Source: Candidatus Stahliibacteriota bacterium
GTDB taxonomy: Bacteria; Hydrothermota; Tepidihabitantia; SM23-42
Direction: 5' to 3'
Assembly (NCBI GenBank): GCA_030602565.1
Contig: JAUVZL010000012.1
Coordinates: 1-55,148, forward strand
Length of the DNA: 55,148 nucleotides
This document shows, in pieces, positions 1-55,148 of the stretch. The translations under genes and the position numbers were made by a program. How positions within the stretch are numbered: position 1 is the first letter of the stretch; every line of letters begins with the position of its first letter. The notes below the pieces were generated by a model. It was not told where the DNA came from. It did not search any database and was given only the letters and a program-made list of their open reading frames with translations.

Positions 1-74
1 ACTTTGTTCTTTAAATGCTCTCGCAAGATTTCAACCTTCTTCTCAGAACTAAACCGCCGCCTTTTTCTGTCCAT
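1..74 (-). CDS. N-terminus of an insertion-sequence transposase-like protein (partial)
   Basis: The minus strand carries an ATG at 74 behind a good ribosome site (AAGGAG, about 7 nt upstream). It opens a reading frame of 24 codons that leaves the window. The peptide starts MDRKRRRFSSEKKVEILREH, which resembles the helix-turn-helix start of OrfA-type transposases (basic, FS/TxExKxxIL). It lies just past the point where the KAP NTPase reading frame breaks, so an insertion into that gene is likely. The family (IS3-like or other) cannot be fixed from 24 residues. Confidence 0.55.
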   Translation of the reverse strand, partial: MDRKRRRFSSEKKVEILREHLKNK

Positions 75-140
75 TTCTGCTCCTTCCTTCCCACCTTATT
101 CAACTATGCCCGTTTGTCAAGTTCCATCTGAAGCAGAACA
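1..140 (-). mobile_element. Left-hand part of an insertion sequence (end not mapped exactly)
   Basis: The transposase-like start at 74 and about 65 bp upstream of it form the terminal part of an element that continues outside the window. KAP-like coding similarity fades at about 145-150, so the element end probably lies near 140. No terminal repeat or target duplication can be confirmed without the other end. Confidence 0.4.
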
Positions 141-773
141 ACCCCATTTAAATAAAGATAAACCTGTCTTGTTATTAATAGCACTATAAATTGCAGAGAG
201 AAATCCATTGATTAAAACCCGCTGATCTCCGTAATGCCAAGGATCAAAAGATACAAGAACAAAATCCTTTTCCTTTTTAAATTTACCTTTTACAAGGTTC
301 ATTAGAGAAGTCTTACCCATTCCTAATTCTCCATCAATTCCAATAGTAAGAGATTCATCACCGGCGTAATTAATAATAGCTTCATAGATACGGTCGATTA
401 TATGTTCTACGCCCAATTCGTCTTTATCTTCTGGATTTAAAGGTTTCTCAGGTGAAAAATCACAGGGATTTTCTTTTTTAGGCACTGCATAAGAACACCA
501 TCTGTATTTGAAGCCACACGATACCTTTTTAATAAAACTGATAATTGGTTCACTTTTGTATAATAAAAACAAAAGAAGTGAAATACCAATGAGAATCCAA
601 AATATGTAATGTGAACATAATTCTTCTGTAATCCATGAAAACAATTTATCAAATGGAATTAAACCAATAAATCTGCTTATGAATGTAACGAGAACAACTA
701 TAATACCAATGCTAAATAAAATTTTCTTCCATTTCAAGTGCGAAACTTTATAGTGCATATCTTTGTTACTCAA
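117..773 (-). pseudogene. KAP-family P-loop NTPase, truncated by the insertion
   Basis: KAP NTPases are membrane-linked P-loop ATPases, some of them in phage defence. Two hydrophobic segments (about residues 23-45 and 62-78 of the open frame) precede a Walker A, GELGMGKTS, near residue 155. The typical KAP segment SFDPWHYGDQ follows. The frame stops about 60 residues after the P-loop, whereas family members run on for several hundred residues with Walker B, so the protein lacks most of its ATPase core. The break lies beside the transposase-like start. I chose TTG at 773 because GGGGAG lies 7 nt upstream; ATG at 758 is the alternative. It lies 155 bp downstream of the HNH gene on the same strand. 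Confidence 0.7.
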
Positions 774-928
774 ACTTATACTCCCCTGCAATACCTTGCG
801 GTCTAAAATACATTATAATTACTAAAAGCGTCCTATATATCATTTAAAAATTCCTTTTTTGTGTAGGAATTCAAAGAATTCATCATAGGATTGTTTGAGG
901 TTAAAATACCTTCCTTTTCCTGTTCCCT

Positions 929-2071
929 TCATTTATTCATTTTTATATTTGCCTTAGAGTCAAGACGAAAAGCAAATTTTACATACCTTTCTGCTATACA
1001 CTCGGCAAGTTTTGATATATCCTCTTCAGTGATGATTCGTCCATCAGGTTTCCCGAAAACTTCTTGCATACATTTTTCGGTAATTTCATGAGTAATATCA
1101 TTATAAGATTTATCTTGCCACCGCTCTAAAATATATCCTGTAGCTTCTACCATTTTCTCATACATATTGTGAATAGATTGATGCACGAACGATTTTTTAA
1201 AGATATTGGGGTCATCTGGCCACCATTTATCTTCAGAATCTTTGCTTTCAATGGGGTTCACACGATAGTATGCCCCTATCTTTTCGCCCTGATAGGTATT
1301 GCTTATTTCCACTCTAAAACAAAAAGAATGATAGAATCTTACCCAACTTATTATTTTATTGCTCTCTGGATCGCAGGCAATTGCAACACTATGGTCTATT
1401 GGTCCGATAGGAGTGCCCAAGGCAAATGGACAATCAAAGTCGTACCAGACAGAAGCTCCTTTAGAGATTTCCCCTTTTCTAATGTAATCCCGAAGTGGGT
1501 CAAATTGAGAAGATAAAATTTCTTCACGAGAGAGTAATATTGCGAGGAAATTAAAGGCAATTTTGGCAGTGGCTCGGAAAAAGTCTGGGCCACCGAGAGA
1601 TAAGTTGAGAGGTAGATATTCTTTTATATACTCTTGTCCCTTAACTTTCGCTACATTTTTAATCTCTCCTTTTCTTTTATGTCCCTTGATAATTTGTTTG
1701 AATTGTTTCTCGCTGCCGACAAACGCCTTTATACACAGAGTCCCGTCAGGTTGTCTTTCCTTTTCTATCCTTGGAACAGCAAAGACTGGTTTACCACCGT
1801 GGTTCAGATTAACTATTCTCCCATCTTTGAGTTTAATCCCTTTGATAGAAGGTGCTTTTTTCCCTCGACTTGATAATAATCCCAATATTACTCGTAAGGA
1901 ATTCAATTGTTTTGACATTTCTGCTTCTACGGTTCTGCCGAATTCAGAATTACATTTAACACAAACTATGTTAGCAGATTTTTTTCTACCACCGAGAAAG
2001 TTTGGGATAATGTGCTCATCATGAGGTTCAGAAAAAGGTGTTTTACAATAGACACAAGTAATTTTATTCAT
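929..2071 (-). CDS. HNH endonuclease-like protein (HNH_5 type), 380 aa
   Basis: The N-terminus shows the HNH_5 layout: CxxC at residues 6-9, DEH at 18-20 followed by IIPNFLGG, then CxxCN at 37-41. The cysteines should bind a structural zinc, and His20 is the likely catalytic base. The remaining ~330 residues are unrecognised. The ATG overlaps the stop of the upstream HD-domain gene by 8 bp and has AAGGAAG in front, so translation is probably coupled. It is the last intact gene of the eight-gene leftward operon. Such nucleases are common in defence modules, but its role here next to radical SAM enzymes is unknown. Confidence 0.8.
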   Translation of the reverse strand: MNKITCVYCKTPFSEPHDEHIIPNFLGGRKKSANIVCVKCNSEFGRTVEAEMSKQLNSLRVILGLLSSRGKKAPSIKGIKLKDGRIVNLNHGGKPVFAVPRIEKERQPDGTLCIKAFVGSEKQFKQIIKGHKRKGEIKNVAKVKGQEYIKEYLPLNLSLGGPDFFRATAKIAFNFLAILLSREEILSSQFDPLRDYIRKGEISKGASVWYDFDCPFALGTPIGPIDHSVAIACDPESNKIISWVRFYHSFCFRVEISNTYQGEKIGAYYRVNPIESKDSEDKWWPDDPNIFKKSFVHQSIHNMYEKMVEATGYILERWQDKSYNDITHEITEKCMQEVFGKPDGRIITEEDISKLAECIAERYVKFAFRLDSKANIKMNK

Positions 2072-4157
2072 CGCTTCCTTTTTTCACAAAAGCTTCTGCA
2101 ACTTTTGCCATATCAATTTCTTTTTTTACTTTATCACTTATAAAATCTATCAGTTTAATTTTAATTGGATAAATATCTTTCAATAAGTTATTATATAAAT
2201 TTGCTTCTTTCTCAATTTCATCATGAATCATTTTTATAATCTTCTTAATATCTCCCTCATTTTCTATTTTGATATAATAACTAAGGCACCAGATGCCATT
2301 TTCCTTATTTAGGTTAAAGTCCTCTACTTTATCGTGCACATAATAATATTTTGGTTGTTGGTTAAATAAACCTATATTGTATAAAAATGTTTTTATTCTA
2401 TCCATTTTATTATTAATGTTCATGTCGTTATTTGAAGCAAAGTCTCTAATTTTGTCAATTTTCTTTTTTGAGTCTTTTGTATTTTGGGGAAAGGAAAGTC
2501 CCTCGCAAGCATTTAAGAAAGACTTCTTCTTTGCGCTGGTGAGAGAACGGGGGATAGTATTTTTTGTTATTGCCATGTAAAGTGTATTCCAACGATATTG
2601 GACTATTCTTCTAGTAGCATCTTCTTTTACTTTTCGAGGTCCAACTCTATTTTTATTCATATCTAATGCATCAAGAATCCTCAATAAGGAGGTTAAGGAA
2701 ATGATATCTTGAGTTTTAATATTGTAGGCTCTTGGCAATTCTATTTTTTCTAATGGCACACGATGTCCTGTTTCCTTAATTTCAATATTTCTATCTTTAA
2801 GCATCTTTATAAAATGTCCCATTCTGGAGTTATGGGATAACATAGTTGCGACATTAGCATCTAATTCGGGTGGAATTGGTCGTTCGTTAAGAATTCTATC
2901 TCGGTCGGCTGTATAAATAGGAGTATTGTTCTGATGATAGGCACAAATTAAAGCAGTAGGAATAATAACTTTTTTATTAAAACTACTAATTTGATATAGT
3001 TTTCTTTTATATAAAATCAATTCAGCAGATAAAATGCCGTGTGCATCTCTGACCTCATATTCTTCTTGGACCAGATCTGTTCCGCTATGACCAATATCAT
3101 GAAGCCATATAGAAAGAGCAAAGGCAAGAAGACTATTATCCGTAGATATGAAAGACGGTCGGGGTTCTAAAATCAAATCATTTGCCATTTTCCACATATT
3201 GTTTGAATGATTAAATGTATGGTCAACCAAGAAAGGACATCTATTACCATACCAGAAAAAATTAGGCTCTCGGAACACTTTTCTTAGAAATATACACAAG
3301 TTTTGACGATTCTTCTCAGAAAGAAAAGAGGGCAACTTGCCATAGGATTCCTTCGGTCTTAATGATAGAAGATGCGGAAAAATATAAGAGTAGAATAAAT
3401 CTTTTTCAATTTCTTCCTGTATGAACTTGGAAATTTTGTCTTGCTCTTTGTTATTGGTTAGCGTCTGCAATTGTTTCGTATATTCTTCAGTTAAAAATGC
3501 CAGAATTAAGAAATAACTTTTGGTTTTCTTATCAAATTGTTTCACATACGGAATACACCATTGTCCTTTGAATATTTTTTTCATTTCTTTGGTCTCGCCA
3601 TTAATTGTTACACTTGCTTTCATATATTTTTCAGGTTTAATAAGCAGTTCTACTGATCCATCTGTTTCCCCTTTTTCCGATAGAGACTTTCTGATTCTTC
3701 CAAAAAGACTTTTCTTTCCGATGTACCTAATACCTCCTTTACCATAAATTCCTTCTAAAGTTTGTATCTCTGGCAGAAGAAAACCATCAAACTTGTTCTC
3801 CAATGATTTTCCCTCATTTTCCAATTTACCTAAGTAAGCTAATAATTCATATATTCCTGATTCCGGGTGCTCTCCAAACACCAAGACTTTAGAAAAAATT
3901 CCTGATTTGCAAAAAATCCTTTCTAATTCTCCTTCTGGACAACAGTCTTTTCCCTTTCTGCAATGAATATGACTATAGTTCTCTAATAATTTTTGAAGTT
4001 CTGGTGTGCTAATAGGATAGTAACGTTGTGGACATCTTGCATCTTTATCTTCCTCTTTTGTACAATCTTTACCAGAATATTCTTCGACTTTTATTACCCA
4101 ATCTTTAATTTTATTAGTTAAATCACTTTCTAAATTATTATAGTTATCACTTAGCAT
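2064..4157 (-). CDS. HD-domain metal-dependent phosphohydrolase-like protein, ~697 aa
   Basis: A metal-binding HD signature is spread over residues ~317-490: His in FNHSNN (~317), the HD pair in WLHDIGHSG (~353-354), His in AYHQ (~408), and Asp in LDALDMNKN. This pattern fits a hydrolase of nucleotides or cyclic nucleotides, though some HD proteins only bind. The N-terminal ~100 residues contain several cysteines (CTKE, CPQR, CRKGKDCC) that may bind a metal. ATG at 4157 is preferred (AAAGGAG 10 nt upstream) over TTG at 4166. The gene overlaps both neighbours, so it is firmly in the operon. The substrate is unknown. Confidence 0.75.
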   Translation of the reverse strand: MLSDNYNNLESDLTNKIKDWVIKVEEYSGKDCTKEEDKDARCPQRYYPISTPELQKLLENYSHIHCRKGKDCCPEGELERIFCKSGIFSKVLVFGEHPESGIYELLAYLGKLENEGKSLENKFDGFLLPEIQTLEGIYGKGGIRYIGKKSLFGRIRKSLSEKGETDGSVELLIKPEKYMKASVTINGETKEMKKIFKGQWCIPYVKQFDKKTKSYFLILAFLTEEYTKQLQTLTNNKEQDKISKFIQEEIEKDLFYSYIFPHLLSLRPKESYGKLPSFLSEKNRQNLCIFLRKVFREPNFFWYGNRCPFLVDHTFNHSNNMWKMANDLILEPRPSFISTDNSLLAFALSIWLHDIGHSGTDLVQEEYEVRDAHGILSAELILYKRKLYQISSFNKKVIIPTALICAYHQNNTPIYTADRDRILNERPIPPELDANVATMLSHNSRMGHFIKMLKDRNIEIKETGHRVPLEKIELPRAYNIKTQDIISLTSLLRILDALDMNKNRVGPRKVKEDATRRIVQYRWNTLYMAITKNTIPRSLTSAKKKSFLNACEGLSFPQNTKDSKKKIDKIRDFASNNDMNINNKMDRIKTFLYNIGLFNQQPKYYYVHDKVEDFNLNKENGIWCLSYYIKIENEGDIKKIIKMIHDEIEKEANLYNNLLKDIYPIKIKLIDFISDKVKKEIDMAKVAEAFVKKGSDE

Positions 4158-5559
4158 ATTGAGCAAACTCCTTTACTGTAGTTTCTACATCATCTATGTT
4201 AAGCTCTGGTTTCACCTTTTTCTTGTTGAAAACTTTTCTAAAATGGACACAGTTATTGTAAGCGACGACCGATTGTCCGTTAGGGTAATAGAGAAAGAAA
4301 TCCTGTTCATTACTTAACCAATCCTTGATTGTATAAATGCCTTCTTTTTCGCACTGTGTAAAAAGTCTTGTATATGGATGTACATGAACAGGATTGCAGG
4401 TAACCTCCGCAGGGTCAATATCACGAACAAGTTCGTAAGTCACTTTGATATCTTCCTCCGTTTCCTCTGGATAGCCAAAAATTAGCCATAATCCGAGATT
4501 TAAGCTATAGTCTTTTACTATTCCACAGATCTCCAAAATCTTCTCGTTAGTAATACCATGGTTTTTGTCCATTGCTATTCGGAGTTTTTGTGAGCCAGAT
4601 TCTAAACCAAAATATATATCTCTCCCACCAGCTTCAGCATAATCTTTGATTATATCTTCATCTACGCAATCAAATCTTGTATGCATATAAAGGTCGATAT
4701 TCCATCCTTTTGCTTTTATTCCTTCAAAGATTTTGAGACATCTATTTTTATTGAAAGTGAATGTATCGTCTTGAAACCGGATATTTCTTACTTTGTATTT
4801 TTCTATAATATATTCGATTTCTGCTAATACTCTTTTAGATGATTGAGTACGATATTTTTTCCAAAGATGAGGAGAATAACAAAAAGTACAGTGGTAAGGA
4901 CATCCTCTGGTTGTTACAAGTGTAATAGCCGGGACAACTCCATTAGGCAAAATTTCTTGATATTGAGGATAGTCTGTAAAAGGCACTATGTTAATATCGT
5001 CTAATTCTTTTTCGCTCAAGATGGCTCTTGGGGGTGTCTTTTTGATTTTTCCTCTGCTATCCAAGTAGATAATTCCGGCTACTTCCTCTATAGACATTTT
5101 ACCTTCTAAAGCATTCATTAGCTCCGGCAAAGTTCTGTCTCCTTCTCCGATAACGAGGAAATCGAAGAACTGCGAGAATTTTTCCAGAAACATCTTTCTT
5201 AAAATAGTTATATGAGGTCCTCCGGCGATTACCTTTATTCTGGAGTTAAATGTTTTAACCTCTTTTGCAATATTAAGGGCATAATTTCGTGTTGGGGAAG
5301 TAATACTTATTCCCACACATTCAATATTTCTCTCTTTTTCAAGAATATCTTTTGTACCTTCTACTACATCAACTTGATTTACGAATCCAGTTCTCAAATA
5401 CTCATAGAGCGAATCAAGGACAATTACCTCATGACCTTGATTTCTGAGCAAGGAACCAAGATAGTTGACTCCCAGAGTTGGAGCAGATGGTTTGGTAAAG
5501 AAGCTTTGTCTATCCCCAACTTCTCTTACAAAATCTGCCTCTACAAGTAAAATCTTCAC
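4147..5559 (-). CDS. B12-binding-domain radical SAM protein, 470 aa
   Basis: The N-terminal ~150 residues follow the cobalamin-binding Rossmann pattern of this class (SAPTLGVNYLGSLLRNQGHE, then IAGGPH and GEGDRTLPEL). A radical SAM domain follows, with the [4Fe-4S] motif C220-x3-C224-x2-C227 and downstream QDDTF and FGLESGS segments. The family includes methylases and ring-forming enzymes; the substrate cannot be read from sequence. The start is GTG with AAGG just upstream, 3 bp after the cupin gene's stop. Together with the other radical SAM protein and the importer it suggests a modification or biosynthetic pathway acting on an imported molecule. Confidence 0.9.
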   Translation of the reverse strand: MKILLVEADFVREVGDRQSFFTKPSAPTLGVNYLGSLLRNQGHEVIVLDSLYEYLRTGFVNQVDVVEGTKDILEKERNIECVGISITSPTRNYALNIAKEVKTFNSRIKVIAGGPHITILRKMFLEKFSQFFDFLVIGEGDRTLPELMNALEGKMSIEEVAGIIYLDSRGKIKKTPPRAILSEKELDDINIVPFTDYPQYQEILPNGVVPAITLVTTRGCPYHCTFCYSPHLWKKYRTQSSKRVLAEIEYIIEKYKVRNIRFQDDTFTFNKNRCLKIFEGIKAKGWNIDLYMHTRFDCVDEDIIKDYAEAGGRDIYFGLESGSQKLRIAMDKNHGITNEKILEICGIVKDYSLNLGLWLIFGYPEETEEDIKVTYELVRDIDPAEVTCNPVHVHPYTRLFTQCEKEGIYTIKDWLSNEQDFFLYYPNGQSVVAYNNCVHFRKVFNKKKVKPELNIDDVETTVKEFAQYAK

Positions 5560-5562
5560 CTT

Positions 5563-6033
5563 TCAGTCCTTCTCATTATGCTCTTCGTATCCTTCAAAAG
5601 GATCATCGGCTTGTTTCCCAAAAAGGCGATATTTAATTTCATCTTTTACTTTACCCTCTACATTAAAATCGAATGCGCCTTCAACTAAAATGAGAAAAAA
5701 TAAAGCATCACTACCTATATTCTTAAGACTATGGGTTACTTTCGGTGGAATTTTTATAGCAACCATGTTATTAGAACCAAACGGTAATTGCAGTCTTTCC
5801 CCACTTTCTACGTCCTTTAAACGAAGTAACCCCAGACCATTTATACTACAAAACCACTCGGTATGGTTTTCGTGATAACTATTTCCACGTACTTCACCTG
5901 GGGCTATGGTAATTAGCCTTATCTGGCGAAAAGGATTCTTGATTTTTATATTTTCCTTAATGACCCAATCCATCCATCCCTTCTTATCTGCCTTCCTTTC
6001 ATATTTAATGATTTTCCATCGTTGTTCAATCAT
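5563..6033 (-). CDS. Cupin-fold protein, 156 aa
   Basis: It has a single small beta-barrel with cupin-like motifs: HENHTEW (His54, His57, Glu59) and IPPKVTHSL (second histidine near residue 103). These could bind one metal. The tandem of aromatic and glycine residues (FCSINGLGLLRL) also resembles sugar-nucleotide epimerase/isomerase cupins of the FdtA/WxcM type, so a sugar role is possible. It sits 5 bp after the radical SAM-methyltransferase gene and 3 bp before the B12 radical SAM gene, so it probably acts on the same small molecule. Confidence 0.75.
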   Translation of the reverse strand: MIEQRWKIIKYERKADKKGWMDWVIKENIKIKNPFRQIRLITIAPGEVRGNSYHENHTEWFCSINGLGLLRLKDVESGERLQLPFGSNNMVAIKIPPKVTHSLKNIGSDALFFLILVEGAFDFNVEGKVKDEIKYRLFGKQADDPFEGYEEHNEKD

Positions 6034-6038
6034 AAAAA

Positions 6039-7589
6039 TTACACTTTCTTTCTTCCTGCCACAAAAATTAATAAATGCTTATGAGGTCCCGGCTTTTCAT
6101 GTTTTTCATATTCTTCTATTTCCTCTAAACTAAGGGCATTGAAAAGAGGACTCATAAATTCACGCATTTCATCGAGGAGGAAAAAATGCACAGGACGATA
6201 ACCTCTCTTATCGTAAGTATTATTTTCGATTAATCTACCTTTCCCAAAGTGTAGAGTGTCATTAGCGGAATATGTCCCCATGACTACAATTCCCCTTGGC
6301 TTTAAAACCCTGTGGATTTCATTCAAGACTTTTTTTCTATCGGTTTTATTGAATTGGTGAAATACTTTACTGGAAAGGATACCATCAAAAGTATTATTCT
6401 CAAAGGGAAGAGCACGAATATCTTTTACTTCCAGCTGAACATTTTTTAGATTTGGAAATTCTTCATGAAGCCATTGAAATCCTAATTCAATCCCCTTTTT
6501 CGCATTGTCGACTCCTACTACATCCAAGCCTTTTTTCGCTAAAAAAACACAATCTCGAGCATAACCACAGCCTTCAACTAATATTTTATTGCATCTTTTA
6601 AAATGAGGTAGACCTTTAACAGCAGTAAGACTGGGATTCTTACCCCATACAAACTTCTCTATCTCATACCTTTTGTTTACCCATTCGACTCCCCTGATTT
6701 TCTGCTCATTCCAATAAAAAAATTGCCAAGGGTGTCTGGATTGAAGCACTTTTACTGAGATATTAATATTTCCGACTATATATTCTCCCAACTCAATTAA
6801 TTTTGATATTCGAGCCCGCTTAACTTTCGAACACGCTGGGGGATAATCAATGCTATAAAGATGAACCTCAAGAGGTCCTATTTTTCTCAATGCTTCGATA
6901 TAGCCACTACTCTTTAATGAATCAAAGTTCTTAATGCCTGAGCAGAGAACCGCTGAGGAAATCTTTATTCCCTTTAGGTCAGCAAGCCTATCAACAAGAG
7001 CTTTCAATGAAATATTATTATTTACCCGATTGATTAAGTTAAATGTCTTTTTATCACCAGCATCAAGTTTAAAGATTCTTTCATCCAATTTTAGTATTGA
7101 ATCAACAATTTTCGGATCAGATATCATCGTCCCATTGGTGAATATAGCCAACGGCTTTTGAGGGAAATACCTATCTCGTAATTCTATAACAAAATCTACT
7201 ATTTTGGGAAAAAAGGGGTAATAGGTCGGCTCTCCGTTACCTGCAAAGGTGATAAAATCGATAGGGGTTCTATTAAGTAAATGTTGTTCGAATGAATGCT
7301 CTATCTTATCTTTAATCTTTTCCATAGAGACAAAGTTGTGGGTGTTCCCCGGGCTTCTTTTTGTGGAACCACAGTCACAATAAATACAGTCGAAAGTACA
7401 AACATTAAAATCTGAGGGAAAGAGATTAATGCCCAATGACTTTCCAAGTCTGCGGGATAGAATAGGACCATAAACCACTTTATTCTTGCAATTCCAGATG
7501 TAATTCTCCCAAGAAATCTTTTCTTTTTGCGATACTACAATAACCCTACCTTTTACCATCTTTCGCTCAAATTTCGGCTTGTCATTCAT
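6039..7589 (-). CDS. Radical SAM protein fused to a class I SAM methyltransferase, 516 aa
   Basis: The N-terminal half begins like COG0731-type radical SAM proteins (YGPILSRRLGKSLGINLFP) and carries C64-x3-C68-x2-C71. It continues with AGNGEPTYYP (the SAM-binding GGE-like loop) and FTNGT. The C-terminal part (~residues 335-510) is a Rossmann methyltransferase with motif I VEGCGYARDC, VDNAKKGIEL, and a Methyltransf_11-like LSSKVFHQF segment. Both halves use S-adenosylmethionine, so one chain could do radical chemistry and ordinary methylation. The fusion is unusual. It lies 7 bp downstream of the ABC permease. ATG start; the ribosome site is weak. Confidence 0.85.
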   Translation of the reverse strand: MNDKPKFERKMVKGRVIVVSQKEKISWENYIWNCKNKVVYGPILSRRLGKSLGINLFPSDFNVCTFDCIYCDCGSTKRSPGNTHNFVSMEKIKDKIEHSFEQHLLNRTPIDFITFAGNGEPTYYPFFPKIVDFVIELRDRYFPQKPLAIFTNGTMISDPKIVDSILKLDERIFKLDAGDKKTFNLINRVNNNISLKALVDRLADLKGIKISSAVLCSGIKNFDSLKSSGYIEALRKIGPLEVHLYSIDYPPACSKVKRARISKLIELGEYIVGNINISVKVLQSRHPWQFFYWNEQKIRGVEWVNKRYEIEKFVWGKNPSLTAVKGLPHFKRCNKILVEGCGYARDCVFLAKKGLDVVGVDNAKKGIELGFQWLHEEFPNLKNVQLEVKDIRALPFENNTFDGILSSKVFHQFNKTDRKKVLNEIHRVLKPRGIVVMGTYSANDTLHFGKGRLIENNTYDKRGYRPVHFFLLDEMREFMSPLFNALSLEEIEEYEKHEKPGPHKHLLIFVAGRKKV

Positions 7590-7596
7590 AAAAGTT

Positions 7597-8340
7597 TTAC
7601 TTTCCAGCCCAATGAAAGACTTTTGATTCTACTATCATAAATATCTTGTTCAATATATAGCCAAGTATCCCGGTAATGAAGATTGCTACATACATTGTAG
7701 AGATCTGAAACATCAAGTGGGAATCATATATCAGCCTGCCCAATCCATATTTGGTGCCAATGAACATTTCAGTAACCACAACCAAAATCAGAGCAATAGA
7801 AATGCTTATTCTCACCCCTGCAAATATATGAGGTAATGATTCTGGAAAAACTACCTTGGTAAATATAGAAAATTTATCTGCATTCATAACCTTGGCAACT
7901 TTTATTCGGGCTTCTTTGCAATTTTTGACACCGTACATTGTATAAACTATAATAATAAGAGAACAAGAGAAAACTACTACCGAGACTTTTGCTTTATCGC
8001 CAATACCGAAGAAAAGCAGAAACATCGGAAAAAGTGCTGAGGCAGGAATTGAACGGAAGAAGTCAATAAGAAACTCTGATGAATCTGAGAGTTTTTTAGA
8101 CGAGCCTAATATCAAACCTAAGGGAATCCCAATTACGATGGATAGAGCAAATCCAAAGAAAAGCCTATAAACCGTAGCAAGGAGGTCTGCCCAAATCTCA
8201 CCTCTATAGAATACTTGCCCAAATCTAACTATCACTGTCCAAGGGCTTGGAATTAGGACCGGATTTACGATTTTTAAATAACTGAGTAGTGCCCAGATCA
8301 ACAAAAATGCTATAGGGCCTATAATAAATTCTTTTCTCAT
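7597..8340 (-). CDS. ABC transporter permease, SsuC/TauC type, 247 aa
   Basis: This is an inner-membrane permease of the nitrate/sulfonate/taurine import family (BPD_transp_1). It has about six hydrophobic segments and an EAA-like loop near GLILGSSKKLSD...DFFRSIPASALFP. Length is normal for the family. The ATG overlaps the stop of the ATPase gene by 4 bp. The importers of this family carry sulfonates, nitrate, thiamine precursors, riboflavin and other small molecules, so the substrate stays open. Confidence 0.9.
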   Translation of the reverse strand: MRKEFIIGPIAFLLIWALLSYLKIVNPVLIPSPWTVIVRFGQVFYRGEIWADLLATVYRLFFGFALSIVIGIPLGLILGSSKKLSDSSEFLIDFFRSIPASALFPMFLLFFGIGDKAKVSVVVFSCSLIIIVYTMYGVKNCKEARIKVAKVMNADKFSIFTKVVFPESLPHIFAGVRISISIALILVVVTEMFIGTKYGLGRLIYDSHLMFQISTMYVAIFITGILGYILNKIFMIVESKVFHWAGK

Positions 8341-9113
8341 CTCTCCATTACTTTTCTAAAGATTTCTATCGCCTTGCTTCTCAAACCAAAAAACTCATTA
8401 GATGTCAACATAAGTTGTCGTCTCGGTCGGGGAAGATTTATTTCCATCGTGCAAGCTATTCTTGCCGGTATTTTAGTAAAAAAAACCACTCTGTCCGCCA
8501 GATAGATAGCTTCATCTATGTCGTGGGAAACGAACAGTATCGTGGCCTTCATTTTTTCCCAAATGTCCAATATTTTATCTTCCATAACCATACGAGTTTG
8601 GAAATCCAAAGCATTAAATGGCTCATCCATCAGGAGGACATAAGGTTGCTCTATTAGGGCCCTTGCTATCGCCACAAGTTGCTGTTGCCCCCCGCTTAAC
8701 TTGTAAGGGTAGGAATCATTATCAATCTCAATTCCAAGATTTTTCTCTAATTCAATAACTTTTTTACACCTTTCGGCTTTTGATGTTCCTTTGAGCTCTA
8801 AGGGGAAGGCGATGTTGTCAATATTCCTCCGCCATGGGAAAAGAGTCTCTGAAAAATTTTGGAAAATGTACCCTATCTTGACTGTCCCTGGATTTTCTCC
8901 TTGAATTAGAACCTCACCTTTATCTGGAGGTAATAAACCGGACAAAATATTAAGGAAGGTAGTTTTCCCACAGCCATTTGGGCCAAAAAAAGTAACAAAC
9001 TCACCGGATTTGATCTCTATGCTTACGTCCTCAATGACGGATAGATACTGGAATTTCTTTATGTCTTTCAGAAAAGATTTATATAAACCCCTTATGATTA
9101 CGGAACTCTGCAT
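8337..9113 (-). CDS. ABC transporter ATP-binding protein, SsuB/TauB type, 258 aa
   Basis: It has a complete ABC ATPase: Walker A GPNGCGKT, Q-loop, signature LSGGQQQLV, Walker B VLLMDEP and switch His in VSHDIDEA. The closing segment with KIPARI and LPRPR is typical of the sulfonate/nitrate/taurine subfamily. It powers the permease encoded immediately downstream (4-bp overlap) and follows the binding-protein gene by 16 bp. The start ATG is within the operon; no separate promoter was seen. Confidence 0.93.
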   Translation of the reverse strand: MQSSVIIRGLYKSFLKDIKKFQYLSVIEDVSIEIKSGEFVTFFGPNGCGKTTFLNILSGLLPPDKGEVLIQGENPGTVKIGYIFQNFSETLFPWRRNIDNIAFPLELKGTSKAERCKKVIELEKNLGIEIDNDSYPYKLSGGQQQLVAIARALIEQPYVLLMDEPFNALDFQTRMVMEDKILDIWEKMKATILFVSHDIDEAIYLADRVVFFTKIPARIACTMEINLPRPRRQLMLTSNEFFGLRSKAIEIFRKVMER

Positions 9114-9129
9114 ATTCTACTAATTTATC

Positions 9130-10083
9130 TCACTCAGCATAGTAAAGATTAGAAGTATTTACTTCTTTTTCTAAAGCACTCCATTCAAAGAGCAAATCCG
9201 CAAGATTCTGAACTGCCTCCTTGTCTATATCTTCCAGTTTCCAGTATTTCAAAGGTCGAAGTCTTTCAATAACTTCCTGCTCCATTTCCGTCCATTTCAT
9301 GAGTATCTTTCTTACTTCCTGGGTATTCTTGGAATCACTCAAAAAGTCTAACGCTCGATACATTGCGTTTTTAACTCTTTCTGCAGCCTTATGGTGATTT
9401 TGCAGAAACTTTGGTGAAAAAGTACTCCCCGATCCAGGAAGGGACTTCATAACATATTTGGCTAAAGGAGCTTCTTCCAGTACTCGTGCGATGCCCCTTA
9501 CTATCCCCACCGAAGATATCGGTTCTAATACAAATATAGCATCTACTTGGCCAGTTTCAAGAGCCTGAAGTTGAAGTGCAGGTTTAAGTTGAACTATCGT
9601 AATATCATCATCAGGATCCATAAAATGTTTTAGAATGATCTTTGTATAGGTAAGTATGGTTGACCCTGGGTATGTTCCTATCTTCTTTCCTTTGAGTTCC
9701 GAGAGGCTATTTATCTTCGAATCTTTCTTAACAAGGATATAATCTGGAAAAGCAGTTTCAGTGATTATATTAACTATGTAAATCTTGAACTGGTTCGGAT
9801 TATTCTGTTCGATGGAAAAGATAACGGGGAAAGCACTGGTAGCAGTTCCATCAATTCTTCCCGCAATGAGAGCTTCGGCCATTAAGTTCGCTGAGGCAAA
9901 CTCCACTGGCTCAACTTCAACCCCTTCTGCTTTGAAGAACCCTTTTTCAATCGCAGTGAAGAAATGCTGGTAGATTTGCGTCTTTTGGTAACCAATTTTT
10001 ACTTTATCAGGTTTTCGGGCACAACTTGTTAAGAATATTATGCCGATGACCACAGTTATTATTATGGTGATTAAACGCTTCAT
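9130..10083 (-). CDS. ABC transporter substrate-binding lipoprotein, SsuA/THI5-like, 317 aa
   Basis: It begins with a lipoprotein signal (hydrophobic run ending LTSC, Cys21), so it should be anchored in the periplasm. The body matches the SsuA/THI5/NMT1 fold: KIGYQKTQIYQHFFTAIEKG, FFKAEGVEVE, LAxGQVDA-like ALETGQVDAIF. Family members bind sulfonates, nitrate, or thiamine pyrimidine precursors. A strong ribosome site (AAGGAGG) lies 7 nt before the ATG. It is the first gene of the eight-gene leftward operon (10083 to 929), so it likely feeds the radical SAM enzymes that follow. Confidence 0.88.
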   Translation of the reverse strand: MKRLITIIITVVIGIIFLTSCARKPDKVKIGYQKTQIYQHFFTAIEKGFFKAEGVEVEPVEFASANLMAEALIAGRIDGTATSAFPVIFSIEQNNPNQFKIYIVNIITETAFPDYILVKKDSKINSLSELKGKKIGTYPGSTILTYTKIILKHFMDPDDDITIVQLKPALQLQALETGQVDAIFVLEPISSVGIVRGIARVLEEAPLAKYVMKSLPGSGSTFSPKFLQNHHKAAERVKNAMYRALDFLSDSKNTQEVRKILMKWTEMEQEVIERLRPLKYWKLEDIDKEAVQNLADLLFEWSALEKEVNTSNLYYAE

Positions 10084-10191
10084 TTTAAACCTCCTTTTGT
10101 TTTAGTGCTATATTTTTGTGCCATATTATGATGTATCAGCGATTCTGTATTTCGGACGACAAGACAATCCCTGATGTTTTCATAGAAAATG

Positions 10192-10226
10192 AGATTGCCA
10201 CGCCTGCCTTTGGCAGGCTCGCAATG
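10192..10226. repeat. Interspersed palindrome (CHCEPAK-type hairpin)
   Basis: A nested inverted repeat has arms GCCTGCC/GGCAGGC around TTT (10202-10218) and outer arms ATTGC/GCAAT. This sequence type recurs between genes in many bacteria and, when translated, yields CHCEPAKG-like peptides. The short open frame over it is therefore not treated as a gene. It lies between the nuclease pair and the ABC operon. Confidence 0.7.
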
Positions 10227-10248
10227 ACACAAATATGAATAACGTGGG

Positions 10249-11349
10249 TTAAATATCATTTTCTTCAAAAAGCAAAGCCTGCTCCTCCTCTTTAGTCTTA
10301 ATCCATCCCTTTTCTCGCTTAAATTTTGTTACTGCTTCAATCAAAGACTCTTTATCATCTTCGTCATCAACTGTAAGTTTCATACCATTCCGTGGTGGCG
10401 GCAAAGTTTCTTTATGAGCCTCACCTTTTGAAAAATTTATCACCTTATTTATTAAATCTCTTACTGCCCTTCTTAAACGTCTCCCCGTATCTTTTGCTCT
10501 CCATTTTTCATAAAAACCCATAGTAGCCTCATTAAGCAGGGCATCATAAAATATTTCTACCATTCCCGGTGTATAAATCTTTCCTATTCTTACTATAAAA
10601 GCCGAAAGTAACCGCTCTAAAAACACTCTTTCACAATATTCTGCCATTTCAGGTAACTGAGAAACATTTGGATCCCAAGGTATATAAAAGATGGGTATTG
10701 GATTTTCCGATGCTTCAAATTCCTGAACCATAATTTCATTTCGGACAACATTTTTAATATCCTCCGGAATTAGTCCTTTATTATATTCATCACATATATA
10801 AATCTTATTTTCCCTATGTGAAATTCCTAACAACCCAACAGGAAGAGTCTGAAAACCACTATTTACTAGACGATTTTTTATATCAATAATTCCGTCAGTG
10901 AAGTTAGTCTCTGTTGAATGTTTAGAAATATATACGAGATTAACCAGAGGATCAGCAGTTCTCTCTAATCCAACGGCAAGATTAAATTGTTCCCCAGATT
11001 GTAAAAGAAGCCCGCGAAATTGCTCGGCAGTTGAAGATTCTTCACCAAACATCTGTCTTTTGCATTCAATAATAACAAATTCTTTAACTCCGTCTCTATT
11101 AATCAAAAGGTCTGGTTCAGGTACTACTGCAGATTGAATGGAAGATGCAGCAATCTTATCTCTAATTTCTGGAATAAGAGGCATCGGTGGTGCAATGGCA
11201 AATAATTCATAGCCAGTTTCTTTTAAGATAGGTCTCAATGGATAATTGTTTTTTAAGGGTTGTAAAAGCCACAACATCAGATTTAATTGATATAAAGGGT
11301 CGCCAATGATATCCTCAGCATTTATAGTGGGCGCTGTATAATCACTCAT
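10249..11349 (-). CDS. Putative PD-(D/E)XK nuclease, partner of the upstream gene, 366 aa
   Basis: A nuclease core is visible: PEPDLLINRDG (Asp80) followed by a strand with E95-C-K97 (IIECKRQ) and a helix with Gln. This is the PD-(D/E)XK layout of restriction-like enzymes. The protein has no transmembrane segment, and the C-terminus is charged. Its start overlaps the stop of the 423-aa gene by 8 bp, so the two are translated together. I do not recognise the whole family. A role in DNA defence or repair is an inference from the nuclease core and the two-gene layout. Confidence 0.7.
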   Translation of the reverse strand: MSDYTAPTINAEDIIGDPLYQLNLMLWLLQPLKNNYPLRPILKETGYELFAIAPPMPLIPEIRDKIAASSIQSAVVPEPDLLINRDGVKEFVIIECKRQMFGEESSTAEQFRGLLLQSGEQFNLAVGLERTADPLVNLVYISKHSTETNFTDGIIDIKNRLVNSGFQTLPVGLLGISHRENKIYICDEYNKGLIPEDIKNVVRNEIMVQEFEASENPIPIFYIPWDPNVSQLPEMAEYCERVFLERLLSAFIVRIGKIYTPGMVEIFYDALLNEATMGFYEKWRAKDTGRRLRRAVRDLINKVINFSKGEAHKETLPPPRNGMKLTVDDEDDKESLIEAVTKFKREKGWIKTKEEEQALLFEENDI

Positions 11350-12613
11350 ATTTTATTTTCCTTTTTTCAATTGCTTGAGAAAAAATTTGTTTATAGTTTA
11401 CATTGCCAATCCATACGTCCACTGCTGGATCAATATACCGCTGGACATTTGTGACTAAACGATGAATTGTATTCCCACAGGTTCCCTTCGGAAGAATTGC
11501 AATAATGTGACGGTCTGTTAGTTCTAAAAATATAGGTTGCCATAAATGCCTATCAACCCCATATACATGAACTTTTTTCGTACCCAAGCTTATAGGATTT
11601 CCCCAGAGACGAAATTTATTCCGTTTTCGCTGGAAGGTTGACGTAATCCACTTTTCAAATGTCTCAGCAGAAAGTTTTTCTTTAAACTGCATAACCACTG
11701 GCGCCCCATGAAGTGTTTTAAATTCCCCCTTTATTTGAAGCGTGGTCTTCTCAATTGAATACCATGCAGTCTTTTCAGAATCTTCTGTTGCCCCTTTATA
11801 GATTTTTAAAACATATACCAAATGTGCCCTATGGTCAGCAAAACTATCACTTCGATTTGTAACTTTACCATTATGATAAAAATCGTGTCCACCCTTTCCT
11901 ACAGCAGGAAAACGCAATTGAGAGATTGAATATAGAGGATAATAGATTTCTTGTAATTTCGGCAAACGGTCTTGAATTACTGCTATTCTGTCCACCATAG
12001 TAAAGCGCGATGCCCTCTTTTCCTGATAGAGTTCACTTTTTTCATTATCAATATCTCCTGACAGTGCTTTCATTTCTTCAATGTCCAGGGATTCAGGCTC
12101 TAACGTTATTTCATCATCTTCAATTTCAATATTATCTATTTCAAAAATACTTTGGTGCTCAAAAGCCAATCTCCCAAACCTTTGGCCTGGATTAATTTCA
12201 ACAACCTTCTGCCATAATTGTTCAAATGTTCTACCACTAAGCCATAACCTATCTAAATCTGAATTTTGATTAACCAAATTTGAAACCCAAGGGTCACTTT
12301 CCTTGGTTTCTTCATTTGTATAGTATACTGGATGGCGAGGCACTAATTTCTCTAAGAACCCTCGATAACGACCAGATTTATTATCCCAGACTTTATAAAA
12401 TGTGTCGTCAATTCTATCCAATCGAGCATTAACATTTTTAAAGATAAGATTAAGGTCTGGTTCTCTATGTGAATCGGGGACAGTTTCCAGCAAATAACTT
12501 TTCACCAACCCGCTTTTTAATTGACGCCTGTCCAATTCTTCTTTTCGTTCCTGAACATAACCTTCAAGAAAACTCATTACTTCTTCACGGGTTTTCAGTT
12601 TGTTTATTATCAT
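11342..12613 (-). CDS. Unrecognised 423-aa protein, first gene of a two-gene nuclease unit
   Basis: No known domain could be named. The first ~100 residues are helical and charged; residues ~170-210 are acidic (IEIEDDEITLEPESLDIEE); the C-terminal half is mixed with many aromatic residues (RLWGNPISLGTKKVHVYGVD). There is no signal or membrane segment, so it is cytosolic. A promoter lies directly upstream, with the ATG 8 nt after the -10 box and no ribosome site, so the message is probably leaderless. It overlaps the PD-(D/E)XK gene and probably works with it. Confidence 0.75.
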   Translation of the reverse strand: MIINKLKTREEVMSFLEGYVQERKEELDRRQLKSGLVKSYLLETVPDSHREPDLNLIFKNVNARLDRIDDTFYKVWDNKSGRYRGFLEKLVPRHPVYYTNEETKESDPWVSNLVNQNSDLDRLWLSGRTFEQLWQKVVEINPGQRFGRLAFEHQSIFEIDNIEIEDDEITLEPESLDIEEMKALSGDIDNEKSELYQEKRASRFTMVDRIAVIQDRLPKLQEIYYPLYSISQLRFPAVGKGGHDFYHNGKVTNRSDSFADHRAHLVYVLKIYKGATEDSEKTAWYSIEKTTLQIKGEFKTLHGAPVVMQFKEKLSAETFEKWITSTFQRKRNKFRLWGNPISLGTKKVHVYGVDRHLWQPIFLELTDRHIIAILPKGTCGNTIHRLVTNVQRYIDPAVDVWIGNVNYKQIFSQAIEKRKIKYE

Positions 12614-12621
12614 ACTATGTT

Positions 12622-12650
12622 ATTTTAGCATACTTCTGATAAAAAATCAA
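12622..12650 (-). promoter_or_regulatory. Promoter of the two-gene nuclease unit
   Basis: On the minus strand TTGATT (12645-12650) and TAAAAT (12622-12627) are separated by 17 nt. The -10 box ends 8 nt before the ATG at 12613, so transcription would start at or next to the start codon. Confidence 0.6.
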
Positions 12651-12705
12651 GTAGTTTTTTTGTCATTTTTACATAATCCAATTTCCTAAAAAATGAACCA
12701 TTGAC

Positions 12706-12721
12706 GCAGACCAAGGTCTGC
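12706..12721. repeat. Perfect palindrome in the 340-bp gap before dacB
   Basis: GCAGACC-AA-GGTCTGC is a perfect inverted repeat. The gap 12614-12953 holds the promoter above and this hairpin, but no convincing gene. The only open frame there (plus strand, 12759-12950) has no ribosome site or family resemblance. Confidence 0.5.
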
Positions 12722-12953
12722 TACTCCATTTGCACAGCTTAAGCCTTGCCCTACATATATGTTCCAGTGTCTTGTATCAAAAACCAAAATCTATCCCCAA
12801 TATGAATTTGCAGAAACAATAGATTATTACAATCATCAAGATAAGTCCCAAGCCGACAAAACGAAACGGCTTCCATTGTTTTTTCCGCTTCATAAACCGG
12901 TATTCATGCGTAAAGAACCGTTTTTTTATAGGCATCAGGCTCTTCTCTGATTG

Positions 12954-14375
12954 CTATTCATCAAGGGATTTCCCACGGGGCTTACTCAGCTGATCCTGGA
13001 GCGCCATGATAATACCCTCTTCAATCTCCCTGATTTTTTTCCTGGAACAGGTAAAATTATTGAATATCATTGAAAAACAATAAATAGTCTCATCGATGTT
13101 GAGATAACCAGATAGACTTGAAACCGCATGTAGAGAACCAGTTTTGGCGTGCATCTCGCCTTTGAAATCCTCAAACCTGTTTTCTAAGGTGCCCTGACCA
13201 ACTTGCGGCAGAAATTCATAAAATGCATTGGCGTATCTGGACCAGTACATGTAGCGCAAAACAAGTGCGATCTGGTAAGGTGAAACCAAATTGTGGCGGG
13301 ACAGACCAGAACCATCCCAGAGCGAGACTGCAATCGTATCAGCACCACATAAATTTAGGAATCTCTTGAGCATGCTTATCCCGTGGTAAAAGGTCCCCTC
13401 GCCATAAAACCGGGCACCAAGTGTCTTCACTAAAATCTCAGCATAAAGGTTCACGCTTTCGATATTGGTTTCGCTCAAAATATCATTCAGGGACGGCGAA
13501 GCCACCGAATCGACGAATGTCAATGGATGGGGGTTCATTGCTTTGTACAGTAGTGTATTATTTTCCTTCACAACGCCACCGTGCACACTAATACCTTCAG
13601 CATTCAACTTTTCTTTGAAATAACTGCCCACGAAAAGTGCCGGATCCTTTACCGCAACTGGAATATCTTTTTCATGCCCCTCACCAATACCACCATCTAC
13701 GTGGATAATATTTTCCTCTGGTCTTCGATAGATAATAATACTATCCTCACCTTTTTTGGTCTTCATCTGACTCACCAGCGTCACGTACTGAGTATTGGGT
13801 TCGAGGGTGACCTCGGCATATTCCCCGGGCTTGGTTGATTTGATATTAACGTTTATATAGTTTTTGTTCATGGACAATGCAGAAATCTCGGCGGCGTACC
13901 GTGCATCAAGATAGTGCCATGCCCAGCCCGTAGGCAACCGCTCACTCGTGAAAGTATTGCCGTGGAGACTCATGTCCTTAAAATAACTTTCGTTGACCAC
14001 GATATTACCGGTTACTTCTCTAATATCCTGGCTTTTAATTTTTGCAACAAAGCGCTCCAGGTCAGCAAAACTGAATGTAGGATCACCACCGCCAAGGACA
14101 ATAATGTCACCGACCAGACGGTTATTTTTCACTTTTCCACGCAAGGCGAGTCTTGTTGTGTAACGGTACTCAGTACCCAGATAACACATGCTGGCACCGG
14201 TCGTAATCAACTTCATATTAGAAGCGGGTATAAGAAGCTTCTGGCTGTTGCGCGCATAAACCAGGCTATCATTACTCAAATTCAAAACATAGACACCGTA
14301 TTGTGCAGTCTTCAGCTCAGGTTGATTCAAAAAGCTATCTATGGATAAGGTGTGGATGATAAAAAGTAATATCAT
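12954..14375 (-). CDS. dacB: D-alanyl-D-alanine carboxypeptidase/endopeptidase (PBP4, peptidase S13)
   Basis: This is a periplasmic enzyme that trims or cuts peptidoglycan cross-links. All three penicillin-binding motifs are present: SxxK as S52-N-M-K55 in IPASNMKL, SxN in SGLSRHNL, and KTG in HAKTGSL. The N-terminus is hydrophobic (FIIHTLSID) and serves as a signal peptide. The length (473 aa) is normal for PBP4. The ATG overlaps the stop of yceD by 4 bp, making it the last gene of a leftward run that begins at ptsN. Confidence 0.92.
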   Translation of the reverse strand: MILLFIIHTLSIDSFLNQPELKTAQYGVYVLNLSNDSLVYARNSQKLLIPASNMKLITTGASMCYLGTEYRYTTRLALRGKVKNNRLVGDIIVLGGGDPTFSFADLERFVAKIKSQDIREVTGNIVVNESYFKDMSLHGNTFTSERLPTGWAWHYLDARYAAEISALSMNKNYINVNIKSTKPGEYAEVTLEPNTQYVTLVSQMKTKKGEDSIIIYRRPEENIIHVDGGIGEGHEKDIPVAVKDPALFVGSYFKEKLNAEGISVHGGVVKENNTLLYKAMNPHPLTFVDSVASPSLNDILSETNIESVNLYAEILVKTLGARFYGEGTFYHGISMLKRFLNLCGADTIAVSLWDGSGLSRHNLVSPYQIALVLRYMYWSRYANAFYEFLPQVGQGTLENRFEDFKGEMHAKTGSLHAVSSLSGYLNIDETIYCFSMIFNNFTCSRKKIREIEEGIIMALQDQLSKPRGKSLDE

Positions 14376-14929
14376 TTTTTCTTACTCCCTTTTTCCCCGG
14401 TCTTCCTTTTCATAAACACTGGTGCAAAAAGACTGACTTTTTCGACTTTGCATTTGCACTTTGTTTTATTCCTATCAATCCCGCAAACCGGACATAATCC
14501 GCGGCATTGCTCACGGCAAAGAAAAGTAATCGGTAGCGAAAGTACAATAGCTTCCCTTATGCCAACACTGAGATCAATGTTGTTTCCTGAAACGTACACG
14601 CGCTCAACCTCAGAGTTTTTCAAATCAACTTTCTCAGCATCCTTATTCGGATCTTTACCCTGAATATAATTTAGATACAAGCCAGCTTGAAAGTCCCTGG
14701 TAAAGGTGTCCAAACAACGGGTGCATTTTAAATAAACTTTAAAAGCGACTTTGAAATCCGCAGTAATGCCTATTGCTGAACTATTGAGTTTGATAACCGC
14801 GCTGATCGAACCGAATTTTTCAACCGCTTTTATCTTGAGGTCAAACTCACGTGCCCGGAGACTATCAAAAGTAAAAATAGTCTCTTCCTTTATTTCGTTG
14901 ATCCCAATTAAAAACTTCGAAGCAGCTAT
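14372..14929 (-). CDS. yceD: DUF177/YceD-family protein with probable AUA start, 185 aa
   Basis: The family is linked to ribosomal large-subunit RNA accumulation. The protein has CTRCLD in the middle and a typical end with IREAIVLSLP, CREQCRGLCPVCG and CKC. Those cysteines probably bind a metal. The frame stays open upstream of the only conventional start (TTG at 14713), which would cut off about 70 residues of normal family sequence. No ATG, GTG or TTG exists in that stretch. An ATA at 14929 has AAGGAG 8 nt upstream and overlaps the previous stop (ATAG), so it is the best start. The usual neighbour rpmF is absent; dacB follows instead. Confidence 0.82.
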   Translation of the reverse strand: MAASKFLIGINEIKEETIFTFDSLRAREFDLKIKAVEKFGSISAVIKLNSSAIGITADFKVAFKVYLKCTRCLDTFTRDFQAGLYLNYIQGKDPNKDAEKVDLKNSEVERVYVSGNNIDLSVGIREAIVLSLPITFLCREQCRGLCPVCGIDRNKTKCKCKVEKVSLFAPVFMKRKTGEKGSKKK

Positions 14930-16206
14930 GTCTTCTGCTCCTTTTTCCTAGCCGCGGGGAACAGAATATTGTTTAGAATCAATCGGTAGCCGGGCGAATT
15001 TCTGTGTTTTCTCAAATCAGTTGGCGGATCATTGACAAAATGTTGATAATCTTCTGGATCGTGACCGGCAAGGTATGTAAAAGTGCCTTTGCCATAATTA
15101 CCGTGCAGGTATTTTACCTCCTCAGTACCGCTAACCTCAGCCAAAACCAACACCGACGTCATGATCGTACTCTTTCTAAACCCTGAACACTGACCAAGGA
15201 ATTCCTTGACCAATGCCGTGTGGTTCTGGACGAGCATGCATGGCACTGGATCGAATTTTGCCGAGAAATCAAATAATGAGATGTATGTCTTGGGACCACG
15301 TGCCTGAGCTTCGTTGGTAACATCAATCGTGGAATGCTCATAGATGAGCGGATTGAGGATCACTTCGAAGTTTTCAAAAGCCAGACATTGAGAAAAATCC
15401 AATTTGCTGTTTGCCGCCGGGTCAAAAGGATCGTGGTCATAAACATTGTGGCAGATATCGATATTCTGAGCAGCCAAACCTATATCGTATGTATCACATG
15501 CTGAACACATGGAAAACAAAAAGCCACCCTTTTCAACATAATCTTTTATGATCAGTGCAACGGCAAGTTTCATTTTGGAAACTTTTGTAAAACCGAGTTT
15601 CTTTGCCAGCTCTTCATTTATCCTGACTTCTTCCTTGTACCAATCAGTATTTGCATAGCTGCCGTAGAATTTGCCGTACTGACCAGTAAAATCTTCATGG
15701 TGAAGATGAAGCCAGTCATATTGCATTAGCTTGCCACGCAGCACATCCTCGTCCCACACCTGATCATATGGGATATCTGCATACTCGAGAGCGAGTGTTA
15801 CAGCATCATCCCAAGGCTCAAAATTATCCGGGATATACACTGCTATTCTCGGCGCTTTTTCGAGAAGGATAACATCCATATTGTTCTCCTCGATCGTCTG
15901 GTAGATTTCAAGTATGTCCCCTGAAGGGATGACTTCCCACACTACACTGTTCAGGGCACAGTCTTTTTCGATCCTGGGCTCATAATCCATGAGAAAAGAA
16001 CCACCTTGGTAGTTTAGTAACCATTCAACGTTTACGCCCATTTCCAGGGCATGAAAAGCAACGCCGTATGCCTTAAGATGATCAATCTGTGTTAAGTCCA
16101 TTGGAACAAGAATTTTGTCAGCAAAGATGAATATAGGAATTAAAAATAGCATACCCATTGCGTAAAATCGCCCTACGATATACATTCTACGCCCTACTCT
16201 TTTCAC
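14926..16206 (-). CDS. Secreted protein of the group often named asparagine synthetase B, 426 aa
   Basis: A signal-like N-terminus (GMLFLIPIFIFADK) is followed by a conserved block LVPMDLTQIDHLKAYGVAF and EWLLNYQGGSFLM. That block occurs in Bacteroidetes-type proteins annotated as asparagine synthetase B. I recall that label from databases, but no glutaminase or synthetase motif is visible, so the name should not be trusted. The middle has HLHHEDFTGQYGKFYG and the end FTYLAGHDPEDY. It starts with GTG overlapping the ptsN stop (GTGA), so it is translationally coupled. Confidence 0.7.
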   Translation of the reverse strand: MKRVGRRMYIVGRFYAMGMLFLIPIFIFADKILVPMDLTQIDHLKAYGVAFHALEMGVNVEWLLNYQGGSFLMDYEPRIEKDCALNSVVWEVIPSGDILEIYQTIEENNMDVILLEKAPRIAVYIPDNFEPWDDAVTLALEYADIPYDQVWDEDVLRGKLMQYDWLHLHHEDFTGQYGKFYGSYANTDWYKEEVRINEELAKKLGFTKVSKMKLAVALIIKDYVEKGGFLFSMCSACDTYDIGLAAQNIDICHNVYDHDPFDPAANSKLDFSQCLAFENFEVILNPLIYEHSTIDVTNEAQARGPKTYISLFDFSAKFDPVPCMLVQNHTALVKEFLGQCSGFRKSTIMTSVLVLAEVSGTEEVKYLHGNYGKGTFTYLAGHDPEDYQHFVNDPPTDLRKHRNSPGYRLILNNILFPAARKKEQKT

Positions 16207-16664
16207 TCTTCGTTTTTCTTAATAATGTTTAGTATCTCATTTGGGTTATCGGCATCTTTTAAGAGTCGACGCACCTCCTGCTTGCGCAATAACCTGGAGA
16301 GTTTTGCCAAAGCCATGATATACTCACTTTTCCTATCCACTGGTGAGGCAATGAGAAAAATGAGATGGGACGGTTTGCCGTCAATTGCCGAAAAATCGAC
16401 ACCTTGTTCAGACCGCGCAAAGGCAAGGACCAGACCCTTGACCGCATCAGTACGCGCATGCGGTATAGCAATACCATCACCAATGCCTGTAGATTCAAGG
16501 TTCTCGCGCTTTGCCAGGGCTTTCTGAAATTCCTCACCATCTTCAACTAATTCATTATCAACCATATGATCAACCAGTTCCTTTAGCACCGCGATCTTCT
16601 CTTTAGATTTCATCTTCATGATAATCGCTTCAGGCTTAAGGACCTCTGATATCTTCAATATCAT
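16203..16664 (-). CDS. ptsN: PTS EIIA-type (PtsN/fructose-class) protein, 153 aa
   Basis: EIIA proteins accept phosphate from HPr/NPr on a histidine. The active site is visible as GIAIPHAR with His69, followed by LAFARSEQGVDFSAIDGKP and a typical helix end KLSRLLRK. There is no EIIB or EIIC domain or gene nearby, which favours a regulatory PtsN-like role over sugar transport. It heads the run ptsN - asparagine-synthetase-like - yceD - dacB, all with overlapping ends. Confidence 0.85.
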   Translation of the reverse strand: MILKISEVLKPEAIIMKMKSKEKIAVLKELVDHMVDNELVEDGEEFQKALAKRENLESTGIGDGIAIPHARTDAVKGLVLAFARSEQGVDFSAIDGKPSHLIFLIASPVDRKSEYIMALAKLSRLLRKQEVRRLLKDADNPNEILNIIKKNEE

Positions 16665-16683
16665 TACACCCCCTTATAAGAAC

Positions 16684-16720
16684 AAATACCTAAATACCTA
16701 AACATCTAAATACCTAAATG
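16684..16720. repeat. Short AT-rich tandem repeat
   Basis: Four copies of a TAAATACC/TAAACATC-like 8-10 bp unit follow one another in the 196-bp gap between ptsN and the stress-protein-like gene. The rest of the gap shows no gene. Confidence 0.5.
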
Positions 16721-16860
16721 CTGCAAAATATTGAGTTTCGTTTGACGTTTATCGGCTGCGAAAAGCGATTCGTTATCGAAAGTTGTCTGTCGTTTAACAA
16801 AACCCATATGCGGAACCGTATCGCCTCCCGAAACCGCAAACCGCTCCACGATTACTACAA

Positions 16861-17256
16861 TCATAATCCTATCACTGGAACCATTGATGAAACAAACAAC
16901 TTTTTGGTCTCATTTTTTCGCTTTACTAATAAAGTATCGATATTGTATGCATCAACATATTTCTTAACAATGGTCGTCGCAAAGCCGTTCTCGAGATGAA
17001 GTGAAGTCGAAACACCGGTTTTGTCCGCCTCATCTTCGATCAGGTAGAGTGACTGCCATCCTTCATCTTCAATCTTTTTGCGCAACATGTCGCTTTTCTT
17101 CTGAGTCAAGCGCGCAAGCCGAGATATCCTACCTGTCTCGATAATAAACAACACAAAAAGCTTGCTCTTGAATTTCTTGCACAGCTGAATTGCTGACTCG
17201 GCAACATGCTGATCATTAGAGTCAGTTAAAACAAAAATTGCTTTCTTTAATTTCAT
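16861..17256 (-). CDS. UspA-like (universal stress protein-like) protein, 131 aa
   Basis: The first strand-loop (KKAIFVLTDSNDQHVAESAIQLCKKF) and the second strand (KLFVLFIIE) follow the universal stress protein fold, as does NIDTLLV near residue 110. The ATP-binding GxxGxxxxS end is not clear (KKLFVSSMVPVIGL), so this may be a non-binding variant. It lies 33 bp downstream of hslU and is probably cotranscribed with it. Confidence 0.6.
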   Translation of the reverse strand: MKLKKAIFVLTDSNDQHVAESAIQLCKKFKSKLFVLFIIETGRISRLARLTQKKSDMLRKKIEDEGWQSLYLIEDEADKTGVSTSLHLENGFATTIVKKYVDAYNIDTLLVKRKNETKKLFVSSMVPVIGL

Positions 17257-17289
17257 TTTAAAAAACGCTGTTGCCCTCTTTTCGCCCTC

Positions 17290-18642
17290 TTATAACATGT
17301 ACCGCGACATATCAACATCACTCACAATATCCTTGAGTTTTGTGTTCACATACTCGTCGGTTATCTTTATTTGCTTCTCACTTACCTGCGGCGCTGCGAA
17401 AAGTATCTCTTCAAGGATTTTCGTCATTACCGTATGCAACCGGCGGGCGCCGATGTTCTCAGTTGATGTATTGACCTCTGATGCTATCACGGCGATCTTT
17501 TTAATAGCACTATCTGTAAACTCGAGGCTAATGCCCTCAGTCGCCAATAACAAACTGTATTGTTTAATCAAACAATTCTCCGGTTCGACGAGTATTCTCT
17601 GAAAATCCTCGGTTGTTAGAGCGGAAAGCTCCACCCGGATTGGAAATCGTCCTTGCATCTCGGGGATTAGATCTGATGGTTTCTTATTATGGAAAGCACC
17701 GGCGGCGATGAATAGAACGTGGTTTGTCTTTATCATACCGTGTTTAGTCATAACATTGGAACCTTCAATAATCGGCAAAAGGTCCCGCTGCACACCTTCT
17801 CTGGAAACATCAGGCCCGTGTGTAACAGTACCCCCGGCTATCTTGTCGATTTCGTCGATGAAAACAATCCCCGAGTTCTCAGTACGCTGCCGTGCCTCAT
17901 TAATCACTTCGTCCATATCAATGAGCTTATCAGCTTCTTCATTCTGGATATACTTGAGCGCTTCCTTGACCGGCATCTTCCTCTTTTTTTTCTTCTTGGG
18001 TAAGTTCCTACCAAAAGCTTCTTCCAAAACTCCGCTGAGATCACCGATGCCTGCATGGCTAAAGATTTCAACAAAAGGCATCTGCTGGTGGAAGATCTCC
18101 AACTCGATTACCCGATCATCAAACTTCCCCTCATTCAATAAATCCCTCATTTTCTCACGCGTGGAGCCAGGTGTTCTGGTTATTTCATCGGTAACTAATT
18201 CGCTTTTCTTAACGGTTGGAGGAACCGGAAGGAGAATGTCGAGTACGCGTTCCTCCGCGAACTGGCGTGCTTTTTCCTGCACCAATTTCATCTTTTCGTG
18301 GCGCACCATATTGACCGAAATCTCAACGAGGTCGCGGATCATTGATTCGACATCCTTACCTACGTAGCCGATTTCAGTAAACCGAGATGCCTCAACTTTA
18401 ATGAACGGGGATTGGGCTATGCTGGCTAGGCGACGTGCAATTTCGGTCTTTCCAACACCAGTAGGACCGATTAAAATTATGTTGTTTGGATATATGTCAT
18501 CCTTGATTTTATCAGTAACGCGCTGTCTACGCCACCGGTTACGCAAAGCTATGGCAACGGCCTTTTTTGCTTCGGACTGCCCAATGACATATTTATCGAG
18601 TTGGGCAACGATCTCACCCGGCGTGGCAAAACTATTAGACAT
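17290..18642 (-). CDS. hslU: ATP-dependent protease ATPase subunit HslU
   Basis: HslU unfolds proteins and passes them to the HslV peptidase. The start region PGEIVAQLDKYVIGQ, the Walker A GPTGVGKT, the Walker B IVFIDEIDKI, the pore motif in GYVGKDVE, and the C-terminal RYML tail that docks into HslV are all present. I chose ATG 18642 (AAAGGTG upstream; 450 aa, normal length); upstream in-frame codons lie in the leader. A strong promoter lies about 37 nt upstream. hslV, usually directly upstream of hslU, is not in the window; a stress-protein-like gene follows instead. Confidence 0.95.
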   Translation of the reverse strand: MSNSFATPGEIVAQLDKYVIGQSEAKKAVAIALRNRWRRQRVTDKIKDDIYPNNIILIGPTGVGKTEIARRLASIAQSPFIKVEASRFTEIGYVGKDVESMIRDLVEISVNMVRHEKMKLVQEKARQFAEERVLDILLPVPPTVKKSELVTDEITRTPGSTREKMRDLLNEGKFDDRVIELEIFHQQMPFVEIFSHAGIGDLSGVLEEAFGRNLPKKKKKRKMPVKEALKYIQNEEADKLIDMDEVINEARQRTENSGIVFIDEIDKIAGGTVTHGPDVSREGVQRDLLPIIEGSNVMTKHGMIKTNHVLFIAAGAFHNKKPSDLIPEMQGRFPIRVELSALTTEDFQRILVEPENCLIKQYSLLLATEGISLEFTDSAIKKIAVIASEVNTSTENIGARRLHTVMTKILEEILFAAPQVSEKQIKITDEYVNTKLKDIVSDVDMSRYML

Positions 18643-18678
18643 CACGTCACCTTTTAACGCTTTGTCCTCCATCGTGAA

Positions 18679-18706
18679 AGTATACAAAGTTATTGGAAAT
18701 TGTCAA
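18679..18706 (-). promoter_or_regulatory. hslU promoter
   Basis: On the minus strand TTGACA (18701-18706), a 16-nt spacer and TATACT (18679-18684) precede hslU by 37 nt. This is the organism's common promoter form. Confidence 0.75.
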
Positions 18707-18745
18707 GTAAAATACTTAAGTCTTATGTAAAGGTGCATTAATAAC

Positions 18746-18773
18746 TTGACAACATATCTAATTTAAGTAGTAT
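18746..18773 (+). promoter_or_regulatory. Promoter of the GH13-like gene
   Basis: TTGACA (18746-18751), a 16-nt spacer and TAGTAT (18768-18773) end 5 nt before the ATG at 18779. No ribosome site is present, which suggests a leaderless message. It is back to back with the hslU promoter. Confidence 0.55.
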
Positions 18774-18778
18774 TTTAT

Positions 18779-20458
18779 ATGAGAGGATTATTTCTGGGTT
18801 CTTTGTTATTGCTATTGCTACCTCAACTGAGCAATGCACTCAGCCTAAGTGATATAACGCATAACCCAAACAGTATCTTCTATGTTAACCCTTCGGCGGG
18901 TGAAGTGAAGCTAAAGGCAAAACGGGGTGCGGTCACGGAAGTTCTGGTCGTTATGAACGCCGTACGCTACCCGATGAAATCAGTTTATAGCGATGCAAAC
19001 TACGACTATCTCGCAGCAACCCTGAATACATTTGACACTACAGTAACCTACCATTTCGTCGTCAAACACCACGAGGATTCTCTGTTATTGCCGGAAACTG
19101 ATGAATTCACTCCCAATGTGCCGTTGTTTACACCTCCATCCTGGGCCGTCGGAAAAATCTACTATTCGATTTTTACGGATGGTTTTTACAATGCCGATAA
19201 TGTCAATGACCCTAAGGAAAAAAGGGCTTGGGGCAAAGCGCCAAAAAACTGGGAGCCTTATGGTGGCGACCTCAAAGGTATTATTGATAAGTTAGCATAT
19301 ATTGATTCACTGGGAACGGATATCATATTGCTGCAGCCGATTTTTTCAGCATCGTCAAATCACAAGTTCAATGCAAGTGATTTTGCAAAAATCGATCCCT
19401 GTTTTGGGGATACTATGGATCTGAGAAATCTTATCGACCAAGTGCACGAAAAAAATATGAAGATAATTCTCTCGGTCACCTTCAGCCACACCGGGGTTGA
19501 TTTTCCAACCTTCACAGATGTTGAAACGAACGGTGCAGGTTCGAAATACCTTGACTGGTACCTGATCAATACACTACCCATAAAAAAATCGCCACCTAAC
19601 TATGAGTGCTGGCGCGCTGATTATCGTTTTCCTAAGTTCAATCTAAACAACCGCCAGGTCATAAATTATCTAATCGGTTATTTGGGATACTGGAAGCGCT
19701 TTGGCTTTGACGGTTTTTATATTGGTGAAGACGAGCATCTTAATGCAAAGTTTATACGGACCTTGCGTACCCATTTGAAATTGAGATATCCAAACATGCT
19801 GCTCTTAGGCAGTGACATACGCCTTCTTACCGGTGAAACCTTTGATGGCAGTTCGAACAAAGCACTGACCGATTTGCTTGTCAACTACTTTGTGAAACAA
19901 AGCATACCGACCAGTGAATTTAATAGAAAACTCCAGCAGATACTCCTTTTTAGCCCTGCCCAGAGCAATAGTGTAAACTTAATTAACCTTTCAAGTCATG
20001 ACATGCGAGTTGTCCCTGATAAGAACTCTGTTAGAAATCTCTACGCATTTATTTTCACCTGTGTAGGGTCACCAGTCATTCTATACGGCGAAGAAATAGC
20101 GATGTCTGATTATGCACCGCTTAACCTGGGTAGTTTTCCCTGGGATATTGTGAACCAGGATCGCATGTTTCTTGCAGAAATAAAAAAGCTCATCAGAATC
20201 CGTAAATCAAATCCTCTTATATCGGGCAACACATTTTTCACGCTGTATGTCAATGACATTACCGGAATCTATGCATATGACCGAGGTGGTCTTATCGTCG
20301 CCCTCAATTCAGGAGATAAACAGTCATTTATTTCCCTGCCGGCATGGGATGGTACTTATACTGACCTGGTAAGCGGCGAGCAGTTCACTGCCTTCTCACA
20401 GAAACTGAGGTTCTCTATTGACTCTAAATCATATCGAATACTGAAACGTGACCTTTAA
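18779..20458 (+). CDS. Secreted GH13 (alpha-amylase fold) protein lacking catalytic residues, 559 aa
   Basis: A signal peptide (GLFLGSLLLLLLPQLSNA) is followed by a GH13 barrel from WAVGKIYYSIFTDGFYN onward. The four GH13 signature regions are recognisable but altered. Region I reads LSVTFSHTG (usual Asp and Asn lost). Region II reads GFDGFYIGED (nucleophile Asp replaced by Gly, Arg by Tyr). Region III reads LLGSDIR (acid Glu lost). Region IV keeps SSHD. It is therefore probably a binding protein or another non-hydrolytic factor, as seen in some GH13 relatives. The end overlaps uvrB by 11 bp. Confidence 0.85.
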   Translation: MRGLFLGSLLLLLLPQLSNALSLSDITHNPNSIFYVNPSAGEVKLKAKRGAVTEVLVVMNAVRYPMKSVYSDANYDYLAATLNTFDTTVTYHFVVKHHEDSLLLPETDEFTPNVPLFTPPSWAVGKIYYSIFTDGFYNADNVNDPKEKRAWGKAPKNWEPYGGDLKGIIDKLAYIDSLGTDIILLQPIFSASSNHKFNASDFAKIDPCFGDTMDLRNLIDQVHEKNMKIILSVTFSHTGVDFPTFTDVETNGAGSKYLDWYLINTLPIKKSPPNYECWRADYRFPKFNLNNRQVINYLIGYLGYWKRFGFDGFYIGEDEHLNAKFIRTLRTHLKLRYPNMLLLGSDIRLLTGETFDGSSNKALTDLLVNYFVKQSIPTSEFNRKLQQILLFSPAQSNSVNLINLSSHDMRVVPDKNSVRNLYAFIFTCVGSPVILYGEEIAMSDYAPLNLGSFPWDIVNQDRMFLAEIKKLIRIRKSNPLISGNTFFTLYVNDITGIYAYDRGGLIVALNSGDKQSFISLPAWDGTYTDLVSGEQFTAFSQKLRFSIDSKSYRILKRDL

Positions 20459-22445
20459 ACTCCACGCTCCTTTTACCCCGAAAGGTGATCAACCTGAAGC
20501 CATACAGAACTTAGTTAAAGCTATTGAACAGAGTAAACGGTTTCAAACCTTGTTGGGCGTCACTGGCTCAGGTAAGACATTTACAATTGCTAATGTTATC
20601 GAACGCGTCCAGAAGCCAACGCTCATCATTTCGCACAATAAAACACTTGCCGCGCAGTTATTCGGTGAATTCAAACAGTTCTTTCCAGAAAATGCCGTTG
20701 AGTACTTTATCTCATACTATGATTATTACCAACCTGAAGCATATCTTCCAGCAACCGATTTATATATTGAAAAAGATGCGTCAATAAATGAAGAAATAGA
20801 AAGGCTCAGGTTGCGAGCAACCGCGGCGCTGCTCACGCGCCGTGATGTAATAATCGTCGCCTCGGTATCCTGCATTTTTAACATAGGGTCACCTGAAGAA
20901 GTCCAAGAGCTTGTTGTTTACCTGAACAAAGGTGATACCCGGGAACGAGACACCCTGCTAAAGTCACTCGTTGCCATTCAATATGCGAGGAATGACCTTG
21001 AATTTGCACGCGGCACATTCCGCGTACGCGGTGACACAGTCGATATCCACCCAGCCGATGAAAAATACGGCATCCGTGTAGAATTGTTCGGTGATACAGT
21101 TGAAAGAATTCAATTGTTTGACCCGGTCTCCGGACATACCGTAAAGAACCTCGATTATATCACAATCTTCCCGGCAAAACATTTCATTACTACTCAGTCC
21201 AAGATTGAGCAAGCGGTTGAGGCAATAAAGCACGAATTGGCTGACCGGCTAAAGTATTTTGAGGCAAGGGGCAAGCTCCTCGAAGCCCAACGTTTGGCGC
21301 AGCGCACAAAATTTGATATCGAGATGCTTCTTGAGTTAGGCTATTGCTCGGGTATTGAAAACTATTCTATGCATCTGTCCGGGCGTAAACCCGGGCAGCG
21401 ACCATATTGCCTGATCGACTACTTTGGTGATGACTACATCATGGTCATCGACGAATCACATGTAACAATACCTCAGCTGCACGCCATGTACGAAGGTGAT
21501 CGTGCGCGTAAAACAATGCTCGTTGAGCACGGTTTCAGGTTACCTTCGGCACTGGAAAACAGACCTTTGAAGTTCGATGAAATTGAACAATTGATTAACC
21601 AGGCAATATGCATATCAGCAACACCAGGACAATGGGAAATTGAAAAATCAGGACACCGCGTGGTCGAGCAGGTCGTCCGCCCCACCGGCATTGTTGACCC
21701 CAGGGTTACAGTAAAACCAGCGAAAAATCAGGTCGATGACCTGATCGCAGAAATACAGCAAAGGGTGCAGCATAAAGAGCGGGTATTGGTTACAACCTTG
21801 ACAAAAAGAATGGCTGAAGACCTTGCGCAGTATCTCAATGAAATCGGCATACGGGTAAGGTATATGCACTCGGAAATAAATGCTATCCAGAGGATAGAAA
21901 TCCTAAGAGCATTGAGGTTGGGTGAATTTGACGTGCTCGTTGGTATCAACCTTCTGAGGGAAGGTCTTGACCTGCCCGAAGTCGCCTTGGTGGCAATCCT
22001 CGACGCCGACCGTGAAGGCTTTTTAAGGAGTGAACGCTCCCTAATTCAAACGGCCGGTCGTGCCGCGCGCAATGTGCGCAGCGAAGTCATCATGTATGCT
22101 GATGAAAATACAGACTCAATGAAAAAAGCGATTGCCGAAATGGCAAGAAGGCGCAATAAACAATTTGCCTATAATAGAAAACACAATATCACACCACGGT
22201 CCATTGTCAAAACCGAGGAAGAGATAATAAAGGCAACCTCAGTCGCTGACCGCATAACCAAAAGCAGCAAAGAACAAATAAAGGTTGAAGAACTAGCAAA
22301 GCTGTACAAAGAAATGAAAGAAGCGGTCGCCTTGATGGAATTTGAACGTGCCGCAGAAATAAGGGATCGGATAAAACTAATAAAGCAACGATTGGAAAAC
22401 AACGAAGGGAGAAGATATCAAAGGGAAGTCGGTTCAAAGCGATAA
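20448..22445 (+). CDS. uvrB: Excinuclease ABC subunit B (UvrB)
   Basis: UvrB is the damage-verifying helicase of nucleotide excision repair. The start LHAPFTPKGDQPEAI, Walker A GVTGSGKT, the beta-hairpin region YYDYYQPEAYLP, and the C-terminal UVR motif MEFERAAEIRDRIK are intact. Length (665 aa) is normal. The start is GTG, inside the end of the GH13-like gene, implying coupled translation. nadC follows within 16 bp, so uvrB probably lies in an operon of four genes. Confidence 0.97.
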   Translation: MTFKLHAPFTPKGDQPEAIQNLVKAIEQSKRFQTLLGVTGSGKTFTIANVIERVQKPTLIISHNKTLAAQLFGEFKQFFPENAVEYFISYYDYYQPEAYLPATDLYIEKDASINEEIERLRLRATAALLTRRDVIIVASVSCIFNIGSPEEVQELVVYLNKGDTRERDTLLKSLVAIQYARNDLEFARGTFRVRGDTVDIHPADEKYGIRVELFGDTVERIQLFDPVSGHTVKNLDYITIFPAKHFITTQSKIEQAVEAIKHELADRLKYFEARGKLLEAQRLAQRTKFDIEMLLELGYCSGIENYSMHLSGRKPGQRPYCLIDYFGDDYIMVIDESHVTIPQLHAMYEGDRARKTMLVEHGFRLPSALENRPLKFDEIEQLINQAICISATPGQWEIEKSGHRVVEQVVRPTGIVDPRVTVKPAKNQVDDLIAEIQQRVQHKERVLVTTLTKRMAEDLAQYLNEIGIRVRYMHSEINAIQRIEILRALRLGEFDVLVGINLLREGLDLPEVALVAILDADREGFLRSERSLIQTAGRAARNVRSEVIMYADENTDSMKKAIAEMARRRNKQFAYNRKHNITPRSIVKTEEEIIKATSVADRITKSSKEQIKVEELAKLYKEMKEAVALMEFERAAEIRDRIKLIKQRLENNEGRRYQREVGSKR

Positions 22446-22461
22446 AGAAAAAAAGCAATTC

Positions 22462-23298
22462 TTGAGGATCATCAAGAATGCACTCAAAGAGGATATCGGC
22501 AGGGGTGACATCACAACTGATCCGATAGTTGATAAGCAACAACAAGCACTCGGTATAATATTCCCAAAACAAGACGGCATCTTATGCGGCGTCACGATTG
22601 CCCAGATGGTTTTTGCGGTGCTTGATGAACGTATTGATTTCCAATGCAAAATGCCTGACGGTGCTAGTTTTTCACCCGGTATGACCATTGCCACGCTCAT
22701 TGGTCCAGCCGCCTTATGTTTGAAAGGTGAACGGACTGCACTCAATTTCTTGCAGCACCTAAGCGGCATCGCCACGCTCACCAGGAACTTCGTGGATGCA
22801 ACTGAGGGACGATTGAAAATTCTCGATACGAGAAAAACCTCCCCTGGTCTGAGAGTAATGGAGAAATATGCCGTCCGTACCGGTGGCGGTCATAACCACC
22901 GATTTGGTCTATACGATATGGTGTTGATCAAAGACAATCACATTGAGATTGCCGGTAGTATAACTGATGCAGTACGCGCGGCACGCAAGAAAAGAAAAAG
23001 AGCTTTTGTGGAAGTCGAGGTCAAGACCTTTGAAGAATTGGACGAAGCCCTATCAGTTAAGGCTAACCGGATCATGCTCGATAATATGACCCCTGATCAA
23101 TTGAGCAAAGCCGTTGAAATTGTGCGCGCCTCAGAAAGGGATACAGAAATCGAGGCAAGCGGCGGCATCGACCTCTTCAATATCGCGGCTTATAAAGACT
23201 GCGGTGTGGATTTTATCTCAGTCGGTGCAATCACCCATTCAGCCCCGGCTATTGACATTGCAATGAAATTAAAACCATTAGGACAATGTGAACCCTGA
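22462..23298 (+). CDS. nadC: Nicotinate-nucleotide pyrophosphorylase (carboxylating)
   Basis: NadC makes nicotinate mononucleotide from quinolinate in NAD synthesis. Visible family motifs are ALKEDIGRGDITT at the start, ILDTRKTSPGLR, AVRTGGGHNHRFGL, DNHIE and EASGGIDL. The start used here is TTG at 22462; the frame is open further upstream, but the family begins near ALKEDIG, so little is missing. No strong ribosome site is seen. The end overlaps folC by 11 bp. nadA and nadB are not in the window. Confidence 0.93.
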   Translation: MRIIKNALKEDIGRGDITTDPIVDKQQQALGIIFPKQDGILCGVTIAQMVFAVLDERIDFQCKMPDGASFSPGMTIATLIGPAALCLKGERTALNFLQHLSGIATLTRNFVDATEGRLKILDTRKTSPGLRVMEKYAVRTGGGHNHRFGLYDMVLIKDNHIEIAGSITDAVRAARKKRKRAFVEVEVKTFEELDEALSVKANRIMLDNMTPDQLSKAVEIVRASERDTEIEASGGIDLFNIAAYKDCGVDFISVGAITHSAPAIDIAMKLKPLGQCEP

Positions 23299-23857
23299 AG
23301 AATTTTTTAACTCCTTAGTTGATTACGAAAAAATTCCTGGTTATGATTACAAACTTGAAGACTTCATAGAATTTTTAACACAATTTGACTCACCGCAAAA
23401 AAGACTAAATAATGTTATACATATTGCAGGAACAAAGGGAAAAGGTTCCACTGCCGCAATGATTAGTTCATGTTTGGAATCCTGCGGCTACAGGGTTGGA
23501 CTATTTGCCTCACCCCACCTTAAAAGAATAAATGAAAGAATAAAAATCAATAGTATTGAAATCTCAAATCATCAATTAAATAAATACATCAAAGAAATTA
23601 AACCTTACATAAATATGAAAACACCGGTTGGCGCACGCACTTACTTTGAAGTACTTACTACTATTGCATTTTTGCATTTTTTAAAGAAGAAAACCGATTT
23701 CACAATTCTTGAGGTCGGACTGGGCGGACGGCTTGATGCGACAAATGTTACACACCCGATAATATCAGTAATAACAAGAATCGGCTATGACCATACAAAT
23801 CTATTAGGTAATAAATTATCCCAGATCGCACGAGAAAAAGCAGGAATTATTAAACCC
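23288..23857 (+). pseudogene. folC: folC, N-terminal half (split by an insert)
   Basis: Folylpolyglutamate/dihydrofolate synthase adds glutamate to folates. The N-terminal half is intact: P-loop GTKGKGSTAAM, SPHLKRINERI, GLGGRLDATN, and AREKAGIIKP. At 23857 the family sequence stops and the frame enters a palindrome-rich insert, ending at a stop at 24094. The rest of the enzyme resumes at ~24115 in another frame. The reading frame begins with GTG overlapping the nadC end. The split lies between the ATP-binding domain and the C-terminal domain, so a two-part active enzyme is conceivable but unproven. Confidence 0.8.
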
Positions 23858-24110
23858 CCACCCTTCCCTCCCCCACAAGTGGACATTTTGAAAAACTCCC
23901 ATTTTCCTGGGAGTAGAGCCTTTAGGCTAGTTAAATATGGAGTGCAACGCCTGCCCCGTCAGTTCATAAACATACGGGGAGTCCCCTCGTTGCATGCAAT
24001 GTCAGGAGACATTGCACTCCCAAAATACGGGCGTAAACGCCTGCCTGTGCGTTCGCACGCAGACAGGCCCTACTCCAGAAAATCGACAACCTAGAAAGAG
24101 GGATAAAACT
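23858..24110. mobile_element. ~250-bp palindrome-rich insert within folC
   Basis: The insert contains several perfect hairpins: ACTCCC/GGGAGT (23895-23914), AGCCT/AGGCT (23917-23928), GGAGTGCAA (23939) with TTGCACTCC (24012), and a nested GCCTG...CAGGC with GTGCG/CGCAC near 24042-24067. It has no transposase and resembles a MITE or mosaic palindromic repeat. A similar AGCCT.AAAGACTCTACTCC block occurs in reverse at ~26308-26332. No target duplication is obvious. Confidence 0.6.
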
Positions 24111-24878
24111 ATGTATGGTCAATTGATTACCATTCACCAGCGATCGAGTGTAGAACAAGTAATAAAAAGAGTAGCCAAAAAACAACGCAATAAAATCACT
24201 TTTGCGGAAAGTCAACATGATATTAAAATCGTAAGACAAACAATCAAAGGCAGCCATTTAAAAATTAAAGGAGAAATCGGTAAATTTAATACGTTTTTAC
24301 CTTTACCAGGAAAACATCAGGTTGAAAACTTACTCATAGCTCTTGCTGTAATAAATGAACTTGGAAAAATGGGCTTTGAAATTCCTATACCAGCCGTACA
24401 AAAGGGTATTAGACAAACCGACCTGCATGGCAGATTTGAAATTATATCTCCGAAGAGCCTCGTTCCGTATTTCCGAGAATCCACGCAAAGCGGGACTCTT
24501 CGAGAGCGGGCAAAAAGACCCCTGATAATCTTTGACTGCGCCCATAATCAGGATTCATTTGAAGCCCTGGAAAAAAATCTGAATCTTATAAATACCAAAG
24601 ATCTCTATTTAATATTTGGCACTAATAAAGATAAGGATATTAGATATTGCCTGAAATACATTTTTCCAAGAGCAAAAGAAGTTCTACTTGTTAAGGCAGA
24701 TAACCCAAGGGCAATGGAACCAATCGACTTATACAAAAGAGCGAAAAAATATCAAAAAAACCTTACAATTGTATCATCAGTGAAAAATGGAATCGAGTAT
24801 TTAAAAACTAAGGCAGGCAATAACTTCGTTATCATTATCACTGGTTCTTTCTATTTGTGGTCTGAAATACCTGATTAA
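24111..24878 (+). pseudogene. folC: folC, C-terminal half, with its own ribosome site
   Basis: The family sequence resumes with ITIHQRSSVEQVI and continues through LPLPGKHQVENLLIAL, IIFDCAHNQDSFEAL, LIFGTNKDKD and VIIITGSFYLWSEIP, the normal C-terminal domain of FolC. An ATG at 24111 has AAAGAGGG about 8 nt upstream, so this half could be translated separately. Another small oddity is the block SPKSLVPYFRESTQSGTLRE (24451-24510), which looks like a further short repeat translated inside the domain. Function as a split enzyme is uncertain. Confidence 0.75.
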
Positions 24879-24997
24879 TCTTTATCAATTATAAATTTCG
24901 ACAAAATATGTGAAACAGCTCGAGCCTTATCATATATTCGGGTATATAGACACGCAGGATGTTTGTCAATAAGTTTTATTTCCATGGTAAAAATCTA

Positions 24998-25025
24998 TTG
25001 ATTTAAATGTAGCTATATATATACT
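24998..25025 (+). promoter_or_regulatory. Promoter of the YcaQ-like gene
   Basis: TTGATT (24998-25003), 16 nt, TATACT (25020-25025), then 7 nt to the ATG at 25033. Transcription would start on the start codon; no ribosome site is present. Confidence 0.65.
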
Positions 25026-25032
25026 TAAAAAC

Positions 25033-26241
25033 ATGGCAGACAAAATTTTGCAGATAAATCCTGAGCAGGCAAGAAATCTCTTTTTAAAAAAACAATTGTT
25101 AATTAATCCTGAATTACCTGAGGGCAAAGCTGGAGCCCTGAAAGCAATTGAAAACCTCGGTTATGTCCAGATCGATACCATCAATGTTATTGAACGTTCA
25201 CATCATATAGTTTTTCTCACACGCTGTCCTGATTATAACCAAAAATATCTTCACGAACTTCAAGCAAAAGATAAAAAAATTTTTGAATACTGGGCACATG
25301 CAGCAAGTTTCATACCAATGAAAGACTATCGTTTCTACATCTCTCATATGGGCAGAAAGCCTAAAAAAGATTCATGGCTTGATAAATGGATAAGAGAACA
25401 CCGCAGTTTAATAAAAATGGTCAAGGCGCGCGTGAATAATCATGGACCTTTGGCGGCAAGTGATTTCAAGGATGTTAAAAAAAGAAGGCGTGGTCCCTGG
25501 TGGGACTGGAAGCCTGCAAAGATGGCGCTCGAGACACTCTTCTGGCAAGGTGATTTGATGATTAAAGCACGCCGAAACTTCCAGAGGGTATATGATATTA
25601 CAGAAAGAGTCCTTCCCAAAAATGTAGATATAACAAAACCGAGCGAGGAACAAGAGAAAAAATTCTTTGTAAAAAGAGCATTAAGAGCAATGGGTGTCGC
25701 AACCGAAAATGATATTAATAAATACATTGGAGTTAGTGGAAAGTTGAATAAATGGATTAATCAAATGCTTAAATCAAAGAAAATTGTAAAAATCGAAATA
25801 AAAGGAATAAAAAAACCATATTATATCTTAAAAGATGATTTAATTGCACTTAAAAAAAATAAGACAACGCTTGATTCAAAAGTTCGCTTCCTCTCCCCTT
25901 TTGACAACTCTATAATACTTAGAGACCGCACAAGCGCTCTTTTTCATTTCGATTATAGTCTTGAAGCTTATGTACCTAAAACAAAGAGAAAATACGGCTA
26001 CTTCTGCTTGCCGATTCTATGGCAAAACCACCTTATAGGAAGAATCGACCCAAAAGCAGACCGCAAGAATAGGATTTTAATTATTAATAATTTACACCTT
26101 GAACACAAAAAAATAAATTACACTAAATTTATCCCTGCTCTAACCCGCGCCTTAAAAGATTTCGTTGACTTTCATAATTGCGAAAAAATTGAATTGAATA
26201 GAAACATACCTGCAAAGATTTCTCACAAAATCACAATATAA
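25033..26241 (+). CDS. ycaQ: YcaQ/AlkZ-like DNA glycosylase (HTH_42), 402 aa
   Basis: This winged-helix family removes bases from interstrand cross-links and alkylated DNA. The catalytic Q-phi-D motif of the YcaQ group is visible as Q46-I47-D48 in GYVQIDTINVIERSHH, followed by the family's YWAHAASFIPM and GPWWDWKPAKMALE segments. The C-terminal part has FLSPFDNSIILRDR. The family is normal length. The start is an ATG without ribosome site directly after a promoter (leaderless). It stands alone between folC and the VOC gene. Confidence 0.9.
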   Translation: MADKILQINPEQARNLFLKKQLLINPELPEGKAGALKAIENLGYVQIDTINVIERSHHIVFLTRCPDYNQKYLHELQAKDKKIFEYWAHAASFIPMKDYRFYISHMGRKPKKDSWLDKWIREHRSLIKMVKARVNNHGPLAASDFKDVKKRRRGPWWDWKPAKMALETLFWQGDLMIKARRNFQRVYDITERVLPKNVDITKPSEEQEKKFFVKRALRAMGVATENDINKYIGVSGKLNKWINQMLKSKKIVKIEIKGIKKPYYILKDDLIALKKNKTTLDSKVRFLSPFDNSIILRDRTSALFHFDYSLEAYVPKTKRKYGYFCLPILWQNHLIGRIDPKADRKNRILIINNLHLEHKKINYTKFIPALTRALKDFVDFHNCEKIELNRNIPAKISHKITI

Positions 26242-26246
26242 ACGAG

Positions 26247-26308
26247 CCCCGTTTAAATACTAATTCCAGTATACCAAAACCATTTTTCTATACCTTTATT
26301 TAACGGGG
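26247..26308. repeat. CCCCGTT/AACGGGG inverted repeat in the 371-bp gap
   Basis: CCCCGTTTAAATA (26247-26259) and TATTTAACGGGG (26297-26308) form a long-looped palindrome. Similar short CCCCGTT...AACGGGG elements occur at 41220-41245 and 53285-53313. It is not followed by a T-run, so it is not a standard terminator. The rest of the gap (26310-26612) holds no gene, only dispersed repeats such as the ~70-bp block at 26485-26560 shared with 33770-33840. Confidence 0.55.
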
Positions 26309-26484
26309 CGAGCCTAAAGACTCTACTCCAGAATATTTAAACAAGGTGGTAGGTCCCTTCAATTCTTCCCCTCAGTACTTCGGGATCTGCGACAGGATCT
26401 ACGACATCTCAATACTTCCTCTCTCTAACTTCGTTAGACTCGAGACTATAGCGATACTTGCAGCATCTCGATAGACTCGACATT

Positions 26485-26560
26485 TTCAACTTGACATTCA
26501 ACAAAATCTGAAGTTACGGCTGGCTTTTTTAAAAATTAGAAAGCGCTGCCATTTTTTCCA
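26485..26560. repeat. Dispersed repeat block, copy 1
   Basis: This block starts with TTCAACTTGACATTCAACAA and runs into TACGGCTGGCTTTTTT and an AGAAAGCGCTGC end. It recurs with few changes at 33770-33840, both times downstream of a minus-strand gene cluster. Confidence 0.6.
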
Positions 26561-26612
26561 CTAGTATCCAGTATCTATCATCTATCGTTATTGATTTGAC
26601 CCCAATTCCTCC

Positions 26613-26957
26613 TTATTTTTTACTCCACAATCCCATTATATTTTCGCAGGGATCGGTAAATAAGCCATAAAACCCAAATTCTGGAGAGATATCTGTTTTG
26701 CCCTTAACTGTCTTTCCTCCAGCCGCTTCAATTTCCTTGAGTTTTGTTTCAATATCCTCGACCTTAATGTACAAAACTACGCCATCTTGAACCGGTTTGG
26801 TCGCGGTCGTAAAACCGCCACCATCATCATCAGGTGTTGAGAACTCAAAATAATCCGGGTTGCTCTCGTTTACCTTCCAACCAAAAATACTGCTGTAAAA
26901 CCTACTGGATTTGCTTGGATCGGTTGTTGGAATTTCAATATGGCAAAATCCATGCAT
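26613..26957 (-). CDS. VOC-family (glyoxalase/bleomycin-resistance fold) protein, 114 aa
   Basis: One vicinal-oxygen-chelate domain: HIEIPTTDPSKSSRFYSSIFGWK at the start and FGFYGLFTDPCENIMGLW at the end, with KVEDIETKLKEIEAAGGKTV in between. His6 and a Glu near position 34 may bind metal. The substrate is unknown. The start has AAGGAGG before the ATG. It forms a single-gene unit. Confidence 0.88.
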   Translation of the reverse strand: MHGFCHIEIPTTDPSKSSRFYSSIFGWKVNESNPDYFEFSTPDDDGGGFTTATKPVQDGVVLYIKVEDIETKLKEIEAAGGKTVKGKTDISPEFGFYGLFTDPCENIMGLWSKK

Positions 26958-27004
26958 AATTCCTCCTTTTATTTAATAACTTAATAACCCAGTAACCTAG
27001 TTAC

Positions 27005-28648
27005 TTATCTTATAAGAATCAGTTTATCTGTTTCCACATATTCATTTGTTTGCAGCTTTACAAAATAAACTCCTGTGGGCAGTTGTCTGTTCTGATCATC
27101 CTTACCATCCCAGCTAATCTGCGTAGGCTGCATGGCGCTATGCGTAGTGCTGCGACTAAATGATTTTACTATTTCCCCGGAAATATCATATATCTTTAAC
27201 TCTATGCTCTCGGCACTTCCTGTCCCGTGGGATGGTTGTGTTATCCTATCGGGATGCGCTTTGCTAAAATCGATCATAATCGATTTCGTGAACGGATTTG
27301 GGTGGGCGCTAAGCAACACAGAATTTGAGTGTAGATCAACTAAATCATTTTCAGAAATCCCTACTATGTCAGTGCCGATCATAACGATATCGCCCCCGCG
27401 TCCACTAACATTGGCATGAATGTGTTTGCCGCAAGCAGTGACGTAATTGCCGTCGCTGCTTATGTCTGCTGAAAACATCGAACCGGGCATATCCACACTA
27501 TAAAATATGTGTGGGATAGTATCGCGCTGGAATATATTCACCTCTGGGTTTATATTATTCGCATCACCCCAACTGCCAACGACAAAGTATTTGCCATCAT
27601 CAGTAATATCGACATCGGCGGCGCTCTCCTGGTAAACTCCACTGGACATAGGGTAATCATATGTCCATAAAGGCGTCGATGAACCGACATTATGAACCAC
27701 CACCTTAATGGTATTGTGCGAACTTGTATACCAGCAGGAGACGATTGTAGAGCCATCAGTAGATATTGCTATTCTGCTCACATAATGACCGCCGTGGCTC
27801 CATGACCATAACTCCTGATATGATGACCCGTTCCACCCCAAAACTCGAAGCGATGGCCAGCCATAGGCAAGGAGGTTGCCGTCTCCAGAGATATCCATAG
27901 CGCTATTAGTAAATCCCATTGATATCTGGCTGCGCACACTCAACAGATCACGGTCAAATACAACGATTGTAGAAAGAGCAATAAAGGCGGTATAGCGACC
28001 ATCTGCATTGACTTTCACATAGCGAGGAAAGCCCAGGCCAGAAGCCACATAATCGACCAGCATTGAATCAGTATCGAACAATAATAGATGAGCATCAGTT
28101 CCAGATGGCGCGGCTATGACGGCAATAGTCGATCCGTCATCAGCTACAGCAATTGGTCCGTAGGAAGTGACCGCATACGATAGAAAACTGGTAGTCCAAT
28201 CCGGTGTACTGTTTCCCGGATCAGACCATTTACTCACATTTATGCCCAGGGCATCTTTATCGACTGCTGCTAAGGTAAAAACGCCGTCACCAGCATCAGT
28301 ATAGAATTCGGTTCCCGGATAAGTCCAATCCGGTATACCGCCTCCAGTCAACGCAAATAGCTCGGCTTCCTTCGGAGGATTGAGGTATGTGCCTGCAAAC
28401 ACATAATCATTAAGAGTATATGATGTTGTCCGGTAAATAGCATCTATTAAGTAGGCTGACCATATCACTGAAGCATCACAAAATGTCCTTGAATCATCAG
28501 TATTGGGCAACCCCTTTTCTTGAACAATGATCAATCCATTTTCAGTATCACATAGGAATATTGCTTCGTCCTGGGGCAGGGCAACTAACATAGACCATAC
28601 AATAGGATTGAAAAGTATCACCAATCCTAAAACAAGTATTCTTTTCAT
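27005..28648 (-). CDS. Secreted beta-propeller protein with C-terminal FlgD-like sorting domain, 547 aa
   Basis: A signal peptide (LGLVILFNPIVWSMLVA) leads into propeller-type repeats: DDGSTIAVIAAPSG, VNADGRYTAFIAL, ISGDGNLLAYG, ISTDGSTIVSC, ITDDGKYFVVG, ISSDGNYVTACG. The C-terminal ~90 residues form an Ig-like FlgD/type-IX-type module (AHPNPFTKSIMIDF, IYDISGEIVKSF, WDGKDDQNRQLPTGVYFVKL, KLILIR). Such modules direct export to the cell surface. GGAGGAG precedes the ATG, and a strong promoter is found ~80 bp upstream. Ligand unknown. Confidence 0.85.
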   Translation of the reverse strand: MKRILVLGLVILFNPIVWSMLVALPQDEAIFLCDTENGLIIVQEKGLPNTDDSRTFCDASVIWSAYLIDAIYRTTSYTLNDYVFAGTYLNPPKEAELFALTGGGIPDWTYPGTEFYTDAGDGVFTLAAVDKDALGINVSKWSDPGNSTPDWTTSFLSYAVTSYGPIAVADDGSTIAVIAAPSGTDAHLLLFDTDSMLVDYVASGLGFPRYVKVNADGRYTAFIALSTIVVFDRDLLSVRSQISMGFTNSAMDISGDGNLLAYGWPSLRVLGWNGSSYQELWSWSHGGHYVSRIAISTDGSTIVSCWYTSSHNTIKVVVHNVGSSTPLWTYDYPMSSGVYQESAADVDITDDGKYFVVGSWGDANNINPEVNIFQRDTIPHIFYSVDMPGSMFSADISSDGNYVTACGKHIHANVSGRGGDIVMIGTDIVGISENDLVDLHSNSVLLSAHPNPFTKSIMIDFSKAHPDRITQPSHGTGSAESIELKIYDISGEIVKSFSRSTTHSAMQPTQISWDGKDDQNRQLPTGVYFVKLQTNEYVETDKLILIR

Positions 28649-28725
28649 ATTCTCCTCCTATATTGAAGAGATACCTTCCCGTTAAATCTGTTCCAAGAAT
28701 AGCACCTCGATTCGTTCCTATATTT

Positions 28726-28753
28726 ATAATAAGAATAATTTTGCTTTTGTCAA
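28726..28753 (-). promoter_or_regulatory. Promoter of the propeller-protein gene
   Basis: Minus strand: TTGACA (28748-28753), 16 nt, TATTAT (28726-28731), about 77 nt before the ATG. Confidence 0.65.
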
Positions 28754-28812
28754 GAGCCCTAAGCCTCGTTCCGGAGCTCAAAATTAAACAATTAAACGCC
28801 TGGCCCCGTGCT

Positions 28813-29301
28813 TTAAAACAAAACCTCCCAGACAAAAATACCGATCATCACACAGCCGATGATAAATCTAAATAGCCCACCGAATAATAGACCTATGAAA
28901 GCGCCGGTGCCGGCTTTTAGAGCTTTGCCTCTCTTGCTTCCTGCGATCAGTTCAAAAGCAACCGCAAACAAGAAAGGAAATAGGATAATTGCCAGCCAAT
29001 GGACAAAAATCCCTATGAACAAACCTATCACTGCACCAATGGCGCCGGCTGTTCCTCCACCCATTTTCTTAACTGAAAAATAATTGGCAAAATAATCGAA
29101 TACAAGACTGATTACAGTCAGACCGGCAAAAATCAGCAGCAGGCTAAAAGATATTTCTTCAAATCCAGTTAGAATTCCGTAAAGAGCTGCTGCGGCAAAG
29201 ATAAGCGGAACACCAGGCAGGATTGGAAGAATAACGCCAGCTAATCCCACTGCCATGATTATCAGCGCACTAATAAATATCATGATTTCCAAGAAACTCA
29301 T
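28813..29301 (-). CDS. DUF456 membrane protein, 162 aa
   Basis: It is a multi-pass inner-membrane protein with four to five hydrophobic segments. Family signatures are GVILPILPGVPLIFAAAALYG, DYFANYFSVKKMGGGTAGAIGA and GTGAFIGLLFGGLFRFIIG. Function of the family is unknown. I use ATG at 29301 (no ribosome site) rather than TTG at 29316, because the promoter's -10 box ends 7 nt before it and would produce a leaderless message. Confidence 0.85.
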   Translation of the reverse strand: MSFLEIMIFISALIIMAVGLAGVILPILPGVPLIFAAAALYGILTGFEEISFSLLLIFAGLTVISLVFDYFANYFSVKKMGGGTAGAIGAVIGLFIGIFVHWLAIILFPFLFAVAFELIAGSKRGKALKAGTGAFIGLLFGGLFRFIIGCVMIGIFVWEVLF

Positions 29302-29307
29302 CACCAG

Positions 29308-29335
29308 ATTATCCAAAATTCTCGACCGAAGTCAA
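29308..29335 (-). promoter_or_regulatory. Promoter of the DUF456 gene, part of an 85-bp repeat
   Basis: Minus strand: TTGACT (29330-29335), 16 nt ending AATTTTG, GATAAT (29308-29313), then 7 nt to the ATG. The same arrangement is copied at 48235-48262. Confidence 0.65.
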
Positions 29336-29392
29336 TGGTCTGGTTTGTTCAGTCTCTTTTGTTTCTTTAGTTGATCTGGTCCGTTACCCCGT
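29308..29392. repeat. ~85-bp promoter-containing repeat, copy 1
   Basis: The block from the promoter to ~29392 (with TGGTTTGTTCAGTCTCTTTT inside) recurs almost unchanged at 48235-48319. Each copy stands directly before a minus-strand gene. Confidence 0.75.
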
Positions 29393-29535
29393 TTCTCCTT
29401 GTCACCTTATCTCCGGTTCTCAGAAATGGGCTGACCCACATTCCGGTTCTGATATCTATCATAAATCTTTTATTAAACCTTTTAGTATATCATGGCGTCT
29501 AATATAAAAGAAAGGAACTAAAAGAAAGGAACCAT

Positions 29536-31980
29536 ATGTGTATGATCAAGAGAACATCGATTTTGAAATCTATCCTGGTGCTTGTGTTAGCCAGTAGCGC
29601 TTTTTCACAGCGCCCTGGTAATATTGATAAATTCAATGGCAAGGTATCCGGGAATGTATATGATGCCGAGTATCGGGAACCGATAAGTTATGCAAATATT
29701 GTCCTTTACAAACATGAAGATAATTCCCAGGTTACCGGCACGATCACCGATCCCAACGGCTTTTTTCAATTGACCAATATCCGACCGGGTATATATTTTG
29801 TGGAAATATCATTTATGGGTTATCAAACCCACAAAATCGAAAATATTGAAATAACCCCGGCAGAGCAGGAATTTCATGCAGGAAATATTTCTTTAGAGCC
29901 GATCGTTCTGCAAGTAGAAGGTACTGAAATTATTGCCGAGCGCCCAGCAATAACTTATGAGATCGACAAAAAAGTAATAAATGTTGCCCGGCAGACAACA
30001 TCGGTATCCGGTTCTGCAGTTGATGTGCTGGAAAATGTGCCGTCGGTCGATGTTGACATAGAAGGCAATGTCAGTCTCCGCGGCAGCGAAAATTTCACCG
30101 TGCTCATTGACGGACGCCCGACTATTCTCGATCCGAGTGATGCCCTTCAGCAGATACCTGCCAGCACCATAGAGAACATAGAAATAATTACCAACCCTTC
30201 GGCACGTTATGACCCCGAGGGTATATCCGGTATTATTAACGTGATCATAAAAAAGAAAACCATGCGAGGTATCAGCGGTATTGCAAATATGAATGCCGGG
30301 CTTAATGACAAGTATGGAGGCAATTTTCTGATCAGCTCTCGCCGCGGGATCAGCAATATGTTCTTGAGCGCAAATTACCGTAAATATGCTTTTCCAGGTA
30401 CGCAAACGGTCGAGAACATAACATCAGCTAATGACACTGCCTCCTATGTATTTTCCGACGGCCAATCTATGCGCAACTGGAACCCGTACGGGCTGCGCGC
30501 TGGCATAGACCTGGAGCTTGGACTCATGGATAGAATGAGTCTGGCAGGAGAATATGGCCAAAGAAAAATGAAACACAGCTCGGACCTCAATTACGATGAA
30601 TGGACCGAGCCGGGTGACAGCCATAATCTGTATTTGAGCACGGATGACGGGAAGTTTTCCCATAATTTTTATTCATTGATATTCGATTATGTGCATCAGT
30701 TCGTGAGTAAGGACCACAATATATCCGCGCAAGCTCAGTATAGCCATCGAGACAAGGAACAATTCTCGACCACTGAACTTACTAATACAACAGGCACGAT
30801 CACAAGTGGTACTCGAAGTTCAGAAGATGGTCCATCAATGCTTGGACAGTTAAAACTCGATTATACACTGCCGCTGCCTGAAAACAGCAAGTTCGGAGCA
30901 GGCTACCAGGGTAGAATCCAGCGTTCTGAAGATATCGCGAGAACTTATGAATACGACACAATATCATCGAGCTATGAGTTCATGGACGAGTTCAGTCATA
31001 CTACCGATTATACCCGCGATATACACGCACTATACAGTATGTTTTCAGGGATATACAGGGCTTTTGGTTATCAGGGAGGCTTGCGCAGTGAATATACATA
31101 TCGCCTTATTGAAATGATCGGCGACGATGAACGTTTTACCATCGACCGGTGGGACTTTTTTCCTTCTGGTCATTTATCGTATAAGTTCCCAAAGGGCCAA
31201 CAAATTATGGCGAGTTATACGCGCCGAATACACCGTCCGAGATCATGGTGGCTTGAGCCGTTCTTAACCTGGTCAGATGCTTACAATGTACGCAGGGGAA
31301 ACCCGAATCTGAAGCCCGAATACATTGATTCATACGAACTCGGGTTTCAGACCTTTCTGGGTAAGAGTCTGCTTTCAACTGAACTATACTATCGTTTAAC
31401 CCATAACTATGTGGAACGCATTCAGTCTCTTTACAGTGAAAATGTAATTTTGCATACGGTTGAAAATGCCGGAACCGAAAGGACAATGGGTATCGAAGTT
31501 ATGCTCGATCTCAAATTCGTAGCCTGGTGGAACCTGAATTTCACATCGAACTTCTATCAGCAGATAATCGAAGGCGAGCTCGACAATAGATATTTTTCTG
31601 AAAAGGATTTCAGCTGGAGCGCAAGATTCAGCAATGAACTAGAAATACTCTCAGCAACAAAATTGCAGATAAACGGCAGGTATCGCAGCCCGGCACTGTC
31701 GGTTCAAGGACAGCGGGAAGGATACTTCACTGTCGATGCGGCATTGAAACAGGAGTTTTTGGGCAAAAAATTATCCCTGACCTTGCAGGCAAGAGATATT
31801 TTCAGCACGCGCAAGCACGAGTACACATCAGAAGGCGAAGACTTTTATTATTACAGATATTCAACCGGTAAGTCGCCAATCGTGATGCTCAGTTTAAACT
31901 ACAATTTCAATAACTACAAACAAAAGCGCCGCAGTGATGATGGTACCGAACCGGATTTTGAGGGAATGGAAGATCTGTAG
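29536..31980 (+). CDS. TonB-dependent outer-membrane receptor, 814 aa
   Basis: A signal peptide (SILVLVLASSAFS) is followed by a carboxypeptidase-regulatory-like Ig domain (GNVYDAEYREPISYANIVLY ... FMGYQ). Next come a plug (DVLENVPSVDVDIEGNVSLRG, VLIDGRPT, NPSARYDPEGISGIINVI) and a long C-terminal beta-barrel of the OMP_b-brl_3 type. It should import a siderophore, vitamin or oligomer through the outer membrane using TonB. AAAGGA lies before the ATG. The next gene, on the other strand, encodes a small protein with TonB-box-like repeats. The substrate is unknown; no TonB or ExbB gene is in the window. Confidence 0.92.
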   Translation: MCMIKRTSILKSILVLVLASSAFSQRPGNIDKFNGKVSGNVYDAEYREPISYANIVLYKHEDNSQVTGTITDPNGFFQLTNIRPGIYFVEISFMGYQTHKIENIEITPAEQEFHAGNISLEPIVLQVEGTEIIAERPAITYEIDKKVINVARQTTSVSGSAVDVLENVPSVDVDIEGNVSLRGSENFTVLIDGRPTILDPSDALQQIPASTIENIEIITNPSARYDPEGISGIINVIIKKKTMRGISGIANMNAGLNDKYGGNFLISSRRGISNMFLSANYRKYAFPGTQTVENITSANDTASYVFSDGQSMRNWNPYGLRAGIDLELGLMDRMSLAGEYGQRKMKHSSDLNYDEWTEPGDSHNLYLSTDDGKFSHNFYSLIFDYVHQFVSKDHNISAQAQYSHRDKEQFSTTELTNTTGTITSGTRSSEDGPSMLGQLKLDYTLPLPENSKFGAGYQGRIQRSEDIARTYEYDTISSSYEFMDEFSHTTDYTRDIHALYSMFSGIYRAFGYQGGLRSEYTYRLIEMIGDDERFTIDRWDFFPSGHLSYKFPKGQQIMASYTRRIHRPRSWWLEPFLTWSDAYNVRRGNPNLKPEYIDSYELGFQTFLGKSLLSTELYYRLTHNYVERIQSLYSENVILHTVENAGTERTMGIEVMLDLKFVAWWNLNFTSNFYQQIIEGELDNRYFSEKDFSWSARFSNELEILSATKLQINGRYRSPALSVQGQREGYFTVDAALKQEFLGKKLSLTLQARDIFSTRKHEYTSEGEDFYYYRYSTGKSPIVMLSLNYNFNNYKQKRRSDDGTEPDFEGMEDL

Positions 31981-31986
31981 AGTGAA

Positions 31987-32009
31987 CAGGTGAACACCTG
32001 GCACTTTTT
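31987..32009 (+). terminator. Possible terminator of the TonB-receptor gene
   Basis: CAGGTG-AA-CACCTG (31987-32000), followed by GGCACTTTTT. The stem is short, so termination is plausible but weak. Confidence 0.45.
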
Positions 32010-32010
32010 C

Positions 32011-32370
32011 TCAGTTTAAATATCCAGCGCTTCGGGAATTGACTCTTACAATAAGCACCAGATCAACTGCCCTTAATGACAACTTGCGTCTCAACATGCG
32101 CATTAATGCTAGTTCAGGATCATACACTTCATACCTTTCAGCAGTGATGAGCACCTCGGGCAGCATGCCAATTTCAGGTCCGCTCGCAGCAGTAACTACT
32201 ATTTCCGATAACATCCCACAATAAGCAATATCTTCACCTTCATACCTTTGAGCCGTAATCACTATCTCAGGTAATCTCCCTATATATTCAATGTCCATAA
32301 TATCCCCACTCATGAGTGGAGTTGTTATCATGCTTGTGGTTATTAAAATCCCACTGATTAAATGTAACAT
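32011..32370 (-). CDS. Small secreted protein with three TonB-box-like repeats, 119 aa
   Basis: A signal peptide (MLHLISGILITTSMITTPLM) is followed by three copies of a short motif: GRLPEIVITAQRYE, GMLSEIVVTAASG and GMLPEVLITAERYE. EIVVTA resembles the TonB box at the start of many TonB-dependent receptors (e.g. BtuB). The remainder is a charged tail. GAGGAGGAAAG lies directly before the ATG at 32370. It converges on the receptor gene with 30 bp between the ends. I do not recognise the family; a role in TonB interaction is speculative. Confidence 0.7.
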   Translation of the reverse strand: MLHLISGILITTSMITTPLMSGDIMDIEYIGRLPEIVITAQRYEGEDIAYCGMLSEIVVTAASGPEIGMLPEVLITAERYEVYDPELALMRMLRRKLSLRAVDLVLIVRVNSRSAGYLN

Positions 32371-32492
32371 CTTTCCTCCTCTTTGGTTATTTTTAATATT
32401 TTCTATTTTGTTAGTCATCACTTATAATACGCAAGAAAAGGGTAAAAGGTTTCACGTTATTGAACAATTAAACGCCTGCCCCCGTGGCATTT

Positions 32493-32509
32493 TGCACAAT
32501 TTTTGTGCA
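32493..32509. promoter_or_regulatory. NtrC-like enhancer palindrome
   Basis: TGCACAA-TTT-TTGTGCA is a perfect 17-bp palindrome with the arm layout of enhancer-binding-protein sites (NtrC consensus TGCACCA-N3-TGGTGCA). It lies ~73 bp upstream of the predicted start of the mini-Hsp20 gene, a usual enhancer distance. Confidence 0.5.
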
Positions 32510-32547
32510 GTGTTTATGATAAACCTTGAAATTTCAGCAGAAATTAC

Positions 32548-32569
32548 TGGCACATGATTTGCGTATAAT
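32548..32569 (+). promoter_or_regulatory. Sigma-54-like promoter (overlapping a TATAAT box)
   Basis: TGGCAC (32548-32553) and TTGC (32559-32562), 5 nt apart, match the -24/-12 consensus. A TATAAT at 32564-32569 without a good -35 overlaps, giving an alternative sigma-70 reading. Both would start transcription at about the ATG of 32576. Confidence 0.55.
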
Positions 32570-32575
32570 CTAGTT

Positions 32576-32848
32576 ATGATGACAACAATCCGGCACAAAA
32601 TAGAACCTGATGTATGCACCTATTTTGATGAGCAGATGAACAATCTAACCGTGGAGATTGCTCTGCCAGGTGTTCCACAGCAGAATATAAAACTCAGGGT
32701 AAACTCGAGATGTCTAATGTTATTTGCAGTAGCCGGTGATGTTCACTATGCTAAGTACCTCTCATTCCATTTTCCTGTTGTTGCCAACCAGGCAATAGCA
32801 GTATATGGAAACGGTTTGCTCCGAATAGAAATGCCATTAAGAACGTAG
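32576..32848 (+). CDS. Minimal Hsp20/alpha-crystallin-like protein, 90 aa
   Basis: The single domain fits the core of small heat-shock proteins: PDVCTYFDEQMNNLTVEIALPGV with NIKLRV, LSFHFPV, and the ending NGLLRIEMP. It lacks the long N-terminal arm and the IxI tail, so it may not form large oligomers. There is no ribosome site; the start is probably leaderless. The upstream sigma-54-like promoter and palindrome suggest stress- or nutrient-linked control. Confidence 0.75.
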   Translation: MMTTIRHKIEPDVCTYFDEQMNNLTVEIALPGVPQQNIKLRVNSRCLMLFAVAGDVHYAKYLSFHFPVVANQAIAVYGNGLLRIEMPLRT

Positions 32849-32898
32849 GGTGAACACTTTTTAGATCTTGAGTTGTTCTGGAAAAGTAAATTTAGTGT

Positions 32899-32941
32899 AA
32901 TGAAGGGAGTAACTGCAGTGGTTACTCCCTTCATTCTTTTT
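32899..32941 (+). terminator. Rho-independent terminator after the Hsp20-like gene
   Basis: A perfect 15-bp stem (AATGAAGGGAGTAAC / GTTACTCCCTTCATT) with a 7-nt loop is followed by CTTTTT. It serves the plus strand. Confidence 0.9.
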
Positions 32942-33086
32942 CAGTTAACAACTTTCGTGTTTTAACAGGTTATGGCTAAATTGAATCACCTATAGCTAAT
33001 ATTTCGAGTCAATTGTTTCTTATATCTTTTAGCTATTTCTCCAATTTTGTCATAGGTGACGTCATTTGTTGATTTGGGTATTTTTT

Positions 33087-33392
33087 CTACCAGGAACGAC
33101 CTTTGCCTCCGCCACCTCCTCTTCCGCCACCTCGACGGTCTGAACGATCTGTACGGGGACGTGCCTCATTAACATTAAGCGCTCGTCCCATAAACTCCTT
33201 GCCGCCCATACCAGCGATCGCAGCCTGGGCTTCATCTTTATTGGGCATATCCACGAATCCGAATCCTCTTGACTGACCACTGAACTTATCCTTGATAATA
33301 TTTATAGATGCAACCTGTCCAAAGGCTTCAAAAGCCTTTTGTAAATCGCTATCACTAGCATCATGCGACAAATTACCTACATATATATTCAC
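33087..33392 (-). CDS. Glycine-rich RRM RNA-binding protein, 101 aa
   Basis: One RNA-recognition motif has RNP2 IYVGNL at the start and RNP1 SRGFGFVDM near residue 43. A Gly/Arg-rich tail follows (DRRGGGRGGGGGKGRSW). Such proteins bind RNA in the cytosol and are often cold-induced in bacteria. The start is GTG at 33392, with AAGGAGG just upstream; the longer frame to 33425 lies in the leader. It is a single gene. Confidence 0.92.
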   Translation of the reverse strand: MNIYVGNLSHDASDSDLQKAFEAFGQVASINIIKDKFSGQSRGFGFVDMPNKDEAQAAIAGMGGKEFMGRALNVNEARPRTDRSDRRGGGRGGGGGKGRSW

Positions 33393-33613
33393 AGAACCTC
33401 CTTTATCTAAAATGAGTATATTCAAATCTAGTATAGTGTCAAGTGGTGCATCAGAATGTGATTTTCTGAATAGATTCTCGACATCCCTGATTATTGTTGA
33501 CCCATAGCGCTACCGATAGGTACAAAAAATTTTGTAACAATATGTTTATGCATACCTATATCGCTGTAATTTTTTTCATCTGCGATGCCATATACCACAC
33601 TTCATCTTGTCTT

Positions 33614-33700
33614 TTATTGAACCACTTCGCAAACAATCCATGCAATTATTACAAGGATAATAATAATTATACCCCAGCTCATTATTTCTCTGCGCTTCAT
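33614..33700 (-). CDS. 28-aa single-pass membrane peptide, copy 1
   Basis: The reading frame begins MKRREIMSWG, continues as a run of Ile/Val/Leu (one transmembrane helix), and ends ...CEVVQ. GAGAAGGAAA precedes the ATG directly, and a promoter lies 19 nt upstream. An identical peptide is encoded at 41043-41129. Small conserved hydrophobic peptides can be type I toxins, but no antisense RNA was identified. Function unknown. Confidence 0.65.
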   Translation of the reverse strand: MKRREIMSWGIIIIILVIIAWIVCEVVQ

Positions 33701-33718
33701 TTTCCTTCTCACTTGTAC

Positions 33719-33746
33719 ATTATCCAAAATTTTGTCACAAAGTCAA
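33719..33746 (-). promoter_or_regulatory. Promoter of the 28-aa peptide, copy 1
   Basis: Minus strand: TTGACT (33741-33746), 16 nt ending AATTTTG, GATAAT (33719-33724). Confidence 0.65.
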
Positions 33747-33769
33747 CCCCCCGTTCCCTATTTCCCTTC

Positions 33770-33840
33770 TTTCAGCTTGACATTCGACAAAATCTAAAGT
33801 CTCGGCTGGTTTTTTTTAATTAGAAACCGCTGCAATTTTT
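33770..33840. repeat. Dispersed repeat block, copy 2
   Basis: Matches 26485-26560. It runs into other repeat modules (33866-33950) containing CATCTGCGAAGCAGTCATTT, also found at 36669-36750 and 41249-41322. The gap 33749-33996 has no gene. Confidence 0.6.
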
Positions 33841-33996
33841 AAAGCCTGTACTGAGTTCATCGAAGTGCAATTTTTTCATCTGCGAAGCAGTCATTTCTCC
33901 GTGTCTCCGTTTCACCCATTCTCCGATTCTTAGGAAAATTTTGACCCCATTTCTTGCCTAATAATCAGATTATTCTGCGCTTCAAGCATGTATGGT

Positions 33997-34464
33997 TTAA
34001 TCAAGCCGACCAATCCATTGACTGTCCGCTCTCAATAAATAACTTCCATTCTCATCATTTACAATTTCTACTACCACATCTACATATATATGAGGTCCCC
34101 AATCAGGACCTTCATCTCTAATTCTTTTTTTCATCTTATATATTTGATCGCCTGGGATTACACGTTCTATTAGATATGTATCCCAAACATCATCATCTTT
34201 TATTACCCACAAATGGCTTGCATCCAGCGAAGATGGAAACTGTAGTGAATCAAGTGCAATAATATAAATAGATCCACCAAGGCCACTTGGAGGCATAGGT
34301 GGAAAGAAATCACGATACAAACCAGTTTCTAATATATATTCACGACCATCTATTTCAATCTTTTCTGGGGCAGATAAGAGTTCGTCCATGGGATATTGAG
34401 AACATGAGATAAGTATGCAGATAAGAGAAATCGCCCAGATACTTTTACGGATAATATTTTTCAT
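33997..34464 (-). CDS. Lipoprotein of unknown function, 155 aa
   Basis: A lipoprotein signal ends at LISCSQ (Cys21), so it is probably attached to a membrane facing the periplasm or surface. The body (PPMPPSGLGGSIYIIALDS, RLD end) has no recognised domain. It overlaps the upstream propeller-type gene by 4 bp and is presumably translated with it. Confidence 0.7.
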   Translation of the reverse strand: MKNIIRKSIWAISLICILISCSQYPMDELLSAPEKIEIDGREYILETGLYRDFFPPMPPSGLGGSIYIIALDSLQFPSSLDASHLWVIKDDDVWDTYLIERVIPGDQIYKMKKRIRDEGPDWGPHIYVDVVVEIVNDENGSYLLRADSQWIGRLD

Positions 34465-35528
34465 CTAACCTTAACTACTTTTCTTGTTAATTTACCATCA
34501 ATCTCAATAAAATAAATTCCTGGTCTTATTTTGTTGGGAATTACTACTCGTCCTGCGATATCGAAAATCCTGCAGTTCTTGCCTTCTGGCAAGAGCAGAG
34601 GACCGCTGAAAATAGTCGCACCATATAGATTTTTCATAACAATCATTTCTCTTTCTTCTTGCACACTTAAATCCGGAGTAAGACTTATCACTGTAAAGTC
34701 ATCAGAAGTACCATTGCCAGTGCTGGATCCTGCAACATAGATATTACTATCAGTACCATAGACAATGGAAACGGCATAATCATAACTATTTGCGGGGCCA
34801 TTATATCTATATACCCAGTTGGTATCCCCGGCGGCAGTAAGACTTATCACTGTAAAATCATCATAAGTGCCACTGCCAATGCTGGATCCTGCAACATAGA
34901 TATTACCATCTGCACCATAGACAATGGAATGAACAAAATCCACACTATTTGCTGGTCCATTATATCTGTAGACCCAGTTGGTATCCCCGGCGGTAGTAAG
35001 ACTTATCACTGTAAAGTCTCCATAAGTGCCACTGCCAAAGCTGGATCCTGCAACATAGATGTTACCGTCTGCACCGTAGACAATGGAATTGGCATAATCC
35101 CAGCCATTGCCCGGTCCATTATATCTGTAGACCCAGTTGGTATCCCCGGCGTCAGTAAGACTTATCACTGTAAAATCATAATCAGTGCCACTGCCAAAGC
35201 TGGATCCTGCGGCATAGATATTACTATCTGCACCATAGACAATAGAATTGGCATAATCCCAGCTATTTACAGGACCATTATATCTATACACCCAGTTGGT
35301 ATCCCCGGTGGCAGTAAGACTTATTACTGTAAAATCTTCATAAGTGCCACTGCCAGGGCTGGATCCTGCAGCATAGATATTACCGTCTGCACCATAGACA
35401 ATAGAATTGGCATAATCCCAACTATTTGCAGATCCATTGTACGTGAAGACCCAGTTCTCAGTTTGTGCAGTGAGTACAAGGGGCAAGAATACTGCCATTA
35501 CTATTTGCCAAATATTATTCCTATCCAT
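34461..35528 (-). CDS. Secreted protein of five near-identical 53-residue repeats plus sorting domain
   Basis: A signal peptide (VMAVFLPLVLTA) is followed by five tandem repeats of the type NWVYRYNGPxNSWDYANSIV...FTVISLT, a beta-propeller (SBBP-like) pattern. The C-terminus carries a short sorting module (ARPGIYFIEIDGKLTRKVVKVR-like). The start is ATG at 35528 with GAGGAGGAAG. A perfect TTGACA-N16-TATAAT promoter lies ~67 nt upstream. The repeats are almost identical in DNA, so copy number may vary. Confidence 0.88.
   Translation of the reverse strand: MDRNNIWQIVMAVFLPLVLTAQTENWVFTYNGSANSWDYANSIVYGADGNIYAAGSSPGSGTYEDFTVISLTATGDTNWVYRYNGPVNSWDYANSIVYGADSNIYAAGSSFGSGTDYDFTVISLTDAGDTNWVYRYNGPGNGWDYANSIVYGADGNIYVAGSSFGSGTYGDFTVISLTTAGDTNWVYRYNGPANSVDFVHSIVYGADGNIYVAGSSIGSGTYDDFTVISLTAAGDTNWVYRYNGPANSYDYAVSIVYGTDSNIYVAGSSTGNGTSDDFTVISLTPDLSVQEEREMIVMKNLYGATIFSGPLLLPEGKNCRIFDIAGRVVIPNKIRPGIYFIEIDGKLTRKVVKVR
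34675..35456. repeat. Five 159-bp coding tandem repeats
   Basis: Five units of 159 bp (53 codons) each share most bases, e.g. the GGTATCCCCGG and CTGGATCCTGC blocks recur once per unit. Confidence 0.9.
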
Positions 35529-35594
35529 CTTCCTCCTCATCTACATTTTCTAAATATGCAAAATTTGTCAAATATCTAATACACTGATTATGAA

Positions 35595-35622
35595 ATTATA
35601 CAGGGGTATGATAAAATGTCAA
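35595..35622 (-). promoter_or_regulatory. Promoter of the 53-residue-repeat protein gene
   Basis: Minus strand: TTGACA (35617-35622), 16 nt, TATAAT (35595-35600), both perfect. Confidence 0.8.
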
Positions 35623-35730
35623 GCGTGCACCACGGACGAGCAGTCCGTAGGTCGCTCCTATTATCCACCTCACCAGGATGTCGAAGGTCTCGAGCATATC
35701 GAAGTGCAATTTTTTCATAGGTGACCCCAA

Positions 35731-36528
35731 TCATACCCTTTTGCTTTCATCCATTATGTATTTAATAAACATCAAAGTTTCTGCAAGATCCTTGGCGTTT
35801 GCAGGTTGTTTAACAGATTCTTCTGGATTGGGGCGTCCTTCCCATGCTCGATCGATTAGTTCAATCCAATAAGGATTTAAATTTTTCTTCGCCCATTCGG
35901 CTCCTGCACGTTTCGATCCAACTGTCCCATTTTTTAAATCGTGTAGCATTCGGCAGTAGCTCAAAACAATAAACGTTTGGTAAAATCGATTATTGTATTT
36001 ATCAGGATCAGATATAATTTCTTTTCCCCATTCATTCAGAGTTTTAAAAATATCTTCACGCAATATTTCAGCATTTATTTTTTCAACTAGTGTTTTTGGC
36101 GAAGGACCTATCAAGGTAACACCTTTTTCGCGAACTGTCCATCGAACAACCGCTGTATTGCAGTGATCAGACTGTACAAGATGGCAGCTACCATTGTCTA
36201 AATACCAAAGCATTTTACCACGGTTAGAGCAATGTCGGAGTATCTTTTTAGGAAAATAAGATCCTTCCAGATGTTGAGTCCAAGAAGATCTGTTATTATA
36301 GATACGCTTATGCATAATCTGAAGTTTTTGGAGCTGTTCGTTTGTTATTACTTCCGCTGTAACGACGATAAAGTCAACATCGCTATGAATATCAAAATCA
36401 CCCACCGCAAAAGATCCTTGTAAGTAAATACCAACGAGATTTTTATTTAGGATTTCTTTAACGCTATCCACCAGTCCATGTAATATATTATTGAGCTCGG
36501 GATAGGGTGTCGGCAAAGTGTCTTTCAT
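35731..36528 (-). CDS. Nucleotidyltransferase of the AadA/DUF4111 type, 265 aa
   Basis: The N-terminal domain has the polymerase-beta-type signature G38-S39...D50-V-D52 (LQGSFAVGDFDIHSDVDFIV). An all-alpha C-terminal domain follows (AEWAKKNLNPYWIELIDRAW), as in aminoglycoside adenylyltransferases. It may modify an antibiotic or another small molecule; resistance cannot be claimed from this. ATG start. It stands alone between repeat-filled gaps. The gap 36529-36809 contains repeat modules and no gene. Confidence 0.85.
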   Translation of the reverse strand: MKDTLPTPYPELNNILHGLVDSVKEILNKNLVGIYLQGSFAVGDFDIHSDVDFIVVTAEVITNEQLQKLQIMHKRIYNNRSSWTQHLEGSYFPKKILRHCSNRGKMLWYLDNGSCHLVQSDHCNTAVVRWTVREKGVTLIGPSPKTLVEKINAEILREDIFKTLNEWGKEIISDPDKYNNRFYQTFIVLSYCRMLHDLKNGTVGSKRAGAEWAKKNLNPYWIELIDRAWEGRPNPEESVKQPANAKDLAETLMFIKYIMDESKRV

Positions 36529-36668
36529 TTCGACACCGCGTTATGGTTTTTCATAGCCCAAACAATTGTATTTGATGTGTGAACAAAACATAGTAGGTCG
36601 GTTTTTGGTTCCCAGCATCATCACTGTAATCTTTTTTTTATCACCGTAATCGTATTCCTTCAGGAATA

Positions 36669-36750
36669 ATTTTTTCATCTGCGAAGCAGTCATTTCTCCG
36701 TATCTCCGTTTCACCAAGTCTCCGATTCTTAGAAAAGGTTTAACCCCATT
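36669..36750. repeat. Dispersed intergenic module (GCGAAGCAGTCATTTCTCCG type)
   Basis: The same module occurs at 33866-33950 and 41249-41322, with shorter pieces at 48300-48353 and 49800-49863. It usually ends in a TTTGACCCCAT stretch. Confidence 0.7.
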
Positions 36751-36809
36751 TGTTCACGAGATGATTTGACCATATCTATCTTGTCCGATCTTGTGAGACT
36801 TTAGTTTTT

Positions 36810-38606
36810 TTATTTAATCAATATAATCTTCTTTTGTAATTTCGTTCTCCGGGATTGCAGAGAAATAAAATAGATACCAAGAGGGACTTCTTTGCCATTG
36901 TTGTCTTTCCTATCCCAGTATATCTTGAGTTTACCGCCGCCTTTAATTTTAAATAAATCCTTAACCAATTTACCAGTATTATCAAATATCCTTATTTTTG
37001 TATCTTCATTCTTAGCCGTCTTAATACTTATCCATATTCTGTCGCGTGTTGGAGTTGGAAAAATTTTGAGTCCGGGAATTTCCGTAGAAACATTGTTATG
37101 CTCAGAAACCGCAACGATTGGTAAAATTGTAAAACTTGCTGGAGTAATTGCAACTGCAGTATCGGTTGCAGTAGTCGCAGTATATCTTATATAGCAATTG
37201 TCTGACCCAACACAAGTTGTTGGAATTTGCCATTGATACCGTCCGTTATTAAAATAACCTGAGACAATTAAAGACCAGGGACCAGATGGACCACTTGTTG
37301 AAAGTTCAAGTTTAATTGTTGCAATACTGCCCTGCGGTACACCGCAAGTCCAGTGAATAAAATGGACTGAACCTTTGTAAAACTTTTCACCAGCGCGCGG
37401 ATAAATCGGAAATACAAAGAGACTCTCAGACACGGATGTTTCTTTAAAGAAACGCAAATGATTTATTCCGTTGGCTTCCTTGGCAACGAGAGCAATATCA
37501 GGATAACCATTATGATCAGCATCACCACCGACTCTGAAAGCACTGCGATAACCTGGACTCGGTGTATAAAATGTTGTCGCTTGGGTCCAATTACCTGTGC
37601 CATTACCGAGCCATACCGTTACAGTGCTATTACCAAATGCAGATACATCCATAAAACCATCTATATTCATATCATATAGCTGCGTTGACTCGTAAGGTCC
37701 GCTGTCAGGGAGATTACCAGAAAAATCCTGCCAAGTATTGTTTCCCTGCCATTTCCAGACTTCAATGCCACCATTAGCGTTAATAAATGCAAATTCTTGG
37801 TTGCCATCGTTATCTATATCACACAAAGAAGGTCCTCTTCTTCCATTACTTCCTCCCCATGGCAAATTGCCGTCAACAAGGTTAAAATTGCCATTTCCAT
37901 CGCCAAGATAGATACTGCCGTATTGATGCCCCGCAGCAAAATCAGCAAACCCATCACCATTCACATCACCAAATAGAAAATCCATCCTGGACATTCCCCC
38001 TAGAAAACCAAAGCACTGATGCCACGTTCCATCACCATGATTGATAAAAATATGTACGCCATCATCTCCACCAAAAGAGTTGCCACCCAAATCCAAAAAG
38101 CCGTCGTTATTTATGTCCGCAAAGTCGGTGCAAAACATTCCCCAGGGGTTAGGGTCGCCTATAGAAATTCCATCGTCCCAGGGAGTCCAGTTCTGACCAG
38201 TGCCATCACCCAATGCTGCTTCAATGATTGAATCACCGAAATCTGTGCCTGAATAATTGTGATGCATACCATAACCAATATCCATAAATCCATCATTATT
38301 TATATCACCAATGGCAATCCCGCCATAACCAAAACTACCATTCTGATAAACGTTCCACACGCCCTGGCCATTACCAAACCAGACCATTACACCATGTTCT
38401 TGTGTATTTATATAGGGCGATCCATGGTCGCCAATAGAGAGTATATCAATGTTGCCATCGGCATTAATGTCCACCATTTCAAGTTCTGTTCTACCGCTTT
38501 CGAGTTGTGGATTCTCAAGACCTTGCGATGATTCTACATAATCGAGTGCGTAAACAAATCCATAGGTCAGGGAAAAAAAGCACACAAAAAGCAAAAGTCT
38601 ACTCAT
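36810..38606 (-). CDS. Secreted FG-GAP/VCBS-repeat protein with C-terminal sorting domain, 598 aa
   Basis: Signal peptide (LLLFVCFFSLTYGFVYA), then at least seven FG-GAP-like units with calcium-type loops: VDINADGNIDILSIG, GDINNDGFMDIGYG, ADINNDGFLDLGG, GDVNGDGFADFAAG, CDIDNDGNQEFAF, YDMNIDGFMDVSA, GDADHNGYPDIALV. They form an integrin-like beta-propeller. The C-terminus has the FlgD-like module (IFPTPTRDRIWI, IYFISLQSRRTKLQKKIILIK-like). ATG 38606 has GAAAGGAGG upstream. It is probably on the cell surface and may bind a ligand. Confidence 0.88.
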   Translation of the reverse strand: MSRLLLFVCFFSLTYGFVYALDYVESSQGLENPQLESGRTELEMVDINADGNIDILSIGDHGSPYINTQEHGVMVWFGNGQGVWNVYQNGSFGYGGIAIGDINNDGFMDIGYGMHHNYSGTDFGDSIIEAALGDGTGQNWTPWDDGISIGDPNPWGMFCTDFADINNDGFLDLGGNSFGGDDGVHIFINHGDGTWHQCFGFLGGMSRMDFLFGDVNGDGFADFAAGHQYGSIYLGDGNGNFNLVDGNLPWGGSNGRRGPSLCDIDNDGNQEFAFINANGGIEVWKWQGNNTWQDFSGNLPDSGPYESTQLYDMNIDGFMDVSAFGNSTVTVWLGNGTGNWTQATTFYTPSPGYRSAFRVGGDADHNGYPDIALVAKEANGINHLRFFKETSVSESLFVFPIYPRAGEKFYKGSVHFIHWTCGVPQGSIATIKLELSTSGPSGPWSLIVSGYFNNGRYQWQIPTTCVGSDNCYIRYTATTATDTAVAITPASFTILPIVAVSEHNNVSTEIPGLKIFPTPTRDRIWISIKTAKNEDTKIRIFDNTGKLVKDLFKIKGGGKLKIYWDRKDNNGKEVPLGIYFISLQSRRTKLQKKIILIK

Positions 38607-38651
38607 CTTTCCTCCTTTCAAGAGAATTACATTAAAAATTGGCTCTTAACC

Positions 38652-38679
38652 ATTATAACCACTCATGACATCTCGTCAA
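38652..38679 (-). promoter_or_regulatory. Promoter of the FG-GAP protein gene
   Basis: Minus strand: TTGACG (38674-38679), 16 nt, TATAAT (38652-38657). The 325-bp gap up to 38931 otherwise holds only repeat modules (e.g. GCTGCAATTTTTTCATAAG) and no gene. Confidence 0.75.
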
Positions 38680-38931
38680 TGTTATTGTATTGCTCAAAAT
38701 AATTCTTACAACAAAAGTTCGGTTGCATTTAATTTAACAAGAAGATAATGACCGTCTTTTCTTTTTGTCAGTTTCATTTTTAGCTCCGTATATTTACTGG
38801 CTGCAATTTTTTCATAAGAGATGCCATTTTTTTCTTTTGTAGCATTTGTCAAGTGCCTGCCCTCGTGAAACTTGTAAGTATTTCATTGGGGTCGAGATTT
38901 GACCCCATTCCTTGTATCCCTTGCATTTGGC

Positions 38932-40815
38932 CTATATTATCTGCCGTACTCGCTTCAGGATTTCTGCTTCTCTTTTTTCAACAAATTCCGTATAGTTCTT
39001 AACATTCCAGCTATTAGGCTTGTCTGGAATTGATGCCAGGTGTAATTCCTCATCTGTCTCATCCGCAATCCATTTAGCATAAGGAGTATCGCTTTTTCGC
39101 TTGTTTGCATGCGATGTTACTAATCGAATATTACCGATACGGTTAATCTGTGATTCATCATAACTATTTTCCTTAAGCTCTCTTTGTGAGAATATGTGAT
39201 CTTGCTCGGGGTAGTTCGCATCACTACTGGGGACAAAATCAATATCATAAGGGTATATCAAATACAGCACCAAATAACTCTCTGAATCTCGATAGCGAAT
39301 ATTCTCTAGTATCTCTTGATTTATTTCTGTTATCTTCGCCAATTTACGATACTCTTCATTAAGCAAACCTGCAGGAAACGTTTTGTGTGAAGGGTTGTCG
39401 ATAATATCTTTGTATACATTCAAGTATTTCTCAAAAGCTTCGATTGCGAAACTACAATCACCATCATTTATAATCCACTCGTTACTCCGTGCTGTAACTA
39501 CTTGCGCAGTAGACGATAATCCATGTTGCTTTTGGTTAAAAACATCTGCTATTTCCTTCTGGACGTTACCTTGGACGAGATATTTTGTGTAATCTTGGCT
39601 GATTCTGAAGAGGTATTTCTTCCTTGCTGTCCTAAGTAGTTCATCAGTACTTCCTCTGAAAACACCTCCTAATAGGGTATTGAGTAGCCAGTTTTTGATG
39701 GTTTTCTTATCTTCTGCCTCGAAGTCATCTCTAGATTTCTTGTCATTTCTCCATGCATAATATATGGTTGGAATCAGGGCATTCATACTCGGAAGGAGCT
39801 TCTTGTTTTTGATTCTGAATTCATCTCTTGCCAAATCCAACACAGATGCGATTGTTGCTTTTATCTTCTGCCAGTTATTTTCGATTTTCTCCGCAATTTC
39901 ACCGCCTTTCGCACCCGTGAAAGTCTTTATATCGTATTTTACACGAGCACCTATGAGTACAAGTGAGGTTTTTAGCAAGAAGTCAACACTGAATTCGAAT
40001 TGATCATTGGCATTTAAGGTCTCAAGAAATTTAGGAAATTCTTTCTCGGCTTCGATGGTTTTCCACTGTAATTTAATAAAGGAAAAAAGCAAATCAGATT
40101 TGCTTAGTTTCGTTCCGCCTGAATTTACCCTAACAAATATGTCAAATATTCTCTCATAGTCTGTTTCAGTCTCATCATAAGATGACAACCGCCTGTCCGA
40201 TATCAATGCATTCTTCAGTCGTTCGAGATTATTCTCAATCTCCCCCTCGAATGCTTGATCAATTTTGGACGATGCCATTATATCATTCTTGACATTAGCA
40301 ACAAGTACGCCTTTTTTATGAAACCTGTTGACCATATCTTTCACTTTCACCCACAACGTATCCACGTTTTTTGGTGGTTCCTTCTTGAAAAATTTGAATT
40401 CATACAACAACCCTTCTTCGTCCTCCTCTTTACCGCTCAGCAAGTCGAAATAAAGCTCTTTGCCTTCGTAAATACCACTCGTTGCAAGATAGAGTGCTTG
40501 GAGTCTCTGTTGGCCATCAAGTACTAAAATAACATTGTCTCTGGTCGTAGCGTCTTCCAGCCCTAGTTTTTCAATGTTGAAGTCTTTGCTATATTTCCTG
40601 TAATAGTTTTGGAAAAATTTTCTCCTTCTTGCAACATGACTCTTGGTTATCCAAAACAAAAAAGTACCAATTGGATATCCCCTAAGAAGAGAGTCGAATA
40701 GCCTGATTACTTGCTCATCTCTCCAAACAAACGGTCGTTGAATGTGCGGGAGGAAATACTTGCTGTTGATTTCCTCAATTATATCTGATATATGATAATC
40801 TCTATATTCTCCCAT
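38932..40815 (-). CDS. GmrSD-like DUF262/DUF1524 protein, 627 aa
   Basis: The N-terminal DUF262 has FLPHIQRPFVWRDEQVIRLFDSL, GYPIGTFLFW and the nucleotide-hydrolysing LDGQQRLQALY motif. The C-terminal DUF1524 carries an HNH-like nuclease: EQDHIFSQRE, then NRIGNIRLVTSHANKRKSD. This joins both halves of the GmrSD type IV restriction system, which attacks modified phage DNA; other members have other roles. ATG 40815 is used (AGGAGG 7 nt upstream). A promoter-like pair (TTGACT 40958-40963, TACCAT 40936-40941) leaves a ~115-nt leader. Confidence 0.9.
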   Translation of the reverse strand: MGEYRDYHISDIIEEINSKYFLPHIQRPFVWRDEQVIRLFDSLLRGYPIGTFLFWITKSHVARRRKFFQNYYRKYSKDFNIEKLGLEDATTRDNVILVLDGQQRLQALYLATSGIYEGKELYFDLLSGKEEDEEGLLYEFKFFKKEPPKNVDTLWVKVKDMVNRFHKKGVLVANVKNDIMASSKIDQAFEGEIENNLERLKNALISDRRLSSYDETETDYERIFDIFVRVNSGGTKLSKSDLLFSFIKLQWKTIEAEKEFPKFLETLNANDQFEFSVDFLLKTSLVLIGARVKYDIKTFTGAKGGEIAEKIENNWQKIKATIASVLDLARDEFRIKNKKLLPSMNALIPTIYYAWRNDKKSRDDFEAEDKKTIKNWLLNTLLGGVFRGSTDELLRTARKKYLFRISQDYTKYLVQGNVQKEIADVFNQKQHGLSSTAQVVTARSNEWIINDGDCSFAIEAFEKYLNVYKDIIDNPSHKTFPAGLLNEEYRKLAKITEINQEILENIRYRDSESYLVLYLIYPYDIDFVPSSDANYPEQDHIFSQRELKENSYDESQINRIGNIRLVTSHANKRKSDTPYAKWIADETDEELHLASIPDKPNSWNVKNYTEFVEKREAEILKRVRQII

Positions 40816-41042
40816 GCAAATCCTCCTCTTTAACAATTAGCTGTTATGTGTCAGTCGAAATGGCACAAATCCGTCCATTTCTTAACTTACACTCTTTAAG
40901 GTCGTACACTTTCGTATAGACCCCTTACCTGATAAATGGTATTTATCTACGAACCAAAGTCAAGTACTTTTTCTCAATATTTGAACCGCTGCAATTTATC
41001 ATAGGTGATGCCATATATATATACCACACTTCATCTTGTCTT

Positions 41043-41129
41043 TTATTGAACCACTTCGCAAACAATCCATGCAATTATTACAAGGATAATAATAATTATA
41101 CCCCAGCTCATTATTTCTCTGCGCTTCAT
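41043..41129 (-). CDS. 28-aa single-pass membrane peptide, copy 2
   Basis: Encodes the same MKRREIMSWG... peptide as 33614-33700, with the same GAGAAGGAAA site. It lies downstream of the GmrSD-like gene's promoter region. The identity of two copies 7.4 kb apart, in a window where other repeats have drifted, suggests recent duplication or selection. Confidence 0.65.
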   Translation of the reverse strand: MKRREIMSWGIIIIILVIIAWIVCEVVQ

Positions 41130-41147
41130 TTTCCTTCTCGCTTGTAC

Positions 41148-41175
41148 ATTATCCAAAATTTTGTCACAAAATCAA
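41148..41175 (-). promoter_or_regulatory. Promoter of the 28-aa peptide, copy 2
   Basis: Minus strand: TTGATT (41170-41175), 16 nt, GATAAT (41148-41153). Confidence 0.6.
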
Positions 41176-41219
41176 CCCCCGTCCCCTATTCTCTGTGTAA
41201 TTTTTTTTATCTGTGCCTG

Positions 41220-41322
41220 CCCCGTTAATTGTCAAATGTACGGGGTAATCATCTGCGAAGCAGTCATTTCTCCATGTCTCCGTTTCCCCAAGTCTCCGAT
41301 TCTTAGGAAAGGCTTGACCCCA
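41220..41322. repeat. Dispersed repeats in the 365-bp gap
   Basis: CCCCGT/ACGGGG (41220-41245), then the CGAAGCAGTCATTTCTCC module (41249-41322). The rest of the gap 41130-41494 has more GGGGTCA-type pieces and no gene. Confidence 0.6.
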
Positions 41323-41494
41323 CGGTTTTTCCTCTCTTTCACCGTTTCACCCTCGCTTCGTTTCATCGAAGATTTGTCAAGTTTCGAGCCTGTCCTGAGC
41401 GGAGTCGAGGGGATTTGACCCCATATCTTGCATTTAGATTTGCCTGCTCTCGTGTAACGGAGACCCCATATCTCTTCCTGTAAGTTTATGCCTT

Positions 41495-42031
41495 TCATTC
41501 TCGTGATAGGCTTTTGAAATCATCCTGCTGGTAATATGACAACAGATCTTCCCATTGCTCCTGTGTCAGTCCCTGAGGATATCGACAATAAAGTCTAAGT
41601 TGTTTTAAATCATTATCAGTAAGTGAAGACGAGAAATCCACTTTCGGGTCACTGGTGCGAAAGGCAATAAAAGTTAATGGTATTAACGCACCAAAGGCAA
41701 TACTCCACCATAAATCTCCGCTCGCAATTCCTGAAACTACAATAGTGCCGTCAATAAGCGTCAAAAGTACGGTTGCCCATGCTTTTTGGCCTTTAAGGCT
41801 ATATCCCTTAACATATACATTCTTGACTTCTGAAAAAGGTACCTGGAATATTGTCCCCCCCCAGTTAAAGAAAAGTGTTGTATCAGTAACTGTAATCAAC
41901 TCTCCAACGTATCGAGTATCGTTATTGAGCGTGAGTATGGCGGTTTCTCCCGATGCCTTTAGAATTCTAACTGAACTGGTGCAAGTACAATAGATAATTA
42001 CACACAACATCATCGAAATAGTCTTCTTCAT
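41495..42031 (-). CDS. Membrane-attached protein of unknown function, 178 aa
   Basis: A lipoprotein-like start (MLCVIIYCTCTSS) precedes a beta-rich domain with GETAILTLNNDTRYVGELI, an Sm-like or DUF-type pattern that often senses or tethers. A later hydrophobic hairpin (ATVLLTLIDGTIVVSGIASG) may sit in the membrane. The ATG overlaps the upstream lipoprotein gene by 4 bp, so they form a pair. Confidence 0.65.
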   Translation of the reverse strand: MKKTISMMLCVIIYCTCTSSVRILKASGETAILTLNNDTRYVGELITVTDTTLFFNWGGTIFQVPFSEVKNVYVKGYSLKGQKAWATVLLTLIDGTIVVSGIASGDLWWSIAFGALIPLTFIAFRTSDPKVDFSSSLTDNDLKQLRLYCRYPQGLTQEQWEDLLSYYQQDDFKSLSRE

Positions 42032-43614
42032 TTGTTGACTCCTTTGCCGAAGTTTTTTGACTCAAAGAATTCCTTTTTAAAGCGATGTTTTTTTGCGATC
42101 CAGAGCTGGGCTGTTTTTTTGATTGTTTCGTCGTTGAGATTAAATACCACATCTCCCATATCTTTTTGTATTTGCACTAGCCATTCTTTGCGCAGCCATT
42201 CGATATAGAAACCCCTGGATTTCAAAAAGTAAGTGCGCCGGCGTTCCTCTGGTAAATGATCAACCTTGAATTTCAGGTTATAACTATCGCCTGGATAAGT
42301 AATCAAATATTGTTTATCCCTTTTCTTAATGAAATCAACATAATTGCATTTTCTGTCAGCATTTAAATCAATAATTTCGTCACATTCAACTGTTCTTGTT
42401 TCGTGATTATTATTTTGATCAAAACTCACGCCAATCCAATCAATAACTAAGTTGTCGGGCAAGAAAGTAAAACGTAATCTGGCAGTATCACCATCTGGAA
42501 CCGGTAATTCTACAGCAACCTGACGCCACGATATTGGACCCGTATCTCTTATCCAAGCTGCTTCCTTGAATTTATCGCCGTCAAACAGCTGGATACGGAG
42601 ACCAAAGTGTTTTTTATACCATTTACTTAAGCGCCATGCGTAAAATATGTTTGAAGTTTTGGAACCTAACCAATTAAGCGCTCTAATGCCCTGTGACCGT
42701 AATATTACATCGTAAAACAGTATAGTATTTAGTAATGTATTTCTTAATCGGAAGGCGACATACATCTTCTGTGATCCTTCAGGAATATGCACCTTTATAT
42801 CAACCCAATCCCGTATGACTACACCTGTCAGTTTTTTAACAACAAACGAATCGCTTTGATACCAATGATCGTCTCTTGAAGAAATGAGCTCGGTAACTTC
42901 ATCTCCCGCTTTGCTCTTTGCCTCGAGTATTCTACTTTCTTTTCCGAATAACACGATGTCGCGTCTTTCAGTTGGAAATGGCTCATAGTCTTCTGGATGA
43001 TCAACTGTCATAATAGCAAGATAATTAATATAATGTGTTTCAAATGCCTCATTGGTAACCTTTATCATATATTTTCCATTGATAATCTCGCCAAAGTCAA
43101 GCCGGTCCAGATCATCTGATTCTAATCTTTCAGTAACACTATAACTGAAAGTCTCTGCTTCTAACGAATAATACTCACCATCAAAAGAATAGATGGTGGG
43201 GCAGGAACCAAAAATTGCCACAAAGAGTGCAGCACCGGTGAGTGCTGAAACTACAGCCACAGGGGGAATACTTACGAGGCACGGACCTCCCTGAATATTC
43301 TTTTTATAATATTCCAAAAATGCAACGCTATCCATCAAGACACGTTGAACCATTGAAATATCGTTGCGCGTTAAGTTGTATTTCATACCCCAACCTACAA
43401 CCATATCTCTTGTTGCTTCAAAACCTTCCTCAAAAACAATAACAGAGCCGTCATGCAAATGGACTTTGGTAGGTAATTCAGTAACAAATGTTACATTTTC
43501 CTTAATTTCATCTTTGCTGAGGAATTCAACTTTTGTAGGCTTGAATATACATGAGGTCAGCAACACAAAAAGCAGGATAGCAAAAAACTTATACATACGA
43601 TATCCCATCTTCAT
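42028..43614 (-). CDS. Large lipoprotein of unknown function, 528 aa
   Basis: The lipobox LLTSCIF (Cys ~17-22) follows a short signal. The body includes a hydrophobic segment (SIPPVAVVSALTGAALFVAI) and the block CPTIYSFDGEYYSLEAETFS, which resembles surface or matrix proteins of Bacteroidetes, though not a named domain. The ATG at 43614 has AAAAAGGAG upstream. A TTGATT-N17-TATAAT promoter lies ~108 nt upstream. It is first in a two-gene operon. Confidence 0.7.
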   Translation of the reverse strand: MKMGYRMYKFFAILLFVLLTSCIFKPTKVEFLSKDEIKENVTFVTELPTKVHLHDGSVIVFEEGFEATRDMVVGWGMKYNLTRNDISMVQRVLMDSVAFLEYYKKNIQGGPCLVSIPPVAVVSALTGAALFVAIFGSCPTIYSFDGEYYSLEAETFSYSVTERLESDDLDRLDFGEIINGKYMIKVTNEAFETHYINYLAIMTVDHPEDYEPFPTERRDIVLFGKESRILEAKSKAGDEVTELISSRDDHWYQSDSFVVKKLTGVVIRDWVDIKVHIPEGSQKMYVAFRLRNTLLNTILFYDVILRSQGIRALNWLGSKTSNIFYAWRLSKWYKKHFGLRIQLFDGDKFKEAAWIRDTGPISWRQVAVELPVPDGDTARLRFTFLPDNLVIDWIGVSFDQNNNHETRTVECDEIIDLNADRKCNYVDFIKKRDKQYLITYPGDSYNLKFKVDHLPEERRRTYFLKSRGFYIEWLRKEWLVQIQKDMGDVVFNLNDETIKKTAQLWIAKKHRFKKEFFESKNFGKGVNK

Positions 43615-43721
43615 TTATTTCTCCTTTTTGTTGTCATACATCCAAAATTGGAAAAATTTGCAATTTTTTTAATAGCAACTCATCAGGATTATACACCTTC
43701 ATTTAAACTCTAACCTGATAA

Positions 43722-43750
43722 ATTATATGCCGTCTTCGTTCCAAAATCAA
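43722..43750 (-). promoter_or_regulatory. Promoter of the lipoprotein pair
   Basis: Minus strand: TTGATT (43745-43750), 17 nt, TATAAT (43722-43727). The leader TTTATCAGGTTAG shares sequence with the GmrSD-like gene's leader at ~40930. Confidence 0.65.
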
Positions 43751-43881
43751 GTGGTTGTACAGGGAGTTTTGGATTTGAGCGCTGCAATTTTTTCATTGGT
43801 GATGCCATTTGCTTATTTGCTTTTTTTGTAACATCTATCACAAAATCAACCCCCGTCCCCTATTTTCCAATAACGCATAGT

Positions 43882-44259
43882 TCAATTAGGTTGCATCTCA
43901 ATTATCCTAAGACCTATACGCGTTTCCGGATAATTCATGAAACCATGATGTTCTATCGTATAATTCTTCCATACAAGTGGTTCCTCCGAGTTAAGGATAA
44001 TCCTTTCTACACCTTCGGGTGTTTGCATTTCAAGATCAAATTCATAAACAGTCCAATCGTGTATAGATATGGATACTTCCCTGATACATGTCACAGTTAC
44101 CGTTAAATGCTCGCTCACAACATAAGGATTATTGGGAGATAACACAATTTCGACATCAACAGGGTCGTCACTTATATTCCGCAATCTCAGAGAGTTTGAG
44201 CAAGACATCCCAATTAAGATACATGATAAGAGTGCGAAATCGACATGAAGTCTATTCAT
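43882..44259 (-). CDS. Small lipoprotein of unknown function, 125 aa
   Basis: A signal peptide with lipobox (LIGMSCSNS) starts at ATG 44259. The mature part resembles a beta-sandwich (PVDVEIVLSPNNPYVVSEHLTVTVTC). No recognised domain. No clear ribosome site; longer in-frame starts exist. Confidence 0.6.
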   Translation of the reverse strand: MNRLHVDFALLSCILIGMSCSNSLRLRNISDDPVDVEIVLSPNNPYVVSEHLTVTVTCIREVSISIHDWTVYEFDLEMQTPEGVERIILNSEEPLVWKNYTIEHHGFMNYPETRIGLRIIEMQPN

Positions 44260-44424
44260 ACTTCTATACATTGTCCCTAATATGTCGCCAGTGTCAAGAT
44301 GAATACCTATGCGCCACATTTATCCCATAGAATGGAATTCAATGTGACTCCAATATACATATACTCCGTTACTCAAAAATGGTTTGACCCCATATACCCA
44401 CGTGAATTATCTCCATATGTCATG

Positions 44425-44796
44425 TTACTCTGTTTCTTTCTGTTCGCTACGCAATCCAGAGGAACCAAAATCTAATTTTTTGAGAATCTTTATTGTTTTT
44501 TCCACCTGGTCATCTCTAACCATCAATCTCATCGGATCTGCCCAAAGACGTACATTAGAATAGTCACCTTTGAGATAATATTCAATACCTGCATCATCCA
44601 GAAGAGATTTAATGAATGCAATTTCACCTTGATTGAATGTAACAATAACTTCTTCAAATTTCGCATCTTTATGAGTTTGTTTCAATCTCGTCTTTTCTTT
44701 TCTCTCTTTAGGCAATTTATCGACTAACGGTACATCACAATCAGCACATACCGTAAAACCAGACCTGTATTCAGCTTTGCATTTAGGACAAAACAT
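44425..44796 (-). CDS. Zinc-ribbon protein with DUF2007-like domain, 123 aa
   Basis: Two CxxC pairs (C3-C6 and C18-C21 in CPKCKAEYRSGFTVCADCD) form a zinc ribbon. The C-terminal part (EVIVTFNQGEIAFIKSLLDDAGIEYYL ... MRLMVRDDQVEKTIKIL) matches DUF2007, thought to sense or signal. It follows a 38-aa small ORF. Confidence 0.85.
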   Translation of the reverse strand: MFCPKCKAEYRSGFTVCADCDVPLVDKLPKERKEKTRLKQTHKDAKFEEVIVTFNQGEIAFIKSLLDDAGIEYYLKGDYSNVRLWADPMRLMVRDDQVEKTIKILKKLDFGSSGLRSEQKETE

Positions 44797-44829
44797 ATCG
44801 TCTAAATTATCCTGAACTTTGTGAGGAAG

Positions 44830-44946
44830 TCAAGCCATTTCGGTAATTACCAAAATACCGAATATCAAACCTAGGCCCAAGTCAATATCGCTGAATTTCT
44901 TGCGTTGCCAACGGATTCGCACTATTTTTTCTTTTTTTACACGCAT
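44830..44946 (-). CDS. Possible 38-aa protein upstream of the zinc-ribbon gene
   Basis: Starts MRVKKEKIVRIRWQRKKFSD, then a hydrophobic end (LGLGLIFGILVITEMA). AAGGAAGG lies ~8 nt before the ATG. The basic N-terminus with a short hydrophobic stretch could make a membrane tail. It is 33 bp upstream of the zinc-ribbon gene. Not recognised. Confidence 0.5.
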   Translation of the reverse strand: MRVKKEKIVRIRWQRKKFSDIDLGLGLIFGILVITEMA

Positions 44947-45024
44947 GTTGCTCTACCTTCCTTTTATTCTTCAAACAAAGGGTCATTCCAGAAACTTCAA
45001 TCCCTGGTGACCATTTTCTATTCA

Positions 45025-45534
45025 CTATTCAAGATTTGACCCCACATCTTCTTTGGTATTAGTCTGATCAACATATTCTTGTAGCGCTGGTTTAGTATCA
45101 ATCATTTTCTGCAATGTTTCTAAAACCCGTGGAATGAGATCAATAGGAAATCTTATACCATCTTTAGTCCAACCCTTATATTTTTCAGTCTTTAACCAAA
45201 CTCTAAGATCGACCCCAAGTGAACCTTTATAAACAGAAGCGTGAACCACAAGATCGCGATTCGGTGACCGGGGAATCCGTAAGAATTCTTCATCCTGTAT
45301 TGTATCTGCCTGATCATTAGTTCTAGCAAAAGCATTTTTTATCTCTGGCAGCTTTGCCGGATCAAACTTAATTCCCTGTTTTGTAGGACCAGTATATTTT
45401 TTGGACTTAATGAATTTCCTGATATTAGCCCAAACCTCATCATTGAAATAATCGTAGTAAAAAACGATCTTGACCGACTCCGTCATTTCAATCGTATCAA
45501 CTACTTGTTCATTATGTACTTCTTTCATAGTCAT
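45025..45534 (-). CDS. Protein with two PC4-like single-strand nucleic-acid-binding domains, 169 aa
   Basis: PC4/YdbC-like signature appears twice: RKFIKSKKYTGPTKQGIKFD (residues ~40-60) and RVWLKTEKYKGWTKDGIRFP (~114-133). This fold binds single-stranded DNA or RNA. A promoter (TTGAAA-N17-TAAAAT) is directly upstream. It lies near the ParB/SNF2 remnant but has its own promoter. Confidence 0.8.
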   Translation of the reverse strand: MTMKEVHNEQVVDTIEMTESVKIVFYYDYFNDEVWANIRKFIKSKKYTGPTKQGIKFDPAKLPEIKNAFARTNDQADTIQDEEFLRIPRSPNRDLVVHASVYKGSLGVDLRVWLKTEKYKGWTKDGIRFPIDLIPRVLETLQKMIDTKPALQEYVDQTNTKEDVGSNLE

Positions 45535-45546
45535 AATACCTTCATT

Positions 45547-45575
45547 ATTTTAGCATAAACTATACTGCTTTTCAA
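45547..45575 (-). promoter_or_regulatory. Promoter of the PC4-like gene
   Basis: Minus strand: TTGAAA (45570-45575), 17 nt, TAAAAT (45547-45552). The ATGCTAAAATAA stretch is the same as at 12613's promoter. Confidence 0.6.
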
Positions 45576-45639
45576 TGGGTTTGTTGGTATTTATCCCTTA
45601 TATTTTTCCTCATTATGCCATTGGATGAATTGTCGAATG

Positions 45640-46017
45640 TCAAGACCTGCCACCTATTCCAGATTTGACTACCTCATAATTCGTGAGAATCACACGTGAG
45701 GGACTATTAAAAACATAGTAGTTTCGATGACGGTCCTGTGATAATTCTTTTGGTATTATATGGGAGTGCTTACAGAATTCTCTCCGCCAAGTATTAAGTA
45801 AGGACTTCTTTACAATAACCAATACGGTGTCGAGCATCTTCATTTCCAACCAGTACAGAATTAAATCAATTGCTATCTTTGTTTTTCCTAAACCCTGTTC
45901 ATGGAAGACTGCGGCATATTCGAGGTTCTTTATTGAAAAAACTGCTTCCGTTTGGAATGAACGAGCATCAAACTTGGCATCATATTTTGGTTCTCTTTTT
46001 ATCTTGATCTTTTGCAT
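45640..46017 (-). pseudogene. SNF2-type helicase, N-terminal fragment
   Basis: Contains helicase motif I FHEQGLGKTKIA (~residues 38-49), motif Ia VLVIVKKSLLNTWRREF and a strand ILTNYEVV. It ends at 125 aa, far short of the several hundred residues of a SNF2/DEAD helicase. The end (GIGGRS-stop) is encoded by a dispersed repeat (GTGGCAGGTCTTGACATTC), also seen at 54946-54970, so the gene was cut there. It is 21 bp downstream of the nuclease-like gene. Confidence 0.75.
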
Positions 46018-46038
46018 ATCAGATTACAGTGATACGGT

Positions 46039-46446
46039 CTAACATCTAGGGATTAATGGAACGTGAATATTAGTACGATCGACCCCGCAATCATATTTAA
46101 GCAACTTCATTAAATTTTTTGTGTAAGACGATATATCAAGTGGTACAGCAACAATAAGATGCCAGTCAAATTTTGCACAATATGTGATGAATTTCCTTAA
46201 CTGCACGTATGTGTGTGCATTTTGGATTGAAACAAAGGTTTCCGCCTCACCTACAATACTCATATCACGATATTTACATTTAAAAAGAATATCTGGAATA
46301 GAACCGTCAATTTTTGGAGGTTTGCCAGGATTATTTTCTTTAGCCGATGCGATCCATTTCATAATGGGATCATATTGATTATAATGTTTCTCGATCCAGA
46401 GTTTCAAGTAATCAACTAGCCTTGCGTGCAATGAGGATTCGGGCAT
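46039..46446 (-). CDS. Putative PD-(D/E)XK-type nuclease, 135 aa
   Basis: PDILFK (Pro51-Asp52) is followed by SIVGEAETF (Glu67, Glu69), a nuclease-fold pattern, and a helical stretch. The N-terminus is basic/helical. It lies between the ParB-like and SNF2-like genes with 7-21 bp gaps, so it probably functioned with them. It may now be orphaned by the helicase truncation. Confidence 0.6.
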   Translation of the reverse strand: MPESSLHARLVDYLKLWIEKHYNQYDPIMKWIASAKENNPGKPPKIDGSIPDILFKCKYRDMSIVGEAETFVSIQNAHTYVQLRKFITYCAKFDWHLIVAVPLDISSYTKNLMKLLKYDCGVDRTNIHVPLIPRC

Positions 46447-46453
46447 GACTTAT

Positions 46454-47464
46454 TTATTCAGCTGTTATATTATCGCAGAAATCTTTTAGTTGCTCCATTA
46501 GATCCATTAGTGTCATTACAGTATCCCCCTCAGGATTTTTTTGTAACTCTTGGAAGACTTCGTATTTCATCACAAGTATTTTTCTTTTAAGCTCTTGTGC
46601 AAGCTGAAATACATCTGCTTCCTTGAGTGCAACGTCAGCAGATTGAGCTTCTAGTAGTTTCAATGCTTCTTCAGCACCTCGATGTTTCTTTTTGAAAAAA
46701 ATCCCCTTACTCTTTTCATTCTCTAGAATTCTGGGTAAACCACGTATTGTCCTTAATGGCTCAAATTTTTGTTCTATCACCCATTTGGCAAAATCTTTAT
46801 CACTAAAGCCAGCTGCATAGACCGCATCCTTAATACGTTTGTTTTGAAATTCTACAAACGCAGAAAATCGCGTGTGATCAAACTGATCGTCACTATCAAG
46901 TTGTTGTCTATAATGGGATTCCATCAACTTATACGCATCTATGTATCTAAGAACCTGTGTCCGATTCCCACCACAAAAATCAATAACTTGGTTCATAGAT
47001 AGATTTTCTGCATTGTATAAGAAGTCTAGATATTTTGCTTTTGAGTAAGGATCCCATTCTCGGGTGCCAACCAGATGCGCCTGTAATCTAATAGCATCAA
47101 TTTGTGCTTGCGTCAAAGACTTGTAAACAATAGCAGGAATAGTATCCCAATTACCTTTCATTTTTTTATCCTGATTGAATTCGTTATAGATGGCAACCCT
47201 GGTATTTCCTTCAATCACTACGAATTTCCCATCCTGCTGTTTATTCACTATAATAGGATGAATTACACCACCATTTGTCTTTATTGATGCCTTCAAACTG
47301 CCAAAAGTTGTTGAACTATCATCGATAGTGCTGTCACCAGCACCCAACGCTAAGGCAATCTGCTCTGCATTTAGGCTACCCCCGTACATTTCAAGATATT
47401 TAGCAATTCGTGGATTACTTAGATCCAATACAATTTCATCGATTTTTAATGTCATTAGTTCCAA
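46454..47464 (-). CDS. ParB/Srx-fold protein, ~336 aa
   Basis: The N-terminal ParB/sulfiredoxin-like domain has the nucleotide-site signature VIEGNTRVAIYNEF and the preceding IIVNKQQDGKF strand. Helix-turn-helix-like sequence follows (NLSMNQVIDFCGGNRTQVLRYIDAY). It may bind DNA or act as a nuclease/CTPase. I use TTG at 47464, since GGAGG is 6 nt upstream; ATG at 47455 is the alternative. It is the first gene of the set with the nuclease-like and SNF2-like genes. Confidence 0.75.
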   Translation of the reverse strand: MELMTLKIDEIVLDLSNPRIAKYLEMYGGSLNAEQIALALGAGDSTIDDSSTTFGSLKASIKTNGGVIHPIIVNKQQDGKFVVIEGNTRVAIYNEFNQDKKMKGNWDTIPAIVYKSLTQAQIDAIRLQAHLVGTREWDPYSKAKYLDFLYNAENLSMNQVIDFCGGNRTQVLRYIDAYKLMESHYRQQLDSDDQFDHTRFSAFVEFQNKRIKDAVYAAGFSDKDFAKWVIEQKFEPLRTIRGLPRILENEKSKGIFFKKKHRGAEEALKLLEAQSADVALKEADVFQLAQELKRKILVMKYEVFQELQKNPEGDTVMTLMDLMEQLKDFCDNITAE

Positions 47465-47763
47465 TACACACCTCCATATGGAATTATATCTCCAATCTTT
47501 CCTGATTTTCTTACTTTGTGTACCCATAAATGATACAGTGCTACAATAAAGAAATTATAGCTAAGGTGGACCTCTTTGTCAATATGATGCACTGCTCCCC
47601 TCTATTTTGGACAAAAAGGGGGTTGATTTATGTTACACATTTTAGATTTATTGTCAAGGAACATTTTCTATTCACTATTCGAGATTTGACCCCAATTTAC
47701 ATACTTACTCCGATATTTATCCCGTTGAGTACAATTCAACGGACTCCGACATATTCTATATGC

Positions 47764-48216
47764 TTATTCACTTGACAATACGTCAATCACATCATTTTTC
47801 ACATTTTCGTAGCTCGGGATAGTCTTATACTTCCTGTGCATTTGTCGAACAATATACGGTTGACCATGTCCATAATCCCGCGCTGACTCAACATCACCGG
47901 CTAAGAGAACGTACTCATATCCCTCAGCACTCGTATATCCGTCCATATCTTGAGAGGTATCACAGACTTCGAGTGCACCGAATTTCTCATCGTTAAGTAT
48001 TATTGCAAATCGATAAATCACGCCGGAATGTTTGTCTACTGCCCCTACATCATATGTAATAACAACATATTCCCAGACTTTAAAATCCTCTTTTGGCTCT
48101 ATTTTCGTGTATGAAACTGTAGTATACTTACCCTGCCACTGCTTCTTTGCCACACAGTTCACAAACAAACAAGTGCTAACCGATATTAATAACATATATG
48201 TTGAAAAGTTTTTTAT
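47764..48216 (-). CDS. Lipoprotein of unknown function with probable AUA start, 150 aa
   Basis: A signal ending FVNC (lipobox) indicates export. The ribosome site GAGGAGGAAAG, which precedes ATG in several other genes here, is followed by ATA at 48216. An upstream ATG (48234) lies before the predicted transcription start, and the next in-frame ATG (48195) would be ~25 nt beyond the ribosome site. AUA is therefore the best candidate start. The rest (WEYVVITYDVGAVDKHSGVI, YEYVLLAGDVESARD) has no recognised domain. Confidence 0.65.
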   Translation of the reverse strand: MKNFSTYMLLISVSTCLFVNCVAKKQWQGKYTTVSYTKIEPKEDFKVWEYVVITYDVGAVDKHSGVIYRFAIILNDEKFGALEVCDTSQDMDGYTSAEGYEYVLLAGDVESARDYGHGQPYIVRQMHRKYKTIPSYENVKNDVIDVLSSE

Positions 48217-48234
48217 CTTTCCTCCTCTTATCAT

Positions 48235-48262
48235 ATTATCCAAAATTCGCAGCAGAAGTCAA
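48235..48262 (-). promoter_or_regulatory. Promoter of the 150-aa lipoprotein gene
   Basis: Minus strand: TTGACT (48257-48262), 16 nt ending AATTTTG, GATAAT (48235-48240); start of transcription predicted at ~48228. Confidence 0.65.
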
Positions 48263-48319
48263 TATTCTGGTTTGTTCAGTCTCTTTTGTTTCTTTAGTTG
48301 ATCTGGTCCGTTACACCGG
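48235..48319. repeat. ~85-bp promoter-containing repeat, copy 2
   Basis: Matches 29308-29392. Confidence 0.75.
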
Positions 48320-48376
48320 TTCTCCGTTTCTCCATTTCTTAGAAAAGGTGACCCCAATTCGCACAATTCGCCCGTA

Positions 48377-49591
48377 TTACATTGAGGAATGGATAAAATT
48401 CAGAACTCTTGTCTCTTTCACTCCCTGGCCATTGATAAGGAGCAAATAAGTTCCACTTGGTAGAATGGTTCCGTTATCATCTCTACCATCCCAGATAATC
48501 TGGTTAATTGAGAATTGGTGATCGATAAATTTACCAAATGACTTAACCAATCTTCCTGTAACATCATAAATTTCTAACTCTATATGCCTGGAATTCTGCA
48601 GTCTACTAAAGCTGATTTTTGTTTGTTTTGAAAATGGATTTGGGGTTATGTCTATTCTCATATTCTGAGCTGCTTCCTGCTCTTCAATTCCGACCATAAG
48701 TATCCCCTCTTCATTATAGTTCAATGCCCCGTTATTCCATCCACCAATCACATAGACCGCGTTTCCGACAAGACCGACTGCTGTGGATTGTCGGGCGTAC
48801 TGCATTGATGTTTCATCTGACCAGCTATTAGTGGTAGGGTCATAAACCTCCACATTGTCATAATAAACAGGGGAATCATAACCACCAATTGCATAAGCTA
48901 CATCATCAAAGGAGAAACCGCCAAGAGCATACCTAGCATAAGTCATATTTGCCTTTGATGCCCAGTTATCGGTATTCGGGTCATAACACTCATTCACTGT
49001 AGTTTCCCCTGAGCCGGGTGAGGTTCCACCGGCAAACACATAGATTGTATCCCTGATTACGGCAGCTGCTGGACCCATCCTTGCTGTGGGCATTGATGCT
49101 TTTGTTGCCCAAGAATCTAATGCTGGGTCATATTCTTCAACTGCTGCCGTTACTGGAAGCATACCGCCAATTACATAAATCTTGTTCGCAACAACTGCGA
49201 TAGCATAAGCATACCTTGAAGTTGGCATTGGTGTCTTTGAAGACCATGAGTCGGTTGCTGGATCATACTCCTCTACAAGATTAGTATCGGCTTGTACACC
49301 ACCTACAAAACCACCGATAGCGTAGATCTTACCGTTCACCACTGCACAACCAATATTAGAACGGGCAGTTGGCATTGATGCTTTTGTTGACCAGGAATTA
49401 CTTACTGGATCATAGACATAATTAGTATTATGAAGAGATCCACCACCACTAGAACCGCCGATTACATAGACAGTATCATTAATCACAGCACAACCAGGAC
49501 CTGACCTAACTTGCGGTATTGGTGTCTTTGTTGTCCATGTAATTGCCTGAGTCAATACTGGAAACAACAGCATAACAATAAACAATCGCAT
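48377..49591 (-). CDS. Secreted kelch-repeat protein with C-terminal sorting domain, 404 aa
   Basis: A signal peptide (FIVMLLFPVLTQA) is followed by six kelch repeats (PQVRSGPGCAVINDTVYVIGG, PTARSNIGCAVVNGKIYAIGG and others, each with VEEYDPxxDSW). They make a six-bladed propeller. The end is the FlgD-like module (ITPNPFSKQTKISF, IYDVTGRLVKSFGKF, WDGRDDNGTILPSGTYLLL). A perfect promoter lies just upstream. It belongs with the three other secreted repeat proteins in the window. Confidence 0.9.
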   Translation of the reverse strand: MRLFIVMLLFPVLTQAITWTTKTPIPQVRSGPGCAVINDTVYVIGGSSGGGSLHNTNYVYDPVSNSWSTKASMPTARSNIGCAVVNGKIYAIGGFVGGVQADTNLVEEYDPATDSWSSKTPMPTSRYAYAIAVVANKIYVIGGMLPVTAAVEEYDPALDSWATKASMPTARMGPAAAVIRDTIYVFAGGTSPGSGETTVNECYDPNTDNWASKANMTYARYALGGFSFDDVAYAIGGYDSPVYYDNVEVYDPTTNSWSDETSMQYARQSTAVGLVGNAVYVIGGWNNGALNYNEEGILMVGIEEQEAAQNMRIDITPNPFSKQTKISFSRLQNSRHIELEIYDVTGRLVKSFGKFIDHQFSINQIIWDGRDDNGTILPSGTYLLLINGQGVKETRVLNFIHSSM

Positions 49592-49611
49592 ATTTACCTC
49601 CCTTTATAGAT

Positions 49612-49639
49612 ATTATAAGAATCTTTCATTAAATGTCAA
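49612..49639 (-). promoter_or_regulatory. Promoter of the kelch gene
   Basis: Minus strand: TTGACA (49634-49639), 16 nt, TATAAT (49612-49617). Confidence 0.8.
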
Positions 49640-49734
49640 TAAGTATGACTGGGGTCAGATCTAAACATTGCACATTGATAAGGGGAATTGGAGTCAAATC
49701 TCAACAGGCTGACGCCATATGTTCTGTTGTTTTT

Positions 49735-49798
49735 CTCCAGCGAAGCGTGTCTTCAGCTTAGCATGTCTCCAGCGTTGTGTGTCTTCAGTGTAGCGTAT
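49735..49798. repeat. Four 16-bp imperfect tandem repeats
   Basis: Units of the form CTCCAGCGAAGCGTGT, with CTTCAG variants, occur four times in a row. They lie in the ~330-bp gap 49592-49921, which has the kelch promoter and dispersed GGGGTCA modules but no gene. Confidence 0.7.
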
Positions 49799-49921
49799 CT
49801 CCCCATCACCGTTTCACCAAGTCTCCGTTTCTTAGAAGATTTGTCAAGTTTCGAGATTTGACCCCATATCTGTGCCATATCTGCATAGGTGACCCCACAT
49901 CCTTTGTGTTGCCATAATTAA

Positions 49922-50677
49922 TCATTGTCCGACCTTCCTGAATTTCTTCGGAAACCCAGCATTTCTGAAATCTTCTTTATCTACATAAATGCATATATCT
50001 TCTATGCCTCTAAGTCTTATCGATTTTTCAATGTAATTGTGTTTTTTTGGACCACTGCCCAAGACTATATCCGAATGCGCAATGAAAGGAATCTTTCTGT
50101 CAAACTTAACTAACCGTGAGGCAATATTGATGCTTTCTGATATATAATCAGTTCTTTCGTTGTCTCTAGTATATCTAACTGCATGTCCCAGTGATAATCC
50201 AACTTTCAGCTGTTTTGGATATTTTATTCTCCACCTCGCGCCGATTTTTTTATTGAATTCCGGCAAGAACTCATCCTCATAGGAATCCCTCGCCGATACA
50301 ATATTCCAACACAAATTCATAATGGCGATTATGTCAACGTTGGATAGCTTCTGCCTACCAAGTTCCCATACCATCAAAACTCCGTCGCCCATGAATTTTG
50401 AAAATATTGGCCACCACTTGTCTTCTTTAAACCGATAAGAGAACCAATACAGTAGTCCATTTATGAACGAAGTGACAACTAGTTCTTTGTTAACAGAAAT
50501 GCTATGGAAGAATCGCGTGAAGCCCATCAAATCAAATATTGCAACAACAATCTTTATTAAATCAGCCCCCTCATATCCTAAATCAATGAAAGGATTCTTG
50601 TTAACTACCCTCCCCTGTTGGATTGACAATACAAATTCTCGCTTGTCAATTCTATTTACTCCTTTTTGCCTCTTCAT
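49922..50677 (-). CDS. Class III nucleotidyl cyclase-like protein, 251 aa (Pycsar-like)
   Basis: It is a lone cyclase domain. Metal aspartates appear as D49 (IFDLMGFTRFF) and D98 (KFMGDGVLMVW), and the transition-state Asn/Arg as N184 and R188 (SINIASRL). It has no membrane or sensor domain. A small membrane protein is encoded 98 bp upstream, the layout of Pycsar defence systems (pyrimidine cyclase plus membrane effector). The base-selecting residues differ from adenylyl cyclases, so the product is unknown. AAGGAGG lies 2-5 nt before the ATG. Confidence 0.75.
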   Translation of the reverse strand: MKRQKGVNRIDKREFVLSIQQGRVVNKNPFIDLGYEGADLIKIVVAIFDLMGFTRFFHSISVNKELVVTSFINGLLYWFSYRFKEDKWWPIFSKFMGDGVLMVWELGRQKLSNVDIIAIMNLCWNIVSARDSYEDEFLPEFNKKIGARWRIKYPKQLKVGLSLGHAVRYTRDNERTDYISESINIASRLVKFDRKIPFIAHSDIVLGSGPKKHNYIEKSIRLRGIEDICIYVDKEDFRNAGFPKKFRKVGQ

Positions 50678-50775
50678 TCTTCCTCCTTATCAGACCTATG
50701 TCAACAATAAAAGGTCTTGAGGCGTTGTCGCCTCAGGCCCTTCGTTCCTAAAAATGCAAATTAAGTCGCTAAAGA

Positions 50776-51336
50776 TCAATTTTTCCTAATCGAAAATATT
50801 TTTTCAATTATTTGGAACCCACCGAGCTCAACTGAAGACAGAATTGCATGTACCGTAACGGCAAGCGCAAAGGCTGCAAGTGCTAAAACGCATAACAGTA
50901 AAACACATTTGGGGTCATCCGGTATGAATTTCCCCCAGGGCAACAAAAAGAGACTAAGTATTATTATGCTTCCATTTAATATTAAAGTTCGTTTAAGCCA
51001 TTGCGAAATCCCTTTTCTAAGCCGATCGCTATTTTGGACATTTTGATGGATTCTATCTTTCCTGTCAGCCATATCTCCTACGCCCCCTTTGCCTAATGCC
51101 CAATTAAGCAAATAATCTTCAGTCCATCGGTTTTGTTCGGAAACAGCTGCTTCTTTCTTCCAGTTTTCATTCTTTATCATCTCTTCTAATCTAAGATTGG
51201 AAAGTTTCTTGGTCAATTCTGCACGTTGGTTCTTCAGAGCTTGAAGCTTAAAAATAACAAAAACTGCGCTCAGCGCGATGATTGCGGCAAACGATTGAGC
51301 AATAGCACTCAGTGTATAGAAATAACCATCACCCAT
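50776..51336 (-). CDS. Small membrane protein, candidate cyclase-partner effector, 186 aa
   Basis: Three hydrophobic helices are visible at about 8-29, 116-134 and 143-165, with a charged coiled-coil-like stretch (EELTKKLSNLRLEEMIKNEN-like) between the first and second. Pycsar systems use small membrane effectors of similar size, but I could not match the known effector domain. It precedes the cyclase gene and follows a 68-codon ORF by 6 bp. Confidence 0.65.
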   Translation of the reverse strand: MGDGYFYTLSAIAQSFAAIIALSAVFVIFKLQALKNQRAELTKKLSNLRLEEMIKNENWKKEAAVSEQNRWTEDYLLNWALGKGGVGDMADRKDRIHQNVQNSDRLRKGISQWLKRTLILNGSIIILSLFLLPWGKFIPDDPKCVLLLCVLALAAFALAVTVHAILSSVELGGFQIIEKIFSIRKN

Positions 51337-51342
51337 AATTAG

Positions 51343-51549
51343 TTACTCTTTTTTAAAATCTTCATAAATACTTCTAAATTGTTCTAAAGCAGATTCGAGG
51401 TTTTCGGCGGTGTCGCAGAATGCGACATCAAACCACTGCAATTTTTTCATAGGTGACCCCATTTCCCTTACTGAAACATATTCTCTGGCTTGTGTTTCTT
51501 TTACATTCAATTGCCAGATATTCATGGGTTTATTGATGTAAAATTTCAA
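51343..51549 (-). CDS. 68-aa ORF interrupted in frame by a dispersed repeat
   Basis: Start overlaps the TPR-HEPN gene stop (ATGA). Residues 31-39 (MGSPMKKLQ) are encoded by the dispersed repeat GCAATTTTTTCATAGGTGAC at ~51434-51462; the flanks (WQLNVKETQAREYVSVRE and VAFCDTAENLESALEQF) look like ordinary protein. The ORF may be an originally longer or fused gene with the repeat inserted in frame. Function unknown. Confidence 0.45.
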   Translation of the reverse strand: MKFYINKPMNIWQLNVKETQAREYVSVREMGSPMKKLQWFDVAFCDTAENLESALEQFRSIYEDFKKE

Positions 51550-52808
51550 TCTTTACTTCTACCGCTGATCTTTAGAACTTTTTTTATTATCTCAACTGCG
51601 CTTATAAAACAAAGGTCAGATTTAGATTGATCCAATAGTTCTGTTTCTCTAAGTTCTTTGCCAGGATGTATAAAATTTCTATGGATTCTAGAGATATTGC
51701 CCAGGTGAACAAGTAAATCACTCATGGTCTTTGATTGTTCAAAATAGCTTAACAAATCACCTAAATTACAATCGTAAAGATCTTTTTGTATTACTTTGTT
51801 CTGGCGGTTATACGATATTCTCTTTATTTTTTTCTTTTCGCAGTGATATATTAATAACGCTTCAACTAAGGATCCGGAAAGAACAACGACAGATTTTGCG
51901 TTTTTCATAAAATAGTTCAGAACTAGTTCGTCGAAATCTCTTTCTATTATAAATCTATATTTTTTATTAATTTTTCTAATCCTTAATAATATCTCAAAGT
52001 ACTTATATCTTTCCAGATTTTCTATAGTCACATTTTCAAAACCATCAATCCAGTTTTTATTTATTTTTTCATATTGAGCTTTTTGTAATGCTGCTTCAAG
52101 AAAAGGATTGATTTCATAAACGGCAACTAATCCATCAACCCGTCTATCTGTTTTTCTTATATAGCCCTTTTGAAGCCATTGATTCTTTAAAGAATCAGCT
52201 TTTTGAGCATCTGTACACATCAAAACTTTGAATTTCCAATTCGGAAGCGGTATCTGATTATTTTTCAAATATTTATCTTTTTTGATATTTAAAACGAAAT
52301 TCTTGAGTTTACTTATAACAAATTCATTTTCCTTTTTTAAAGCCTTGATGGCGTTTCCATAAATCTGCTTTAAGGTTTCTTGTTCATTAATTATATTTAA
52401 TAAACTTTCATAATTATTGTTTATTATTTCATCTTTCGGATCTAATTTCTTTGCTTTTTGAATCAGTCGGAAGGCTGTCTTTATTTGCCCCTTTGATTTC
52501 TTTATATTTGATAAATTATTTAAGACGGAAGAATTGTTTTTCTCCCATTGTAATATACTTTCATAAACTTCTTCAGCCGCGGTTACGTCACCAGCCTCAT
52601 TAAGAGAGTAAGCTACTTCAAAATTATAAAACGTTTCTTTTTCTTCAATCAAATCGGAGTTGAATAGTTTCATAACTTCGCGATACTTTTGTTCCTGAAA
52701 TAAATCTTGAATTAAAGTTTCAATCAAATAATTGGCATGTGCAACATCGCCAGCAGTTTTTGATTTTTTTGCTTCATTAGTAATTTCTTTGAATTTTTTT
52801 TTGGTCAT
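51546..52808 (-). CDS. TPR-like protein with C-terminal HEPN-like domain, 420 aa
   Basis: TPR-type repeats cover residues ~60-140 (YNFEVAYSLNEAGDVTAAEEVYESIL, NLSNIKKSKGQIKTAFRLIQKAKKLDP). A C-terminal helical part contains RNFIHPG, resembling the RxxxH of HEPN RNases (LA2681-like proteins have a TPR plus HEPN layout). The assignment is tentative. AAAGGA lies ahead of the ATG, and it heads the operon leading to the membrane protein and the cyclase. Confidence 0.6.
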   Translation of the reverse strand: MTKKKFKEITNEAKKSKTAGDVAHANYLIETLIQDLFQEQKYREVMKLFNSDLIEEKETFYNFEVAYSLNEAGDVTAAEEVYESILQWEKNNSSVLNNLSNIKKSKGQIKTAFRLIQKAKKLDPKDEIINNNYESLLNIINEQETLKQIYGNAIKALKKENEFVISKLKNFVLNIKKDKYLKNNQIPLPNWKFKVLMCTDAQKADSLKNQWLQKGYIRKTDRRVDGLVAVYEINPFLEAALQKAQYEKINKNWIDGFENVTIENLERYKYFEILLRIRKINKKYRFIIERDFDELVLNYFMKNAKSVVVLSGSLVEALLIYHCEKKKIKRISYNRQNKVIQKDLYDCNLGDLLSYFEQSKTMSDLLVHLGNISRIHRNFIHPGKELRETELLDQSKSDLCFISAVEIIKKVLKISGRSKD

Positions 52809-52818
52809 ATACGTTCCT

Positions 52819-52846
52819 TTTATAATCCAAAATCTTCGCTTTTCAA
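52819..52846 (-). promoter_or_regulatory. Promoter of the TPR-HEPN/cyclase operon
   Basis: Minus strand: TTGAAA (52841-52846), 16 nt, TATAAA (52819-52824), ~11 nt before the ATG at 52808. Confidence 0.6.
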
Positions 52847-52887
52847 TACCCAGATTCTTTTTAATGCCGGCGGGAATAACATGTTCA

Positions 52888-53202
52888 TTATGTTTTTTCT
52901 AGCTTGCCATCAAAGCATTGTTTTTCAACTACACCATTTGTACCGAACTCTATGTACAAACCAAACTTATATTGAAGTGGTTTTTTTCTAAATGCTTTTA
53001 ATTTCTTCAAATCGAAATCTTTAGTAGATTTATTTATGATTTTTTTAATCTCAATCACAAGTAAATTATTTTCTGTGCCTCTATGATGAATAATAATGTC
53101 AGGATAAACAGTCTTTGCTGTTGTGTCATCTGATTGCAGATTTTCGATATCTAAATTCAATTTCTTCGTGATGAATTCAGTATCCATATTTTTATTTTTC
53201 AT
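52888..53202 (-). CDS. Putative PD-(D/E)XK nuclease-like protein, 104 aa
   Basis: YPDIIIHHRG (Asp35) and LLVIEIKK (Glu51, Lys53) show the PD-(D/E)XK core seen in short nuclease-like proteins. The family is usually longer at the N-terminus, so this may be a shortened copy. A TATAAT at 53206-53211 lies only 3 nt before the ATG at 53202; the ATG at 53187 may be the true start. It lies just downstream of structured RNA A. Confidence 0.6.
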   Translation of the reverse strand: MKNKNMDTEFITKKLNLDIENLQSDDTTAKTVYPDIIIHHRGTENNLLVIEIKKIINKSTKDFDLKKLKAFRKKPLQYKFGLYIEFGTNGVVEKQCFDGKLEKT

Positions 53203-53284
53203 CCTATTATACTCACAATCGACTCATTCAATTCTAACCAACACCACCAATAAAGTCAAGCCTTAAGCCTTGTTGATCCAAACA

Positions 53285-53313
53285 CCCCGTTAGAGTCTCC
53301 GCCTCTAACGGGG
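53285..53313. repeat. CCCCGTTAGAG/CTCTAACGGGG hairpin
   Basis: Perfect 11-bp arms with a 7-nt loop, located right after the U-rich end of RNA A. Related CCCCGTT...AACGGGG elements are at 26247-26308 and 41220-41245. On the plus strand it is followed by A-runs, not T-runs, so it is not a normal terminator. Confidence 0.7.
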
Positions 53314-53314
53314 T

Positions 53315-53454
53315 AAAAAAAAGGCATAGCCCCTTAACCACTAAACACACGTAGATACAGTTAAGACAACTACACCTCTGTGGATTTTTCTCAGTCTGCT
53401 ACTTAGTTGAAAAATCCATCATACCCGTTCTGTCTCCAGAACGGCTCTCATACC
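53315..53454 (-). ncRNA. Structured RNA A, ~140 nt, downstream of the sigma gene
   Basis: Read leftward, transcription starts at 53454 and ends in eight U (53322-53315). Predicted helices: P1, 5' GGUAUG (53454-53449) with 3' UAUGCC (53328-53323); P2, 8 bp with a GAGA loop (53425-53444); P3, 9 bp GGAUUUUUC/GAAAAAUCC (53382-53390, 53409-53417) with an 18-nt loop; P4, GUGUAG/CUACGU (53370-53375, 53349-53354). A possible pseudoknot joins UUAAC (53360-53364) and GUUAA (53334-53338). The second copy is RNA B. No family recognised. Confidence 0.75.
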
Positions 53455-53460
53455 AATAGA

Positions 53461-53488
53461 ATTGTATATATTATTTATTAGATGTCAA
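53461..53488 (-). promoter_or_regulatory. Promoter of RNA A
   Basis: Minus strand: TTGACA (53483-53488), 16 nt, TACAAT (53461-53466), start 7 nt later at 53454, the first base of P1. Confidence 0.8.
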
Positions 53489-53506
53489 GAGACTTAAGAC
53501 TTGTTT

Positions 53507-54424
53507 CTACCGCCTAATTCTTCGTTTATTCTTATTATGAAATACTATCACTTTCAATTTCTCCAATGCGTGATTTCTGATTTGTCTAACCCGTTCGCGT
53601 GAAATGTTCATTACATTAGCTGTATCCTGCAATGTATGCTTTTCATAATCTCCCAAGCCGTAATTAAGCATTATGACTTCTCGTTCCCGAGTCTCTAATC
53701 TGAACAGAGCTCGTAACAATTTCTCCTTTCGTAATTTCTTCATATGCACAATATCAAGAGGAGGTGAAAATAGGTACTCGTCGTGATCAATGTCAAAATG
53801 CTCGGGCTCTTTACTGAAATCCAGCTGCTCCTCAGGGATATCCCTATCTAAGTGCTGATAGATTTCATCGAGTGAATATGTCGGCAGTAATTCGGTGCGT
53901 GCGGCAATCACCTTGTGTTCTTCGACCTCAAGGAGTTTTGACAATTCTTTATCCGTTGGTTCATATCCATTTTTCTTGATGAATTTAGCGATCTGACTTT
54001 GTATCTTTTTTGCTAAATAGCTTTTCGGCAATATACTGCGATCTGTAGCTATTGCAGCCTGTATTGCTCGTTTTATCCACCATTGACCATACCAATAAAA
54101 CCTGACTTTTTTTCGCTCGTCATACTTTTGGGCAGCATGTATTAGTCCTTCATTACCAGCATTAATCAAATCCAATAAGGGTAATCCACTGTTTTCATAT
54201 CGCTTCGCTATCGTCACGACAATTCTCAGGTTGGAGCAAACAAAGCGCTCAAGAGCGCTTTCATCATGATTCTTTCTGATTCGTCTCGCGAGTTCAAATT
54301 CCTCTTCCCTGGTCAGTATTGGATATTGTTTGATTTCTTTCATGAATTGCGAAAGCCTTCCTTTTCTGGTAAGTTTTATGCGCTCGAATAGAAAATGAAG
54401 TTGACGTATGCGTTTTTTTAACAT
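53507..54424 (-). CDS. Primary-type (sigma-70 family) RNA polymerase sigma factor, 305 aa
   Basis: Directs RNA polymerase to promoters. Regions 1.2-2 (ILTREEEFELARRIRKNH, YENSGLPLLDLINAGNEGLIHAAQKYD, WYGQWWIKRAIQAAIA), region 3 (EPTDKELSKLLEVE), and region 4 (EREVIMLNYGL, TLQDTANVMNISRERVRQIRNHALEKL) are present. It lacks a long 1.1 arm and the family end is basic (NKNKRRIRR). ATG 54424 has GAAGAGGGAG upstream. It lies between the two copies of the structured RNA, 97 nt from RNA B. Confidence 0.92.
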   Translation of the reverse strand: MLKKRIRQLHFLFERIKLTRKGRLSQFMKEIKQYPILTREEEFELARRIRKNHDESALERFVCSNLRIVVTIAKRYENSGLPLLDLINAGNEGLIHAAQKYDERKKVRFYWYGQWWIKRAIQAAIATDRSILPKSYLAKKIQSQIAKFIKKNGYEPTDKELSKLLEVEEHKVIAARTELLPTYSLDEIYQHLDRDIPEEQLDFSKEPEHFDIDHDEYLFSPPLDIVHMKKLRKEKLLRALFRLETREREVIMLNYGLGDYEKHTLQDTANVMNISRERVRQIRNHALEKLKVIVFHNKNKRRIRR

Positions 54425-54520
54425 ATCTATACACTCCCTCTTCTGACACTTGAACCTTTGTATCTGCGTGTTTTGTTATTATCCATAAATACCCTTATTA
54501 GTCAATAATCCTCTTCAAGC

Positions 54521-54658
54521 AAAAAGGCATAGCCCCTTAACCACGAAACACACGTAGAAACAGTTAAAGCAACTACACCTTTGTGGATTTTTCTAAAATC
54601 AATAACCTGCTTGAAAAATCCATCATACCCGTTCTGTCTCCAGAACGGCACTCATACC
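54521..54658 (-). ncRNA. Structured RNA B, ~138 nt, upstream of the sigma gene
   Basis: Read leftward from 54658 to 54521 (five U at the end). P1: GGUAUG (54658-54653) with UAUGCC (54531-54526). P2: CCGUUCUG-GAGA-CAGAACGG (54629-54648). P3: GGAUUUUUC/GAAAAAUCC (54585-54593, 54613-54621), loop differing fully from copy A. P4: GUGUAG/CUACGU (54573-54578, 54552-54557). Possible pseudoknot UUAAC/GUUAA (54563-54567 with 54537-54541). Stem identity with loop divergence supports an RNA function. It could also serve as the sigma-gene leader if not terminated. Confidence 0.75.
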
Positions 54659-54664
54659 AATAGA

Positions 54665-54692
54665 ATTGTATACATTATTTATTGGATGTCAA
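54665..54692 (-). promoter_or_regulatory. Promoter of RNA B
   Basis: Minus strand: TTGACA (54687-54692), 16 nt, TACAAT (54665-54670), start at 54658. Confidence 0.8.
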
Positions 54693-54711
54693 GACGCAGC
54701 AAAGCTGCGTC
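54693..54711. repeat. GACGCAGC-AAA-GCTGCGTC hairpin
   Basis: A perfect 8-bp hairpin directly upstream of RNA B's -35 box. It marks where RNA B homology ends. Confidence 0.6.
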
Positions 54712-55077
54712 GATTACGGTGATTCATAGAAAGATTACAGTGATGAAAAGATGGCTAAGCGGTATTAGCTCTTGCGGAGCGGTACTGGCTCACTGCAGTG
54801 AACGGTTCCTCTCGACAGGGTCGAGACACTGAATTTTTCAGCTGAATCACAGATTCAAGTAAAATTCGTGATGGTAGCGGAGCTACGGAAAGAATACAAT
54901 AACAAAATGAGTTGTGAGAGTCAGGTCTTGACCCCGTACGATTGAAAAAGTGGCAGGTCTTGACATTCTACATAGTCTACCGTCACTGATTGATCCTGCT
55001 GATTCTAACTGCTGCGGTTTTGTCATAGGTGCACCAAATCAGGCACTAAATATAGTTGCTTCATTCTAATGTCGAAT
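54712..55077. other. Intergenic stretch with short palindromes, no gene seen
   Basis: It holds short palindromes (e.g. TCTCGAC/GTCGAGA near 54812-54829) and dispersed modules such as GTGGCAGGTCTTGACATTC and a CATAGGTG piece near 55024. No plausible coding frame. Confidence 0.6.
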
Positions 55078-55148
55078 TCAATAAACATATTCGGCTCTAT
55101 GTTCATACAGCGATTGCTCAATCACTGCAATAATCTCATCAAATTCAT
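55078..55148 (-). CDS. C-terminal tail of a protein entering from the right edge (partial)
   Basis: A frame enters from the window edge and ends at 55078 after 22 codons (EFDEIIAVIEQSLYEHRAEY...). The residue use looks protein-like. It is too short to identify, and chance is possible. Confidence 0.35.
   Translation of the reverse strand, partial: EFDEIIAVIEQSLYEHRAEYVY

Follow-up and report, generated by a model that had tools for sequence, protein, structure and literature searches.

A Repeated Promoter-Terminator Leader Ahead of Defence-Type and Other Accessory Genes in Ca. Stahlbacteria: A Candidate Transcription Attenuator

Introduction

Why should two nearly identical structured RNAs, each apparently transcribed from a promoter of its own, lie on either side of a sigma factor gene? 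The question is raised by a 55,148-nt stretch of DNA from a member of Ca. Stahlbacteria (WOR-3), referred to below as the window, whose minus strand carries two direct 138-nt units (54658-54521 and 53454-53317) with a 305-aa sigma gene between them. A first-pass annotation of this DNA regarded the two copies as a sigma-linked regulatory RNA pair. Here, the units are traced through related genomes, and their sequences point to a different and, in our judgment, probable role as cis-acting, promoter-proximal attenuators, with early termination as the default, placed before horizontally acquired or defence-type genes.

Results

Two units, each with a promoter, a terminator, and a downstream gene

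The two direct copies of roughly 140 nt that had been described around the sigma gene are clearly present, and are 93–96% identical to each other once the P3 loop is set aside. All of the features that follow are on the minus strand. The upstream unit (54521..54658), a long variant and one of nine full copies found in three species, is preceded by promoter P1 (54665..54692) and contains the P2 hairpin CCGTTCTG-GAGA-CAGAACGG (54629..54648), the P3 hairpin GGATTTTTC...GAAAAATCC (54585..54621), whose loop is variable and which resembles dispersed double hairpins of related genomes, and a terminator hairpin with its U-run (54523..54582). A second promoter, TTGACT-N16-GATAAT (54478..54505), lies 5′ of the sigma gene, and its homologous segment adjoins HicAB in genome G011. 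The gene itself (53507..54424), the cargo of the upstream leader, encodes an extra sigma-70 family protein with Pfam regions 1.2, 2, and 4. The downstream unit (53317..53454), also of the long variant, has its own P1 promoter (53461..53488) and terminator hairpin (53320..53379), followed by an extra hairpin read from the sequence, CCCCGTTAGAG...CTCTAACGGGG (53285..53313), similar to hairpins near other copies, and by a second promoter, TTGACT-N17-TAGAAT (53231..53259), whose TTAAGGCTTGAC can be found at three places in the genome, all of them right after an RNA copy or remnant. The cargo here is a 104-aa PD-Lambda-3_A-like defence protein (52888..53202; PADLOC PDLC03986, E 6.5e-20, profile positions 78-150 of 159 covered).

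The P1 sequence reported for both copies, TTGACA-N16-TACAAT, was confirmed and agrees with the consensus at 11 of 12 positions, and both units end in the U-run of an intrinsic terminator. Fold z-scores against shuffles were -3.6 and -4.1. The description of a structured RNA with its own promoter and of no known family also holds, as Rfam covariance models at the gathering score (among them 6S, SRP, RNase P, tmRNA, riboswitches, and abiF, RF03085) gave 0 matches in the window, and the region around the units gave just two sub-threshold matches (E 3.8 and 8.9). The window also encodes, at 49922-50677 and 50776-51336, what may be a cyclase-like protein and, next to it, a small membrane protein; the pair might represent a signalling-type defence system, but had no Pfam match.

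Sigma is only one of many cargo genes

Blast searches with the unit found four full copies and one 3′ remnant in the same genome and five more full copies in sister species (three in one and two in another), with no copy of the long unit in a third sister species. The mean identity of the nine full copies is 94%, and none outside the window pair has a sigma gene beside it. Copies elsewhere stand before genes of restriction, toxin-antitoxin, or other kinds, with neighbours that include a C5 methyltransferase/HATPase/Vsr cluster, HicAB, a metallo-beta-lactamase-like gene, and genes of unknown function. The units are not sigma-specific, and the proposed pairing with sigma does not survive. More than 40 other sigma matches in 22 family genomes likewise had no unit on their contigs, with genomes that do possess units carrying them on separate contigs. 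Two sigma factors, an RpoD of about 525 aa and a second protein of 280 aa, are encoded in nearly every family genome. The window's protein is a third one that was seen in this genome alone, and it shares about 47–55% identity with the 280-aa protein of relatives. A covariance search of related genomes, suggested earlier as a check, did return matches with wobble and a few compensatory changes, but no recurrent sigma neighbourhood.

The homology was also said to span exactly one transcription unit, which is not always the case, as several long copies share an upstream flank and a second promoter a short way downstream. This second promoter follows most long copies, and the unpaired regions, too, are highly conserved across all nine. 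Both features would suit a multicopy trans-acting small RNA, in which the terminated RNA is the product and downstream genes use their own second promoters. The unit remnant in the window's genome (G000:C53:7222-7246, L008) has had its 5′ part swapped for unrelated sequence with a large palindrome; G010 has an intact copy that the remnant matches in the 3′ arm, the second promoter, and the cargo.

A 17-bp terminator stem is kept in every long copy

The helices claimed to be conserved fared unequally. The stems of P2 (8 bp, with a GNRA loop that is either GAGA or GCGA) and P3 (9 bp) are essentially invariant among the nine copies, and for this reason exhibit no covariation. In contrast, the P1/P4 scheme loses pairs in two copies. 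The UUAAC/GUUAA segments, previously proposed to form a pseudoknot, nest instead within a 17-bp terminator stem (AGGUGUAGUU...UUAAC / GUUAAG...GGCUAUGCCU) that is intact in nine of nine copies, with six pairs varying, each on one side only. This stem, with UUAAC/GUUAA as nested pairs, is also the minimum-energy fold of the window units. The fold combining helix P1, a short P4, and the pseudoknot was dropped, as the 17-bp stem is better kept. In eight of the nine long copies a 5′ GGUAUG could pair with the terminator's 3′ arm as a possible alternative, antiterminating structure, although over 6 bp rather than 17.

Short relatives share the promoter, 5′ arm, and terminator

Covariance searches exposed short relatives of the form TTGACACGGAGCGAAT..., GGAGAAGGTATG, hairpin, CATACCTTTTT, commonly with an ORF and its Shine-Dalgarno sequence 20–60 nt further on. 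The layout of the wider family consists of a promoter with a 16-nt spacer, a transcript start, GAGAAGGUAUG as the 5′ arm of the terminator, a closing ...YRUACC-U-run, and a same-strand gene, and in the short form the terminator hairpin begins no more than about 10 nt from where transcription is inferred to start. Thirty-four units were tabulated. P1 could be scored in most of these (a few remnants or units with weak promoters lack it), the 16-nt spacer occurs in every related unit with a scored P1, and a same-strand ORF lies downstream in nearly all of the 34. The tabulated hairpins all fold (32 of 32), with interiors that are unrelated in sequence yet paired. In a set of 25 diverse short units, the 5′ arm GAAGGTAYG hardly changes and the 3′ arm stays complementary to it, the outer stem being 98.5% paired, against 31–73% in slid controls, with one pair occurring as UA in 15, UG in eight, and CG in two. 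When long and short forms were aligned together, the long sequences being joined across the insert for alignment purposes only, all 11 sequences retained the terminator stem with 100% pairing, and ten of its pairs varied. Both sides of a pair seldom changed together, so that covariation proper is limited, and the case for stem conservation is made from wobble-conserving change and rewritten interiors. By comparison of the two forms, the window's long form probably arose from the short one via insertion of the P2 and P3 double hairpin, and the weak helix P1 of the first-pass annotation is probably a vestige of the original base pairing.

Pattern searches gave 22 matches against one for the reversed pattern, and 64 against three, with some matches being plain gene starts or lacking a promoter. 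The GAGAAGGUAUG motif indeed also occurs as a plain Shine-Dalgarno sequence with a start codon. Matches in G014, G015, and G017 and at L179 and L207 were discarded as ordinary gene starts, and those in G007, G019, G021, and G027 for want of a promoter. Matches to model R1 in G003, G007, G018, and G020, and one in G022, were P3-like dispersed hairpins and not units.

About 15 of the 34 tabulated units, both window copies included, have a second promoter between the terminator and the gene, often 21–29 nt past the U-run. Two architectures can therefore be distinguished: the gene in such units need not depend on read-through, and the leader may not be its sole source of mRNA. Many other units have the ORF and its Shine-Dalgarno sequence 20–60 nt downstream with no scored second promoter, which speaks against a trans-acting RNA, as does the fact that the short relatives share just the promoter, the 5′ motif, and a hairpin with a rewritten interior, and would thus offer little targeting sequence.

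Distribution within the phylum

With model R3, units were recorded in 14 of the 23 genomes of the family, representing 10 of its 11 genera, with some of the weakest matches doubtful on reading. Extending the search to 147 genomes of the phylum added just two carriers, both from distant families and with one copy each (G143:C15, L233, and G128:C301, L234), one of them before an OLD-family gene. These are closely similar short units, and may reflect transfer or misbinned contigs. A viral origin was considered and set aside, as the hairpin pattern gave 0 matches in IMG/VR.

Three further arrangements were seen. At L055, L058, L049, L082, and L234, and thus in several genomes, a conserved 23-codon ORF (MEAEIAVLFFIIMVNYKRNNYAK) follows the leader but is joined to differing genes, as would result from an exchange of cargo downstream of it. 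A tandem arrangement at G005:C92:18527 (L098) consists of a leader, a second promoter, another terminator-like hairpin, and a GIY-YIG gene. Finally, three units (L096, L102, and L234) have a dispersed hairpin (CAATTTTA...TAAAATTGGTA) immediately upstream of the promoter; two of these units belong to the family and the other to a distant one.

Leaders stay with orthologous genes and precede unrelated ones

Several kinds of cargo retain a leader in more than one genus: sigma-54 activators in genomes G000, G010, G011, and G005 (two genera), ORF6N proteins in G011 and G008 (two genera), a 95-aa repeat protein in G006, G007, and, by resemblance, G011 (three genera), and a 190-aa membrane protein in G005 and G012 (two genera). 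Between the leaders of such orthologous or homologous genes the hairpin differs, and the element is kept 20–50 nt from the start codon. The sigma-54 activator alignment fits the G005 hairpin poorly, and no pairs were counted on it. Retention of the leader by orthologous genes in different genera points to a function exerted on the downstream gene, and is better explained by a cis-acting leader than by a trans-acting RNA, which we regard as improbable.

The same observations bear on whether the units might be dispersed promoter-terminator elements that merely spread with, or insulate, recombining gene cassettes and have no regulatory role. One leader type is found with different cargo, and one cargo gene is preceded by the leader in G000 and not in G011; a remnant adjoins other repeat sequence, and closely similar single copies occur in two distant families, all of which would be expected of such an element. 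However, the wobble and occasional compensatory changes have kept the hairpins long after their interiors diverged, the ortholog sets hold the unit at its 20–50 nt distance, and a promoter before the terminator would be needless for an insulator. A purely dispersed element is therefore unlikely.

The defence cargo recognized by PADLOC or Pfam is diverse. It comprises a KAP NTPase (QatA-like), PDC-M11A, HsdM, a C5 MTase, a REase-II-like HATPase, Cas10d, GIY-YIG-RAMA (PDC-S14), CAP12-TIR (PDC-S35), REase II with EVE, OLD, DitA, SIR2, TIR-TPR, AbiU2, and HicAB, in addition to the window's PD-Lambda-3_A. Non-defence cargo includes the sigma gene, sigma-54 activators, and NHL-repeat secreted proteins. 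At 1e-10, PADLOC matched 12 of 27 scanned first genes against two of 20 random genes from the same genome (p 0.02), a modest and selection-prone enrichment, the scanned genes having been hand-chosen by the analyst; taken over all ~50 units (12/~50 versus 2/20), it is not significant.

With toxin-like cargo present (HicAB, AbiU2 HEPN, and PIN), it might be supposed that the RNA is an antitoxin that inhibits the downstream protein, as in type III toxin-antitoxin systems or RCd22-AbiF, with the terminator setting the ratio of RNA to mRNA. The order of promoter, structured RNA, terminator, and gene is indeed that of RCd22-AbiF (PMC12373285). On the other hand, near-identical RNAs precede sigma, methyltransferase, GIY-YIG-like, MBL-like, and other genes, and one RNA could hardly bind all of their products; neither an Rfam abiF match nor a tandem repeat array was found. 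An antitoxin function is thus highly improbable, and the occurrence of the same leader before unrelated genes favours an attenuator.

Discussion

A proposed mechanism

As attenuators, the units would operate in a simple manner. A sigma-70-type promoter would run straight into an intrinsic terminator ahead of a same-strand gene, such that most transcripts would be expected to end at about +50 in the short form or +138 in the window form. The short RNA would then be abundant and downstream expression from the leader promoter low, and anything that blocked hairpin formation would raise expression. Apart from the 6-bp alternative pairing of the long copies, no antiterminator fold or sensor domain was found in the units. 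Our guess is that binding of a ribosome or protein at GAGAAGGUAUG would be the likeliest route to antitermination, as this sequence forms the 5′ strand of the short hairpin and at the same time resembles a Shine-Dalgarno sequence. Many units also have ORFs of 9–10 codons that start in the 5′ arm and are preceded by a Shine-Dalgarno-like GGAGAAGG. A leader peptide as a required part was rejected, as the AUG is replaced by ACG or AUA in several units. It is conceivable, if rather doubtful, that a shared antitermination signal sensed at the 5′ GAGAAGGUAUG unites many unrelated defence systems of Ca. Stahlbacteria into one regulon that is released together, e.g., when phage infection alters translation or RNA polymerase.

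Significance and comparison with known systems

To our knowledge, the known controls of defence genes are mostly system-specific repressors. The leaders described here bear on how a large and costly defence repertoire is kept silent yet ready in bacteria, in that many of the genes behind them may share one kind of transcription brake. That one leader type recurs before Cas10d, type I/II restriction, toxin-antitoxin, TIR, SIR2, and OLD genes points to a generic brake moving together with defence cargo, and its clear sequence signature could be used both for testing and for finding new defence genes.

Like integron attC sites and REP-like repeats, the units are dispersed hairpins beside exchangeable genes; unlike them, they possess promoters and U-runs. 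An attC identity was rejected from the core sequences, as the R′ core GTTRRRY (paired with RYYYAAC) would be expected, and the long units have GTTAAGG and the short ones GCTAAGG or GTTAAGG.

Classical and leader-peptide attenuators of the trp and pyrBI type have a promoter-proximal intrinsic terminator in the leader of biosynthesis genes. The units share this terminator, together with the promoter and same-strand gene of an attenuator leader, and in many cases a short ORF that starts in the 5′ arm. They differ in that the short ORF is lost in some units, no antiterminator was found, and the cargo is of defence or accessory type. In the termination/antitermination control of Tn916, a terminator close to an end of this single element is reported to serve as an insulator (PMC11658703). 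Tn916 is similar in that terminators restrain genes of acquired DNA, and differs in that the present leader is repeated ahead of separate genes.

The sole close match found in the literature on such leaders before defence genes is RCd22-abiF of C. difficile, where a Sigma-A-type promoter, a 132-nt structured RNA, and a Rho-independent terminator precede a same-strand defence gene (PMC12373285). Most transcription halts at that terminator, which was shown experimentally to cut read-through into the defence gene, and RCd22, with two abiF motifs (RF03085), forms a type III-like system and binds its own AbiF protein (PMC12373285). The architecture of the Ca. Stahlbacteria leaders is the same. In contrast to the type III and AbiF systems, where the RNA is specific to one toxin family, unrelated cargo stands behind nearly the same RNA here, and a single leader type with no Rfam match precedes dozens of unrelated genes.
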